From a virus, in the IMG/VR virus record IMGVR_UViG_3300040801_002693, positions 64,001-113,978 of that record: a DNA stretch of 49,978 nucleotides; one strand, 5' to 3'. The translations under genes and the position numbers were made by a program. Below the pieces are notes generated by a model. That model was not told the DNA's origin and made no database searches. It saw nothing but the letters and a program-made list of their open reading frames with translations. Each line of letters starts with the position of its first letter. The first letter of the stretch is position 1. Positions 1 to 49,978 of the stretch are shown piece after piece.

Positions 1-3000
1 AACAGGCGGCGCAGAATTTGATCGGCCTGCGCCTCGGTGGGGGCAGCATTGTTCGGAGCGGTACGGGAGAAGCGCGGGTCTTGTTGTGCCGGATTGAAGC
101 GTTGCGAGAGCGGAATGATGTTCCCGTTGTCGTCGTAGGTAACGGCATCCAGGAGTTTGTGGCTCACATGACTGAACTGAGGATCGTACCCCAGGTCACC
201 CAGGTTTAAGGTATCGAATTGCCCGCTCTTATTCGTGTTCCATAACTGCCGTGGAACCTTAAGAGCATCCAGTTCCGTATTCGTTTCTTCCTGCGACAGT
301 ATCCGATTGATCTTAACCGACCCCGCAATACGCCATTTCCCTAAATCGGGACGATCCGCAAACAGGGGGTTAGTGGCGTATTCGTAGTAGCCGCCTTTAG
401 GGATAAACCGCAAACCGGACTTCTGCTTGTTGATACTGCCATCGGCGTTGCGTTCGGCAGTATCCAGATATTCCTGATGGTAGTCACGATCCGCATCCAT
501 CTCGACTTCCGCAATGACGGTATCGAACTCGTGGACATTTGGATAGGCGTAACCGTCCGCCACTTCCTTGATAAGCTTCTTGCCTTTATGAATGACCTTA
601 TTCCCGGCCTGCGGAAAGAACGGAAGTTCTCCTCCATGCCAACCCGGACGATAGGCGACCACCTTGATAGACTTTACGGTGGGTTTTTTGATATACCCGC
701 GCTTGAGTAATTCGTCTCGAACAGTGTCATTCGGGATGGGTACGGAAACGCCGGTATCTGCCGGGATGTACTCGCGGCCATTGGTGCCGGTGAAGTGGTA
801 ACCGCCCTCAGTGGCGTCAATCCATATCCCAACCGGAAGATCATCTTTAGCGCCCACAAACATTGGATAGAGCTTCCCGTCCCGCATCCTGAACGCTTTG
901 TACGCTTTAATGGTCTTCTTGGGTGGCGGGGTGCGGCGAACCTGATAACCCACATTCTCTGAATCATTAGTCAGGATCGGCAAGTCTGAGGCTTCTGCTG
1001 CCTCATTCACCAATCGTTGTGCGGTTTCCATATCCCCGCGTTGTACCGCCTCCAGATAGGCGGCATCCTGATCGTTCTGTGTACTGCTACCTAACATCCC
1101 CAACAGGGTTTCAATTTGATTTGGTAGGCTCTCCACAACCCCATCGCCGGGAACTGCGATCTCGATATCCTGACCTCGTTCCGCCGCCAATGCGATGCGA
1201 TGTCGGCCATCTGCAATACTTAAGCGATTTATATAAGGCGTTACACCCACCATCGGATGCGCGTCCCAAACCGGGCTGTTACGCAACTTCTCCAGACGTT
1301 CCGGCTTATGCACCAGGGGTTCGTTGTTTTGGCGCTCAAATTCATCCTTAAGACGCGCCGCGTTCACACGAATGATTTGGGTATAACCGATATCCATCCG
1401 CGCCTTTTCGTTGCGGCTGGATTCCGAGATGGTGGCGAGGTCATTAAAAAACCCGGCTTGTGCCGGGTTCTGTGTGCGAGAGTAGTAAAGAGGGGTTATG
1501 GCTTCATCTAGTCGCTCAGAATGCAACTGTTGTGTAATCCAAGCCAGTAGTGCATTCCGTACTTCTCGTCCATTTCCTTGTAAAAGGGTATGTGCAACCG
1601 CTGCTCTCTTAAGCGTTGTGCTGCCCGCAAACGCCGGTTCGGGTCGATCATAGTTTCCAGACTCATCTCGGACGGGGAAGAAGGATTTAGCGAGTGTTTG
1701 GAACCACGCTTCACTGACAGGTTTGCCTGTTTTTTGATTAATGAATCGCTTTTCGGTAGTGTCATAGCGAATATCCTGGATGGCGGGTAGATCGTTGCTA
1801 ATCAACTCAACAGAACGCTTGAGTAATTGCACGACATTATACCCGTCATTACCCGCCTGCCACGGAATATTTTGATCCTCGTGCGGCTCCATAAACGAGG
1901 TGGTGCCGTACTTGAGCGCCAGGGAGATCATGTGCTCCAGACGACGAGCGATACCTGCCGGGGAGATGCCTGCCGTGTCACCGACGAATTTCAGATTGTT
2001 GCGCAAGGCAAACGCGCCGACAACCTGATACAGTTCACTCCCCATCGAGGTGCCGCTATTCAATTCAATAGCATTCAGCATCACCCGGTCGCCTTCCTTG
2101 ATGACCGTAGCAACCCGCCCATCACGCATCGTCAAATCGACCGTCCAATCCAACTTGTACTGCGCCCGGTATGGATTATCCCGACTGCGATCCGGTCTGG
2201 AGACTTGAATCTCAGGGTCAATTTCCTTCGCCAGCGCATCCAGGGTCTTGCCTTGCAGTTTCGGCGACTTGAACAACTCAGGACGCTGCGCTAACTTTTT
2301 CAGGTCTTCGGAGAGGCGTTCATAATCTTCGACTGTGAGGGTGTCGAGAGGTATGGGAGAGTAATCAGACTCTTGCTCCTTAACAGTAACCGCCTTATCT
2401 GTCGTTCTACCCATGATTCCGGTAGATCGACCGAGTTTGTTTTTGGCGCGATAGGTCAGTGAATCACCATCCCTTAATAAATCTTCAAACAATCCTGAAT
2501 CATAGGCTTTCTTTTCATTTTCATCAGAAAATGATTTTGGAAGATTAACCGCGAATAAAGTCGCGCTACCGGTTGATCTCGCGATACGACGAGCTTCCGC
2601 CGCAAGACGCATCGGGTTGCGCTGTAGTAAATCAACAGGAACAGAAACAATAGCTCTAATCCCATCACGATGGGTTCCGATAACTTGGAACCAATTACCG
2701 TCGTGACTACGAATTTCATCAGCAATTTCTACTAATTGCGGGTACTTTGCTATCTGTCTTCCGATTAAAGGATGAGCAATCGCAGGTTCTCCGCCGACCT
2801 GATAACGAGTGGGGTCATTTAAGATTGAATCCGGCAATTGATGTATTGAAACATCACCGTTATCGGAAATAAAAGAGTACTGCGTTTGATCGACGACAAC
2901 ATGACCTGCAATCGGTAGATATTTTGCTAAAGCCTGTGTAGAAGTAATATCCGCAGGTGATGGCGAGGGATCGCCTGACGGATGGTTATGGACGACCCAA

Positions 3001-6000
3001 ACCGAATCTGCACCTAATTGCAGTAGGTCATTCTGAATTTGCGCGGAACCTTTATCAAAAGAGGTATCCATGCCTGCAAAAATATTCGAGGTTGCTGGTA
3101 AGCGACTGGATACGCTGTTTTGCCCAACAACCTTCCCGTCCTTCGTATAGAAAACCCGGAAGGTTTCAAAACTCGGGTTACGGTAAATTTGTGCTAGAAC
3201 AGCGAGGTCTGTTCCATTTTCGATGGTTTGCCCGATGAGGCTGGTGGAGCCGTTTTCGATATAGTCTCGGGTAATAGCGGAACCCAGTACGGTTCCTGGT
3301 ATCCGCCGCAAACCTCGAAGGGTATCCGAAACGCTCTTCTGTGCGGCCTCCAACTTGGGGTCGGAGGGGCCAGCAAGTTCGTTGGGAGCGAAGAGGTCTT
3401 TCTGTAGAAGTGAAACTCGGTGAGTCCGTTTTCTGGGGGCTTTGACGGCATCAATAGTCTCCTCGTCATTAAAGATGTACTCATTATCCGCCTCATTGAC
3501 CTGCCGACCCAACACATTTTCTGCGGTCAGGTTGCGCGTAGTGTCGCTAATCGCGCCCTTTACGACGGCCTGCTGATTGTTTAAGCGCTCTTGCAGAATC
3601 TTTGCCCAGCGGAAGTCAAAGTCATCCGGCATATTGGCGGCGAACAACCAATGCACGTTCGCCTGGGATTGAAGGCCGTACCGAGTAATACGCCCGCTGA
3701 CCTGTTCAAATTCGGAGGCGGTGTAGGGAATAGCGACGTTGTACTGGAAGGACTGGCGATCCCCTGCGGTGTCATGCAGAGACAACCCAGTTCCGCCCTT
3801 ATCCATCGTAGCAATCAGAATACGCGGGCCGGACTTCGATGCCTTCCAGGATTCCCGGTTTTCGGTGTTCTGCTTGTTGGTTAAATCCCCGTTGTAATCG
3901 ACAATCCCCTTCTTGCCAAACGTCGGTTCCAGGTACTCTTTCAGGATATCGACCGGGGATTCCAGGCGCATATCGGACATCCCGGCGTCCATAAACGCCT
4001 GCGCCATGTACTTCGCATAAGCCGAAAACATCCCCAGGTTTTCTTCGGTCTCGGTGATCGGGTTGTACTTCATCACCCCTAGATAATCAGACCACTCCGC
4101 CTCCAGTGCGGCCATCTCGTTGCTGTCGAAACGCTTCCCACTCAGTTGGGTCTTGAGTTGATTGAGCGCGCCGATTGCACGAGTCTTATTGTTTTGGTAC
4201 TTACCTAACGCCACCGCAGCGACTAAAGGAGAGTTCTCGCCTTCATCAATCGCCTTGTTGATCTTGTTAAGAATCCGTCGTTCTCCGGTTTCATCTTCCT
4301 TATCCTCCCAAACCTCGAACCGCCCGAACTCCATCGGCGCTTTGACCTTCACGAAGACCACGGCTTTTCGATCCGCCTGTTTCGCTAAGTCCTTTTTAAT
4401 CAGTTCTGCGGTCGCTTTCAGCTTGCCGATTTCCGCCATGCGCTTTTTGACGTTCTCGCGCTGCATGATGAAAACCGACTTTAAGTGGCTTGCCTCGGGA
4501 TCGGCCAGCGCCGTATCAAACAGCGCCACCACCGGCAGGTAGTAGTCCTGGTAGAACGTGGCATCAATATCAATCGGTGTCAGGTGAGTCTGCGAAGCCG
4601 CCTTGCCATTCTTGAGTGCGCTCAGTTGGATCGGGCGATGAGTCAGCAAGTTGCGATCCATGAACCACTGACGCGCTTCCTGACCGGCCTCCAGTTGAGT
4701 CAGCATGAACTCCAGGTGATCCGCCTCAAAGCGCTGAATCGCGGCCTGTCGATCGCCGGTCGATTGATTGGCGACACTCTCGAACTTCGGCGCTTTCGGC
4801 CAAGCGATCGTCAATGATTTGTAGCCCAGCGCATCCGACTTTTCCTTAATGGTTGCGCCATGCTCAACCGCCCAAGTCTGGAACCCATTCAGGCGCGTAC
4901 CCTTGTATTCCAGATTCTCTTGTTGCGCTAACTCGTCGTATTCCTCAAACAACCCGCTCCTAGCCAAATAAGCCGACTCACTCGGAGTCTCAAACGGGGT
5001 CGCGCTGGAGTAGAAGGTGAACTTGGAGCGTTGCATCAACTCCCCGGCGTTGACTGCGCCTGCGCCGGAATCCAGGATATTCTTGACCTTGTGCGCTTCA
5101 TCGAATATCAGGATCGTGTTCTGATCGACCGTAATCCGGGTTTCGCCTTTATTGAAGGTGATTGTGCTTTTGCCCGCTTCATGCGTGATTTCGGCATTAT
5201 TCGGGTTCTGAATCCGGGCATAGGTAATCAAGTCCACGCGCCCGTCATTGATCCCGTAATCCGGTAAATCCTTGTTGCGAATCTGGTCAATCAGGGTATT
5301 GCTGTTGGTGAAGAACAAAACCCGCGTGTTGGGGTTCTCGGCCAGCGCCTCACGAATAAACCCACCAATCGAGAAGGTCTTTCCGGCCCCTGGATCGGAG
5401 GACAGCATGAACGCGGGCTTCCCTTCCCGGTAGTTGGTGAGCGCCTTTCCGATGTCCTCGATTTGCCAATCGACGACCTGGCGGGGCATTCCTACTTGGA
5501 GGCCGCGCTCGATAAGAGATACTGTTGACCCACTAACTTGTCTTCGATAATCTTCTGGAGTGCGCTGTTGGGGGGCCACTCGGTTGCGGAGGTAATCAGT
5601 TGATCTTGTGAGTCCCCGAATGCGGTCTCGTAGTTCGTCAAGTACTGCGTCACCGCTTCCTCGTACAGTTCCGGGTCGGTTTGCCGTACTGAAAATACGA
5701 CCTCTTTCGATGGAGGTTCCGGCATCTTTGGCAAGGGCATAAGCAAGTCCTTCTCGAATCGCTTCGTGGTGATAATCAAGATCACCGATCATTTGATCGA
5801 CAATCTGCTTAATCGTACTATTATCGGCTTCCGTATCCAGGTAATCCTTGAAAACCTTCTTCACAAACGCTTTTAATTTACCCTTAAACGGGCCGGACAC
5901 GAAAACTTCGTGGTTTGCGGTATTCGATCGGGCAAACGAGTAAAAACTGTGATCAACATCAAAATGTCGGGCGATATTTGGGTTGGCTGAAAACAGGGGT

Positions 6001-9000
6001 GTTTCGCTGTTTGATTCGTAAGGAACACGCACAACAATGCTAGACTGTAACCCCTTACTCCATGACCACTGTGTCGGTGAAGTCAGAACCCCGTTCTGTT
6101 CCAGAATCCCATCAACCGTGATGTTTTCGACTGGAGAAGTCTCGGTAGTTTCTTCAAGATTTCCAGCAACATAATCCCGCGTAAACTGCTTGGCATACGG
6201 CTCAAAGCGATCCATAAACTGATCAATCTGATCGTCATTGAAACCCTGCTTAACCAGCATATCCTCCAGATATTCGACCAGCGCATCAATAATTTCCCGA
6301 ATCGTGCGAGTCGCTTTACCGAAATGTTCGACCGCCACCAGGAAATGCTCCTTCATCTCCTCGTATTTCTTCTTATCAAAACCGATCGGCAAAGGTAAGC
6401 TGGCTGGCCCCTCCGGCATCAGCGCATCAATCATCGCTTTCGCGGATTTCGCTATACGTCTTGCGCCTGCGGCTAAATCACTCGCATCCTCGGCGGCGGC
6501 TTGCGCAATACGTTCCCCACGAGAAGGGGCGGCAGGTTCGGTGGGCGCTTCTGTCGGGGCAGCGTTTTCAGTTGGCGGTGGGGGGTTACGACGATTGCTC
6601 CGACGTGCTTTTGCGGCAGCACGGCTTTCCCTCATCTCGCGATCATATTCATCTTCCTGAGAACCTTGATCGGTAGGCGGCTGTTCGGCGGTGGGCGGTT
6701 GCTCTTGGTTACCAAATCCGGGTTCGCTCGGTGCATTCTTGTCATTTTCTTTTTCCGTAGGCCAAGGAGTACGGTCATCCGGGTCTTCCTCTTTCTCAAC
6801 CCACTTCCCGTCCTTCAACACCTTGTTATCCGGTACGGCCATGCGTGTCCCGTCATTATCCTGTTCAATGCGATAATGATCGGGTAGGGTGATTCCGGCG
6901 CGTTCGACAAGATCGGCTTCGATGACTTGATTATCGTTCAGGTCTACTTTGATAGCTTCGATCAAAGCAGCGTCAAGCGGCGGGGTCTCGGGTGCGGATT
7001 CGATCGGAGTTGCGGGCGGGATGTAGTCGAGGATTTCGCTGCCCAGTAAATCGTCACCCACTAACTCCAGGTCGCCTGCTTGCTCACGAATCTTGCGGCC
7101 AATTTCTTCAAAGTCGTGTGACTTGATAACCGAAATCATGTTGCCTTCTGGCACCATGTTTCCTTTGGCGTCAATAGTAGAACGACGCCCTTTACGTGAC
7201 TCTCTTAGTTCATAAAGACCCACTGTATCTTTAACGGGGCGCACTTCCCAGACATGATCAACCGGTTTTCCATTCTTATCTTGTGTGTGCGCAATCGCCA
7301 GTTGGTAGGGCAGATTATTCCACTGTTCGATATTTTCCTGGTTCGCTATCTCATTCTGGCGTTTCTGGTATTCATCCATTCCTTTTGACGTATAAACCGG
7401 ATCACCTCCAAACGCGGCATTAATCGCATTCGTAAGGGCGCGACCGGAATAACCGGCAGTACCGTCATCTTGACCGTAATAACTTGCATCTCGATTCGCA
7501 CTCTCAAAAACAGGATACCCAAACTGCGAAAGCGCCTCCGCCATTCCATCCAGCGATAATGACCCGTTCTGCGAAAACACATACAAACCTTCACCCAGAT
7601 TATTCGGAGAACGATTTAAGTTCATTCCTTGAATTACAAACTCGCTCAACAAACTACTGTTTAATCCGCCATGCTTGGCAACTGCTTTTAGAATATCGTC
7701 TTGCTCGGTATCGACCTGGCGCATCTCCATTACCGGGTCGCCTGCTTCTCGTGCCGTCTTTCTCGGGGGAGCCGGGGGCGGGGTATTCGGCGTCGAACCG
7801 GTTGAGGTTGGGGGCGGCGTTGAAGTGGGAGGCGCAGCAGATGGGGGTGGGGTATTCGGGGTGTTCGGAGCCGCAGAAGTCGGTGCAGTGGGTTTAGCAG
7901 CGGCAGGCGCTTTCGGAACTAAGGTCGGAGCGGTCTCAAAGCCCTGAGAAGCCGCTTGCGCCACCAACTGTTCGTGCGTCGTCGCATCCATCTCAGGTAA
8001 ACCGATGGCTCGCGCAATCCGATTCCAGACCGGAAGTGGGTGCTCAAAGGCTTTAAACGGCTGTGCGGCGTGAGTATCCCGAATCTGTTTCGGCGTCATC
8101 CGACGCGGCGTGAGCGGCGCTTTCGGCGTGGGATTTTCCGGGGCGGGTAAGGCGATAGGTTTGGTTTTCGGCGTAGCCGCTTGCGCCTGTTTTGTCTGAA
8201 TCTCAGCGAACTTCTGGCGCAGCATTTCAACGACAGTCGAACCACCTCCGCTGGTATCCACCTCGGTCACAGAGCCGGTTAAGGGGTTAGTGAGAGTGGC
8301 GGTTTTAGGGGCAACCGAAGCAAGCGGGCTGTTGGCCGTACCGAGGGCTTGCGTTGTGACATCAACCGAACCGAGGCCGGAAGGCGATGAAGGAGCGGCA
8401 GGGGTTGCCTGAGTTGGATTTAACGTCTGCGCAGATGCTTGAGACAACAATTGCGCCGCTTGGCCGCGAATCTCTCGGTTTGCAAAGAGCTTATTGTTTG
8501 CAAAGAAATTCGTTTCAATTTCGGAAGGTGTTAAACCGCGCCCGATATTTTTTGCGGCGGTTTCCACCATCCTGCCGACGCTGCGAATTTGCTCATTAAA
8601 ATTCAGGCGTTCTTCCGGGGCGGACGGGTTATTGCTCCAGGCTTGAAAATTATCCTCTGATCCTACCAGATTATAAAATTCGTTCATCCCGGTAGGGGCG
8701 GCCTGGGCTTGCTGCTTTCTTAAAGGGAACGCACCGACAATCCGCTCAGGAGGAATAACTCCAGGCGATCTTGTTGGGTCATTGTGCAAACGAAATTCTT
8801 CTGGCGTGAGATCAAAAACCACAACCCGCTGATGATCGCCTTGGAAACGAGGATCGTTCGGTTCGATATCTATGTTTTGTTCGTCATCCGCAATTCGTGC
8901 GGTACTACTAATCATTCCTTGGTTTTCGTAAGACAGCCCATTCATAATGGAACTATCTGCTGAATCTTGGGAAGTAATATGGGTAAGCCGAATCATTCCT

Positions 9001-11816
9001 TCTGGTTTTTTAGGGATGTTCGGATTCACCGCTCCTGCCAGTGGAGAAGCGGGGTTACTCTGACCTACCGGGGTTTCGGCTTGGGCTTGCACTTCTTGGC
9101 GCTGTTGAGCATCGAAGTTTCCTAGTTGAGATTGAAGTCCCGGCCCGGTGGGGGTCGGCATTTGTGTCTGAGCGAGACCTGAGACACCCAGGGTTTCCTG
9201 CCCGGATGCTGCCGTCACTGGACTGACCGCATCCTGCATCCGTTGGGCGCGACCCGCTTCAATACGCGACCGCTCGTTATCGATGATTCGTGCATCTTCT
9301 GGTGTCGGCGGAGACAGGCGCATCTGCTCTAACTGTGCCAGTTGCGTGTCTTCCTGAGTGCGTAATGCTTGCTCTTGCGGGGAACTCAGGAACGCTTCCG
9401 GGGTAATACCAGGCGTTGCAGGAACCGCCCTATTGGCCCGCCATTGCCCGCTGCTACCTAACGGAGAAGGGGTTTCCGGGGTTGCAACCGGCGCGTTCTG
9501 GCGCTCTACAACCACTTCATTCAGTGCATCCTGAAAACTCAGCGGTTCGGTGCGAGGGGCATTATCCGGCCCGGTAAAGCGGCGCTGCATTGTTAGGCGA
9601 GACAGTTCAGCAGGATCGGCTTGCAAGCCCTGTGCGGCCTCTTGTACAGCAGTCAGTTCCTCATCCAGCGTTTCCAGGCGCTTGTCGAACACCTGATTCC
9701 AGGTCGGGGACTGCTTCTCAAAAGTCTCGTCGGGGACTTGTTGCCGCAGCGCATCAAACTGGATCGGGTCTAACTGTTCCAGTTCACCCCATCCGAACTG
9801 TCCGTCCACGCGATTCAGGCTGTCCTGTTTGATCGCATCATTCAGGGTTTGCGTGTTGACCCGCAACAGGTTTTGAGCGCGTTCTTTCGGGATAGAGAAA
9901 TCTTGATTCGTACCGACATCCCGTAGCACGATCTGATCGTCTTTGGCTTCGACGATATCGAACAGCCGATTATTCGGGTCATCCGAGAAGATCACCTGTT
10001 CGCCGGATTTAGGCGGCTTTTTGGTCTCAAACGGTGCGGCGTGATTGCGTACCTGGGTCGGGTCATTCCGGGAGATGACGGCATCAATCTCCTCGGGCGA
10101 CATCCCGGCTGCGCCTTGAATTGCGGCTTCCGGGGCGGTATTGGGATCAACAGAGCCGGGGTTCGTAGTGCGGAGCAGGTCGAGTTTCTTTTGATTGAAT
10201 GTCAGACCCGCCGAACCTAGCGTCCCCTCCATATTCTTCAAGCCTTGAAGATCAATGTCACCGGTCGGGTTATCAGCATTATCAACCCAACCCGTCAATC
10301 CAGGACTGTCATTCCCCAGAAAGCTCAACAAACCTTGCTGTTTCTGCGGCTTCATTGACTGCCAGAGTTCACCGAGAACCTGCTCGCGTTCCGCCTTAAT
10401 GTCTGGCGTTTCTTCAACACGCGAATGCAGTTCCGCGTTGATGTTGCCGACGACTTCCGCCAACTGCTCGTTGCCGGTCTTCCGCTGCAACCAGGGGCCG
10501 AGGATCGCCAGATTCTCCAATGACTGATCCGGCATCGCGGCCAGGATGTTCGGGTCTTCACCCAAACTGACCAGCGCCTCTGCATCGCGGGGATTCTTGA
10601 CGAACTTCTCGTGTATCTTAGAACCGACCTTCACGCTGCCGCCTGCGAGACCCATCATGCCGACTAAGGCGAGGGTTGCGGGTGCAACGTCCTTCGTGGC
10701 CTGCCAGAGACCGCCGACACCTTCATATTGCTTCTCAGCAGAATCCGCAGGCTTCCCGGCAACTACGGCTTCCATGCGTTTCTGGTCGTTGCCCTGATGG
10801 TATTGAGTGACGCCTTCTGTGGCGACCTCACTACCCACACCAGCCGCCAATGCCCCCGCACGAATCCCGAGTTTCTTGAAGGCTCCGCCCGTGATTTTAG
10901 AGATCGCTTCTTTGCCGAGGAACTTTAAGGCGATACCGCCGCCGGTCAGCATTAAGGCATTACCTACCGCTTCCGGGCCAGCTTCCCAAAGACCGGTATT
11001 TTCGGCGATAGGACGTAACGCCTCATATAGTGTGGCCTTTTCTTCCTCGTTCAGCCCACGACCCTGTTCTTTCTGCGACTTCAATTCAGCGGCCTTAAAG
11101 CCGTCGTTCATGGTCTGATTACCGGCCATACGGTAAGCCGCTGCGCCAGATGCGCCCATCGCGGTTACTGCGCCACCCACCAAACCAGAACCCGGTAACG
11201 GAACCATCGCCTGAGTCGCTGCGCCACCGGCCAGACCTGCCGGAATCGCCGCCGCCATCGAGACCCCGCTAAACCCTAAACTCGGGATTGCCTCCAGAAT
11301 CGACTCGCTGACCGAATCGGTGTCACCTGACTTGGCTTGCGCCGCTGCCTTTTCCTCTAAATCCTGCTGGAGTTTTTCTTGCGCTTCAAACGCGGCGATC
11401 GCTTCGGGCGAATACTCATCCGGGCGCTTGAGACCTTCTTTGAATTGATAGTAGGCAGAGGTAACAGAGGTAGGCAGGCTCTTACCGGCTTCCCAAAGGG
11501 CGCTACCGGTATTACTGAGATCGAAGAAGGGTTTTTCTTCTTCCGGGGGTTGCGAGGGCGCGTAGGCGTTCTGATAGGCCGCGAACTGCGCCTCATTCAT
11601 CGGTTGATCGGGGACGTACTGATTCAAACCATTCGCAACGCTTCCGGCCCCTGAATAATTGGGGAGAAGGGCATTGATATCAGGCAGGGCGCTATCGCCA
11701 AGTCCCTGGCGATAGGCGTCAACTAAGGAGTTTTCATCGAAAACCGGCAACGCAGGATCAACAGAAGTTGGAACCACAGGGTCATTTAGGGATTCTTCGT
11801 CAAACCAAGTTGCCAT
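1..11816 (-). CDS. Giant polyvalent protein with SF2 helicase, RadC-like JAB and ParB-like domains (3' end outside window)
   Basis: One uninterrupted frame of at least 3938 codons from ATG at 11816 runs off the left edge. Seen in order: Gly/Ala-rich hydrophobic stretch (residues about 200-350); possible ADP-ribosyltransferase-like segment (about 935-1030); a segment resembling domains of phage polyvalent proteins (about 1375-1425); Pro-rich linkers; helical region; SF2 helicase with Walker A DPGAGKT (2141-2147), DEAH (2239-2242), SAT (about 2268), motif V (about 2668) and motif VI GRITRYG (about 2703); RadC-like JAB with HNHPSGDPSPSPADI (from 2943); ParB-like DGRHR segment (about 3535); and a YRPGWHGGELP motif (about 3725). 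Such helicase/JAB/ParB combinations are known from polyvalent proteins of phages and conjugative elements, thought to be injected with the DNA and to counter host defences. That role is inferred here. No methyltransferase domain, often fused to such helicases, was recognised in the visible part. Confidence 0.9.
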   Translation of the reverse strand, partial: MATWFDEESLNDPVVPTSVDPALPVFDENSLVDAYRQGLGDSALPDINALLPNYSGAGSVANGLNQYVPDQPMNEAQFAAYQNAYAPSQPPEEEKPFFDLSNTGSALWEAGKSLPTSVTSAYYQFKEGLKRPDEYSPEAIAAFEAQEKLQQDLEEKAAAQAKSGDTDSVSESILEAIPSLGFSGVSMAAAIPAGLAGGAATQAMVPLPGSGLVGGAVTAMGASGAAAYRMAGNQTMNDGFKAAELKSQKEQGRGLNEEEKATLYEALRPIAENTGLWEAGPEAVGNALMLTGGGIALKFLGKEAISKITGGAFKKLGIRAGALAAGVGSEVATEGVTQYHQGNDQKRMEAVVAGKPADSAEKQYEGVGGLWQATKDVAPATLALVGMMGLAGGSVKVGSKIHEKFVKNPRDAEALVSLGEDPNILAAMPDQSLENLAILGPWLQRKTGNEQLAEVVGNINAELHSRVEETPDIKAEREQVLGELWQSMKPQKQQGLLSFLGNDSPGLTGWVDNADNPTGDIDLQGLKNMEGTLGSAGLTFNQKKLDLLRTTNPGSVDPNTAPEAAIQGAAGMSPEEIDAVISRNDPTQVRNHAAPFETKKPPKSGEQVIFSDDPNNRLFDIVEAKDDQIVLRDVGTNQDFSIPKERAQNLLRVNTQTLNDAIKQDSLNRVDGQFGWGELEQLDPIQFDALRQQVPDETFEKQSPTWNQVFDKRLETLDEELTAVQEAAQGLQADPAELSRLTMQRRFTGPDNAPRTEPLSFQDALNEVVVERQNAPVATPETPSPLGSSGQWRANRAVPATPGITPEAFLSSPQEQALRTQEDTQLAQLEQMRLSPPTPEDARIIDNERSRIEAGRAQRMQDAVSPVTAASGQETLGVSGLAQTQMPTPTGPGLQSQLGNFDAQQRQEVQAQAETPVGQSNPASPLAGAVNPNIPKKPEGMIRLTHITSQDSADSSIMNGLSYENQGMISSTARIADDEQNIDIEPNDPRFQGDHQRVVVFDLTPEEFRLHNDPTRSPGVIPPERIVGAFPLRKQQAQAAPTGMNEFYNLVGSEDNFQAWSNNPSAPEERLNFNEQIRSVGRMVETAAKNIGRGLTPSEIETNFFANNKLFANREIRGQAAQLLSQASAQTLNPTQATPAAPSSPSGLGSVDVTTQALGTANSPLASVAPKTATLTNPLTGSVTEVDTSGGGSTVVEMLRQKFAEIQTKQAQAATPKTKPIALPAPENPTPKAPLTPRRMTPKQIRDTHAAQPFKAFEHPLPVWNRIARAIGLPEMDATTHEQLVAQAASQGFETAPTLVPKAPAAAKPTAPTSAAPNTPNTPPPSAAPPTSTPPPTSTGSTPNTPPPAPPRKTAREAGDPVMEMRQVDTEQDDILKAVAKHGGLNSSLLSEFVIQGMNLNRSPNNLGEGLYVFSQNGSLSLDGMAEALSQFGYPVFESANRDASYYGQDDGTAGYSGRALTNAINAAFGGDPVYTSKGMDEYQKRQNEIANQENIEQWNNLPYQLAIAHTQDKNGKPVDHVWEVRPVKDTVGLYELRESRKGRRSTIDAKGNMVPEGNMISVIKSHDFEEIGRKIREQAGDLELVGDDLLGSEILDYIPPATPIESAPETPPLDAALIEAIKVDLNDNQVIEADLVERAGITLPDHYRIEQDNDGTRMAVPDNKVLKDGKWVEKEEDPDDRTPWPTEKENDKNAPSEPGFGNQEQPPTAEQPPTDQGSQEDEYDREMRESRAAAKARRSNRRNPPPPTENAAPTEAPTEPAAPSRGERIAQAAAEDASDLAAGARRIAKSAKAMIDALMPEGPASLPLPIGFDKKKYEEMKEHFLVAVEHFGKATRTIREIIDALVEYLEDMLVKQGFNDDQIDQFMDRFEPYAKQFTRDYVAGNLEETTETSPVENITVDGILEQNGVLTSPTQWSWSKGLQSSIVVRVPYESNSETPLFSANPNIARHFDVDHSFYSFARSNTANHEVFVSGPFKGKLKAFVKKVFKDYLDTEADNSTIKQIVDQMIGDLDYHHEAIREGLAYALAKDAGTSIERGRIFSTANRPGTVRGSGDAVLDELRDRIRGLTRSTDYLRNRVAPQQRTPEDYRRQVSGSTVSLIERGLQVGMPRQVVDWQIEDIGKALTNYREGKPAFMLSSDPGAGKTFSIGGFIREALAENPNTRVLFFTNSNTLIDQIRNKDLPDYGINDGRVDLITYARIQNPNNAEITHEAGKSTITFNKGETRITVDQNTILIFDEAHKVKNILDSGAGAVNAGELMQRSKFTFYSSATPFETPSESAYLARSGLFEEYDELAQQENLEYKGTRLNGFQTWAVEHGATIKEKSDALGYKSLTIAWPKAPKFESVANQSTGDRQAAIQRFEADHLEFMLTQLEAGQEARQWFMDRNLLTHRPIQLSALKNGKAASQTHLTPIDIDATFYQDYYLPVVALFDTALADPEASHLKSVFIMQRENVKKRMAEIGKLKATAELIKKDLAKQADRKAVVFVKVKAPMEFGRFEVWEDKEDETGERRILNKINKAIDEGENSPLVAAVALGKYQNNKTRAIGALNQLKTQLSGKRFDSNEMAALEAEWSDYLGVMKYNPITETEENLGMFSAYAKYMAQAFMDAGMSDMRLESPVDILKEYLEPTFGKKGIVDYNGDLTNKQNTENRESWKASKSGPRILIATMDKGGTGLSLHDTAGDRQSFQYNVAIPYTASEFEQVSGRITRYGLQSQANVHWLFAANMPDDFDFRWAKILQERLNNQQAVVKGAISDTTRNLTAENVLGRQVNEADNEYIFNDEETIDAVKAPRKRTHRVSLLQKDLFAPNELAGPSDPKLEAAQKSVSDTLRGLRRIPGTVLGSAITRDYIENGSTSLIGQTIENGTDLAVLAQIYRNPSFETFRVFYTKDGKVVGQNSVSSRLPATSNIFAGMDTSFDKGSAQIQNDLLQLGADSVWVVHNHPSGDPSPSPADITSTQALAKYLPIAGHVVVDQTQYSFISDNGDVSIHQLPDSILNDPTRYQVGGEPAIAHPLIGRQIAKYPQLVEIADEIRSHDGNWFQVIGTHRDGIRAIVSVPVDLLQRNPMRLAAEARRIARSTGSATLFAVNLPKSFSDENEKKAYDSGLFEDLLRDGDSLTYRAKNKLGRSTGIMGRTTDKAVTVKEQESDYSPIPLDTLTVEDYERLSEDLKKLAQRPELFKSPKLQGKTLDALAKEIDPEIQVSRPDRSRDNPYRAQYKLDWTVDLTMRDGRVATVIKEGDRVMLNAIELNSGTSMGSELYQVVGAFALRNNLKFVGDTAGISPAGIARRLEHMISLALKYGTTSFMEPHEDQNIPWQAGNDGYNVVQLLKRSVELISNDLPAIQDIRYDTTEKRFINQKTGKPVSEAWFQTLAKSFFPVRDESGNYDRPEPAFAGSTTLKRAAVAHTLLQGNGREVRNALLAWITQQLHSERLDEAITPLYYSRTQNPAQAGFFNDLATISESSRNEKARMDIGYTQIIRVNAARLKDEFERQNNEPLVHKPERLEKLRNSPVWDAHPMVGVTPYINRLSIADGRHRIALAAERGQDIEIAVPGDGVVESLPNQIETLLGMLGSSTQNDQDAAYLEAVQRGDMETAQRLVNEAAEASDLPILTNDSENVGYQVRRTPPPKKTIKAYKAFRMRDGKLYPMFVGAKDDLPVGIWIDATEGGYHFTGTNGREYIPADTGVSVPIPNDTVRDELLKRGYIKKPTVKSIKVVAYRPGWHGGELPFFPQAGNKVIHKGKKLIKEVADGYAYPNVHEFDTVIAEVEMDADRDYHQEYLDTAERNADGSINKQKSGLRFIPKGGYYEYATNPLFADRPDLGKWRIAGSVKINRILSQEETNTELDALKVPRQLWNTNKSGQFDTLNLGDLGYDPQFSHVSHKLLDAVTYDDNGNIIPLSQRFNPAQQDPRFSRTAPNNAAPTEAQADQILRRL
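1445..1469 (-). terminator. Terminator-like hairpin inside the giant coding sequence
   Basis: On the minus strand a perfect 8-bp stem (AACCCGGC / GCCGGGTT) with loop ACAA is followed by a run of six T including the stem's last two. This is the form of a rho-independent terminator. It lies in frame inside the giant gene and encodes NPAQAGFF, just upstream of the ParB-like segment. Whether it works in a translated message is unknown; translating ribosomes normally suppress such hairpins. Confidence 0.6.
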
Positions 11817-11867
11817 TGTTTTCTCCAACAATCATGCAAAGCGAACGACCGAGGGTTTATCGGTAGT

Positions 11868-11920
11868 TGAAATTCGGGGAATTCCAGTTATCAAGGATTC
11901 CTTGACACCTGAAATTCGGG
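11868..11920. promoter_or_regulatory. Paired direct repeats and palindrome upstream of the giant gene
   Basis: The 11-mer TGAAATTCGGG occurs at 11868-11878 and again at 11910-11920. The copies are 42 bp apart, about four helical turns, and lie in the same orientation. Between them is the 15-bp palindrome TCAAGGA-T-TCCTTGA at 11891-11905. The cluster lies 50-105 bp upstream of the giant gene's start and downstream of the terminator at 11924-11946. This arrangement looks like a protein-binding region controlling that gene, but no convincing core promoter was found beside it. Confidence 0.4.
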
Positions 11921-11923
11921 CAT

Positions 11924-11946
11924 AAAAAAACCCGTCGAAGCGGGTT
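11924..11946 (-). terminator. Intrinsic terminator closing the structured RNA
   Basis: On the minus strand AACCCG-CTTCGA-CGGGTT forms a GC-rich hairpin followed by seven or more T. It ends the transcript predicted from the promoter at 12162-12190 and separates it from the giant gene, whose start is about 110 bases further on. Confidence 0.75.
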
Positions 11947-11963
11947 ACGATTTAAAATGGTAG
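11945..11963. promoter_or_regulatory. Degenerate copy of the CTACCAT-N5-ATGGTAG operator
   Basis: TTACGAT-TTAAA-ATGGTAG keeps the 7-5-7 geometry of the palindromes at 12166-12182 and 49717-49735. The right arm is perfect and the left arm matches at five of seven positions. It abuts the -35 of the plus-strand promoter at 11969 and overlaps the terminator arm. Confidence 0.4.
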
Positions 11964-11968
11964 TTCTG

Positions 11969-11997
11969 TTGACAGCAGTGATAAATAGGATTAGTAT
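11969..11997 (+). promoter_or_regulatory. Plus-strand sigma70-type promoter facing into the RNA locus
   Basis: TTGACA at 11969-11974 is followed by a 17-bp spacer and TAGTAT at 11992-11997. It would start a transcript near 12004 that is antisense to the candidate RNA and then to the gene at 12192-14111. No plus-strand gene follows, so an antisense or interference role is the simplest reading. Confidence 0.45.
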
Positions 11998-12137
11998 TCA
12001 ATTAACCCTCGGCGCGAGGGTGTATCGGGCATGGAGGGAAACGCTATTAAAGGTTCCCGTTGAAGTGCCAACCCGGCTGGTTTACCGTAAGACCGGGAGC
12101 GGTCGCCTAACGGCGTCTAGCCCTATAATGACAGGGC

Positions 12138-12159
12138 TACCATAGCCCTCCACGGTAGC
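12138..12159. promoter_or_regulatory. Additional inverted-repeat site with 8-bp spacer
   Basis: CTACCAT-N8-ACGGTAG lies just downstream of the minus-strand -10 box. Its left arm is identical to the operator arm, the right arm differs by one base, and the spacer is 8 instead of 5 bases. It may be a secondary binding site, or only part of the RNA fold. Confidence 0.3.
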
Positions 12160-12161
12160 GA

Positions 12162-12190
12162 TATATACCATACTGCATGGTAGAAGTCAA
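12162..12190 (-). promoter_or_regulatory. Promoter with palindromic operator in its spacer
   Basis: The minus strand shows TTGACT (12185-12190), a 17-bp spacer and TATATA (12162-12167), starting two bases after the stop codon of the 12192-14111 gene. The palindrome TACCAT-N5-ATGGTA (12166-12182) occupies the spacer and touches the -10 box. A bound protein would block RNA polymerase. The same promoter and palindrome layout recurs upstream of the KilA-N gene. Confidence 0.65.
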
Positions 12191-12191
12191 A

Positions 12192-14111
12192 TCACTTCTT
12201 CATCGCCATCTCTCGCGCATACTTCTGCGCAGCCCTGATCGACATCACAGTTGGAACTCCGTTATCGCCAATCACGATAGCGACTCCAGGTTCGCTTCCT
12301 CCGTAAATCTTACCGGGTTTCCTGTCCTCTGCTTTTTCCGGCATTGGTTCCAACCCAAACGCTGTTCGATTTGCGATATCAACCGGCCTGTCGGTGCTAC
12401 TCATCGGTTCTTTGCCGATCAACTCCCAGTAAGTCTTCATTTGCGGATCGTTCCGCGAGGCGGCTTCTTCCAATTTTGAGATTTCGATCTGACGATCTAA
12501 ATGCTCTAACGTCGTCTTGTCCCCATCCTGTATCGCTTGTTGTCTCGCTCTCGCAACATCCAGTGTGTACTGGCGATCCGTGTTGTTTTGCGCTTGCGCT
12601 GCCGCCTGTCGTTCGTATAGCGCCCGCAATCCTTCTCGCTCTTGTGTAGATTGATTCTGCATCAAACTCTGCGCCATGCCGAGTTGCTGTCCGTACTGCC
12701 CTTGCAGGAGTTGCTGTTGGTTTTGCAGTTGCGCAAGACCCTGTTGATAGGGTTCCATTGCGGCGGCGCGTTGTGCTTTAGTAAGACCCTTCTGCGTGGA
12801 TACAGATTGCATCTGCTTGAGCAATTCCTGCTGCTGCGATTGCAAGCCACTCATGTCCGGGGTCGGAGCCAACCGATTCATCTGTTGCCGCATGGCGTTC
12901 ATCTGCTGTTCCTGCTCAACCGACATCCTACCTTGTTCGCCCCGGTTCGCATTCCGCAGTCCTCGCATTGCGGCGGTCTGTGAGTCAATCGAAGCGACTC
13001 GCGCATCAATCGCGGCCTGTTCTTCCGGGGTGCGCCCACTAGCAACCGAGAAACTACCACCGCCTTGGCGTTGCCCCATAAAGGTCGCCGTGCCTTTGCC
13101 AGGGATGGCGTATTCAGTGATCGCGCCGCCTTCCAATGTACCAACATTAGTAGCATCGTTCGGCTTGTAACCACCGCTATTCGGGTCTTGTTGAAAACCC
13201 ATTGCTTGACCCCGCGCCGTCCCCATTTGCTGACCTTGCAACGCAGCGGTGTATTCTTGTGGCGTACCGAGACGTTCTTTCATATACAAATTGTTCGGCC
13301 CTAAGTACGCAGCACGACTCTTGGTGTCTCGCCCTCCCGGCATATTATCCACTTCCTGAAATCCATCTTTCAGAAGTTGGTTCTCCTGGCGCTGAATCGG
13401 GGTATTCGGATACAGTCGTGCTTGCTGCGCGGTGGCGCTGGCGTCCATATTGGAAGGGGATTGTGGCAGCGTAGGTAGCGGATTCTTATTATTGTTTTTA
13501 GGTATTTGCTTGTAATTAGGTGCGCTCGTAATAGAAGGAACATCAGAGTTCTTCCCTGTCATTGCTATTCCTGGTTGGTTCTCCTCATTCCACCATTCAC
13601 GAACATCCGCCGCCTTTCCGCCTAAGAAACTACCTACCTTATCTGCCATCCCAAAGGTCGCTGCATTCCCTGTATCCCTTAAAACAGAAGTCGCTACGGC
13701 TCCAGCATATTCCAATGGACTTAACGGTTGATTTCCATTAGTAAACCCGCCTGCATTCTCTATGATATTCTCAGCGCCTTGATCGCCTAACCCACGCATG
13801 GATGTTTGAGCGACACCAAGAACAGGCGTTGCTGCTAAATAAGCGCCTCCTGCTGCTCTTGGAGTAATCCTTCCCGGATTTGGGGCAGTAACCCTTGGCC
13901 TCCCTAAATTAGATGTAGTGGCAATTTTTGGCGGCGTAGCTCCTATTTTTGCTTGTCCCAAAGCAGACTTATCGACTAATCCGCGAACTGATGATTGTGG
14001 CGCGTTACTAGGAGGTAGCCCGCTCTTTAATTGGCTTGGGGTAACAGGAGTCCCCTTCATTAAAGAGCGTAATTCGTTAGGCGTGAAAGCTCTACTGTCG
14101 GGGTATAACAT
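12192..14111 (-). CDS. Gln-rich coiled-coil protein, probable virion or ejection protein
   Basis: A 639-residue protein that I cannot assign to a family. The N-terminal third (to about 200) is Pro/Gly/Ala-rich and flexible. The middle (about 400-560) is very rich in Gln, Met and Arg, with long predicted helices and coiled coil. The C-terminus ends in AREMAMKK. Soluble, Gln-rich helical proteins next to giant phage proteins are often internal or ejected virion proteins, which is the inference here. ATG at 14111 is preceded by AGGAG at good spacing. A promoter-terminator pair lies directly upstream, and the regulated promoter of the structured RNA begins right after its stop codon. Confidence 0.8.
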   Translation of the reverse strand: MLYPDSRAFTPNELRSLMKGTPVTPSQLKSGLPPSNAPQSSVRGLVDKSALGQAKIGATPPKIATTSNLGRPRVTAPNPGRITPRAAGGAYLAATPVLGVAQTSMRGLGDQGAENIIENAGGFTNGNQPLSPLEYAGAVATSVLRDTGNAATFGMADKVGSFLGGKAADVREWWNEENQPGIAMTGKNSDVPSITSAPNYKQIPKNNNKNPLPTLPQSPSNMDASATAQQARLYPNTPIQRQENQLLKDGFQEVDNMPGGRDTKSRAAYLGPNNLYMKERLGTPQEYTAALQGQQMGTARGQAMGFQQDPNSGGYKPNDATNVGTLEGGAITEYAIPGKGTATFMGQRQGGGSFSVASGRTPEEQAAIDARVASIDSQTAAMRGLRNANRGEQGRMSVEQEQQMNAMRQQMNRLAPTPDMSGLQSQQQELLKQMQSVSTQKGLTKAQRAAAMEPYQQGLAQLQNQQQLLQGQYGQQLGMAQSLMQNQSTQEREGLRALYERQAAAQAQNNTDRQYTLDVARARQQAIQDGDKTTLEHLDRQIEISKLEEAASRNDPQMKTYWELIGKEPMSSTDRPVDIANRTAFGLEPMPEKAEDRKPGKIYGGSEPGVAIVIGDNGVPTVMSIRAAQKYAREMAMKK

Positions 14112-14136
14112 CTTTTTTCTCCTGATTCCTACCCAT

Positions 14137-14157
14137 AAAAACCCGCTTTATCGGGCA
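14137..14157 (-). terminator. Short intrinsic terminator just after a promoter
   Basis: On the minus strand GCCCG-ATAAA-GCGGG forms a short hairpin (core CCCG/CGGG) followed by five T. It begins only a few bases after the predicted start site of the promoter at 14167-14195, the same arrangement as at 41.87 and 45.81 kb. Confidence 0.5.
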
Positions 14158-14166
14158 GGTTGTTTA

Positions 14167-14195
14167 GTTCTATGTAAAAACGATTGGTTTGTCAA
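14167..14195 (-). promoter_or_regulatory. Minus-strand promoter upstream of the 639-residue gene
   Basis: TTGACA (14190-14195), 17-bp spacer, TAGAAC (14167-14172). The -35 box starts directly after the TGA of the preceding gene. The -10 box matches the consensus at four of six positions, so strength is uncertain. Confidence 0.45.
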
Positions 14196-14825
14196 TCAGC
14201 GAAACAGGTCACGACTAGCGCTGGTGGTGGCGAATGGGTCGCTGCTTAATCGCGTAGTATCCTCACCCTGATAAATTGGAGCCGCTGGCGTTTGTGGTGT
14301 CCCGCCGAACAGCGAACCAAAATTGAAGCCTTGTGGTTGCCCATCTGCGCCGATTTGCGACAAGCCAGTAGTCGCCTGCTGATTCGGATTCTGATTTAAG
14401 CCGAACATCGAACCCATGAACGACTGAAACGCCTTCTGCTGTTCCGGGCTGAAATTCGGGAGTGCTGACTGGTTCGGTTCGGGAGCGGTATAACCCGATA
14501 AACTCTGTGCCGCAGCGGTTGCGCCTTGCTGTGACTTGAGTGCCCTGGTGTAACTGTCAGTCAGCGATGAATCATTATTCCCGCTCCCAAACGGAGTCGC
14601 TTTCGGCGCGGTGGAGCCGTCATAGCCCTGAATTGTACTGCTAGTCCCATCGGGATTGGTGCGAGTATAGGACGCATTGGGGGTGGACTTCTTAACCGTC
14701 GTCGGAAGCGACCCCTGCATTTTTGTAGAAGCTGCGTTTCCTATATCGCCAGTTGCAATCCCGCCAAACGGCTTGTTGGCGTTGTCGGTATAGCTGGAGG
14801 AGGTCTTATTGATACCGTAATCCAT
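14196..14825 (-). CDS. Ser/Thr/Asn/Gln-rich small virion-type protein
   Basis: A 209-residue protein of low complexity (Ser, Thr, Gly, Asn, Gln) starting MDYGINKTSSSY, with no recognised domain. It contains a Phe/Gln-rich stretch (about 125-150) and many Ala-Ala-Gln motifs. A good ribosome binding site (AGGAG) precedes ATG at 14825. Its place between the neck adaptor and the large ejection-type proteins suggests a structural or internal virion component. Function unknown. Confidence 0.7.
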   Translation of the reverse strand: MDYGINKTSSSYTDNANKPFGGIATGDIGNAASTKMQGSLPTTVKKSTPNASYTRTNPDGTSSTIQGYDGSTAPKATPFGSGNNDSSLTDSYTRALKSQQGATAAAQSLSGYTAPEPNQSALPNFSPEQQKAFQSFMGSMFGLNQNPNQQATTGLSQIGADGQPQGFNFGSLFGGTPQTPAAPIYQGEDTTRLSSDPFATTSASRDLFR

Positions 14826-14834
14826 GATCGTCTC

Positions 14835-15020
14835 CTACGCGAGTCCGCGCTTTTTGGTTTTCGCCTTCACCATCGGGGTTTCATCTCCGGTGCGCTTACC
14901 GCCCTTGCCTTTATTCTGAACCGACTGCTTGGCGGTAGAACCGGAACTCTTAGCGGGCGCGACATCCATTCCCTGTTCCATCGTTTTCCGCAGGGTGCGC
15001 GAATTAATGAAAGCACTCAT
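14835..15020 (-). CDS. Small Lys-rich basic protein
   Basis: A 61-residue protein, strongly basic in its C-terminal half (many Lys, with KGKGGKR and KAKTKKRG motifs) and predicted to be disordered. It follows the adaptor gene by two bases and precedes the Ser/Thr-rich gene by nine. The composition would suit nucleic-acid binding or packaging inside the virion, but nothing specific is recognised. Confidence 0.65.
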   Translation of the reverse strand: MSAFINSRTLRKTMEQGMDVAPAKSSGSTAKQSVQNKGKGGKRTGDETPMVKAKTKKRGLA

Positions 15021-15022
15021 GT

Positions 15023-15787
15023 TTATTCCTCATACCAGCGTTGGCGACTACGGTTTTTCACGTAAGCCGATGGGGTGATCGTGACATCCAGATTGGCATT
15101 AGCGCGGCGATTCTCCAGAACCTTGTAGTCCACAGGTTCGCCCACCAGTTTTTCAAATTCCTTATTATGGAACCCTGTCCGGTTAATATCTCCGGTATCC
15201 GCATCGCGCTTCTGATAGGCATACGACAGCGCCCCATGAATCAGCGCCTCACGCAACCCTTCTGGCGGCTCATCCAGTTCCGACTTGCGCCCTGCCCAGG
15301 TCATCTCCTCTAACGGCAAGCGATAGACGGTCAGGTAGAGCGTATCGTCCGCAATCGGGATCGGGTAGAGGGTGAGCTTGAACGGACGGTTTTCTTCCAG
15401 GTAATGCGTCGGAGTGCCGGTCGTGGTGCGGTGATCGGTCATCGCCCGATAGTCCCGCAACTGGGTCTTGATGAGCGAGGTTCCAGTGGAATTGAGCAAC
15501 ACATCCTCAATCGTCATGATCCGCTGATCAATGTCGTAACTCGCGGTTCCGGCCTTGACCTTGATCTGGCAGATTTCCGATTCCCCGGCATCGCGGTAGC
15601 ATTGGGTGCGAACCGCGATTTCTCGGTGGGCGGTATTGAGATAACGGATTAACTCCTCATTCTTAAAGAGCGCTCCCCGATCCTGCTCCTCCCAGTAATA
15701 AGTAAAGCCGGTGCTCACGGTGCCCGTGTCGCCACCCATATCATCAGCGCGGAGTCGAAGGTCGTAAATCAAATCTAAAGGGGTCAT
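15023..15787 (-). CDS. Phage neck/head-tail adaptor protein (DUF6682-like)
   Basis: A 254-residue protein with the typical opening MTPLDLIYDLRLRADD, then a WEEQD..FKNEELIRYLNTAHREIA segment. This matches phage adaptor proteins that sit on the portal ring and start the neck. The body is mixed alpha/beta with a Tyr-rich C-terminus. In related podoviruses the adaptor gene lies next to large tail or ejection genes, as here. The family call rests on pattern recognition of the N-terminus and length. Confidence 0.7.
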   Translation of the reverse strand: MTPLDLIYDLRLRADDMGGDTGTVSTGFTYYWEEQDRGALFKNEELIRYLNTAHREIAVRTQCYRDAGESEICQIKVKAGTASYDIDQRIMTIEDVLLNSTGTSLIKTQLRDYRAMTDHRTTTGTPTHYLEENRPFKLTLYPIPIADDTLYLTVYRLPLEEMTWAGRKSELDEPPEGLREALIHGALSYAYQKRDADTGDINRTGFHNKEFEKLVGEPVDYKVLENRRANANLDVTITPSAYVKNRSRQRWYEE

Positions 15788-15806
15788 TGCGTAGATTCCT
15801 TATTCA

Positions 15807-18134
15807 TTATGTCCACCCGGAAAAAACACCTACATAGTAAATATCGTGTAGTTCTTGGTCGCTTATTTTAATCCCTTTTTGCGAAAAACCTTCTTGGTAA
15901 CTGGGTGAATTCGGGTCCGTATAGTAGATCACATTATCCAGCATCCCTTGCACCACGACATAGGGTTGATCAAAGTAAGGGTACGCGGAGGGTCCGAATA
16001 GGATGGGGGCAAACAACGCTGTCCATCGACCTAACACCTCAAGCCGCTCATTAATATCCTGATAATCAGCAGAATAAGATACCGACGCTACAGTCTTTAC
16101 CGCATGTCGATAATAAAGGTCCAGTTCCCCAGAATTTCTGTAATCCCATTCAACCTTCCCAGTCCGGGTGCGGGAACTAGGGAGACCTCCTCCGATCGCC
16201 ATGTCTCCACCTGCCGTAGCTTTTGACGAAGCCTGTAACTTTCCTACAACAACGCTCGGGTTACCTCTTAGTACCCAGGTCATATCCATCGACCCTATAC
16301 CCGTTGTTATTGTAGTATACCCATAGCCTAAATCTTGATAATAGTCTAGCTTTCCCACATAGAAGGATTCAGTATCAAAAAATGGGATGATACAAGTCCC
16401 TCTACCGGAGTCCGAAAAAGAATTAGAGGTATAAATGTACCCCGTAATAGTCCCGCCGGTAAGGGTCCATTTTATGCTAGTATCAACTCCAGGAAAACTA
16501 AAATCAGCGGCAGTAAATGTGGGACAAGCATATTTGGAAGAGATTGGAATAGCTCTCCCCAGTAAACTGGTTCCCGTCACTATTTCGCCCGTTGATGCTA
16601 TTTCCGAAGTCGCCTTAACCCGTGTCCCGCCCACAACGGTAGTCTTGAGGTAGGTTCGCCCATTAGTGACATAAAAGCCCTGCGTCCTACTGACCCCGCC
16701 GATGGTTTTTTCAACGCTACCCCCTGAACAGGATGTTACTTCGGCTATCACATCATTAACGGTATAGGGTTCTGAATCAGGTAGGCGTTCCCGAGAGACG
16801 TTAACCACCAACAACGTATCTTCATGGTCATAAAAACAATATACTGGGATCGACGAATCAATATCATCGGAAAACCCTCTAGGGGACTGGCACCAATAAT
16901 ACACAACAAGTTTAGCTTCTTGGTAATAGGGTATCCACAAGATATTGGTATTATCTGGGGTTCCTTTGTCTTCGCTTAGTAGCTCTGTGGTGGATTGGAT
17001 GGGGTAGTTCCCTTCCTCCATAACCTCTTCTGGGTCGTAGTCAGCAGGAGAAATGCTTAGTTCATAATGCCGAGAGACTAAATGTTTACATCCAGAGTCT
17101 CCTGAGACTCGTTCTATTGCTATGATATTAGCCTTAGAACCCCTTGAGTTAAAATGCCAACCGTTTGCTACACTCGATCCAATAACCCCATGCTCTCCAA
17201 TCTTAACCTTGGTTTCCCAATCCACCGAAAGAGTGGCGAGCGCATAACTCTCTAGTCTTAATTTCTCCTCCTCAGACGGAGTCCAATCATTAGCCCCATT
17301 TAGTATGGCGTCGATAAAAAACCGGCCCCAAACAATGCTACAGGGGTAAGCATAAACCGAAGTTCTTGTAATGGCTATGTAGTGGTAGGAATAATCGTCC
17401 GCAGCAAATAACCCATACGACCCCGAAATACTGTGGGGTGCATCCCAATAAAACTCCACCCTACCCAGCCCGCCTGTAATAAGCTTCCATAACTCGTCCC
17501 TGGTATATTCATTTATAGGGGATTGTTCCCCCGCATTTTGTGGGGCGTCTATCGGGGGAACTTCATAAGTAGGGTCGGCTACTCCGAGTTTCGCTTGGAC
17601 CAACCTGCGGAGTAATCCCGTAACCATCGAAGTCACGTAGCGTAATTGTCGTTTATCCTCATACCCTCCGGGGATCGCATGACTCTTCTCATCGTAAAGC
17701 GTACTTTCCGGTAAAGTGCCCCTGGTTTGTGCGTCGAGTAGTTTATTAGTAGCGCTAGTATCGTCAGTCTCAAAAAGTTTATTTTTCTCCTGAAACTCCG
17801 AAAGGAATCCCACGCTACGCGCATCAATAAAACCAGACTCCATATAGATGCGTGACCCATAGCTTCTTACAGTTACGGAAGAGCCTGTAGTAGTAATCTC
17901 GATAATGTTCTGCTCGAAATTCCGCAGCACCCGAATGACCGTACCGTCCGGGAGTTCGATCTGCTGCCCGCCGTACCCCACGCCACCATAGGCCATCCGA
18001 TTCTTCACCGCCCCCAGTAGTGCATAGGCGACGGGTAAATACGCCGCCGCCACCTTTGGATCACCGTAGAAGCGTTTGGCCGTCCCCTCCCCTTGCGAGG
18101 AGACCGGGACGTTCAGGGAGTCTTTCCAATCCAT
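15807..18134 (-). CDS. Large virion structural protein of unknown fold
   Basis: A 775-residue protein starting MDWKDSLNVPVSSQGEG. This start is chosen because the ATG lies one base after the stop of the upstream gene; an in-frame ATG 27 codons earlier would overlap that gene. The sequence is rich in Tyr, Ser, Thr and Gly, without signal peptide or membrane segment, and looks beta-rich. The C-terminus (YYTDPNSPSYQEGF...) is Tyr-rich. No family is recognised. Position between the coiled-coil protein and the neck adaptor argues for a tail or baseplate role. Confidence 0.75.
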   Translation of the reverse strand: MDWKDSLNVPVSSQGEGTAKRFYGDPKVAAAYLPVAYALLGAVKNRMAYGGVGYGGQQIELPDGTVIRVLRNFEQNIIEITTTGSSVTVRSYGSRIYMESGFIDARSVGFLSEFQEKNKLFETDDTSATNKLLDAQTRGTLPESTLYDEKSHAIPGGYEDKRQLRYVTSMVTGLLRRLVQAKLGVADPTYEVPPIDAPQNAGEQSPINEYTRDELWKLITGGLGRVEFYWDAPHSISGSYGLFAADDYSYHYIAITRTSVYAYPCSIVWGRFFIDAILNGANDWTPSEEEKLRLESYALATLSVDWETKVKIGEHGVIGSSVANGWHFNSRGSKANIIAIERVSGDSGCKHLVSRHYELSISPADYDPEEVMEEGNYPIQSTTELLSEDKGTPDNTNILWIPYYQEAKLVVYYWCQSPRGFSDDIDSSIPVYCFYDHEDTLLVVNVSRERLPDSEPYTVNDVIAEVTSCSGGSVEKTIGGVSRTQGFYVTNGRTYLKTTVVGGTRVKATSEIASTGEIVTGTSLLGRAIPISSKYACPTFTAADFSFPGVDTSIKWTLTGGTITGYIYTSNSFSDSGRGTCIIPFFDTESFYVGKLDYYQDLGYGYTTITTGIGSMDMTWVLRGNPSVVVGKLQASSKATAGGDMAIGGGLPSSRTRTGKVEWDYRNSGELDLYYRHAVKTVASVSYSADYQDINERLEVLGRWTALFAPILFGPSAYPYFDQPYVVVQGMLDNVIYYTDPNSPSYQEGFSQKGIKISDQELHDIYYVGVFSGWT

Positions 18135-18135
18135 G

Positions 18136-21100
18136 TTAGTAGCTGTAGTTATGCGATTCAGTACAACCACTGGATTGTGACGTACCGTGGTTGTACCCAA
18201 TGCTGGCCGACGCATTCACCGCACTCATCGCGGCACCCGCCAACTGCGCCGCCACCCGCGCCACTTCACTCTCTCCCTGAAGCGCGACCTTTGCCATCTC
18301 GATCACTTTGGTCTGTTCCATCTCAGCTTCTTTGAGTGCAATGCTGGTTTCAAACTGCGCCTGACGGAGTTGCTGGTCGATATTCTGTAACTCGGCACTC
18401 ACTCGGGCCTTTTCAGCCTCAACCAACGTCCCAAAGAGCTGCGTTTGTTGACCATGCACCTTGGCCTTCGCATCCAGTTCTGTAGCGGAGCGTTGTAACT
18501 CGGCCCGATACGCCTCCAGCTCACTACGGAAGGAGTCCAGCTTCAGTTTTTCAATATCCACTTTAGCTGCGGCATCCTCGCGGGCTGCGGTAACCTTACT
18601 CGCATACCCAGACACTTCTGCGGCGTAGGCTTGGGTTTCTGCCTTATAGATTTCGAGAGGCAGTTTCGCAATCTCGACCTCCGCTTGGGTTTTCGCGAAT
18701 TCCGCCTGTACTTTTTTGCCGTAGGCATCCACCTCGGCCACATAGACCTGGGTCTCTGCTTTGTAAGCTTCTAAATCCAGTTTCGCAATTTCCACTTCGG
18801 CCTGAGTTTTTGAAGCTTCCGCTTGTACCCGCTTACCATACGCATCAACCGACGCTATGTAAGTCTGAGTTTTAGCCTTGTAAGCTTCTAAATCCAGTTT
18901 CGCAATTTCCACTTCGGCCTGGGTCTGAGAGGTCTCCGCTTGCACCTGCTTCCCAAAGGCATCTACTTTAGTTGTATAGACTTGCGCTTCAGCCTTATAA
19001 GCCTCCATCGGTAGCTTCGCAATCTCTACATCGGCTTGTACCCGCGCAGATTCTGCTTGCACTCGCTTGCCGTAAGCGTCTGCTTTAGAGGCGTATGCCT
19101 GCGCCTTAGCCTTGTACGCCTCAAGAGGCAACTTCGCCACCTCTACTTCCGCCGTCACTTGCGCCCGCTCGGCGTCAACAAGCTTACCAAAAGCATCCAC
19201 CTCAGCCGTATAGGCTCCGATCTCGGTCCGATAAACCTCGGCACCGAGTTTAGCGACCTCGGTCGCAGCCGTTACCCGTGTCCGCTCAGCGTCAATATTC
19301 TTCCCATAAATATCCACCTGGGTTGCGTAAACGCCCGCCTGGGTTTTATGGTCCTCCAACCGCAGTCGCTCAATATCCACTTCTGAAGCGACTCTCGCTT
19401 GCTCCGCCTGCACCTGCTTGCCGTAGGTATCCACTTTGGTCGCGTAGACTGTGGCGGCGGTCTGGTGTGCTGCGAGTTTAAGCTTGTTCTCCTCGTTCCC
19501 AATATCCGCTTTCGCCCGCTCAGCATCGACCCGCTTCCCGTAGGCATCCACCTGGGTTGAGTAGACCATCGCCCCCGCTTTGTAGGCTTCCAGCCCCAGT
19601 TTCCCGATCTCGATTTCCGAGGTGACCCGTGTCCGGTCCGCTTCCACCTGCTTCCCGTAGGCATCGACTTCAATCCCGTAAGCCTGTACAGTCGCTTTAA
19701 ACGCCTCTACCTGGGCAGAATCGGCTTGCACCCCGGCGGTATACCCGCGCCATTCTGCTTCGTAGGCTCCCACTGAAGCTGTGTACGCCTGTACTTGTTT
19801 AGCGAACGCTTCCAGTTTGAGTGTTTCTGCTTGTATCTGGCTATTTGTCGCCTCGATCTGCGTCTTATACAGGTTGACCTTGGTCATTACCCCTTCCAGT
19901 CGAGCCTTATATAAATCCACTTCCTGGCGGTTTAAATCGACAAACACCTTAGAGATGTCCGCCTCAACCTTGGTGATCTCCAGTTTACCCATCTCCGCTT
20001 GGAGCTTAGCGCTGATATAATCCTTATAGACGCTCGCCTCCGTCTGCCAAGCATCGAGCTGGGCCTTGTACATCGCCAAGGCCGCTTCCAGCACTTTCAC
20101 CTGAACGTCGATAAACTTGTTGGCTAGATCACCACATACGCTCCATAATTTCGTCTTGGTATCCCAGAACGCGGTCTGGTACTGAATCCCTGACGTAACA
20201 GCAAACCGCAAGTTCTCGATCTCCTGCTTGGTTTCCTCAATCCACAAATCCCGATTGAGTTCCCCTTTCTTATCCCGGCTCTGTTGACGCACTGAGGCAA
20301 GTTTGGCCTCCAGAGCGCCCCCTGGGAGCGTAAAGCCACGCGACAGCCAGTCACTGATCGCCGTCTGCTCCGCTTGATAGGCCAGCCGATCTTCCGCTGC
20401 GAAAGCGCGATCCCGAAGCAGAATCGCTACGGAAGCAGGAATACCTGTTGATCGCCCTTCCAGCATCCAGCGCACCACCTCATCCACGGGCAATACGGGA
20501 GTCAGGTCGGTCCCTAAATCCCCCCGGAGATGGTGAAAGGTGCTCAAAAACCCATCTGTGGGTAACGACAATACCGGCGCGGTTGGTTTTCCGTTTCGGA
20601 TAGCGTCCAGAATACCGTCGATCCCTGACAAATCCGGGATGCGTAACGTCGGCAGCGGGATGCTATAGCTCTGAGGGTCTACCGGAGTCGAAAAAGAAGG
20701 CTTTTGTGGGTACTGAGGGATAGTAATGTCTGGGGCGCTCCCCGGAGACCGGGCGCTTAAACTGGGTGCTGTTTTCGGAGTGGGGGAAGGAACCACCCCA
20801 AAACTCGCTGTCGGCACCGTAATGGACTGAGAAGCAATAGAAGGCACTCCTTCATACCGATCAGAAAACTCTGTAGGGGGTGTTACGCTCCCGAGAACAA
20901 CGCTCGTAGGACTGAAGACCTCGGTAAAATCACCTGGAAGCGGGGCGGCGTTGAAACTCGGAGCGTTGGGGGTGAAAGTATTCGAGAACGGTTCCGGGGT
21001 TTGGGGGGTAACGAACGTCTGCACCGAAGGCACAGAGTATCGAGTGTATGACGGACGGGGTAATCCGGGGCGATTAAAAGTAATAGCCCCTGGCGACTCT

Positions 21101-21708
21101 AACGTCTCTGAAAAATCTTCCAGACTATCGGAGAAATTAAATGCAACGGCTCCAGGTAAAGACAGGGTGCCCGAAAAACCAGGGGGGGCTGTTGCGGTGT
21201 TAACCGTTATACTTCCGAATGATGGAGGCGATCCTGACGAGTCTGTAGGTGCGCTCCCTTCAACGGTAAAATTAAGCCCCCCCGTATTGCGGCGGGCCGC
21301 AGAAAAAGTGGGGGGTTGTCCGGGTTCCTGGAATGAAATCCCGGCAGCACTGCCTGGAGAACTCGCTCTAAGCACCGGTGCAGGCCCAGGGTCGTTATAC
21401 CCTACACCGCCGCCCTGACCTCCAAACGTCATCCCATTATCAGGACGTGCTACCTCAAAACCAAGGTCTTCAAATTCAGGCTGAGGAGGTAAGGAATAAG
21501 TCGCCGACAGACCTCCAGCGCCAGAATACCCTACCCCAGTGCCCATCCCTGCTGCGCTAATTCCGTTCGACACGCTACCCGAAATCGCGGTAATGGCCGA
21601 CATAGCGTCTGCTATTGAGTCCCGTGCAACCTGCTCCGCAAAACTCCACTTATCTTGCACTAATCCTGCTGCGGTAGCACCCCCGATTAATGGTGAGCAA
21701 TTACCCAT
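18136..21708 (-). CDS. Long coiled-coil virion protein with 39-residue repeats
   Basis: A 1190-residue protein. Residues about 80-350 are Pro/Ser/Phe-rich with repeated PSF/PGS/TFS motifs and likely extended. Residues about 350-650 are helical. Residues about 656-1040 hold about nine tandem 39-residue units built on KLxLEAYKAxxQxYxxxVDAYGKxVQAE, forming one long helical rod. The C-terminus (about 1085-1165) is also helical. ATG at 21708 has GGAGG eight bases upstream. It is likely a fibrous tail or neck component, or a length-determining rod; the exact role is unknown. A deviant signal peptide or lipobox (MGNC) was considered and not supported. Confidence 0.8.
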   Translation of the reverse strand: MGNCSPLIGGATAAGLVQDKWSFAEQVARDSIADAMSAITAISGSVSNGISAAGMGTGVGYSGAGGLSATYSLPPQPEFEDLGFEVARPDNGMTFGGQGGGVGYNDPGPAPVLRASSPGSAAGISFQEPGQPPTFSAARRNTGGLNFTVEGSAPTDSSGSPPSFGSITVNTATAPPGFSGTLSLPGAVAFNFSDSLEDFSETLESPGAITFNRPGLPRPSYTRYSVPSVQTFVTPQTPEPFSNTFTPNAPSFNAAPLPGDFTEVFSPTSVVLGSVTPPTEFSDRYEGVPSIASQSITVPTASFGVVPSPTPKTAPSLSARSPGSAPDITIPQYPQKPSFSTPVDPQSYSIPLPTLRIPDLSGIDGILDAIRNGKPTAPVLSLPTDGFLSTFHHLRGDLGTDLTPVLPVDEVVRWMLEGRSTGIPASVAILLRDRAFAAEDRLAYQAEQTAISDWLSRGFTLPGGALEAKLASVRQQSRDKKGELNRDLWIEETKQEIENLRFAVTSGIQYQTAFWDTKTKLWSVCGDLANKFIDVQVKVLEAALAMYKAQLDAWQTEASVYKDYISAKLQAEMGKLEITKVEADISKVFVDLNRQEVDLYKARLEGVMTKVNLYKTQIEATNSQIQAETLKLEAFAKQVQAYTASVGAYEAEWRGYTAGVQADSAQVEAFKATVQAYGIEVDAYGKQVEADRTRVTSEIEIGKLGLEAYKAGAMVYSTQVDAYGKRVDAERAKADIGNEENKLKLAAHQTAATVYATKVDTYGKQVQAEQARVASEVDIERLRLEDHKTQAGVYATQVDIYGKNIDAERTRVTAATEVAKLGAEVYRTEIGAYTAEVDAFGKLVDAERAQVTAEVEVAKLPLEAYKAKAQAYASKADAYGKRVQAESARVQADVEIAKLPMEAYKAEAQVYTTKVDAFGKQVQAETSQTQAEVEIAKLDLEAYKAKTQTYIASVDAYGKRVQAEASKTQAEVEIAKLDLEAYKAETQVYVAEVDAYGKKVQAEFAKTQAEVEIAKLPLEIYKAETQAYAAEVSGYASKVTAAREDAAAKVDIEKLKLDSFRSELEAYRAELQRSATELDAKAKVHGQQTQLFGTLVEAEKARVSAELQNIDQQLRQAQFETSIALKEAEMEQTKVIEMAKVALQGESEVARVAAQLAGAAMSAVNASASIGYNHGTSQSSGCTESHNYSY
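18560..19740 (-). repeat. 117-bp tandem repeat array coding for the coiled coil
   Basis: About nine imperfect tandem 117-bp units underlie the 39-residue protein repeat. Units in the 18.6-18.95 kb part are nearly identical over long stretches (for example around AAGCTTCTAAATCCAG), while units beyond 19.2 kb have diverged. This points to recent unequal exchange at the end coding for the C-terminal part of the rod. Confidence 0.8.
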
Positions 21709-21710
21709 GT

Positions 21711-23972
21711 CTATCGCCTCCGACTGAGCGGCTCGACAACAAACCGCAATTGATCAATTTCAGCAGGCCCGACGCCCTGCGCCGCAAACTGCCAGTACAC
21801 CGACTGAATCCCTTTCCCGACTTTTACCACTCCATCCCGGTAACTGTTCCGGGTCAGTGGGGGGAGTCGGTAATTCCACTCTTGTTTTTGCCCGTAACGA
21901 TCAGACACCACCTGGAACGTCGTGCCCCCTTCCGTCCGAGCTTGGAAGTTCACATCCTGCACCCGTTTAATCTGGTCGGTGCCCAGGTTGGAGAACCCAG
22001 TACGCAGGGTCCACACCACCGCCCCGTCATCATCCTGAACGGCGTCCAGCGCGTACAGCCCTTCTGGCCCAGCCAAGTACAACACCCCTTGATAGTGCAT
22101 CACCGACTTAATCGTCGGCGTGAAGGTGTACGTACTAACAGCTCCCGTATCGGCGTTTACCACGATGATCTTCTGTGTGGCTTCGTGCAGCGTATCGCCG
22201 TACAAGACGGTGTCCGACAGCACTCCAACCAAACCCAGATGAGAGGTCAACCCATCAGTAACGACGAGAGTGTCAGCCAGGAACGGAGCATAAACCGCCA
22301 CTGTCCCAATGAGACCGTCAGCAGCGAATACTGTATCTTCCAAGGCCGCGAACACCGCTTCGTTCACTGCCAGCACATCGGAGACCACTACAGTATCCAG
22401 CGCATCTGCCAATACAATGGCGCTGACGTCATCCTGGGCGCTAACGGTGTCCGACAACGCCGCAGAAGCCGTCAGAACGGCGCTCCAAGCCTCTCCGACG
22501 AACACCTTGTCTGTCAGACCATCAAGCTGTCCAATCTCCCCATCAAGGAGATCAGTAACCACTCCGGTATCTGCCAACGGGCCGTCCAGACCCATAGCGA
22601 TAACATCAGATGCCTGTACCGTATCAACGGTGGTTGAAGAGGCCGAAACCGTCGAAATAACTTGATCCGCAACAACAACCTGATCCGACAAAACGTCTTT
22701 CTGGCCGACCCACCCATCAATTAAATCAGCGAAGATCCCAGTATCCGTCAACGGGCCGTCCAAACCCGTGGCGATAACGTCGGAGACCTGTACTCCATCG
22801 AACACGTAAGAAGAGGTATGCAAGGTGACTGCAAGAGCCTCTCCAACCAACACCCGGTCTACCCAACTCTCCGTCTGCCCGATCTCACCTGACAGAGTAT
22901 CGGTGGTGATCAGGGTGTCGCTGACATCGCCGCCGAACACCACACCCAAATCATCCTGAATTCGACCGGAGTCCTGCAACACGCCGGTTATGCGCGAAAC
23001 ACTGGCCGGGGTGTCCGAAACAACGACTTGGTCATGGGCGACAAATGGACGTTCGACCTGAAGGGCTTCACTGAGGAGAACCGTGTCTTGGCTGACCTCT
23101 GCGTACCCGGCACCTATCACATCACGGGCGACGACAGTGTCCGTGCGCGGCAGGGAAACTTTAAGAATCCCCGACAAAGTGTCCGTTACCCCGAGCTGAT
23201 CCGCGAACACCATATCGCGGGAGTCGTCTAAAAGATCACTAAAACGAATTCGATCAACTAACGACACAACAGCTGCGTCGCCAGTTAATACCTCACGCGC
23301 AAACACTACATCCGTTGATTCTGCTACTTCATATAGCGCAGTACGGGCAATGATTTGAGGGTCGTCCAGGCCCTCCAACGAATCCCAATCTCCAGCAACG
23401 TCGTACTTCACCCGCCCGGACATCGTGGCGTTATCGACGCGCTCCGTGCTGTTGAGGAATCCCGGTCCCGTATAGGCGATAAACTCCCCTGCGAACTGAC
23501 CGAGGTCGGTCGCTTCCTGGATCGTCGCACCCGCAACCCACTTCAGTGTGTAAGTTGCTGAAAACGCCCCAACGTCAGAAACCTCCGCGCTACCCAGCGT
23601 ACCCGTTCGGGTCTGTAGTTCTTTCGCTTCGCCCGCAGCGGTTGCACTGTCAGATCGATCCGTTGTACTGAGCGACCCCGTGACAGCGGGCACGGTGCCA
23701 GTAGCGGATAAAACCGCAGAATCCCGACTCTCTATGGAGGATAAAACACCCTGAACAGGCTCGACAGGATTACGGTATCGCCCATCGAATCCGCCAGAAT
23801 CAGTAGATTCGACCGCAGCCAAAGTCCCGGTAATAGGTTCAACATCGGGCCGCGACCGTAGAACCAGGAGGTTGCCGGTGGGGTCAGTATAAGGGGAGGT
23901 AAGGATGAGGTCGGCGGTATAAACTTGGTCGTTAGTACCACCACCTAAATTTAGGTTGACGATTGTCGCCAT
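21711..23972 (-). CDS. Beta-repeat virion protein
   Basis: A 753-residue acidic protein dominated by Val, Asp, Thr, Ser and Leu. Repeated short units follow the pattern DTVxxSDxL or DxVxVxDxL (about residues 215-600). Two longer near-duplicate blocks contain SDVIATGLDGPLTDTG and SDVIAMGLDGPLADTG, about 395-500. The C-terminal 120 residues form a distinct domain ending YWQFAAQGVGPAEID...VEPLSRRR, a type of ending I associate with phage tail proteins. Its stop is separated by two bases from the next gene's ATG. Start ATG at 23972 overlaps the previous stop (TAATG). Probably a tail or fibre component. Confidence 0.75.
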   Translation of the reverse strand: MATIVNLNLGGGTNDQVYTADLILTSPYTDPTGNLLVLRSRPDVEPITGTLAAVESTDSGGFDGRYRNPVEPVQGVLSSIESRDSAVLSATGTVPAVTGSLSTTDRSDSATAAGEAKELQTRTGTLGSAEVSDVGAFSATYTLKWVAGATIQEATDLGQFAGEFIAYTGPGFLNSTERVDNATMSGRVKYDVAGDWDSLEGLDDPQIIARTALYEVAESTDVVFAREVLTGDAAVVSLVDRIRFSDLLDDSRDMVFADQLGVTDTLSGILKVSLPRTDTVVARDVIGAGYAEVSQDTVLLSEALQVERPFVAHDQVVVSDTPASVSRITGVLQDSGRIQDDLGVVFGGDVSDTLITTDTLSGEIGQTESWVDRVLVGEALAVTLHTSSYVFDGVQVSDVIATGLDGPLTDTGIFADLIDGWVGQKDVLSDQVVVADQVISTVSASSTTVDTVQASDVIAMGLDGPLADTGVVTDLLDGEIGQLDGLTDKVFVGEAWSAVLTASAALSDTVSAQDDVSAIVLADALDTVVVSDVLAVNEAVFAALEDTVFAADGLIGTVAVYAPFLADTLVVTDGLTSHLGLVGVLSDTVLYGDTLHEATQKIIVVNADTGAVSTYTFTPTIKSVMHYQGVLYLAGPEGLYALDAVQDDDGAVVWTLRTGFSNLGTDQIKRVQDVNFQARTEGGTTFQVVSDRYGQKQEWNYRLPPLTRNSYRDGVVKVGKGIQSVYWQFAAQGVGPAEIDQLRFVVEPLSRRR

Positions 23973-25222
23973 TAGCTTGGCACCACGTTATCCATAGAGG
24001 CGGGAACCTGTTTAGGGTTGGTATGATCAAAACAGATAACGAAATAAATGTCATCGCTTATACCGTTAAACGAGTAGCTTCCGTTATTTGCGCTCCACGT
24101 TTCCCGGACTAACACCCCATCACTTTGTCTATAGAGCCGAACTCGGTAAGCGCCAGGGAAAAAATTCTCCGTTATGGTTCCGCTAATACCAAGAGACCCC
24201 CGATTAGCATACCCAAAAACAGAGCATTCCCACGGACCGCTGATATCAATTCCTACCCTAGCATAATCCTGATTAATAAACCCTAACCCAAAAAATCGTA
24301 GGGTGTGGTTGTTCGCGTCTGGAGCGACAGCTACGGTCCCATCATCAGGTTTTAGTTTATGCAACGGGGCATACATTCCGGGCATCTCCCCTCGGAAAAC
24401 CTCAGTATTCGTATCCAAAGAACTCTGTTCAACCACGGATAACAAACTGACTCTTAGCCCCCCGGTTACTGGATCAGGATAATCAGCGTCGATAGCGCCA
24501 TCACCACCAATATAGACCGCTCCAGTCAAGCTATTAGCTGATTTAGTAAACTTTTGTTGCCCAACAACCCCTAGATAATCTCTCGCTAGAGTACTCCCTC
24601 TATAATAAGTATCTCCTAAAGTTGAGATATTAGCCGATGTAAAAAAGTTATTCATCCCTGCCCCGTTCCCCCCTGGATAAACCATAGAAGCAATAGAACC
24701 TATTATTCCACAGCAGTAAGGGTCGCTAGTAGCTAATACCGATAGCACGTCACCAAAAAAATACCCTTCGTATGATAGAGCACTGTCTCCTATATTGTAC
24801 CATCTAGTCAGTAGGTAAAAAGCCGAATTATTAGCGATAATAGCCCAAGGTCTACTACCCGCACTATTCGTTTTCATCCAATACAGAGGTGCGTCTAGGT
24901 ATGTCCCAAATATATTCGTCCCACTATCAATCCCACTCATGGACTCATACCCATTAACCCTGGCGTATGTTTTAGTCCCTATATAGCTATCATCTATATA
25001 CAGATACATTCGCGTAGAATCAGTATCCAGACTACGGAACGCCGCCCGAGCTGCATCTTCAAACGGAACCTCCCACGATCCCTGCGCAGCTTCACTACCA
25101 AACCCGTCAATCAGACACGCCCGAATAACCCCAATCAGCGACCCTATCACGTCAGTCAGACTAGGTGCTCCAGACATCGTCGAGTCGTAATAATGGACAT
25201 CACTTACGCCATAGGTTGCCAT
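23972..25222 (-). CDS. Tail-associated protein with C-terminal beta-sandwich-like domain
   Basis: A 416-residue protein with an N-terminal SLTDVIGSLIGVIRACLIDGFG motif that I associate with phage tail proteins of this type. A Tyr/Gly/Ser-rich middle follows, including MPGMYAPLH near residue 280. The last 75 residues (GAYRVRLYRQSDGVLVRET..SYSFNGI) resemble small carboxypeptidase-regulatory or transthyretin-like modules. A similar module ends the neighbouring 992-residue protein, so the two probably form parts of the same tail structure. Stop and start codons of adjacent genes nearly touch. Confidence 0.7.
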   Translation of the reverse strand: MATYGVSDVHYYDSTMSGAPSLTDVIGSLIGVIRACLIDGFGSEAAQGSWEVPFEDAARAAFRSLDTDSTRMYLYIDDSYIGTKTYARVNGYESMSGIDSGTNIFGTYLDAPLYWMKTNSAGSRPWAIIANNSAFYLLTRWYNIGDSALSYEGYFFGDVLSVLATSDPYCCGIIGSIASMVYPGGNGAGMNNFFTSANISTLGDTYYRGSTLARDYLGVVGQQKFTKSANSLTGAVYIGGDGAIDADYPDPVTGGLRVSLLSVVEQSSLDTNTEVFRGEMPGMYAPLHKLKPDDGTVAVAPDANNHTLRFFGLGFINQDYARVGIDISGPWECSVFGYANRGSLGISGTITENFFPGAYRVRLYRQSDGVLVRETWSANNGSYSFNGISDDIYFVICFDHTNPKQVPASMDNVVPS

Positions 25223-25223
25223 C

Positions 25224-28202
25224 TCACGCCACCGTAATCACGCCCATGGCGTCGAAATCCCGAGGAACCGCCAGATCATCGCCTTGAGCAACCCCGACCA
25301 CGAAATACTCACCCGGAGCCACCTGGGTAAACTCCCAAACTCCTGTGGTGCCGTCTGAGACCGTTTCCGCAATCTTCGCCCCGGTTGTGTAGTCGTACAG
25401 ATAAACATCGCGGGCGGCAAATACTCCGTCACTGGTATCGAGGCGGAGGGTGCCTTGGATGATGGCAGTGAACGCCGGGGGTGGTTCGTTGGGATCGCCA
25501 GGATCGGTGGTGGGATCAGGGGCTGACCCATCCAGACCGTAAACGATGAATTTGACTGATGCCGTCGCAGTTTGGCCGGGGGCTGCTGATCCGTCAACAA
25601 GGGTCAATGTGGCAACGTAGAAGCCTTTACTGCGGAATATGAAAGGTTCGACATCGTTCCACGGCTTAAACATTGCCGTAATATCGAATGGAACGTCTGT
25701 AGTACTAGGGAATTGTCCCATAAAAACGCTATCTTGGATACTGACATACTCCCTACCTGTCGCAGTATCACTCCCCTTAAAGCCGTCGAGGGAAACAGTC
25801 GCGTAGTCATTCGCTATAAATGGGTAACTAGGTGTAGTTACCTCTATTTTAGCCGTCCGAAAAGGAGCCGTCCCTCCGCTCACGGTAAACAGCTTCCCAC
25901 CATACTCATCGCCTTCAAAAAGAGTAATATCTCCTACCGGGGTAATGGTCAAACTCCCGGCTGTGACGACATGGAACGTCAAGGTCAGTTGGAAGGGGAT
26001 ATCCGTCGAAGCAACCCCGGAGACGATAATAGAATCATCGCCGACGTAATCAGCGGTCGGGGTGTACGAGAAGTAATAGGCAAGATAACCCGGCGAAGCG
26101 ACCCACTCCTCCCGAAGTACAGCAACCCCGTGTGCAGGCTGAGTAATCGTGGGAAGAGTAAACCAGCTATAGGTTTTTGAGATACTCGGAAAGAGGGTCG
26201 GCATTACTGTTGTGCTTGCGTCGGGCCCAACGACATACTTAGTATTCTTGTAGACCGTTATTTCAGAATCCTGAAATTGAGTTGATCCTGATGCCGTCCC
26301 ATCAGTAATACTAAATATTATCGTAGCGGTAGCGGTTTCCCCTGCGCTATCCGTTACTTTTACCGTAGCGGTCCACGAACCCGCCGTACTATAAGTCCCC
26401 CCCATAACCCCATCGGAAGTTTCCGTAATTCCGGGGGGGAGACCGGTAAAGTTCCAGGTATAGGGGGCAGTCCCCGACGAGGCGCTAAGAACCGTTGAGA
26501 AAGAATCCCCAACCTTGCCCGAGGCCTGATTAAACGGAGCACCCGTAATGACGGGGTTGTTGACCGTAGCCGCAGCGATAATGAAGGCTTGCGAGGTAGT
26601 AGCGGTTTTTCCTGCGTTGTCAGTAACGGTAACGGAAATCGTCCAATTTCCAGCGGCGCTGAAAGTCCCACCTAAAACCCCATCGGAGGTCTCAGTAATC
26701 CCTGAAGGAAGTCCTGTAAAACTCCAGCTATAAGGGGCGGTCCCCGACGAGGCACTAAAAGCACGCGAGAACGTGTTACCGACTTGGGATGAGACCGCAG
26801 GAAATGGAGCCCCTGAGATAACTGGATTATTAGCCGTCGCTGCGCTTACATAGAAATTTATGTACCCGTAGCCCCATTTCCCCGCACTATCTGTAACGGT
26901 GATCGTGACCGCCGCACTGCTCAGGCTGCTAAACGTGCCCCCCAGCACCCCATCGGAAGTTTCCGTAATCCCCGCAGGGAGTCCTCCAAAGGCCCAACTG
27001 TAAGGAGGTGTGCCGGACGAAGCGGTAAAAGCTCGACTGTAGGTATCCCCCACCTTAGCGGATACGTCAGCGAAAGGGGTTCCTACTACAGTCGGATTAC
27101 CCGCGTCCACTACCTCCGAAGCAACACTGAAGGGTATTGTGGTAGACGCAGATTTTCCCGCACTGTCTGTAACGGTAACAGAGGTAGTCCAAGAACCTAT
27201 AGTGCTGAAAGTGCCGCCCAGTACCCCATCCGAGGTCTCAGTAATCCCTGAAGGAATCCCTGAGAAACTCCAACTGTAAGGAGCCGTACCTGATGTAGCC
27301 GAAAGTGTCTTAGAGTAAGAACTACCAACTTGGGACGAGACCGTAGCAAAAGGGGTCCCCGAGATAATAGGCGTTGGAGATGCTATAATCGCCGTACCTA
27401 ACCTCAACGTACAAGACTTACTGTCTGTTTTTGGAGGGGATTGTGAGTCAGTAACCGTTACGGTTATTGGGTATTCCCCAGACGTAGTCGGGACTCCGTA
27501 CAGCGTACCAGAACTATTAAAAGTCCACCCTACGGGAATAGCCCCACTAATAGAGTATTTATAAGGGGGGACACCGTCAGTTGTAGAAGAGGATAGCTCA
27601 ACATTATGAGTATTGTTCAGTTGTATATCTATAATACCGGTAGCAAAAGACAATACCGGAGGGGCGATACCCGTTAGAGTTACATAGTGTACTGTTGCAG
27701 CTGTCTCCCCGCCTGATAGTTTATGGGAGAGTTGTATCGTCGTGCGAGAGTTCACTGTAGGAGCTACGTAGGTATAAGCCGACGCATTCCCTGTAATTGT
27801 TCCACCACCGGATACTACACTATGAGTTACCGTAAATACATTCGCAGGACCCCCCGCATCCCACCCGCCACTTACCGTAATGGGGACATTGTTAGTTGAG
27901 CCTGAAATAAAATCCAGACCGCTAGGTACATCTAGTTGAGGCGTGGTATATCCCGCTGCGGCATAAACTGAAATCGTATAGGGATTCCCAGAACCTACGA
28001 ACTCTACGTTGGCATTTATCCCTCCAATATACCCATCCGGCATTTCAAAATCGACGGCGAATAGATTTTGGGTGGGGGAATATGGATCGTTAATTCCGAC
28101 AAAAGTAGCCCTGATTATATCAGGGTTTGAATATACGATATTCCCTGTATGGCTACTATATGCCGAGACTGACTTGAGTTCAGACCTTACAATAAAACTC
28201 AT
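25224..28202 (-). CDS. Multi-Ig-domain tail/adhesin protein
   Basis: A 992-residue protein with five tandem putative Ig-type modules (about residues 180-635; He_PIG-like). Four are closely related and share APYSWSFxGLPxGITETSD followed by GVLGGTFS and VTVTDSAGK. N-terminal and C-terminal beta-rich regions flank them. The last 75 residues (ARDVYLYDYTTGAKIAET..) resemble the C-terminal module of the neighbour at 23972-25222. Phage Ig-like modules usually decorate the virion and bind carbohydrate weakly; that function is inferred. ATG at 28202 is preceded by a G-rich ribosome binding site and a leader hairpin. Confidence 0.8.
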   Translation of the reverse strand: MSFIVRSELKSVSAYSSHTGNIVYSNPDIIRATFVGINDPYSPTQNLFAVDFEMPDGYIGGINANVEFVGSGNPYTISVYAAAGYTTPQLDVPSGLDFISGSTNNVPITVSGGWDAGGPANVFTVTHSVVSGGGTITGNASAYTYVAPTVNSRTTIQLSHKLSGGETAATVHYVTLTGIAPPVLSFATGIIDIQLNNTHNVELSSSTTDGVPPYKYSISGAIPVGWTFNSSGTLYGVPTTSGEYPITVTVTDSQSPPKTDSKSCTLRLGTAIIASPTPIISGTPFATVSSQVGSSYSKTLSATSGTAPYSWSFSGIPSGITETSDGVLGGTFSTIGSWTTSVTVTDSAGKSASTTIPFSVASEVVDAGNPTVVGTPFADVSAKVGDTYSRAFTASSGTPPYSWAFGGLPAGITETSDGVLGGTFSSLSSAAVTITVTDSAGKWGYGYINFYVSAATANNPVISGAPFPAVSSQVGNTFSRAFSASSGTAPYSWSFTGLPSGITETSDGVLGGTFSAAGNWTISVTVTDNAGKTATTSQAFIIAAATVNNPVITGAPFNQASGKVGDSFSTVLSASSGTAPYTWNFTGLPPGITETSDGVMGGTYSTAGSWTATVKVTDSAGETATATIIFSITDGTASGSTQFQDSEITVYKNTKYVVGPDASTTVMPTLFPSISKTYSWFTLPTITQPAHGVAVLREEWVASPGYLAYYFSYTPTADYVGDDSIIVSGVASTDIPFQLTLTFHVVTAGSLTITPVGDITLFEGDEYGGKLFTVSGGTAPFRTAKIEVTTPSYPFIANDYATVSLDGFKGSDTATGREYVSIQDSVFMGQFPSTTDVPFDITAMFKPWNDVEPFIFRSKGFYVATLTLVDGSAAPGQTATASVKFIVYGLDGSAPDPTTDPGDPNEPPPAFTAIIQGTLRLDTSDGVFAARDVYLYDYTTGAKIAETVSDGTTGVWEFTQVAPGEYFVVGVAQGDDLAVPRDFDAMGVITVA

Positions 28203-28214
28203 TCTATCCCCCTA

Positions 28215-28232
28215 CCCCGCCTTTCAGCGGGG
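28215..28232 (-). promoter_or_regulatory. GC-rich leader hairpin
   Basis: CCCCGC-TGAAAG-GCGGGG on the minus strand lies 13 bases upstream of the 992-residue gene's ATG and is not followed by a T-run. It is a stable 6-bp hairpin beside the ribosome binding site, perhaps affecting translation or message stability. Confidence 0.5.
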
Positions 28233-28242
28233 CCTATTGTTA

Positions 28243-28653
28243 TTAGGCATTACCTTCGGTAATCGACGCCGTACTGATCGACACTTCGCCACCGGTCACG
28301 ATATTGACCGTATTCAAGATAATGTCGGCGTCCGATGTACCCACATTCAGATCGGCCACAAAGGCTCCAGTACTATCTGTGATCCGCGCCCAAGTCGCTG
28401 TTCCATCCGCATCCGCTGAGGCATCAGCCGTGATCGCCGAGAACGTCAACACGCCCCCCGTAACCGTCCCGCAGGGGTCGCTAAGCGTCAAGGTCGCCAA
28501 GAGAGTCTGCCCAGACAGAGCCGCCCCCGTTGCAGGTCGTGCGCCGCCGTAAATCGTCAGGACGCCCGCCCCTGCCCCCGCATCTATTACCGTCTTCACC
28601 GCCTCCATGCGGGTTGTTTGTAACGCCGTAGCGTAACTAATTTTCTTGGCCAT
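28243..28653 (-). CDS. Small beta-rich virion protein
   Basis: A 136-residue protein starting MAKKISYATALQTTRM. A helical start is followed by a small beta domain with LLATLTLSDPCG and TATWARITDSTGAFVADL, a pattern I associate with small proteins in phage tail modules. No enzyme motif. It lies 12 bases downstream of the 199-residue gene and 41 bases upstream of the Ig-domain gene. Function unknown, likely virion-associated. Confidence 0.7.
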   Translation of the reverse strand: MAKKISYATALQTTRMEAVKTVIDAGAGAGVLTIYGGARPATGAALSGQTLLATLTLSDPCGTVTGGVLTFSAITADASADADGTATWARITDSTGAFVADLNVGTSDADIILNTVNIVTGGEVSISTASITEGNA

Positions 28654-28664
28654 TAGGGGTATCC

Positions 28665-29264
28665 TTAGCTATTCGACAGAGTCAGCGTATACTTCACGCC
28701 CAGGGTGTCTCCTGTCGTAGGGAGATTCCGCACCGTGGAGTATTTTGCCGCCGAAAGTAAGACGCCAGTCGTCGCCGATTTCGTCGCGGTAGATAAAAGC
28801 CCCACACCCCAGATATTGACGTTGTCCTGGGAGGCCGTAAACACGGCTGCATTATCTACGTTGTTCGTAGACTTTAATGCAGGCACTGTCTCAACAAACT
28901 CAACGCGAGTGGCCTCCGAGTAAGTCGTTATCTCGGTAGCAGAACCTGCAAACGTCGCTGCCGTTAATGCGTCGGTGACGGTAATATTCCCGCTGAATGG
29001 AGCGATATAGAATTTGGAATAGGCCGCTACATTACCCAAGCCCACTGAGAGCAAATAGTTGGCCCCCTCGGTCGTGATCAAGTTGTGCGTAGCACATTCC
29101 CCAAGGCCGTCCGGGGCTGTACAAGAAAACACCCCGCCAATCCGAGCGTGGCCAATCAATATCTCCCCGTCATCATTCCGCTCCCAGGCATGGTTGCGGA
29201 ACAAGCGGGCTAAATTGGCCCAATGCTTGGGGCGGAGGGCGGAAGCAAAAGTACTGAGATTCAT
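28665..29264 (-). CDS. Virion structural protein
   Basis: A 199-residue protein. Start ATG at 29264 (MNLSTFASALRPKHW) is preferred because GGAG lies upstream and the leader carries the recurrent stem-loop. A 29-codon in-frame extension would read through that hairpin. The N-terminus is helical and basic. From about residue 50 the protein is beta-rich, with a THNLITTEGANYLLSVGLG segment of the kind seen in small phage tail proteins. No specific function can be given. Confidence 0.65.
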   Translation of the reverse strand: MNLSTFASALRPKHWANLARLFRNHAWERNDDGEILIGHARIGGVFSCTAPDGLGECATHNLITTEGANYLLSVGLGNVAAYSKFYIAPFSGNITVTDALTAATFAGSATEITTYSEATRVEFVETVPALKSTNNVDNAAVFTASQDNVNIWGVGLLSTATKSATTGVLLSAAKYSTVRNLPTTGDTLGVKYTLTLSNS

Positions 29265-29280
29265 GGTGATAAACTCCAAA

Positions 29281-29295
29281 CTGTCATCACGACAG
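29281..29295 (-). promoter_or_regulatory. Leader stem-loop, copy 1
   Basis: The RNA CUGUC-GUGAU-GACAG forms a perfect 5-bp stem 16 bases upstream of the 29264 start codon. It belongs to a group of six similar leader hairpins in the structural region. Confidence 0.6.
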
Positions 29296-29463
29296 TTAAA
29301 ATTGTTTAAGGGGACATCCTGTAAGCGCTTTCGATGCGATAAAACAACCACACTTACCGCAGCGTTCGATAAGCTTCTTTGTCAGTGGGACTGGCGTTAC
29401 CTTTCTCTCTGGGCACTCCCGGCAAATCGCTAAACGCCGATCTCTCTCGGGTCTGTTAAGCAT
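29296..29463 (-). CDS. Small Cys-rich zinc-binding-type protein, 55 aa
   Basis: ATG at 29463 overlaps the last codons of the 421-residue gene by eight bases (ATGCTTAA). The protein has ICRECPERK near residue 15, then RCGKCGCF and a final TGCPLKQF. This is a CxxC...CxxC.C...C pattern expected to bind one or two zinc ions. Tiny proteins of this CGKCGCF...CPL type are common next to phage tail genes. Role unknown; translational coupling to the preceding gene is likely. Confidence 0.7.
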   Translation of the reverse strand: MLNRPERDRRLAICRECPERKVTPVPLTKKLIERCGKCGCFIASKALTGCPLKQF

Positions 29464-30721
29464 TTAAAACCACACCTTGGGGAAACACATCAAAAATTTT
29501 ATTATCTACCGAGATTGTAGGCCCATTTTGTTCGATAGACAACGTAGAAATCAGTTGGCGGAGGCCATTATAATCCCGGTATACCACCGATCCTCTGGAA
29601 ATTTCTCCCGCCGAATAAGCTTTCCTGGAGGGCCGAACAATGATCCCTCCAGGTTTGCCGATGCACAGTTGGCCGTCCGCCTCCCACCACGCACACTGCC
29701 GACTCGGAAAGGAACCTTCCCCTAGAAACAAATCGTAGGGAATCCGCTCCGATCCACCCTGAACAGCACCAACCGTGGACACGGGGCGCTGAGTCATCGC
29801 CGTTGGGTCTGATCCCTGGAGGTAATACACCTGATCGTACAGCCCAACATAAATCCCGTCCTCCGTCGCTCCAAGCATCGTAACCGGACTTTCAAACTGG
29901 TAATACCCGCTGTCCTTCTGCAACCAATGCGGACTTTTCTCTGACGTAAACCAAACAACCCGGCCCGACGCCACCCATAACCGTCCTTTATGATGAATCA
30001 GACACTGACCAGGAAGCGGGCGCACCACATTAAACGTCTCCAGAAGCTGTCCCAGAGGTTGTGCGCCTAGCAGAGGGAGCGTATCGGGGTCTGTCACCAA
30101 CGCCCGCCGTAACTCGCCCTGGGTGCCTTGCGCGGGAGTTCGATAGAAGGCGAACCGAACGCCCGTAGCGGAGGGGGTGGCGACCTCAATTCCACCCCCT
30201 TCAGGAACCTCGACAAACACGATCTCGCTGGCTCCAGACTCCAAACCCGACGCATGGATCGCAGTCATGGCGATTTGGTATGTTCCGGCAAACAACCCAC
30301 CATTGGGGACTGCGACGCACAGTGGGGTTGGAGGATTCTTCATCCCCCACGTCCCAAAGTCTCCCGCCGCCGTAACCTGACCAACCTCCACACCGTCTGT
30401 CCAGTAAACTTCATCATTCAGCAGGGCATAAATAACCGGGCCAGATACGGCAACGAGCGAAGTCGTGGTTTCCCCATTTAACCGAGTCAGTAACCCATCG
30501 ACCACGACCAAAGAAAAACGCCCGTTAGGGTGTGCCCACAAAGAGTGGCAATCGCCCGCCAGCACCGTCCTCAACCCCTTTCGAGACATCAGCCCGCCGT
30601 CCCGCGTCACATCCAAATTCGTAGCTTCGCGTAACGCCCCATCCGGTAGGACGTATTCCCGGCTGCGGTTGTCGATCCCCTGGGGAAATTTCAAAGCCTG
30701 GGGTGCTTGTTGTTCCGCCAT
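29456..30721 (-). CDS. Beta-propeller-like tail/stopper virion protein
   Basis: A 421-residue protein starting MAEQQAPQALKFPQGIDNRS. The opening, with FPQGIDNRSREYVLP and then REATNLDVTRDGG, is typical of a podovirus tail or neck structural family. Repeated beta segments with Trp/Tyr/Gly turns (YWTDGVEVG, LWVASGRVVWF, IYVGLYDQVYYLQG) suggest a propeller-like fold. The ATG shares an A with the upstream stop (TGATG), so it is translationally coupled. The assignment is from recurring sequence features, not from a search. Confidence 0.7.
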   Translation of the reverse strand: MAEQQAPQALKFPQGIDNRSREYVLPDGALREATNLDVTRDGGLMSRKGLRTVLAGDCHSLWAHPNGRFSLVVVDGLLTRLNGETTTSLVAVSGPVIYALLNDEVYWTDGVEVGQVTAAGDFGTWGMKNPPTPLCVAVPNGGLFAGTYQIAMTAIHASGLESGASEIVFVEVPEGGGIEVATPSATGVRFAFYRTPAQGTQGELRRALVTDPDTLPLLGAQPLGQLLETFNVVRPLPGQCLIHHKGRLWVASGRVVWFTSEKSPHWLQKDSGYYQFESPVTMLGATEDGIYVGLYDQVYYLQGSDPTAMTQRPVSTVGAVQGGSERIPYDLFLGEGSFPSRQCAWWEADGQLCIGKPGGIIVRPSRKAYSAGEISRGSVVYRDYNGLRQLISTLSIEQNGPTISVDNKIFDVFPQGVVLNA

Positions 30722-31269
30722 CACCCACCCCCAAACCCAAACCGCCGAATAATCTCATCCCCCATCACGATAAAACCCATCACGCCGAAGACCGTGATAA
30801 AGAGGAAAAACAACTTCTCGATCCACGCGACTCGCTCACATAAAATGCCGGATTCTTTCAAGTGATTCTCCAGTGCCTTGCCGACCGTGGTGATCGTTTC
30901 ATTGGCTTTGTTCACCTGAGTCCACTGATACTCTTCCATCTCGGTGTGTACCGAGAGCTTGTTGGTAATCGCTGACATGGAGGAGGCCACCCGATCCAGA
31001 TGTGTCACCATCTCGCTCTGCTGCTGTTCCAGACGCTTAATATCGCGCTGGACATTCTCTAAGACCACCTCGATGCGAGTCTGTCGACTGGAGATATTAC
31101 GGATGCGCTCATGGTCGGCATCGTAGGCTTCCAGCAACTTCCGGTCGAACTGCCGACGAGGTAAATCTGCCGGGATCGGTTCATTGAAAACCGACGAATC
31201 ACGCTCTCCGGGTTCCACTGGTGGACGACGACTGTGACTGTTAATCTCGGTGGGGTTATCTTGGCTCAT
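30721..31269 (-). CDS. Coiled-coil protein with C-terminal membrane segment
   Basis: A 182-residue protein starting MSQDNPTEINSH; GAGGAG precedes this ATG at ideal spacing, which decides against an in-frame ATG five codons earlier. Residues about 55-140 form a charged coiled coil. Residues about 150-170 (EKLFFLFITVFGVMGFIV) are one membrane helix, followed by a short basic tail. This layout resembles small phage membrane or signal-anchor proteins found near tail genes. It could serve in lysis timing or superinfection, but that is conjecture. Confidence 0.65.
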   Translation of the reverse strand: MSQDNPTEINSHSRRPPVEPGERDSSVFNEPIPADLPRRQFDRKLLEAYDADHERIRNISSRQTRIEVVLENVQRDIKRLEQQQSEMVTHLDRVASSMSAITNKLSVHTEMEEYQWTQVNKANETITTVGKALENHLKESGILCERVAWIEKLFFLFITVFGVMGFIVMGDEIIRRFGFGGG

Positions 31270-31432
31270 CGGTTTTCTCCTCAAGGCGATGCCGAATCCC
31301 GCACCAAGGGCAATGAATATGGGTCGTCGCGTGATTGGTTCGCCGCTGCTCGAAATCCCCGATACTCCACCAACCCTGACAGGATCGGCAGAGGAAATGA
31401 ACCAGGGTTTCGGTGGAGCGGGTGAGGGTCAT
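31256..31432 (-). CDS. Zinc-ribbon mini-protein, 58 aa
   Basis: ATG at 31432 overlaps the preceding mini-gene's stop (ATGA). The protein starts MTLTRSTETLVHFLCRSC and has two CxxC pairs, LCRSCQGWWSIGD and HCPWCGIRH, separated by about 25 residues. This forms a classic zinc ribbon. Related 'LTRTT..LVHF.C..C..WWSIGD' mini-proteins occur widely in phage structural modules. A longer in-frame start 39 codons upstream is open but would overlap two genes. The 3' end overlaps the next gene by 14 bases. Confidence 0.6.
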   Translation of the reverse strand: MTLTRSTETLVHFLCRSCQGWWSIGDFEQRRTNHATTHIHCPWCGIRHRLEEKTDEPR

Positions 31433-31509
31433 AACAGCGTCCAGCATCCGGCGACGATCAGCAGGTAGAGGCCGAATTGCACAACGGCCATCTTTTGCGT
31501 GTGGGTCAC
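31429..31509 (-). CDS. Putative 26-aa single-helix membrane peptide
   Basis: A GTG start overlaps the TGA of the upstream gene (GTGA) and the stop overlaps the next ATG (ATGA). After a short polar start it encodes one hydrophobic helix, VVQFGLYLLIVAGCWTLL. Very small, so coding status rests on the double overlap and the amphipathic composition. An internal ATG would give a 20-residue version. Confidence 0.4.
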   Translation of the reverse strand: MTHTQKMAVVQFGLYLLIVAGCWTLL

Positions 31510-31859
31510 GGCAACGGCTCTTCGACGGGAGGATTTGCGGCTTCTTCATCCCGCGCTAATGCAAGTGACCAGTACAGCGAGAAAAGCAGCACATACAGGT
31601 CTTGATAGGTGGCGGTCGCGCCTTCAATCAGTTCATTGGTGGTGGGATCACGCAGATCAAACACCACGCTCATGTCGTCAACGACTTTGCGGATTTCGCT
31701 GACATGTTCAGTAATCTCACGATCCCCGAGATTTGTGACCACCTCCTCACGAATCAACAGCGATGGAGTCCCGCCTTTCGGGTTCTCAAAATACAGACTT
31801 CTCCCACGTTGGTAAGAAGTTCCGGCGATAGAGGATTCTTTGTATTCAGGCATGATCAT
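31506..31859 (-). CDS. Small acidic phage protein
   Basis: A 117-residue protein. The ATG at 31859 shares an A with the stop of the tail-fibre gene (TGATG); a second ATG six bases on is also possible. It has an N-terminal beta part and FDLRDPTTNELIEGATATYQ near residue 70, then a helical C-terminus (LYVLLFSLYWSLALARDEE). Found directly after the fibre gene, it may be a fibre chaperone or assembly factor, but no family is recognised. Confidence 0.6.
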   Translation of the reverse strand: MIMPEYKESSIAGTSYQRGRSLYFENPKGGTPSLLIREEVVTNLGDREITEHVSEIRKVVDDMSVVFDLRDPTTNELIEGATATYQDLYVLLFSLYWSLALARDEEAANPPVEEPLP

Positions 31860-34069
31860 CACCAAGTAGAAAGCGCCGCACGTTTCCAGGTATCTGTATC
31901 TGTGCAAACGTAAATGAAATCAGAATCCCAACACACTTCCCCGGCTTTACCAGATGCGGTCGCAGATGCAGGAGTTCGGGCAGTATCCGAGAGCCGGATT
32001 TTATTGCTGGACGATTTGAAAAGAGTATCCCCGGCGCTATCGACGGTGACGCTGAGGTAATTCGTCGCGTCATACCCCAACCTTAACTGCTCTGTCGTTT
32101 TGATGGCATGAACCGCTGCGCTCGGAGCATCAACACCCGTTGCAATGTCACCATAGAGTCGAGTGAGGGTGGTGGCAGACGTGCCAATGACGGTGGTGTT
32201 GGCTCCGAGGCCAATCGGGGTATTGCCGCCGATGACGACGCTGTTGTTGTCAGAGTCGTCTTTGCCACGGGCTTGATAACCGATATAAACAGAAGAGTTT
32301 GGAGTTTGTAATGCAGTAGAACCATTTGCTTGATACTTCCCGGCATTCATTCCAACAGCAGAATTATAACTACCAGCAGTTATATTGTAGAATGATTCAA
32401 AGCCAATACAGCTATTATAATTTCCGCTTGTATTAACTCGTAACGACTGCATTCCTATTCCTGCATTACCCGCCCCATAAGTATTTGCAAACAATGTTGA
32501 GTAACCAATAGCGATATTAGAAGAAGATAGATTATTTTGTAGTGTTCCTGTCCCAATGGCTATATTAAAACTACCTGTAACATTTAGATATAAAGCATTA
32601 CTACCTAATGCAAAATTATTTCCGCCCGTAGTATTATTTGCTAACGTATTAGCGCCAAATCCATTATTATAATTTCCTGAAAGGCTAGCAGAGCCTAATG
32701 AGCTTACTCCCATGGAAATATTCTGCGTCCCCGCTAAACTACCTGTCGCCGTTTTCAGATTCAAATAACTCGCAATCGCCGCCTTCAAATTCCCCCAACT
32801 CAGCTTCTTCAGTACCCAACTTGCCGCAGAATCCACTATCCCGAGTTCATCCGCATCAACCGGCGTGGTCTTTGCGGTCGCGGCGTGAATATCGCCTGCC
32901 GACACCTTCTCAGCATCCAGTTCTTCCAGCGCCGCCTGAACATTGGTGGCTTCCAGATTCCCGGCAGGCGAGAAGAGTACCGAAGCGGCCACCGGCGCAG
33001 AGACCCCACCACTCGGCAGACTGGACGCCGTGCGATAGTCGATGCCTTCCCGGTAATCGCCGTCGCCATCGAATATCCAGCGGTACAGCAGCTTTAATTC
33101 CGCTGCAAAGGGTAGTACCGGAGCGGTCGCCTCGCGGGCATTCGTGAGCGTACTGTATTCCAGGGAGGGCGTGACGATATAAATGGGTCGTTGAATGTCA
33201 TTTGACGCATACACCCACAGCGCGAAAAACCAGCCCGTGCCGGAGGCATCCGTGAGCGTGTAACTATTGGAAGGATCAGGGTATTGAATGCGCGACGTAC
33301 TGCCATTCCACAGATAAGGCCGATCATACCCGCTGTTATCCACCCCATCGGCGAACGTCCAGACGTTACTCGCGGTTTCGTACCAATGGCGAAGGAGTTT
33401 GCCTTGCGCCGTGGTCATTTCATTTTTAATGTCCTCATCCCACAGCGTCCCTGCCGCCAGTTCAATCTGTGCGTTATTCACTGCCGTCGGACGCACCTGG
33501 GCAAACGATCCATCGTTCTGAATTAGTGAGCCGACCGTGTTGTGCAGGTAACTGTGCAGGATCAGGTTCCGGGTATGGCCGTGCCGCTCTTCCTGAATCA
33601 CCCCGACACTACCGTTCCAGTATACCGTCGCGACCGGCGTGTAGGTCAGGTTCGTGATCGACCACACCGTCCCCAGTTCCACCAGTTCCAGCGCACCGAG
33701 ACCACCCTCCTGCGCGACCACAAAATGCGTCCCGACTGCGGGCGTCCCCAGATCACAGGTCAGCGATTCCGTCAGTGAATACGCCACCCCGTTCAGCCAT
33801 ACCGTCTGCGCGGTTACGGTCAATGTCACCACGGTTCCCGCCAGCGATAGCGCAGAACCCGTTCGGCCTTCAAAGCCATGCAGCGCCGCAACACCGAGCG
33901 TGGAACGGGCTACCGCCGCAGAGTCGTCATCAATGAGGGTTGCACCAAACGATGAAATCAGTTGTGACAGTGTGAGCTTCTTCGTCGCCCCGGCCTGCAC
34001 GACGGGTAGGGTCTCGGTCAAATCCGGTGTTGAAGCGGCAGGGAGTTCAGAGATTTTCGTGTCGGCCAT
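31859..34069 (-). CDS. Tail fibre with YadA-like head repeats
   Basis: A 736-residue protein starting MADTKISELPAASTPDLTE, the KISELP opening being typical of phage fibres. Residues about 80-370 are beta-rich. Residues about 450-590 contain tandem trimeric-adhesin-like repeats (NNGFGANTLAN, NNFALGSNAL, FNIAIGTGTL, SNIAIGYSTL, NAGIGMQSL). The C-terminus, with SGKAGEVCWDSDFIYVC and ending WKRAALSTW, is a common phage fibre tip. It should form a trimeric receptor-binding fibre. The repeat part is clearly richer in A+T than the rest of the gene, a sign of module exchange. Confidence 0.85.
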   Translation of the reverse strand: MADTKISELPAASTPDLTETLPVVQAGATKKLTLSQLISSFGATLIDDDSAAVARSTLGVAALHGFEGRTGSALSLAGTVVTLTVTAQTVWLNGVAYSLTESLTCDLGTPAVGTHFVVAQEGGLGALELVELGTVWSITNLTYTPVATVYWNGSVGVIQEERHGHTRNLILHSYLHNTVGSLIQNDGSFAQVRPTAVNNAQIELAAGTLWDEDIKNEMTTAQGKLLRHWYETASNVWTFADGVDNSGYDRPYLWNGSTSRIQYPDPSNSYTLTDASGTGWFFALWVYASNDIQRPIYIVTPSLEYSTLTNAREATAPVLPFAAELKLLYRWIFDGDGDYREGIDYRTASSLPSGGVSAPVAASVLFSPAGNLEATNVQAALEELDAEKVSAGDIHAATAKTTPVDADELGIVDSAASWVLKKLSWGNLKAAIASYLNLKTATGSLAGTQNISMGVSSLGSASLSGNYNNGFGANTLANNTTGGNNFALGSNALYLNVTGSFNIAIGTGTLQNNLSSSNIAIGYSTLFANTYGAGNAGIGMQSLRVNTSGNYNSCIGFESFYNITAGSYNSAVGMNAGKYQANGSTALQTPNSSVYIGYQARGKDDSDNNSVVIGGNTPIGLGANTTVIGTSATTLTRLYGDIATGVDAPSAAVHAIKTTEQLRLGYDATNYLSVTVDSAGDTLFKSSSNKIRLSDTARTPASATASGKAGEVCWDSDFIYVCTDTDTWKRAALSTW
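32300..32715 (-). repeat. AT-rich YadA-like repeat module in the tail fibre
   Basis: This part of the fibre gene codes for short tandem NxAIGxxAL-type units. It is visibly AT-rich (long runs of A/T, few GC-rich codons) against balanced flanking sequence on both sides, with sharp borders near 32300 and 32715. It is a probable horizontally acquired or independently evolving receptor-binding cassette. Confidence 0.6.
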
Positions 34070-34071
34070 GC

Positions 34072-34383
34072 TTATCGCTCCTGCACCGTCAGAATCAACG
34101 TGCGCTCATCTTCCAACGTGACGGGAGCGGTATCCAGCGTAATATGCACCGTCGCCTCAATCTCTGTGGAACCCTCCGAAACCGATACCCACACATAGGT
34201 CGCGCTATCGACAATCGCACTGTGTTCAGCCACGCCGCCGGTCATCGCCCAAGTCGCAGTCTGGATAACAGCCCCTTCCGGTAGCCAATCACTCCAGTCA
34301 ATGCCGTAGTTCAGCACCGCCCCGGAGTCGATGGGTTCCTTGACCTTGTAAGGCCACTTGTTTGATTTAACGGCGACGGTCAT
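34072..34383 (-). CDS. Phage fibre-tail adaptor-like protein
   Basis: A 103-residue protein starting MTVAVKSNKWPYKVKEP; the ATG at 34383 overlaps neither neighbour. It contains LNYGIDWSDWLPEGAVIQ, a pattern I associate with small Ig-like phage proteins annotated as fibre-tail adaptors. The beta-rich body ends in ERTLILTVQER. It lies two bases upstream of the tail fibre gene, consistent with a role in joining fibre to tail. Confidence 0.6.
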   Translation of the reverse strand: MTVAVKSNKWPYKVKEPIDSGAVLNYGIDWSDWLPEGAVIQTATWAMTGGVAEHSAIVDSATYVWVSVSEGSTEIEATVHITLDTAPVTLEDERTLILTVQER

Positions 34384-34393
34384 GGCTTTATGC

Positions 34394-34768
34394 TCACACT
34401 GGATCGGCAAATTCAATATCAAAAGACGGGATCGTGACCGTGCCACTGCTCGTCAATGATTGCTGAGTGCAGGTTGTGACGTACTGCATCACTGTGCCGT
34501 CATCCAGCACCACGCAGGTCGCATCACCCGTCGCGGTAATACTGACATCGGCCTGTTGAGCCACGGTGACTTTGCGCCCACTCACATCCCCATCCGCATT
34601 GGTGAAATCGCCACCAGTCAACACTTCGCTGGCGAGCGTTGCGGTAATGGCGGCGGCTCGATCTACGGGGTTGCTCGTCCCACTACAGACCCGCAGCATG
34701 ACGGAGGTTGCGACCTCATTCAGTGCGGCATCCATCACATCATCATTGGCCCATTTTGAAGTCGCCAT
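34394..34768 (-). CDS. Small beta-rich tail module protein
   Basis: A 124-residue protein starting MATSKWANDDVMDAALN, with RVCSGTSNPVDRAAAI, then GDFTNADGDVSGRKVTV and a final PSFDIEFADPV. The whole resembles a small conserved protein that precedes fibre-adaptor genes in several phages. No enzymatic motif. Likely virion-associated. Confidence 0.65.
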   Translation of the reverse strand: MATSKWANDDVMDAALNEVATSVMLRVCSGTSNPVDRAAAITATLASEVLTGGDFTNADGDVSGRKVTVAQQADVSITATGDATCVVLDDGTVMQYVTTCTQQSLTSSGTVTIPSFDIEFADPV

Positions 34769-34769
34769 C

Positions 34770-34997
34770 TCATTTCACTCCCAATTCAGGACTTTTCACG
34801 ACCACTTTACTGCCGGTGACGTTGAGCTTGGCGTTCAGTACCACACGCTCGCCCGTCTCAATCACCCCGGCCACATCTTTGGCCCACCCTTTTGAACACC
34901 ACTTCGCGCCGACATCATCCGGCACTTGCAGCGAATCACCTTGCACGAGGGTATAACCGTCCGAACTGAGTCGGTCTTCCAACACTTCAATTTTCAT
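34770..34997 (-). CDS. Small conserved phage protein, 75 aa
   Basis: Start MKIEVLEDRLSSDGYTLVQG at ATG 34997 is chosen over an upstream in-frame ATG because the latter would overlap the repeat gene. It contains VPDDVGAKWCSKGWAKDV, a pattern of small phage proteins near head-tail genes, in which a single beta domain precedes a Trp-Gly-Trp turn. Function unknown. Confidence 0.6.
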   Translation of the reverse strand: MKIEVLEDRLSSDGYTLVQGDSLQVPDDVGAKWCSKGWAKDVAGVIETGERVVLNAKLNVTGSKVVVKSPELGVK

Positions 34998-34998
34998 T

Positions 34999-36951
34999 TC
35001 ACACTCCAAAAGTACGGTCAACATCAGCAGCGGCAAACACCCGATCTTCAGCCGCTACCAGGAAAATACGATCTTCAGCCGCTACCAGGAAAATCCGCTC
35101 ACCGGTCGGCAAAACCAACTCGGCAGCACTTCCCGCCAACTGCGTATGCAGCGCATCCGAAACTACCAGCGTGATATGCTGACTCAGGGAAACTGACTCG
35201 GCGGCTTGACTGTGCAAGGCGTCAACGACGGACAAAACGAAGGACACTGAAAGGGTGGTGGCATCCACCGCTTGACTGTGCAGACTGTCCGCTACCAACA
35301 ACGAAAAGCCCTGCCCTAAATTGATCACCTCTACCGACTGGTCGTGCAGTGCCTCCTGCATCGCCAGAAGATGGGCCTGAGTCAGCGTCACGCCTTCTGC
35401 GGAATGTAGATGTTGTGCTTCCGCCAACGTCAAACTGACTGCCTGCGCGAGTGCGACACCGGATTCTTGCCACGCCAGGTTATTTCCATCTTCCAACAAC
35501 ACAGAATCGCCAGATTCCAGCAACGCATCATCCGGGTCATTGCCGATAAACTGCTGGCGATGCAACGCTTCTGCAACAGAAAGGGTTTCGCTTTGACTGG
35601 GTGTTGCCGTATCCGCTGCCTGCTCGTGCAAGGTCTCCTGAGCAGCTAAGATATGCGCCTGAGTAAGTCCGAGATTATCGGCAATCTGTGAGTGCAGCGA
35701 TTCCGCTACGCTCAAACTGTTGGCTGTAGAGAGGGTAGTTCCCTCAGCCGCCTGATTGTGTGCGGTATCAGCCAAACTCAGCACATACCCCTGAGTCAGT
35801 GTCAACGCATCGACAGACTGGTTATGCAACGCTTCCGCGACCGCCAACAGGTGCGATTGCGTCAAAGCAGGTGCCTCGCTCGATTGGTTGTGCAAACTAT
35901 CAGCAACCGTTAAAGCGCCCGCAGAGGACAGTGTGACAGGATCAACTGATTGGCCATGCAGTGCCTCACTCAGATTCAGGATATGCGCCTGTGTCAGTGT
36001 GACGTTCTCCACACCCTGACTGTGCAGCGCCTTTTGAACCGCCAATAGATTCGCTTGTGTGAGCGTCGGTGATTCGGCAGATTGCGCATGAGCGGCAGCG
36101 GCTAATGACAGCGCATAGGCTTGACTCAGGAGCGGCGATTCGGCGGATTGATTATGCAGGCTGCCGGCGAGGGCCAATACGTGCGCCTGGGTCAGTGTGG
36201 GCGCGTCAGCAAAATGGGAATGGTTGGCGCTGGCGACAATGAGCGACAGGACACCCCCACTACTCGGAATCAGGATGAAACGGGACGGACGCGGGCGAAA
36301 CAGTTGCCAGGGGTTTTCGGAGAGGGATAGCGCAGCGGGGGCAGGGATTTCTGATGCAAAAACACCGGCCAGGAGCGTTCCATTCGGAGTTCCTGTGATC
36401 TGAAAAGGACTACTGCTATTTGCATAAGCGCCGGACGGCGTAGTTTCAGCATAAAGTCCGTTCGCAAAGCTCCGCAACTTCCCGGATGATCCATAAGTCC
36501 CTACACACGTTAAGGTTCCGTTAGGATTTGATGGTGTATTAGCGACAGCAACACGATCATTGGAGGAAAACGAATTTAGGATGATTTCTGAATTTCGTGG
36601 TGACGTAAACCGAACGATTATTTCTGAGGACTGCCGAATAACCCAAGCTCCAGAAAAAGCCTCTCCTACGCATACAACACAACTAATCGGTGATACGCCC
36701 CCAAACGGAATATCAAAAAAATCAGCAGTGGTGCTACTGGTTGAATAAAAACCAACCCCCCACGGAAAAATATTATAGTTTGCCAACCCCATCGGTACTG
36801 AAAAGCCAGTAACTAAATCACGATGGGTCGGGCCAAAGCAATATGTAACCAGTAATTTTGGATTGTACGAATACCAGGCAGGCGCGATCTCCACCGCCCC
36901 CTGCGGTTGCCGCCTCCATGCGGCCCTGGGCATCCGAATCAGATGAGCCAT
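34999..36951 (-). CDS. Lectin-like tail protein with 22-residue His/Gln repeats
   Basis: A 650-residue protein. Residues 1-230 look like a concanavalin/LamG-type jelly roll ending ALSLSENPWQLFRPRPSRFI, a motif common in phage tail proteins. Residues 235-610 hold about 16 units of 22 residues built on LHNQSxExxxLTQAhxLxVAeA. They are interrupted once by a block containing DALLESGDSVLLEDGNN (about 475-505). The tail carries a 27-bp duplicated sequence giving ERIFLVAA then EDRIFLVAA. Probably an elongated surface fibre or decoration; its partner is unknown. Confidence 0.7.
   Translation of the reverse strand: MAHLIRMPRAAWRRQPQGAVEIAPAWYSYNPKLLVTYCFGPTHRDLVTGFSVPMGLANYNIFPWGVGFYSTSSTTADFFDIPFGGVSPISCVVCVGEAFSGAWVIRQSSEIIVRFTSPRNSEIILNSFSSNDRVAVANTPSNPNGTLTCVGTYGSSGKLRSFANGLYAETTPSGAYANSSSPFQITGTPNGTLLAGVFASEIPAPAALSLSENPWQLFRPRPSRFILIPSSGGVLSLIVASANHSHFADAPTLTQAHVLALAGSLHNQSAESPLLSQAYALSLAAAAHAQSAESPTLTQANLLAVQKALHSQGVENVTLTQAHILNLSEALHGQSVDPVTLSSAGALTVADSLHNQSSEAPALTQSHLLAVAEALHNQSVDALTLTQGYVLSLADTAHNQAAEGTTLSTANSLSVAESLHSQIADNLGLTQAHILAAQETLHEQAADTATPSQSETLSVAEALHRQQFIGNDPDDALLESGDSVLLEDGNNLAWQESGVALAQAVSLTLAEAQHLHSAEGVTLTQAHLLAMQEALHDQSVEVINLGQGFSLLVADSLHSQAVDATTLSVSFVLSVVDALHSQAAESVSLSQHITLVVSDALHTQLAGSAAELVLPTGERIFLVAAEDRIFLVAAEDRVFAAADVDRTFGV
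35042..35095 (-). repeat. 27-bp perfect tandem duplication
   Basis: Two adjacent 27-bp copies (35042-35068 and 35069-35095) are identical except for the final base. They code for the repeated IFLVAAEDR unit at the end of the 22-residue-repeat protein. This is a recent in-frame slippage event. Confidence 0.85.
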
Positions 36952-36952
36952 G

Positions 36953-37360
36953 TTAGGCGCTCACAGAACTCGTGGCTTCGGAGAGATACGCTTCAACCGT
37001 CACAGCTTGGCCGGTATTGCCGGTAAACTCCACCTCCAGATGCATGACCCCTGCTGGAACCTCAAAATCCCACTCATTGATCGCGTCGTTTTCAGTGCCG
37101 CCACCCACCACATAGACGGTCTTCCACACGGTTCCAGCGCTCGCGGCTGTGGGTGTGGTTCCGCTATCATGCGCCACCAGAATCCGCGCTTCACACTGCA
37201 CGGTTGGCCCGGTCGCGCCGTTCGTAATTTTGTACGTCAGGAACGAACCGGGTAAAGCGGTGCGAAGGTCAACGGTTCCGCGCGTTGTGGCCCCTGCTGC
37301 ATTGCTCGTTGCGGCGGCAACCAGGGTACGCGGGGTTTTCGTCATCGTTGCTGTGGCCAT
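36953..37360 (-). CDS. Small Thr/Ala-rich virion protein
   Basis: A 135-residue protein starting MATATMTKTPRTLVAAATSN. It is beta-rich with Gly/Thr turns (VQCEARILVAHDSG, VPAGVMHLEVEFTGN), no signal peptide and no catalytic motif. The composition is typical of minor tail or decoration proteins. It abuts the next gene (stop at 36953, ATG at 36951) and its ATG overlaps the previous stop at 37360. Confidence 0.65.
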   Translation of the reverse strand: MATATMTKTPRTLVAAATSNAAGATTRGTVDLRTALPGSFLTYKITNGATGPTVQCEARILVAHDSGTTPTAASAGTVWKTVYVVGGGTENDAINEWDFEVPAGVMHLEVEFTGNTGQAVTVEAYLSEATSSVSA

Positions 37361-37680
37361 CAGCTAATCTCCACATAGATCAGCCAGTTCTCTTTCGTTT
37401 GCCACAAAATGTCAGCATCAGTAGAAGCGCCCGGATTCGCTGCAATGGTGGTGTTGGTTAAGACCAGAATAGCAATCTGTTCCATCGAAATAGTTTGTCG
37501 ATTACGCAGTAGGGACTTCGCAAAGTTCTCGCTTCCAGCCACTACATTCAGATTCGTTCCTGCATTATCTAATACGGTCTCGTCCGCTGTAATCGCGCGT
37601 GCAATCTCTCTTGCTGCAATTAAACACCGCGCTTGAAACGTCGGATCAACACTGGCGTTGTAAATATCAATGTAAGCCAT
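37360..37680 (-). CDS. Small helical phage protein
   Basis: A 106-residue protein starting MAYIDIYNASVDPTFQARCL. It is mainly helical, with REIARAITADETVLD and a C-terminal ILWQTKENWLIYVEIS. I do not recognise the family. It is embedded in the tail module with a one-base overlap downstream and a two-base gap upstream, so it is likely a minor virion or assembly protein. Confidence 0.6.
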   Translation of the reverse strand: MAYIDIYNASVDPTFQARCLIAAREIARAITADETVLDNAGTNLNVVAGSENFAKSLLRNRQTISMEQIAILVLTNTTIAANPGASTDADILWQTKENWLIYVEIS

Positions 37681-37682
37681 TT

Positions 37683-37985
37683 TTAATACCTCTGTGCGCG
37701 ATTGGCGCGTTTCGCATTCATCTCAAGATCACTGAACGCCTGGTTTTTAATATCCGGGCAGACATCGACCAGACACGGCCCGGACCAACCCATCGTTGGA
37801 AAACCATTGGGCAACGTACTCTCAGCGACGGTAAAGCGGTTGTACTCGTAGTAATAAACGGGAGAGCAACCCTCGGGGAAGCACAACAGGGATTCAGTAA
37901 CCGGCTCCGTACATCCGCCCGGCCCGAAACACTGCGCGTTCGCGTGGGCGGCGAAAATCAGTGCGATAAGAGCGAGGTATTTCAC
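37683..37985 (-). CDS. Secreted Cys-rich protein, 100 aa
   Basis: It starts MKYLALIALIFAAHANA, a textbook signal peptide with cleavage after ANA. The mature part has six Cys (CFGPGGC, CFPEGC, CLVDVC), suggesting three disulfides in the periplasm. No lipobox, so it is not a lipoprotein spanin. It overlaps the upstream gene by four bases. Placed between lysis and tail genes, it could act on the envelope or in superinfection exclusion; this is unproven. Confidence 0.65.
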   Translation of the reverse strand: MKYLALIALIFAAHANAQCFGPGGCTEPVTESLLCFPEGCSPVYYYEYNRFTVAESTLPNGFPTMGWSGPCLVDVCPDIKNQAFSDLEMNAKRANRAQRY

Positions 37986-38224
37986 TGTTGTTTCTCCATT
38001 CCAGAAAGCACTTTGCCATAAGCGGCTTTAATCGCAATATCCAGCATCCACGGCGCAATCTCACTTCCGGCGCTGCGCAATTCATCAAAAATCAACTGGT
38101 GCTTCTCGCGGCCTTTCGCCGGGGAATTCCACAGCAGACGAACGCGGGCCTGAATCATCCCCCAATCAACATCAATGATCGCTTGCAGTGCGCGATAAAA
38201 CACTGCCGTCCAAAACTTTTTCAT
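37982..38224 (-). CDS. Small helical protein, 80 aa
   Basis: It starts MKKFWTAVFYRALQAIID with a short hydrophobic N-terminus, then charged helices (EKHQLIFDELRSAGS). ATG overlaps the stop of the previous mini-gene (ATGA). No family recognised. Possibly a phage-specific accessory protein of the lysis region. Confidence 0.55.
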   Translation of the reverse strand: MKKFWTAVFYRALQAIIDVDWGMIQARVRLLWNSPAKGREKHQLIFDELRSAGSEIAPWMLDIAIKAAYGKVLSGMEKQQ

Positions 38225-38367
38225 GGCCTACTCTCCCGAAACCGCTTCACGTACTCCAGGTATTGCTGCTGATAGGCGCGCAATTCATCGGGTGTAACCG
38301 GCAAACGAACTGTTTTCCAGGTCGTTTTGTTGTCCCAGGGTATGTTGTACGGAACTTGGCTTTTCAT
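38221..38367 (-). CDS. Mini-gene, 48 aa
   Basis: It encodes MKSQVPYNIPWDNKTTW..., ending YLEYVKRFRESRP. Four-base ATGA-type overlaps exist at both ends (upstream gene stops at 38364, downstream gene starts at 38224), which supports real coding despite the size. The protein is soluble and Tyr/Arg-rich. Function unknown. Confidence 0.55.
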   Translation of the reverse strand: MKSQVPYNIPWDNKTTWKTVRLPVTPDELRAYQQQYLEYVKRFRESRP

Positions 38368-38579
38368 TTTCCGATGATCTCCATTCGCCGCTTCAGCACT
38401 CGCTGATACGTCGCTTCCAACTCGTTACGATGATTCTTTGTCCAGCGATAATAGCCGTGATACCAGACTTTATTCACAAAACCCCAGTACGTTAGCCCTC
38501 TCTTCACGATGGCGCTTACACAGCGGTCGTAGCGTCGGAGTACGATCCCGACAACGCTACTGGGGTCTGCTTTATTCAT
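38364..38579 (-). CDS. Small basic protein, 71 aa
   Basis: It starts MNKADPSSVVGIVLRRYD. Strongly basic and aromatic, with YWGFVNKVWYHGYYRW in the middle. Overlaps both neighbours by 4-8 bases. The composition would allow nucleic-acid or membrane-surface binding. Unrecognised. Confidence 0.55.
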   Translation of the reverse strand: MNKADPSSVVGIVLRRYDRCVSAIVKRGLTYWGFVNKVWYHGYYRWTKNHRNELEATYQRVLKRRMEIIGK

Positions 38580-38766
38580 TCGCTATATCTCGATCAATCT
38601 GGGCCTGCCAATCTTTATTGCGACGATCCAGTTCATCCGCAATCGCTCGGAGTTCCCATGCTGAAAGTAGTCCGTTATAACCCGGCGCAAACCCAACAAA
38701 ACCATCTTCGCCAACATCAAACTCTTTACGTTGATCAGCCTTCTGAATGAGTTGATCGGCGTTCAT
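38572..38766 (-). CDS. Small acidic helical protein, 64 aa
   Basis: It starts MNADQLIQKADQRKEFDVGE and contains WELRAIADELDRRNKDWQAQI. Helical and acidic, with no recognised family. It overlaps the downstream gene by eight bases and the upstream gene by four. Confidence 0.55.
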   Translation of the reverse strand: MNADQLIQKADQRKEFDVGEDGFVGFAPGYNGLLSAWELRAIADELDRRNKDWQAQIDRDIANE

Positions 38767-38942
38767 ATTAACTCACTATCTAAACAGCCGACTGCACTCA
38801 ATAATTCAGTCCGTATCTGCATAAAACGCGAGTCAGCCCGTCTCTGTCGATCCAAGCCGATAAAAATATCCCGCGTCTCGTCATACAGCATGAAGACGAG
38901 GTTGTGACCAAAGTAGTTGTAGTCCACACTGCCGTTTTTCAT
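38763..38942 (-). CDS. Small protein, 59 aa
   Basis: The ATG at 38942 overlaps the holin stop (ATGA), giving MKNGSVDYNYFGHNLVFMLY; a GTG three codons earlier is an alternative. It contains LYDETRDIFIGLDRQRRAD, then a helical end. Unrecognised; kept because of tight coupling in the lysis cluster. Confidence 0.5.
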   Translation of the reverse strand: MKNGSVDYNYFGHNLVFMLYDETRDIFIGLDRQRRADSRFMQIRTELLSAVGCLDSELI

Positions 38943-39220
38943 CCATTCCACCCTTGACGCTCATCGTACTCGGTTCCGGTGATATGGTTTTCTGGAACCT
39001 CAATACGACTGGGTTTTGATTGCATCTCAATCGGCGGCAGTTGGATGTTGACTTGGCGCTCGTTCTCACGAAACAGGAACGCCACGATAGCTGCAATCGC
39101 CATCAGCGCATCGGTAATATGAGTGCGGAGTTCGGGTTCAATCTGAATACCGAACAGTCCCGCAATTGCGAGAATTGCCAACCAGGTTGACCGCTCTTTC
39201 AATCGTTCAGCGAGCCACAT
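38939..39220 (-). CDS. Holin
   Basis: A 93-residue protein with two probable membrane helices: residues about 13-26 (WLAILAIAGLFGI) and about 37-51 (DALMAIAAIVAFLF). A charged hydrophilic C-terminal tail follows. Size, topology and the opening MWLAERLKERSTWLAI fit small phage holins that place the endolysin across the inner membrane. Its ATG shares a base with the stop of the endolysin gene, forming a lysis cassette. Confidence 0.75.
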   Translation of the reverse strand: MWLAERLKERSTWLAILAIAGLFGIQIEPELRTHITDALMAIAAIVAFLFRENERQVNIQLPPIEMQSKPSRIEVPENHITGTEYDERQGWNG

Positions 39221-39771
39221 TACAGCCGTACTCCCATGACTTTACTTATCAGTCCGAGATACTTCTTGCGATTGGAGAGACCACGAGTTCCTCCATTGAT
39301 CATTTTTACAATCCGATTGAAGTCGCGGCGATCACACCAATCATTCATCGACATATTCTTATATTTGCGAGTCTGCCAATACCATGCGGCGGATTGACAA
39401 GCTTCAACCGGTCGTTCCAATAACTCGGGGAACGTCACGCAGTTGATCGCGGTATAATCCGCACACGCGGTATAATTGGCTCTGCCCGTGACTTGAATAA
39501 TCCCTCTCCCGCAAAACCTCGCCCCATCCCCGGGCTGCGTGTTGCCTAAGTCCTTGCGCCCTTCGTAGAGTTTGGTGAAGTAAGCGTCCCCGCCCATTTC
39601 CTTTAACCACTGAAAACCTCCAGATTCGTGGGCCAGATTAGCCATCGCATAACAAAACCGCACTTCATTGGTTAAATCCATCAACGGTACGCCCACATCA
39701 CGAAGGGCGGTAAATACCCCGTCTTGTGCGCGAGGGAAGAGACCTTCAATGTCGTCCCAGGGGATATTCAT
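39220..39771 (-). CDS. GH19-type endolysin (chitinase-like muramidase)
   Basis: A 183-residue protein with the glycoside hydrolase 19 signature: ANLAHESGGFQWLKE (catalytic Glu in HESGGF), then YEGRKDLGNTQPGDGARF, CGRGIIQVTGRANY and later AAWYWQTRK. Full single-domain length, no signal peptide, so release through the holin is expected. It would cleave the glycan strand of peptidoglycan. The holin gene follows directly, and a Cys-rich small gene precedes it with a four-base overlap. Confidence 0.9.
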   Translation of the reverse strand: MNIPWDDIEGLFPRAQDGVFTALRDVGVPLMDLTNEVRFCYAMANLAHESGGFQWLKEMGGDAYFTKLYEGRKDLGNTQPGDGARFCGRGIIQVTGRANYTACADYTAINCVTFPELLERPVEACQSAAWYWQTRKYKNMSMNDWCDRRDFNRIVKMINGGTRGLSNRKKYLGLISKVMGVRL

Positions 39772-39974
39772 ACCGAGAAACTCGCAATCAGTTCTTTAGG
39801 GATACAGCCCGCTTCCTTGGCTGCGCATTTCGACTCAAAACTCCCGCACAATCCCGGAAACTCATCGCAATGCAACGCGCAGTAATACAAGTCCGGGTCG
39901 TCATCACGAAAATAGGCGCACACATGACAGGCGAGGTGCGAAGCCATAATGCGTTTTTGGAGGGAGCCTTTCAT
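39768..39974 (-). CDS. Small Cys-rich protein, 68 aa
   Basis: ATG at 39974 shares an A with the preceding stop (TGATG), giving MKGSLQKRIMASHLACHVC. Six further cysteines (YYCALHC, GLCGSF, SKCAAKEAGC) suggest metal binding rather than secretion, since no signal peptide is present. It overlaps the endolysin start by four bases. Function unknown. Confidence 0.6.
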   Translation of the reverse strand: MKGSLQKRIMASHLACHVCAYFRDDDPDLYYCALHCDEFPGLCGSFESKCAAKEAGCIPKELIASFSV

Positions 39975-40204
39975 CAATACAGGCCGAGAATAAATGTTGC
40001 GGTCGTGCCGGTGGCATAGACGCGAGTGGCTTTAATCTCCAAAACTGTTCCTACAGGAACCGCTTGGAAGGTCACAGCCGTTCCACCTTTCATATCGACT
40101 TTCAGGTTCCCTGCGCCGCCGACATAAAGCGCCATTGTGGTCGCAATATCGACAGTATTGCTGGGAGTAATCGCTACTGCTTCACGGTAGGAGTAATCAG
40201 ACAT
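39974..40204 (-). CDS. Spike base protein, RCAP_Rcc01079-type
   Basis: A 76-residue beta-rich protein that starts MSDYSYREAVAITPSNTVDI. ALYVGGAGNLKVDMKGG follows, then ATRVYATGTTATFIL at the end. This matches the small spike-base family found in phages and gene transfer agents, where it forms a beta-barrel at a spike or fibre base. It is the first minus-strand gene after the lone plus-strand gene. Confidence 0.75.
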   Translation of the reverse strand: MSDYSYREAVAITPSNTVDIATTMALYVGGAGNLKVDMKGGTAVTFQAVPVGTVLEIKATRVYATGTTATFILGLY

Positions 40205-40222
40205 TTGCTTCTCCGAAATAAA

Positions 40223-40252
40223 TTGCTTTTGCTTATTCAGTAATGATATAAT
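40223..40252 (+). promoter_or_regulatory. Promoter of the plus-strand moron gene
   Basis: TTGCTT (40223-40228), an 18-bp spacer and a perfect TATAAT (40247-40252) read on the plus strand. They sit 26 bases upstream of the ATG at 40278, which has AGAGGA as ribosome binding site. The surrounding 70 bases are AT-rich. Confidence 0.6.
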
Positions 40253-40277
40253 ACATAAATCAATAAGAGGACTTGTA

Positions 40278-40616
40278 ATGAATAAATCAATCTTTATTAG
40301 TATATTATTACTACTTGTTGCTTCAACATCAATCAGTCAGTCTATTAGCGAAAAACTGATTAAGAAAGCACCAAAAAAACCGACTGTGCTTTGTGCGAAC
40401 GGCCATTGCGACTACATTACCTATTCTTGCGGAGGGAACGTAGTTATCGCATCAGTTAGATTGCACGGCGAGAGTTTTCTTGGATGGAGGCCACCTTGTC
40501 TGAATTGTTCTTACGATACAGAAGATTATCTTGCAGCAGAAGCGCTTGAAGAACAAGTTAAACGCCGGTTTCCAGACGCGAAAACCGGGTTCAATATTAT
40601 CCCTATAAAGGAATAA
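40278..40616 (+). CDS. Lone plus-strand gene: secreted Cys-containing protein (moron candidate)
   Basis: A 112-residue protein and the only convincing plus-strand gene in the window. It begins MNKSIFISILLLLVASTSIS, a signal peptide probably cleaved near SIS-QS. The mature part has five Cys (CANGHC, YSCGG, PPCLNC) and a helical end. Its 5' part and promoter are AT-rich compared with the neighbours. It carries its own promoter and is inserted opposite to all flanking genes, the classic moron layout; such genes often change the lysogen's or infected cell's surface. It ends two bases from the convergent minus-strand gene, with no terminator seen between them. Confidence 0.75.
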   Translation: MNKSIFISILLLLVASTSISQSISEKLIKKAPKKPTVLCANGHCDYITYSCGGNVVIASVRLHGESFLGWRPPCLNCSYDTEDYLAAEALEEQVKRRFPDAKTGFNIIPIKE

Positions 40617-40618
40617 AT

Positions 40619-40921
40619 CTATTGGCCAATGCTCTTTAGGTAGTCCGCTGACTTGTTTTTTGATTTCCTCACATTATCAACAGCAGCTTTACCTAAAGTG
40701 CTTGAATTTTGCAGTACCCTAGCCGCGTCTTGTGGAGTGCTTCGACCTGGCTGTTGGGTAGGTGCGCGACTTCTACTGGTGTTTGGCTTTGGCTTATCAT
40801 CAACAAGCGGTTCACCAGCGAACGATTTTTGAATCCCTCGCGCCACGTCCTGCATATTCCACGCTACCTTTTCATTCTGTTTACGTCTAGCTCCACTATA
40901 CGGAGCGCTTTTCTTCATCAT
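40619..40921 (-). CDS. Basic disordered small protein
   Basis: A 100-residue protein starting MMKKSAPYSGARRKQN; ATG at 40921 follows GGAG. An in-frame extension upstream would read through the leader hairpin. Lys/Arg/Gln/Pro-rich with helical patches (MQDVARGIQKSF, PQDAARVLQNSS). Unrecognised; maybe a DNA-associated or minor head protein. Confidence 0.6.
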   Translation of the reverse strand: MMKKSAPYSGARRKQNEKVAWNMQDVARGIQKSFAGEPLVDDKPKPNTSRSRAPTQQPGRSTPQDAARVLQNSSTLGKAAVDNVRKSKNKSADYLKSIGQ

Positions 40922-40955
40922 GGGTTTGATCTCCAAGTCCAGCAAGGGGAAAGGT

Positions 40956-40970
40956 CTATCATCACGACAG
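40956..40970 (-). promoter_or_regulatory. Leader stem-loop, copy 2
   Basis: The RNA CUGUC-GUGAU-GAUAG lies 34 bases upstream of the 40921 start. Its sequence matches copy 1 except for one base, which keeps pairing as G-U only in the minus-strand RNA; on the plus strand it would be an A-C mismatch. This supports function as mRNA. Confidence 0.55.
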
Positions 40971-40973
40971 TCC

Positions 40974-41001
40974 AAAAAAGAAAAGCCCCTAAAGAGGGGC
41001 T
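40974..41001 (-). terminator. Intrinsic terminator after the 261-residue virion gene
   Basis: AGCCCCT-CTTT-AGGGGCT on the minus strand is a perfect 7-bp hairpin followed by TTTCTTTTTT. It lies six bases past the stop codon at 41008 and is a strong terminator candidate for an abundant structural transcript. Confidence 0.85.
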
Positions 41002-41007
41002 ATGGGA

Positions 41008-41793
41008 TTAAGCTGCGTACTGCGCTACGCCGCGTAAACCTACGGCGGTATTCGGGTCAGCCACGCGGATATAGGCCATCAAGGTCTTCGCCCCATTCAG
41101 CACTCCATTCGGGTCAAGCGTACCACGCACGTCGCCGGTGACCGCTGTAGCCGGATCAGTGGTGACCGCAGGAACGATGGTGGCGGCATCAACCGCATCA
41201 TCGAACCAAACGCTCAATACATCCGATTTGCTGGCGATCTTGTAGGGGAAACCCAGAACATCGCCAAACCCTAAGTTCAGCGTGTTCGTTGTGGCATTCC
41301 CTGCTGCGGTAATGGCGATAGACTCAATATAGGCAAACGCCTTCAAGCCGGTCGCGGCCTTCGCTGTTCCACCAGCAGTAATACTCAGAGTCTCAACCAT
41401 CTTGACCTGGTACTCGTCATAACCCGTAATCGTGAGGGTCATTGCCAAAACAGCGGAGGCATGAGTCACTGCTGCGGTGATATTGCGTGGAACATCCAGC
41501 GCCATTACGGTCTGGCCGTTGACGGTTGTAGTCGTCAACGCAGAAGAAGGATCAAGCGGGGAGGTTCCGTTGGTGGCAGCGGTATAGGTTTTTGTGTCGG
41601 CGTTCGGCAATTCCGTTGTGGTCGCAGCATTCACAATCCCAGCAGCAACCGCAACTTTGGGTGCGCCCAGGTCAATCTTGGTGATGAAATCCACAGGAAC
41701 GCCAGCGCGGCCATTCCGGCCAAAAACGCCGCCGTCGTAGCCACCGCCGACAAAAATCTGATCGGCGCGAGTAATCGAGTGTTTAGTGCTCAT
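41008..41793 (-). CDS. Virion structural protein, probably abundant
   Basis: A 261-residue protein starting MSTKHSITRADQIFVGGGYD. It is rich in Ala, Thr and Val, with a beta-like core and a central KMVETLSITAGGTAKAATG. There is no enzyme motif. It has its own leader with promoter, terminator hairpin and stem-loop, and a strong terminator behind, so it is probably highly expressed. It follows the capsid gene, consistent with a head decoration or tail tube-like protein; which of these cannot be told. Confidence 0.7.
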   Translation of the reverse strand: MSTKHSITRADQIFVGGGYDGGVFGRNGRAGVPVDFITKIDLGAPKVAVAAGIVNAATTTELPNADTKTYTAATNGTSPLDPSSALTTTTVNGQTVMALDVPRNITAAVTHASAVLAMTLTITGYDEYQVKMVETLSITAGGTAKAATGLKAFAYIESIAITAAGNATTNTLNLGFGDVLGFPYKIASKSDVLSVWFDDAVDAATIVPAVTTDPATAVTGDVRGTLDPNGVLNGAKTLMAYIRVADPNTAVGLRGVAQYAA

Positions 41794-41809
41794 TAGAGGT
41801 CTCCAATGC

Positions 41810-41823
41810 CTGCTTCGCAGCAG
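41810..41823 (-). promoter_or_regulatory. Leader stem-loop, copy 3
   Basis: The RNA CUGCU-GCGA-AGCAG has a perfect 5-bp stem capped by a GNRA tetraloop, 16 bases upstream of the 41793 start codon. Confidence 0.55.
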
Positions 41824-41859
41824 TCAAAGCCCGTGCGGGCAGAGCAAAAATCGGGGGAA

Positions 41860-41882
41860 TAAAAAACCCGCCGAAGCGGGTT
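41860..41882 (-). terminator. UUCG-capped terminator directly after a promoter
   Basis: The RNA AACCCGC-UUCG-GCGGGUU is followed by a U-run. It starts about six bases downstream of the predicted start site of the promoter at 41895-41923. Confidence 0.7.
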
Positions 41883-41894
41883 GCAAGTAACTAC

Positions 41895-41923
41895 ATTAGA
41901 AGCAATGACTGTTATTTTGTCAA
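41895..41923 (-). promoter_or_regulatory. Minus-strand promoter upstream of the 261-residue gene
   Basis: TTGACA (41918-41923), a 17-bp spacer and TCTAAT (41895-41900). The 16-mer GGTATTGACAAAATAA around the -35 box is identical to the one at 45.86 kb, upstream of the GroES-like gene. Confidence 0.65.
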
Positions 41924-41941
41924 TACCGTAGAAGCAGACGT

Positions 41942-41981
41942 AAAAAAAGCCCCGAACCGTAAGATTCAGGGCTTTTCGGGG
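41942..41981 (-). terminator. Terminator after the capsid gene with two alternative hairpins
   Basis: On the minus strand TTCGGGG can pair with CCCCGAA upstream, a perfect 7-bp stem. Alternatively TTCGGGGCT can pair with AGCCCTGAA, with one mismatch. Both are followed by seven T. The two folds exclude each other, but both end in the T-run. It closes the major capsid transcript. Confidence 0.7.
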
Positions 41982-42034
41982 AACGCTAAAACAACAGAAC
42001 AGGGTCTATTGTTTAGCTATTCCTGGATCAATCC

Positions 42035-42943
42035 TCAAGCTCCGCTCGACCCGAACATCCCCCTTGGGTCACTCCAGCCGTAACTGAATCGGGTACGGGC
42101 TTTGTAAACAGCGTTGCCGGTATTAAAATCGGTATCCATACCCTTCTCCAACTTCTTGCGATTAAATCGCTTGAGGCCATCCATGCAGTCGGTCTTGATG
42201 AACCAACGATCCTGGTCAGTCAGTCGCGTAATAACGGCGGGTTCCTCCGGGAAGGTTCCCAGGGTACGAATAGCATTCGTATCGTTGTCGCCCGTACCCG
42301 GACGCAGATTGGAGCGCAACAGACGAGCGGCGACATACTCCAGATGCGGCGGGATCACCAACTTCTTGGGGCGCAGCGCAATCGGCAGATTACGATCATC
42401 GACCGCCGTGCGAATCATGATAGCGATATCTTCCAAAGCCGTCTCAGACAAATCCGCTGGGGTCGCCAGGGTATTCGAGAACGTCCCCCCGCCCAACAGT
42501 GGGTGCGCCGTTGACAGCAGAGAAACACCATCACCGCCCAAGTAACCACTGTCCGTCGAACGATTCAGGATGTTCGCGCCCATCACTTCCTCGGTCTCAC
42601 GAACCGAGCGAGCCATTGCCCGAGCGTAACGAGAACCCAACTGAATGTACAGATTATCCTCAAGTGCCTCCTGAGTGATACTGAATTTCATTCCTACTGT
42701 CACGTGAAGATAACGTGCCATCCATCCTTGATGCGCGCTGTCTTCGGTAAAGACTTCGCCTTCACCCTTGATCGGCGCGGGGCCAAACCCGGTCATCAGT
42801 ACGTCTTCTTCAAACGCCTTATCCGACGTAAAGACATCGAAAATCTTGGAATACTCCACCGGATATTCGTTGTACGACATACCAAAATGGGCATTAAGAC
42901 CTTCTTCCAGGTCTTTCGGGAAAGAACTGCGTGTAATAGCCAT
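42035..42943 (-). CDS. Major capsid protein
   Basis: A 302-residue protein. The features are those of HK97-fold or Mu-like capsid proteins. They include YPVEYSKIFDVFTSDKAFEE and GEVFTEDSAHQGWMARYLHV. A coat-like VGMKFSITQEALEDNLY region and a late RFSYGWSDPRGMFG end follow. It is preceded by the decoration-like gene and a scaffold, and followed by a strong terminator. This is the typical head gene order. No prohead protease gene was seen nearby. Confidence 0.85.
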   Translation of the reverse strand: MAITRSSFPKDLEEGLNAHFGMSYNEYPVEYSKIFDVFTSDKAFEEDVLMTGFGPAPIKGEGEVFTEDSAHQGWMARYLHVTVGMKFSITQEALEDNLYIQLGSRYARAMARSVRETEEVMGANILNRSTDSGYLGGDGVSLLSTAHPLLGGGTFSNTLATPADLSETALEDIAIMIRTAVDDRNLPIALRPKKLVIPPHLEYVAARLLRSNLRPGTGDNDTNAIRTLGTFPEEPAVITRLTDQDRWFIKTDCMDGLKRFNRKKLEKGMDTDFNTGNAVYKARTRFSYGWSDPRGMFGSSGA

Positions 42944-42968
42944 GTGATGTTACTCCTTATCGTTCCCG

Positions 42969-43535
42969 TTAAATGCCGCCAACACCGGCAACAACACCCT
43001 TCAAGGCATGTTCGGCGAAGCTGACTTCAATCTTGGCATAAGCGCCATACGCATTATCCGGGCGGGGAACCAAACGCATGATCCGCAAACCTTTCCCGGT
43101 TAAGCCGGTTGCACCGTTCACCACCGCATACAGACCGCTCAGACCGGTTGTTGCGTTAGGGGTGCCCACATTCCAATCCACCAGGGTACCGACATCTGCC
43201 GCTGCAACAGAATCACCCTGAACCTCAAACACAATGTCGGGATCATCGTACACCAGGGCCACAGCCTCGGTGGCGCTCACGCTACCCGGCCAGTACGCCG
43301 AGAACTTGATTTCGCCATCCGCCGCCTTGTAGCGGCAACCGGCAAACACGCCGATGTTATCGACATTCTCCGCAGCCGCTTTCGCGACATTCGCGCCAGT
43401 GCCGGTCATCTCGACCACATCACCGGTATAGATTGCAGTCGCATCGGTCGCGATGCTGTACTCTGTCAGGGTGATGCAGCCACCACCTACTTTACGCACC
43501 GGCTTTAGGCCGCGCGGGCCATTTGCATTAGCCAT
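42969..43535 (-). CDS. Head decoration/cement-like protein
   Basis: A 188-residue protein starting MANANGPRGLKPVRKVGGG. It continues with ITLTEYSIATDATAIYTGDV, then a small beta-barrel body with VYDDPDIVFEVQGD. This matches a family that precedes capsid genes in many phages, annotated as structural or cement proteins. Its leader carries one of the recurrent stem-loops and AGGAGT as ribosome binding site. Confidence 0.7.
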   Translation of the reverse strand: MANANGPRGLKPVRKVGGGCITLTEYSIATDATAIYTGDVVEMTGTGANVAKAAAENVDNIGVFAGCRYKAADGEIKFSAYWPGSVSATEAVALVYDDPDIVFEVQGDSVAAADVGTLVDWNVGTPNATTGLSGLYAVVNGATGLTGKGLRIMRLVPRPDNAYGAYAKIEVSFAEHALKGVVAGVGGI

Positions 43536-43551
43536 TACTTGTTACTCCTGT

Positions 43552-43565
43552 CCGTCTCACGACGG
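43552..43565 (-). promoter_or_regulatory. Leader stem-loop, copy 4
   Basis: The RNA CCGUC-GUGA-GACGG is a perfect 5-bp stem with a GUGA tetraloop, 16 bases upstream of the 43535 start codon. Confidence 0.6.
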
Positions 43566-43577
43566 TCATTATTGGGG

Positions 43578-44102
43578 TCAATCGTCTGCGATCTTAGGTC
43601 GCCGACCGGTTGAAACTTGTCGTTCAAACTTATCCACTTCGCCTGCGCTAAACCCATGACCTCCAGGCATCTGTTGCGACAAATAGCGCTCGATACCGGA
43701 AGTCTGATTGCGCGTCTGACGTTCAATGAACGCCCGCTGGCGACGATGGGTTTTCTCGTCACGCTCCATCAAGATCATGTCGCCGTTGCTGACAACATTG
43801 CCGTATTTGGCGTGATTGATAATGGGCGCAAAAAAACCTTGAGGAATGGTCTCCGCTGAGCGCGGCATCCATCCTTCATTCTGTTTCCTCATCAGATTGG
43901 AAACGTCTTCCGTACCTAGCGTGGAAGTACGAACCCAACGCTGAACATATCCGGGGCGCGGGTCAGGCGCGTTCGTCATCATCGGAGCCATCCACTCATC
44001 ATCCCCAACAGGATCGTGAATCACGTCCGCGTTTCGGGTCTCTTGAGCGCGACTGGTGCGAGTGCGGCTATCGTCTACTGTTGACTTGTTTTCGAGAGGC
44101 AT
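43578..44102 (-). CDS. Hypothetical head-region protein
   Basis: A 174-residue protein starting MPLENKSTVDDSRTRTSRAQ at ATG 44102. AGGA lies upstream; an in-frame ATG at 44126 overlapping the scaffold gene is possible. Arg-rich and mostly helical, with NAPDPRPGYVQRWVRTS and GDMILMERDEKTHRRQRAF. Similar genes sit between scaffold and capsid in other podovirus-like genomes. Function unknown. Confidence 0.65.
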   Translation of the reverse strand: MPLENKSTVDDSRTRTSRAQETRNADVIHDPVGDDEWMAPMMTNAPDPRPGYVQRWVRTSTLGTEDVSNLMRKQNEGWMPRSAETIPQGFFAPIINHAKYGNVVSNGDMILMERDEKTHRRQRAFIERQTRNQTSGIERYLSQQMPGGHGFSAGEVDKFERQVSTGRRPKIADD

Positions 44103-44112
44103 TGCGTGATTC

Positions 44113-45117
44113 CTAGAGGTTGTCATTCCGTTTAATCCATGCTTTACGATGAACCGCATTGTCTTTATCGAAACCATAGCGCGTCATGCTTTCGAGATCA
44201 GCGGCAGTCAGGCGGCGCACAGGGGATTTCGGGGTTGCGGTTGAGCGTCCGTCGATGGATGACCCGGCTACACCGGATTTCGGTGTGGTACGGGGCTTGG
44301 CAGGCGGTTTGGTTTCCGCTTTCGCGGTCTCTGTTTTCGTCGCCAATCGAGGGACAGCGGCTCGCAACCGCCGATCCAGTTCCGCATACATCGTAGGATC
44401 GTCCGGGCTATAACCTTCCTCTTGTAAATCAATATCCAACTGCCGTGCATAGGCCGACGCTTTCGGGTCAGACCCATTCACATACCACTGATTTTTTTTC
44501 AACCAGGCACGAGTGCCGTCCGGTAGGTTCTCAGGAACCTCGACAGCCTCTTTGGCGGGTTGGGTTTCAGGTCGGGTATCTGGAGTGGCAACCTGTCTTT
44601 GCGCCTGCTCCTTGGCGAGTTCAGAAAGTCGGCGTTTCTCTGCCATCTGGTCGCGCATTTCCAACATCCTGTCTTGCGCCACCAGTTGAGCGTCAATATC
44701 GCCTTCTTCAACGGCGCGGCGATACTCCTTGCGCGCCTCTTCGTACTGATGCTTGGCTTGCTGCTCGGAATAAGCGATTTGTTGCTGGAACTCGGAAAAT
44801 TCACGGGCCGTGCTTTTCGCCTCAATGGCGTTCACTTTGCCCTGCATTTCCCGCATCGCATTTTCCAATTCCCGCTTTTCACGGGTCAACTGATCAATGC
44901 GCTTTTGTACCCGCTTCCCGTAAGATTCCTTGTCCTCACTGCTGGCCTTTTCAGTGTCGGCATCTGGGTCTTTTTTGGGTTTTTGTGCAGGTTCCGAGGG
45001 TTCGGTTTCTTCCTCTGTTTCGGCAGACGGTTCCTCTGTTTCTACCTCAACATCATCCTCAGAAAAATCCTCATCCTCATACAGCGCACTCTCATCGGTA
45101 TCATCAATTACAGCCAT
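44113..45117 (-). CDS. Scaffolding protein
   Basis: A 334-residue protein. The start at ATG 45117 has GGAG five bases upstream; the ATG directly before is too close. The N-terminal 60 residues are extremely acidic (runs of Glu/Asp), followed by a long charged coiled coil (about 65-190) and a basic, Pro-rich C-terminus. This composition, plus location just upstream of capsid genes, is typical of tailed-phage scaffolds that shape the prohead and are then lost. Assignment is by composition and context, since scaffolds share little sequence. Confidence 0.75.
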   Translation of the reverse strand: MAVIDDTDESALYEDEDFSEDDVEVETEEPSAETEEETEPSEPAQKPKKDPDADTEKASSEDKESYGKRVQKRIDQLTREKRELENAMREMQGKVNAIEAKSTAREFSEFQQQIAYSEQQAKHQYEEARKEYRRAVEEGDIDAQLVAQDRMLEMRDQMAEKRRLSELAKEQAQRQVATPDTRPETQPAKEAVEVPENLPDGTRAWLKKNQWYVNGSDPKASAYARQLDIDLQEEGYSPDDPTMYAELDRRLRAAVPRLATKTETAKAETKPPAKPRTTPKSGVAGSSIDGRSTATPKSPVRRLTAADLESMTRYGFDKDNAVHRKAWIKRNDNL

Positions 45118-45128
45118 CATTACTCCGT

Positions 45129-45142
45129 TCGTCTCACGACGA
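45129..45142 (-). promoter_or_regulatory. Leader stem-loop, copy 5
   Basis: The RNA UCGUC-GUGA-GACGA is a perfect 5-bp stem with the same GUGA loop as copy 4, 11 bases upstream of the scaffold start codon. Confidence 0.6.
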
Positions 45143-45188
45143 TCCACGCGGGGGCGAAAACCGCGAATTTAACGCCTAAAACCTTTTG

Positions 45189-45398
45189 CTAATTCTTTTT
45201 TACTGCTTCCGGGATAACCGTAAACAGTGTTTGCGTTGCTGTAGAGTTCGGGTTGGGTACTCGACTCATGATCTCCGCAATCATCTTCTTGACCGGCTCC
45301 TGGTCAACATCGGACGCCCATACATGCCGCTGATGAATTTGCAGCGCATCGTTTTCAGTGAGGGCAACCGTAATGACAAACAGAAGTTCGTCGTTCAT
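45189..45398 (-). CDS. Small protein, 69 aa
   Basis: It starts MNDELLFVITVALTENDALQ. The protein is acidic at the start and has a helical middle (EPVKKMIAEIMSRVPN) without recognised domain. It begins at the stop of the GroES-like gene (one-base overlap), so the two are probably coupled. Function unknown. Confidence 0.6.
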   Translation of the reverse strand: MNDELLFVITVALTENDALQIHQRHVWASDVDQEPVKKMIAEIMSRVPNPNSTATQTLFTVIPEAVKKN

Positions 45399-45763
45399 TA
45401 GATATAAATCTTAATGGATTCCGGGTCATCAACCCGCGCCAGAATCTCATCATCATTCAGCAGTAAGTAGGTCACGTACTCACCGGGCTTGTCTTTCTTT
45501 TTGACTTCCATCTTCTGACCGGAATAGCGACCGTGGGCCACATAATCCCCGACCTGACACCATGTCCGTTCGTTAAACTTGCTATGCTGATAACAATCTT
45601 CTCCCATCGCCAGTACGCGCCCGACATACGTTAAATGGCCTTGGGCTTCCTGGGTTTCACTGGGGAGAAGAATTCCACCTACAGATTTCTCTTGTGGCCG
45701 TAAAGGCTCAATCAATAAACGATAGCCAACAGGCTCAATAGGCAGGTTGTTTTCTGAGTTCAT
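45398..45763 (-). CDS. GroES-like co-chaperonin
   Basis: A 121-residue protein with the Cpn10 pattern: PVGYRLLIEPLRPQEKSVGG near the start (compare the GroES core RP..DRV), then GGILLPSETQEAQGHLTYVG (mobile-loop region). GRVLAMGED and VGDYVAHGRYSGQ follow, and LLLNDDEILARVDDPE ends the domain. Slightly longer than bacterial GroES (about 97 residues). Phage co-chaperonins work with the host GroEL to fold capsid proteins, and it lies immediately upstream of scaffold and head genes. No GroEL is in the window. Confidence 0.8.
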   Translation of the reverse strand: MNSENNLPIEPVGYRLLIEPLRPQEKSVGGILLPSETQEAQGHLTYVGRVLAMGEDCYQHSKFNERTWCQVGDYVAHGRYSGQKMEVKKKDKPGEYVTYLLLNDDEILARVDDPESIKIYI

Positions 45764-45770
45764 AATCTCT

Positions 45771-45785
45771 TTGTCGTCTCGACAA
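45771..45785 (-). promoter_or_regulatory. Leader stem-loop, copy 6
   Basis: The RNA UUGUC-GAGAC-GACAA is a perfect 5-bp stem seven bases upstream of the GroES-like start codon. Its loop sequence differs from the GUGA type. Confidence 0.5.
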
Positions 45786-45800
45786 TGAATTTAAGGCATA

Positions 45801-45823
45801 AAAAAACCCGCGCTTGGCGGGTT
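45801..45823 (-). terminator. Intrinsic terminator directly after a promoter
   Basis: AACCCGC-CAAGC-GCGGGTT on the minus strand is followed by a run of T. It starts about 11 bases after the predicted start site of the promoter at 45841-45869. Confidence 0.7.
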
Positions 45824-45840
45824 CTTTCGGTTGTGAGTAA

Positions 45841-45869
45841 CTTATTGCAAGATCGTCTTATTTTGTCAA
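45841..45869 (-). promoter_or_regulatory. Minus-strand promoter upstream of the GroES-like gene
   Basis: TTGACA (45864-45869) lies in the 16-mer GGTATTGACAAAATAA shared with 41.92 kb. With a 17-bp spacer the -10 is AATAAG (45841-45846), a moderate match. Confidence 0.5.
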
Positions 45870-45873
45870 TACC

Positions 45874-46071
45874 TTAATCACGATCTTCGGTTTCGAGAAC
45901 ATACTTTTTCACAATATCCTCAAAGCGATCTAATGATCGCTGCATCCCAAGAATAATACCGATTTGATACCGGTAACTTTCATAGGACTCGCAGCGTCCA
46001 TTCACAATTCCTTCGCCCTGCGCCTGCATATCCAACTTCATCGCCTTGCGATACGCTTCAATAAAATCCAT
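45874..46071 (-). CDS. Small helical protein, 65 aa
   Basis: It starts MDFIEAYRKAMKLDMQAQGE. Helical, with IILGMQRSLDRFEDIVKKYV towards the end. One-base overlap with the upstream gene. Followed by the shared TTGACA promoter. Unrecognised. Confidence 0.6.
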   Translation of the reverse strand: MDFIEAYRKAMKLDMQAQGEGIVNGRCESYESYRYQIGIILGMQRSLDRFEDIVKKYVLETEDRD

Positions 46072-46259
46072 TATCGCTTCCTCTTTGGCGTTAAAACATC
46101 CTTGGGTTTCGCAGGACTTGGCATCGCCGTTCCCACTTGTGCACCTTCCACCATATCGGAAGCACCGGCCTTACGGGATCGGGACTTCATCGCCTTCTCG
46201 GTACGCTTGGGCGGGGACGGGGACTTAATAAAGTTCGGCATTGAATTGCGTGTCAACAT
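46071..46259 (-). CDS. Small Lys/Arg/Pro-rich protein, 62 aa
   Basis: It starts MLTRNSMPNFIKSPSPPKRT and ends DVLTPKRKR. Highly basic, probably disordered; the composition is DNA-binding-like. Located nine bases after the reductase stop codon. Unrecognised. Confidence 0.6.
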   Translation of the reverse strand: MLTRNSMPNFIKSPSPPKRTEKAMKSRSRKAGASDMVEGAQVGTAMPSPAKPKDVLTPKRKR

Positions 46260-46268
46260 GACTTTCTC

Positions 46269-48347
46269 CTAAATCCCGCAAACACCGTCTTTACAGGAAC
46301 TATTCTCTTCAAAGATCACTCCGGCGTTTTTCGTGGCTTCCGCATACGGGACGGTGGTGATCGGCTGACCGCCTCGTGATCCATCCGGGTAACAGGTAAA
46401 CCCGCGCAACCCGTGAGCATACTTCGCCAAGAGGTTGGCAAACTCTATCACCTTGTCCTCGTTGTTCTTCTCGCTGCCCCAGGAAGGCAGGTTGATCGTC
46501 GACGCAATCGCGTGATCGACGTATGACTGGGCGGTGTACTGGAATTGAATCCGGCGCTCCGGGTCTGCTGCTAAATCCGCCGAGGTCTCAATCTCATCCG
46601 GGTTAATCCCTTCCTTCACCAGTACCTCGGCCACAGAATCCACTACGTATTCGTGTCGCCACTGAGTTGAGTTCACTAGATAGCGGCGCTTATAGGCGAC
46701 CGCAAACAGGGGTTCGATCCCCGAGGTGGTGCTGGCGAGGATTGCAATCGTGCCGGTTGGGGCAATGGCGCGATAGCCTTTCGGATGATTCAGGTACAAG
46801 CGATTACAATGCTCGTTTGCGCCGGATTCCGAATAGTCTCGATAGGCGGCAAACCACTCATGCAGTTCCGGGTTAAACTCGTAGCGATAGTTGCGCTTCA
46901 ACAACCACTCATGAATCCCCATCAGACCCAGGCCAATCCGGCGATTCTTGGCGCGCACGTCATACACCTTCTCATAGGGAAGTTGGCCGCGCACCGTACC
47001 GCAAATCAGGAACTTCGCAGCCACCGCCACAATCGCCTTGAACTCCTCCAGACTTTCGATCGCGCCCATATTGATCGAACCGATGTTGCACACATCCGAA
47101 TCGTCTTCCGAGGTCAGTTCGCAGCAGTTCGAGATGATCACGTCCTCGGCCATGAAGGTGTGTTCTTCGACCCCGACATCCGCACAGAACACGTCCTCAA
47201 CCCCGTCGGGGTACACGCCAATCACTTCGATGACAGGGTTCTTGGTACGCTTGCCAGGAACAGGCGGGAGCGAGGTATGCAGGCGATGCCCAGAGGCCAG
47301 CAACCCGGCAGGAATGCGGTAGATGTCGCCGCCCAATTCAACCAGGAACGGATGCGTCGGGTCGCAGCGAATCGAACGATCGCCAGTCATCTTGACCTTC
47401 ACCACCGGAACCTTGCTGGCCGTGCGTTGAAACACCACGTTCCTGGCCCATTGCTTCCCTGTCCAGACGGTCGTCGGGGTCTCCAGGATGTCCTTTACGG
47501 GGCGATACCCGTCCAGCGTCCCCACCAAGGTGTCGGCGCATACCGGCGCGTTCCGCAGGGTCTCGTTGCTCTTCTCGCCGAAGTTGAAGGACAATCCCGG
47601 TTCGCCGGTCATCAGGGCTTGGCGAACATTCTTGACGTAGGTTTCCGGTAACTCACCCCGATTGATTTGCTCCAACCACGCATCGTCGTAATTCAGGGAG
47701 ATGTTGGTCATATCCAGGGGCGCGTTGAAATTGAAGTCGTCCCGCTTGGCATCCCAAACTGTGTAACCCTCTTTCCCAATCGGCATCTCATGCCAGTTCT
47801 TCGAGACCAGGAAATCCTGGGCATCGCCATGTTGCCAATTCAGCGACCCGTAGATGGCGCTGCGCCGGGAACCGCCCTGACAGACATTGCGCCCGATCTC
47901 GTTAATGCTGCGCATCAAGCTCAAGGGGCCACTGGCAATGCCTCCGGTTTTTGAAAGCAACTGCCCACCAGGGCGAAAAATACTGTAGTCAATTCCAATC
48001 CCACCGCCCGACATTAAACAAGAGAAGGAACGATTCGCTAATGCACCCCATTCTTCACGCGAGTCGTCCTCTCCGCGTAATAAGAAACAGTTATTTATGA
48101 AGCGCGCTTGCCGTCCCGCGTAATAAATATAGCGCCCACCCGGAACAAACTTTAAATCGGTAATGATTTTTATGAGATAGTCACGTTCTTCTTTAGAAAG
48201 AATCGGCGTTTGTTTCCCGTTCGTCCCAACGCCACACACCCCATCCACAATCGACTTGGCTTTATCCTTCCAGGTCTGCGCTTGCGTCAACGCATACTTG
48301 TGTTTGAAGATATTTTCGGCAAAGGTGGACTTGAATTCGCTCTTCAT
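46269..48347 (-). CDS. nrdJ: Class II (adenosylcobalamin-type) ribonucleotide reductase with mini-intein
   Basis: A 692-residue precursor, about 554 after splicing. Features of NrdJ-type reductases are FVPGGRYIYYAGR, NNCFLLRG (first active-site Cys, 87), FSCLMSGGGIGIDYSIFRP and, past the intein, CCELTSEDDSDVCNIGSIN. The last contains the likely thiyl-radical Cys408, Glu410 and partner Cys420. APTGTIAILASTTSGIEPLF and CYPDGSRGGQPITT follow, and the redox tail is CKDGVCGI. It would make deoxynucleotides for phage DNA without a separate NrdB subunit, consistent with none being present. Start MKSEFKSTF at 48347 is used; a longer open frame would run through the tRNA-Ser gene. Confidence 0.85.
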   Translation of the reverse strand: MKSEFKSTFAENIFKHKYALTQAQTWKDKAKSIVDGVCGVGTNGKQTPILSKEERDYLIKIITDLKFVPGGRYIYYAGRQARFINNCFLLRGEDDSREEWGALANRSFSCLMSGGGIGIDYSIFRPGGQLLSKTGGIASGPLSLMRSINEIGRNVCQGGSRRSAIYGSLNWQHGDAQDFLVSKNWHEMPIGKEGYTVWDAKRDDFNFNAPLDMTNISLNYDDAWLEQINRGELPETYVKNVRQALMTGEPGLSFNFGEKSNETLRNAPVCADTLVGTLDGYRPVKDILETPTTVWTGKQWARNVVFQRTASKVPVVKVKMTGDRSIRCDPTHPFLVELGGDIYRIPAGLLASGHRLHTSLPPVPGKRTKNPVIEVIGVYPDGVEDVFCADVGVEEHTFMAEDVIISNCCELTSEDDSDVCNIGSINMGAIESLEEFKAIVAVAAKFLICGTVRGQLPYEKVYDVRAKNRRIGLGLMGIHEWLLKRNYRYEFNPELHEWFAAYRDYSESGANEHCNRLYLNHPKGYRAIAPTGTIAILASTTSGIEPLFAVAYKRRYLVNSTQWRHEYVVDSVAEVLVKEGINPDEIETSADLAADPERRIQFQYTAQSYVDHAIASTINLPSWGSEKNNEDKVIEFANLLAKYAHGLRGFTCYPDGSRGGQPITTVPYAEATKNAGVIFEENSSCKDGVCGI
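47127..47540 (-). other. Mini-intein (138 residues) inside the reductase
   Basis: Residues 270-407 of the precursor. It begins with Cys270 (CADTLVGTLDGYRPVKD, block A) and has block B with CDPTHPFLV, where the usual Thr of TxxH is Asp. Block F is DVFCADVGVEEHTF, and the end is IISN followed by Cys408 of the extein. Penultimate His is replaced by Ser. No room or motif for a homing endonuclease, so this is a minimal splicing domain. It sits immediately before the catalytic cysteine, which acts as the +1 nucleophile, so enzyme activity depends on splicing. Confidence 0.85.
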
Positions 48348-48386
48348 AAAGGTTCCGTGGTTACTATTTGGAATGGTTGTCAGAGA

Positions 48387-48474
48387 TGGCGGAAGACCGT
48401 GGAATCGAACCACAAGCGGGTCAACGCTCGATCTGCTTTCAAAACAGTCTCGGCCCCAGGCCGAGTGATCTTCC
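48387..48474 (-). tRNA. tRNA-Ser (UGA)
   Basis: An 88-nt class II tRNA with acceptor GGAAGAT/GTCTTCC, long variable arm, T arm containing GGTTCGATTCC, and encoded CCA end. Anticodon loop TTTGAAA gives anticodon UGA, reading UCA. It lies 39 bases upstream of the reductase start codon. Confidence 0.85.
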
Positions 48475-48494
48475 TTACTGGGTGTTAAAACCAC

Positions 48495-48704
48495 TTATTC
48501 GTTTATCGACTCGATCTTTTTATCCAACGCATCGCGCCATGTCCCCATAATTCCTGCGGCACCATCTAATTCATCCGCATGTTCTGTGATTTCGGGGAGC
48601 AAATGCGCCGCATCACGCATGGACGTTGCAGCATTGTTCGTCTCCATCTGCAACGTGAAGAGTTGATTGTTGAGCTTGTTGAGTCGGTTTAAGTCGCTGC
48701 TCAT
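48495..48704 (-). CDS. Small helical protein between tRNAs, 69 aa
   Basis: It starts MSSDLNRLNKLNNQLFTLQM. Helical and acidic with a heptad-like pattern; AAGGAA precedes the ATG. It is flanked by tRNA-like and tRNA-Ser genes on the same strand. No family recognised. Confidence 0.6.
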   Translation of the reverse strand: MSSDLNRLNKLNNQLFTLQMETNNAATSMRDAAHLLPEITEHADELDGAAGIMGTWRDALDKKIESINE

Positions 48705-48723
48705 TTGAGTGATTTCCTTAGTT

Positions 48724-48801
48724 TGGTGGAGCGAGAGGGAATCGAACCCTCACCCAACTTGAGTTTCAAGCCGCTGTTAGCCCATCGCACAGTGTCGCCC
48801 C
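48724..48801 (-). tRNA. Aberrant tRNA-like gene, anticodon undetermined
   Basis: A 78-nt sequence with perfect-looking ends: acceptor GGGGCGA/TCGCTCC (one G-T pair), D stem CTGT/ACAG, T arm GAGGG-TTCGATT-CCCTC and encoded CCA. The anticodon arm is abnormal: GGCTT-GAAACTC-AAGTT lacks the invariant U33, and a competing CTTGA-AAC-TCAAG stem with a 3-nt loop is more stable. U8 is C. It may be decayed, edited or repurposed. It lies five bases from tRNA-Thr. Confidence 0.55.
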
Positions 48802-48806
48802 ATTAA

Positions 48807-48877
48807 AGCCCCCGCACGGATTTGAACCGCGATCGGTCGGATACAAGCCGACTGCTCTACCGTTGAGCTACAGGGGC
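48807..48877 (-). tRNA. tRNA-Thr (UGU)
   Basis: A 71-nt tRNA with acceptor GCCCCTG/CGGGGGC and D arm GTAGCTCAACGGTAGAGC. The anticodon arm is GTCGG-CTTGTAT-CCGAC (anticodon UGU) and the T arm contains GGTTCAAATCC. No CCA is encoded, so host enzymes must add it. Confidence 0.9.
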
Positions 48878-48883
48878 GGATTC

Positions 48884-49642
48884 TTACAGTATTGACGCGA
48901 CTTTTTTGGCGGCATCAAGGCAGGCATTCGCGCAAGGTTCGTTACCACGTAAATCATTCAACTTGATTTGCTTACGGGCCTTGACTTGCGCAAGGCTAAT
49001 CGCAGCAATCTCTTCCTCATCCAGCGCGTCACGCAAACTGCCGTTTTTTGGGACGCTGCGTAGCGCCTTGATCTGTTTTGAAGTTCCCTTGAGAATCGGG
49101 ACGTTCAGGGCATCTGCGCACTTGGAATACCCGATCCCTTCAACCTCATGCTCTTTCAGGGTGTTCGTGAAACCGTGCCAGTTACCGATCTGCTTGCAGC
49201 GGGCCTCGATCCATTCCTCCGACTTTCCCTGACGACGCCAAGAGGTGGCTGCGCGCTGACGAGTCCGTTCGATACCGAGTTCTGGATTCGCTTCCTCTTG
49301 AACTCTTTCCTGGAACACATCGAGGATGGCGTGTTCGATTGATGTATCGAGGTAAGCAGCGTACTTCGTGGCGATCTTCCAATGCGCCCAGGTGCCGCCG
49401 CCATGCCGTCCGCGCTTGGTTTTTAAAATATCGCTCTGGACGACATTTAAAAAAACACAAGCATTTTCAATAAATTGCTTTGCTACTTCCGTTTCCATCC
49501 ATCGTCTCGGATCACGATTCAGCGGACTACCTGCCGCTGCATAAATCGCATTCAGCGACATCATCTTGCCTTCGGCAACATCCAGCAAAAAGGTTGACCC
49601 GTTGAAGGGAACGGATATTTGAGTTAAACTGCGCTTAGTCAT
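48884..49642 (-). CDS. KilA-N domain protein (putative regulator/antirepressor)
   Basis: A 252-residue protein starting MTKRSLTQISVPF; GAGG lies eight bases before this ATG. An in-frame longer start would read through the leader hairpin. A KilA-N DNA-binding fold spans about residues 15-110, with MSLNAIYAAAGSPLNRDPRRW and GGGTWAHWKIATKYAAYLD. The C-terminal half has RQGKSEEWIEARCKQIG and SLRDALDEEEIAAISLAQ, a helical extension typical of larger KilA-N proteins. Such proteins act as phage regulators, antirepressors or host-growth inhibitors. Its promoter holds the CTACCAT palindrome, so autoregulation is plausible but unproven. Confidence 0.8.
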   Translation of the reverse strand: MTKRSLTQISVPFNGSTFLLDVAEGKMMSLNAIYAAAGSPLNRDPRRWMETEVAKQFIENACVFLNVVQSDILKTKRGRHGGGTWAHWKIATKYAAYLDTSIEHAILDVFQERVQEEANPELGIERTRQRAATSWRRQGKSEEWIEARCKQIGNWHGFTNTLKEHEVEGIGYSKCADALNVPILKGTSKQIKALRSVPKNGSLRDALDEEEIAAISLAQVKARKQIKLNDLRGNEPCANACLDAAKKVASIL

Positions 49643-49676
49643 GACTACCTCAGTTCGGTTGAAGGTACAGTGATTA

Positions 49677-49708
49677 GGCCCCTCCCGTCCTGCAACGGGA
49701 GCAAGGCC
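49677..49708 (-). promoter_or_regulatory. Leader hairpin of the KilA-N transcript
   Basis: On the minus strand GGCC...GGCC closes an inner perfect 7-bp stem CTCCCGT/ACGGGAG. No T-run follows. It forms at the very 5' end of the predicted transcript, which starts near 49706, and may protect the message or attenuate transcription. Confidence 0.5.
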
Positions 49709-49713
49709 GATCA

Positions 49714-49742
49714 ATACTACCATCTTATATGGTAGAAGTAAA
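49714..49742 (-). promoter_or_regulatory. Promoter with palindromic operator upstream of the KilA-N gene
   Basis: TTTACT (49737-49742), a 17-bp spacer and TAGTAT (49714-49719) on the minus strand. The spacer is filled by CTACCAT-N5-ATGGTAG (49717-49735), a perfect inverted repeat that overlaps the -10 box. The layout is the same as at 12162-12190, and both share the 11-mer ATGGTAGAAGT on the plus strand. Confidence 0.65.
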
Positions 49743-49785
49743 CGCTACACAGTCGGAATTTCCTCGGGCGCATCCGGTTGCGCCT

Positions 49786-49978
49786 TCACATTTGTGTCAT
49801 CGCTTCCAAGTAGTTTTCGTCGTTCAGAACTAAACAGTCGGTTTCCAGTACACCAGGGGCAACCGCTCTGAGAAATCTATGATTATCTCTTCTTGCTTCA
49901 ACGAGGCTGCCCAAGGGAACGGCTTGGTTTTCGCCAGTAAAACTCCCCATGAGTGGGAGTCTTACGCGGTTCGATCCG
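49786..49978 (-). CDS. 3' end of an unidentified gene, possibly TnpB-like (start outside window)
   Basis: A 63-codon open frame enters from the right edge and stops at TGA 49786-49788. Visible parts are NRVRLPLMGSFTGENQAV, GSLVEARRDNHRF and VLNDENYLEAMTQM. The DNA includes GTTGAAGCAAGAA (49890-49902) followed by an imperfect hairpin with GAGA/TCTC and AATC/GATT arms (49870-49889). This resembles the 3' end of IS605-type tnpB genes, where the omega-RNA overlaps the C-terminal codons (SLVEA-type ending). The zinc-finger and RuvC motifs that would prove TnpB lie outside the window. A GGCGCA-ACCGGA-TGCGCC hairpin follows the stop. Confidence 0.35.
   Translation of the reverse strand, partial: GSNRVRLPLMGSFTGENQAVPLGSLVEARRDNHRFLRAVAPGVLETDCLVLNDENYLEAMTQM

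Follow-up and report, generated by a model that had tools for sequence, protein, structure and literature searches.

A phage RNA homologous to TnpB guide RNAs, present in two copies behind its own predicted promoter

The window is a stretch of 49,978 nucleotides (bases 64001-113978 of the 113,978-base virus record IMGVR_UViG_3300040801_002693) and contains, in a gene-free gap, a structured RNA on the plus strand that is homologous to the right-end guide RNAs (reRNAs) of TnpB; a second copy lies elsewhere in the same record. The homology is solid, and the function we infer. Judged from sequence, it is very probable that the phage RNA originated from a TnpB reRNA, and the earlier sequence-only reading, which recognised no known RNA class at this locus, is superseded on that point. 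The scaffold is already known in kind; no case of a phage-borne, promoter-driven, inserted and TnpB-less form was found in the literature searched, which lies outside key subscription papers.

An Rfam scan at the gathering threshold returned only a tRNA; a relaxed scan placed RF03015 (Transposase-2) at 12062-12122 of the plus strand with 41.3 bits (E 4.5e-7), which falls slightly short of the 42.7 bits required for gathering, and copy 2 has no Rfam match. A covariance model, R1, was built from 19 TnpB-type reRNAs (18 from bacterial genomes and one from another viral contig) with the phage excluded and helices H2, H3 and H4 included; two of the 19, L012 and L021, have no nearby TnpB. Over the 114-kb record, R1 finds copy 1 (12028-12155, plus) at 49.3 bits (E 2.2e-9), copy 2 (record 41518-41658, minus) at 25.8 bits (E 4.7e-4) and no further noteworthy match, the E-values being rough owing to a short calibration. 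In 150 kb of other viral loci the strong matches are true TnpB reRNAs only, with the next best at 14 bits, and the TnpB reRNA L068, held out of the model, scores 60.8 bits. Both phage copies are in this way recognised as scaffolds homologous to TnpB omega/reRNAs by a model of bona fide members.

From sequence comparison, RF03015 looks like the core of the IS607-type TnpB reRNA, which would explain the name Transposase-2. True members were located in actinobacterial genomes using a pattern for the RF03015 core; most of the bacterial members extend over the 3' ends of TnpB genes, which carry the Pfam domains OrfB_IS605 and Cas12f1-like_TNB (PF01385 and PF07282), and they terminate in AACGG followed by variable flank. 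The members are thus arranged like right-end guide RNAs of TnpB, whose scaffold adjoins the GG crossover in IS607 (PMC10711439). No paper was found that equates Transposase-2 with the core of the IS607-type TnpB reRNA.

The virus is a tailed phage that encodes a terminase large subunit, a portal, an SU10-type adaptor and an RNR; among its other products are a replication initiator, ParA-like and ParB-like proteins and a regulator from a transcription-regulation family, from which we infer that it may be a temperate phage-plasmid. The record is without end repeats and may be incomplete or a fragment, and several of its ORFs have no family assignment. The N-terminal stretch of the terminase large subunit (L027:4762-6867) matches HNH endonuclease families, with the terminase part after it, and a 1190-aa gene contains internal direct repeats of 64-70% identity (window 18613-19670, self-match). 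The 375-base island that the sequence-only reading noticed beside a giant gene is confirmed: it spans 11817-12191, between the ATG of the giant minus-strand gene and the stop of a 639-aa gene. The giant gene (G000:C1:55951-75816, window 1-11816) is a single open frame of 6621 codons that lies mostly inside the window and runs on leftward past it. A 62-aa plus-strand ORF crosses the copy-1 cassette and has no counterpart in copy 2; a protein-coding role for the island was therefore rejected, and from sequence the locus is most likely non-coding.

The cassette common to both copies comprises promoter and scaffold and in copy 1 occupies 184 bp of the plus strand (11960-12143), with 74.1% identity over 170 aligned positions. 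Its sigma70-type promoter, TTGACA-17-TAGTAT, had been read as pointing into the island; it is confirmed at 11969-11997 with a score of 10/12 and a predicted start at about 12004, while a scan of 900 bases gave two promoter-like sites against 0.9 expected by chance. From this promoter a structured RNA is predicted at 12004-12145. A 5' hairpin, ACCCUCG-gcg-CGAGGGU (12005-12021), stands at the predicted transcript start; the reRNAs of insertion sequences have a 5' hairpin in the same place, but with the loop AGUGG/C. The candidate 5' strand of a pseudoknot, AUGG (12031-12034), pairs with CCAU at 12140-12143 and is followed by helix H2 (12036-12058), in which GGGAA (12036-12040) pairs with UUCCC (12054-12058) in columns that covary across reRNAs; the phage H2 is without the inner UAAGACC hairpin found in the reRNAs of insertion sequences. 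The conserved core (12062-12122) is the RF03015 match and consists of H3, with a GUAAGA internal loop at 12087-12092, plus H4. Helix H5 (12118-12139) is the 3' hairpin that precedes the scaffold end; its UAGCCCU/AGGGCUA stem, proposed earlier, is a perfect 7-mer inverted repeat and is retained in copy 2 as UAGCCUU/GGGGCUA. The proposed closing stem UGGAGGG/CCCUCCA is likewise a perfect 7-mer inverted repeat, but it spans scaffold and guide region, is absent from copy 2 and is probably not a closing helix.

The first suggestion of a structured non-coding RNA that has a promoter of its own is well supported, on the opposite strand to the one proposed. The plus strand is assigned because of homology (R1 scores it at 49.2 bits, against 8.6 for the minus strand) and not because of folding energy. 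When folding was compared with shuffled sequences, 270 nt of the plus strand (11922-12191) gave z -3.9, with no shuffle equal, and 250 nt of the minus strand gave z -2.4; the 142-nt scaffold alone gave z -0.95 on plus and -3.0 on minus, and fold energy does not identify the strand. Of the minus-strand promoter described earlier, the hexamers TTGACT-17-TATATA can be read (12189-12161), but the site fails in the promoter scan and has no equivalent at copy 2. In window 12161-12183 this promoter-like site overlaps the candidate copy-1 guide and includes, between its hexamers, a palindrome, TACCATACTGCATGGTA, which is a possible operator. The intrinsic terminator is present on the minus strand (AACCCGCTTCGACGGGTTTTTTTAT, 11946-11929), but it is absent at copy 2 and is not part of the RNA gene; it probably closes an upstream late operon. 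Since they are not shared with copy 2, the minus promoter and terminator need not belong to the RNA. The terminator stretch (window 11917-11955) shows 92% identity by blastn to a stretch present in four Klebsiella phages, and a similar stretch also occurs at G000:C1:105848-105882; in blastn searches with the island and the cassette, the terminator stretch alone was found in phages and nothing was found in plasmids.

The helices of the scaffold are supported by covariation. When 12 reRNAs were aligned with the two phage copies by MAFFT, from sequence only, 96.6% of the helix cells of H2-H4 were paired, and 18 of 20 pairs showed changes on both sides; the covariation score is 0.76, whereas shuffles give 0.19 and slid partners no more than 0.15, and 0 of 500 shuffles equal it. 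The covarying stems H2, H3 and H4 of reRNAs are therefore found in the phage RNA, with the inner part of H3 absent in copy 2. In each copy, four consecutive pairs of the candidate pseudoknot join the 5' (A/G)UGG to the CCAU of the scaffold end; they keep the register that CGUGG x CAACG has in other TnpB-type reRNAs, with A-U or G-U in place of G-C. Judged by sequence, the phage RNA is compatible with a pseudoknot in the register of the insertion-sequence reRNAs; a pseudoknot (PK2) is described at the corresponding position in ISFba1 (PMC11061315).

Copy 2 is a 172-bp cassette on the minus strand, 34 kb from copy 1 (L029:1556-1727, which is G000:C1:41556-41727 of the record). Both promoter hexamers, TTGACA and TAGTAT, are identical to those of copy 1, with a spacer of 18; the 5' hairpin, H2, H4 and H5 are kept, and H3 is without its inner stem and GUAAGA (GUNAGA) loop. 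In addition, neither copy has the UAAGACC hairpin within H2 or an AGUGG/C loop on its 5' hairpin, so binding of TnpB is not assured. Copy 2 has an exonuclease gene (PF12684) on one side and a phrog_3657 gene on the other, and the 9-bp sequence CGTTCATTT directly adjoins both of its ends as an exact direct repeat (L029 1736-1728 and 1555-1547); the counterparts of these two genes overlap by 4 nt in Bordetella phage PY223. This repeat and the overlap in PY223 show that copy 2 was inserted, with a 9-bp duplication, just upstream of the start of the second gene. Copy 1 has no flanking direct repeat; a possible 13-nt terminal inverted repeat (85%) is seen at copy 1 and is weak in copy 2. Such a 9-bp target duplication is not expected of the IS607 family. 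An IS607 element would have a GG end, a serine TnpA and no longer target duplication; the phage scaffolds end in CCAUAG and CCAUCG, and copy 2 carries the 9-bp repeat.

Identity between the copies is 74% over promoter and scaffold, whose end is ...GGCTACCAT, and drops to 29% past that end; this step, at ...CCAT, falls at the expected border of scaffold and guide; the two copies thus fit an arrangement of scaffold plus guide, with a variable sequence directly 3' of the scaffold as in reRNAs. In copy 1 the candidate guide region consists of AG and then CCCUCCACGGUAGCGAUAUA (12144-12165), immediately 3' of the scaffold end ...GGCUACCAU; from the sequence the guide probably begins at 12146 and extends to 12165. 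A scaffold end at CCACGG (12155) was considered and dropped, as identity with copy 2 stops at CCAT. The candidate guide of copy 2 is UUCAUUUCAUUCCUUAAACC (L029 1553-1534), and the reduced core of this copy weakens its reading as a guide. Neither candidate has a match elsewhere in the phage; that of copy 1 has no plasmid match and matches phages at chance level only.

Searches of the possibly incomplete 114-kb record with PF07282, with PF01385 and by tblastn with five TnpBs found no TnpB. Whereas reRNAs are encoded at the 3' end of a tnpB gene or across it, no such gene was found for the phage copies, and no tldR (TnpB-like) gene adjoins the RNA in the phage record, as in TldR-gRNA modules. Pattern scans of IMG/VR detected the stand-alone form in no further phage; two other IMG/VR viral contigs (29 kb and 160 kb) bear a TnpB gene whose 3' end has an RF03015-like reRNA, and the rest of the matches were chance (L054:5407-6936, and L068:768-2312 on the L060/L068 contig). 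Protein searches of IMG/VR returned only an identical 18-kb fragment, and the carriers in that collection are this phage and the one identical fragment, with no independent relatives found. A model termed R2 matched two of 398 genomes from the phylum of a Gammaproteobacterium; one of them, G280, has real TnpB reRNAs, and none of the reRNAs in the matched genomes is close to the phage form. Copies without TnpB also occur in Micromonospora and relatives, where reRNAs of the same type (L012, L015, L021, L025, L026 and L011) have no TnpB homolog by tblastn in the DNA examined; these are apparently non-autonomous elements, with several copies within one genome, and stand-alone scaffolds thus exist in bacteria.

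The reading considered most likely, at roughly even chances, is that of an orphan, mobile, promoter-driven TnpB guide-RNA cassette that acts via TnpB supplied in trans. That the RNA is transcribed and maintained is probable, and if it is, action through TnpB in trans is somewhat favoured. The cassette's own promoter would drive an RNA made of the scaffold and a guide, the guide being copied, as it is in insertion sequences, from the DNA next to the cassette; the transcript would fold into the reRNA scaffold and would load a TnpB made by the host or by a co-resident element. As the guide would be the insertion flank, its natural target would be the allele of related phages that has no cassette at that site; by attacking such DNA the complex would favour the carrier. 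The broader proposal, that phages carry mobile, promoter-driven orphan TnpB guides which reprogram or jam the transposon nuclease of a host in trans, with guides renewed from the flank at every insertion and aimed at cassette-free rivals, is put forward tentatively; such RNAs would be the TnpB equivalent of viral mini-CRISPR arrays and of RNA anti-CRISPRs.

The principal rival readings are a relic and a decoy. The cassettes may instead be relics or non-autonomous elements, that is, a shrunken insertion sequence (MITE- or PATE-like) bearing reRNA-derived sequence with no current function in the phage; the TnpB-less copies in Micromonospora contigs, the direct repeat around copy 2 and the possible inverted repeat at copy 1 are consistent with this. 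It is considered rather doubtful, however, as the terminal repeat of copy 2 is weak and promoter hexamers and main stems have been retained in both copies despite 26% divergence. A decoy, by analogy with the Racr RNA anti-CRISPRs and in keeping with the counter-defence role first suggested, would mimic the guide of a host TnpB and tie up TnpB or a Cas12-like nuclease non-productively, the guide sequence being irrelevant; such a role is unlikely, since nothing indicates that host TnpB restricts the phage and an inserted cassette whose end coincides with the guide border is typical of mobile elements, yet it would fit the unrelated flanks that form the two guides, the loss of core elements in copy 2 and a protein-less unit right behind a promoter, which is the layout of viral solitary repeat units (PMC10651486).

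That the phage itself encodes the partner, a TnpB or a dead relative of the TldR type, in a missing part of the record or in a form too diverged to detect, is very unlikely: the absence of end repeats and the several ORFs without a family leave room for it, but the domain and tblastn searches were negative and the TnpB-sized ORFs near copy 2 look different. Least probable is the minus-strand, multibranched RNA with promoter and terminator of the sequence-only reading, or an antisense switch between opposing promoters, for which no support was found. The minus hexamers and terminator do exist and the minus scaffold folds well against shuffles; homology nevertheless favours plus, both minus signals are absent at copy 2, and the G-U pairs in the H5 of copy 2 would become A-C on the minus strand.

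TnpB guide RNAs are known within transposons or beside domesticated TnpB or TldR genes. Here a phage has the guide part alone, in two copies, each behind a promoter and one showing signs of insertion, which suggests that viruses use or inhibit the TnpB of their hosts in trans, as is the case for CRISPR; if true, TnpB would gain a place in phage-host or phage-phage conflict. The phage RNA resembles IS607-type TnpB reRNAs (RF03015; ISXfa1, PMC10711439; RAGATH-18/ISFba1, PMC11061315) in its core GAAGNGNNAACC..GUNAGACC..GGAGC, helices H2-H4, 3' hairpin, pseudoknot register and variable guide after the scaffold; it differs from them in residing in a phage, in having no upstream tnpB, in the promoter of its own at the 5' hairpin, in the shortened H2 and other 5' hairpin loop, and in the 9-bp direct repeat at copy 2. 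Prophage TldR with its guide RNA (PMC13418256) is likewise a case of a TnpB-family guide RNA borne by a phage; however, a dead TnpB protein is encoded beside the RNA there, and no such gene was found here. Racr RNAs and solitary repeat units (PMC10651486) are stand-alone, promoter-driven mimics of a guide scaffold in phages without the nuclease, and are alike in layout only: the RNA described here mimics a TnpB guide and not a CRISPR repeat, and inhibition is only hypothesised for it, unlike for the Racr RNA anti-CRISPRs. Viral CRISPR mini-arrays exploit host CRISPR against related viruses (reviewed in PMC11656645); as in the proposed cassette, the virus carries the guide, the host supplies the effector and related viruses would be the targets, whereas the phage guide is of TnpB type, single in each cassette and derived from the insertion flank. 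Viral mini-arrays and solitary repeats (PMC11656645) are the closest analogues of the phage cassette.
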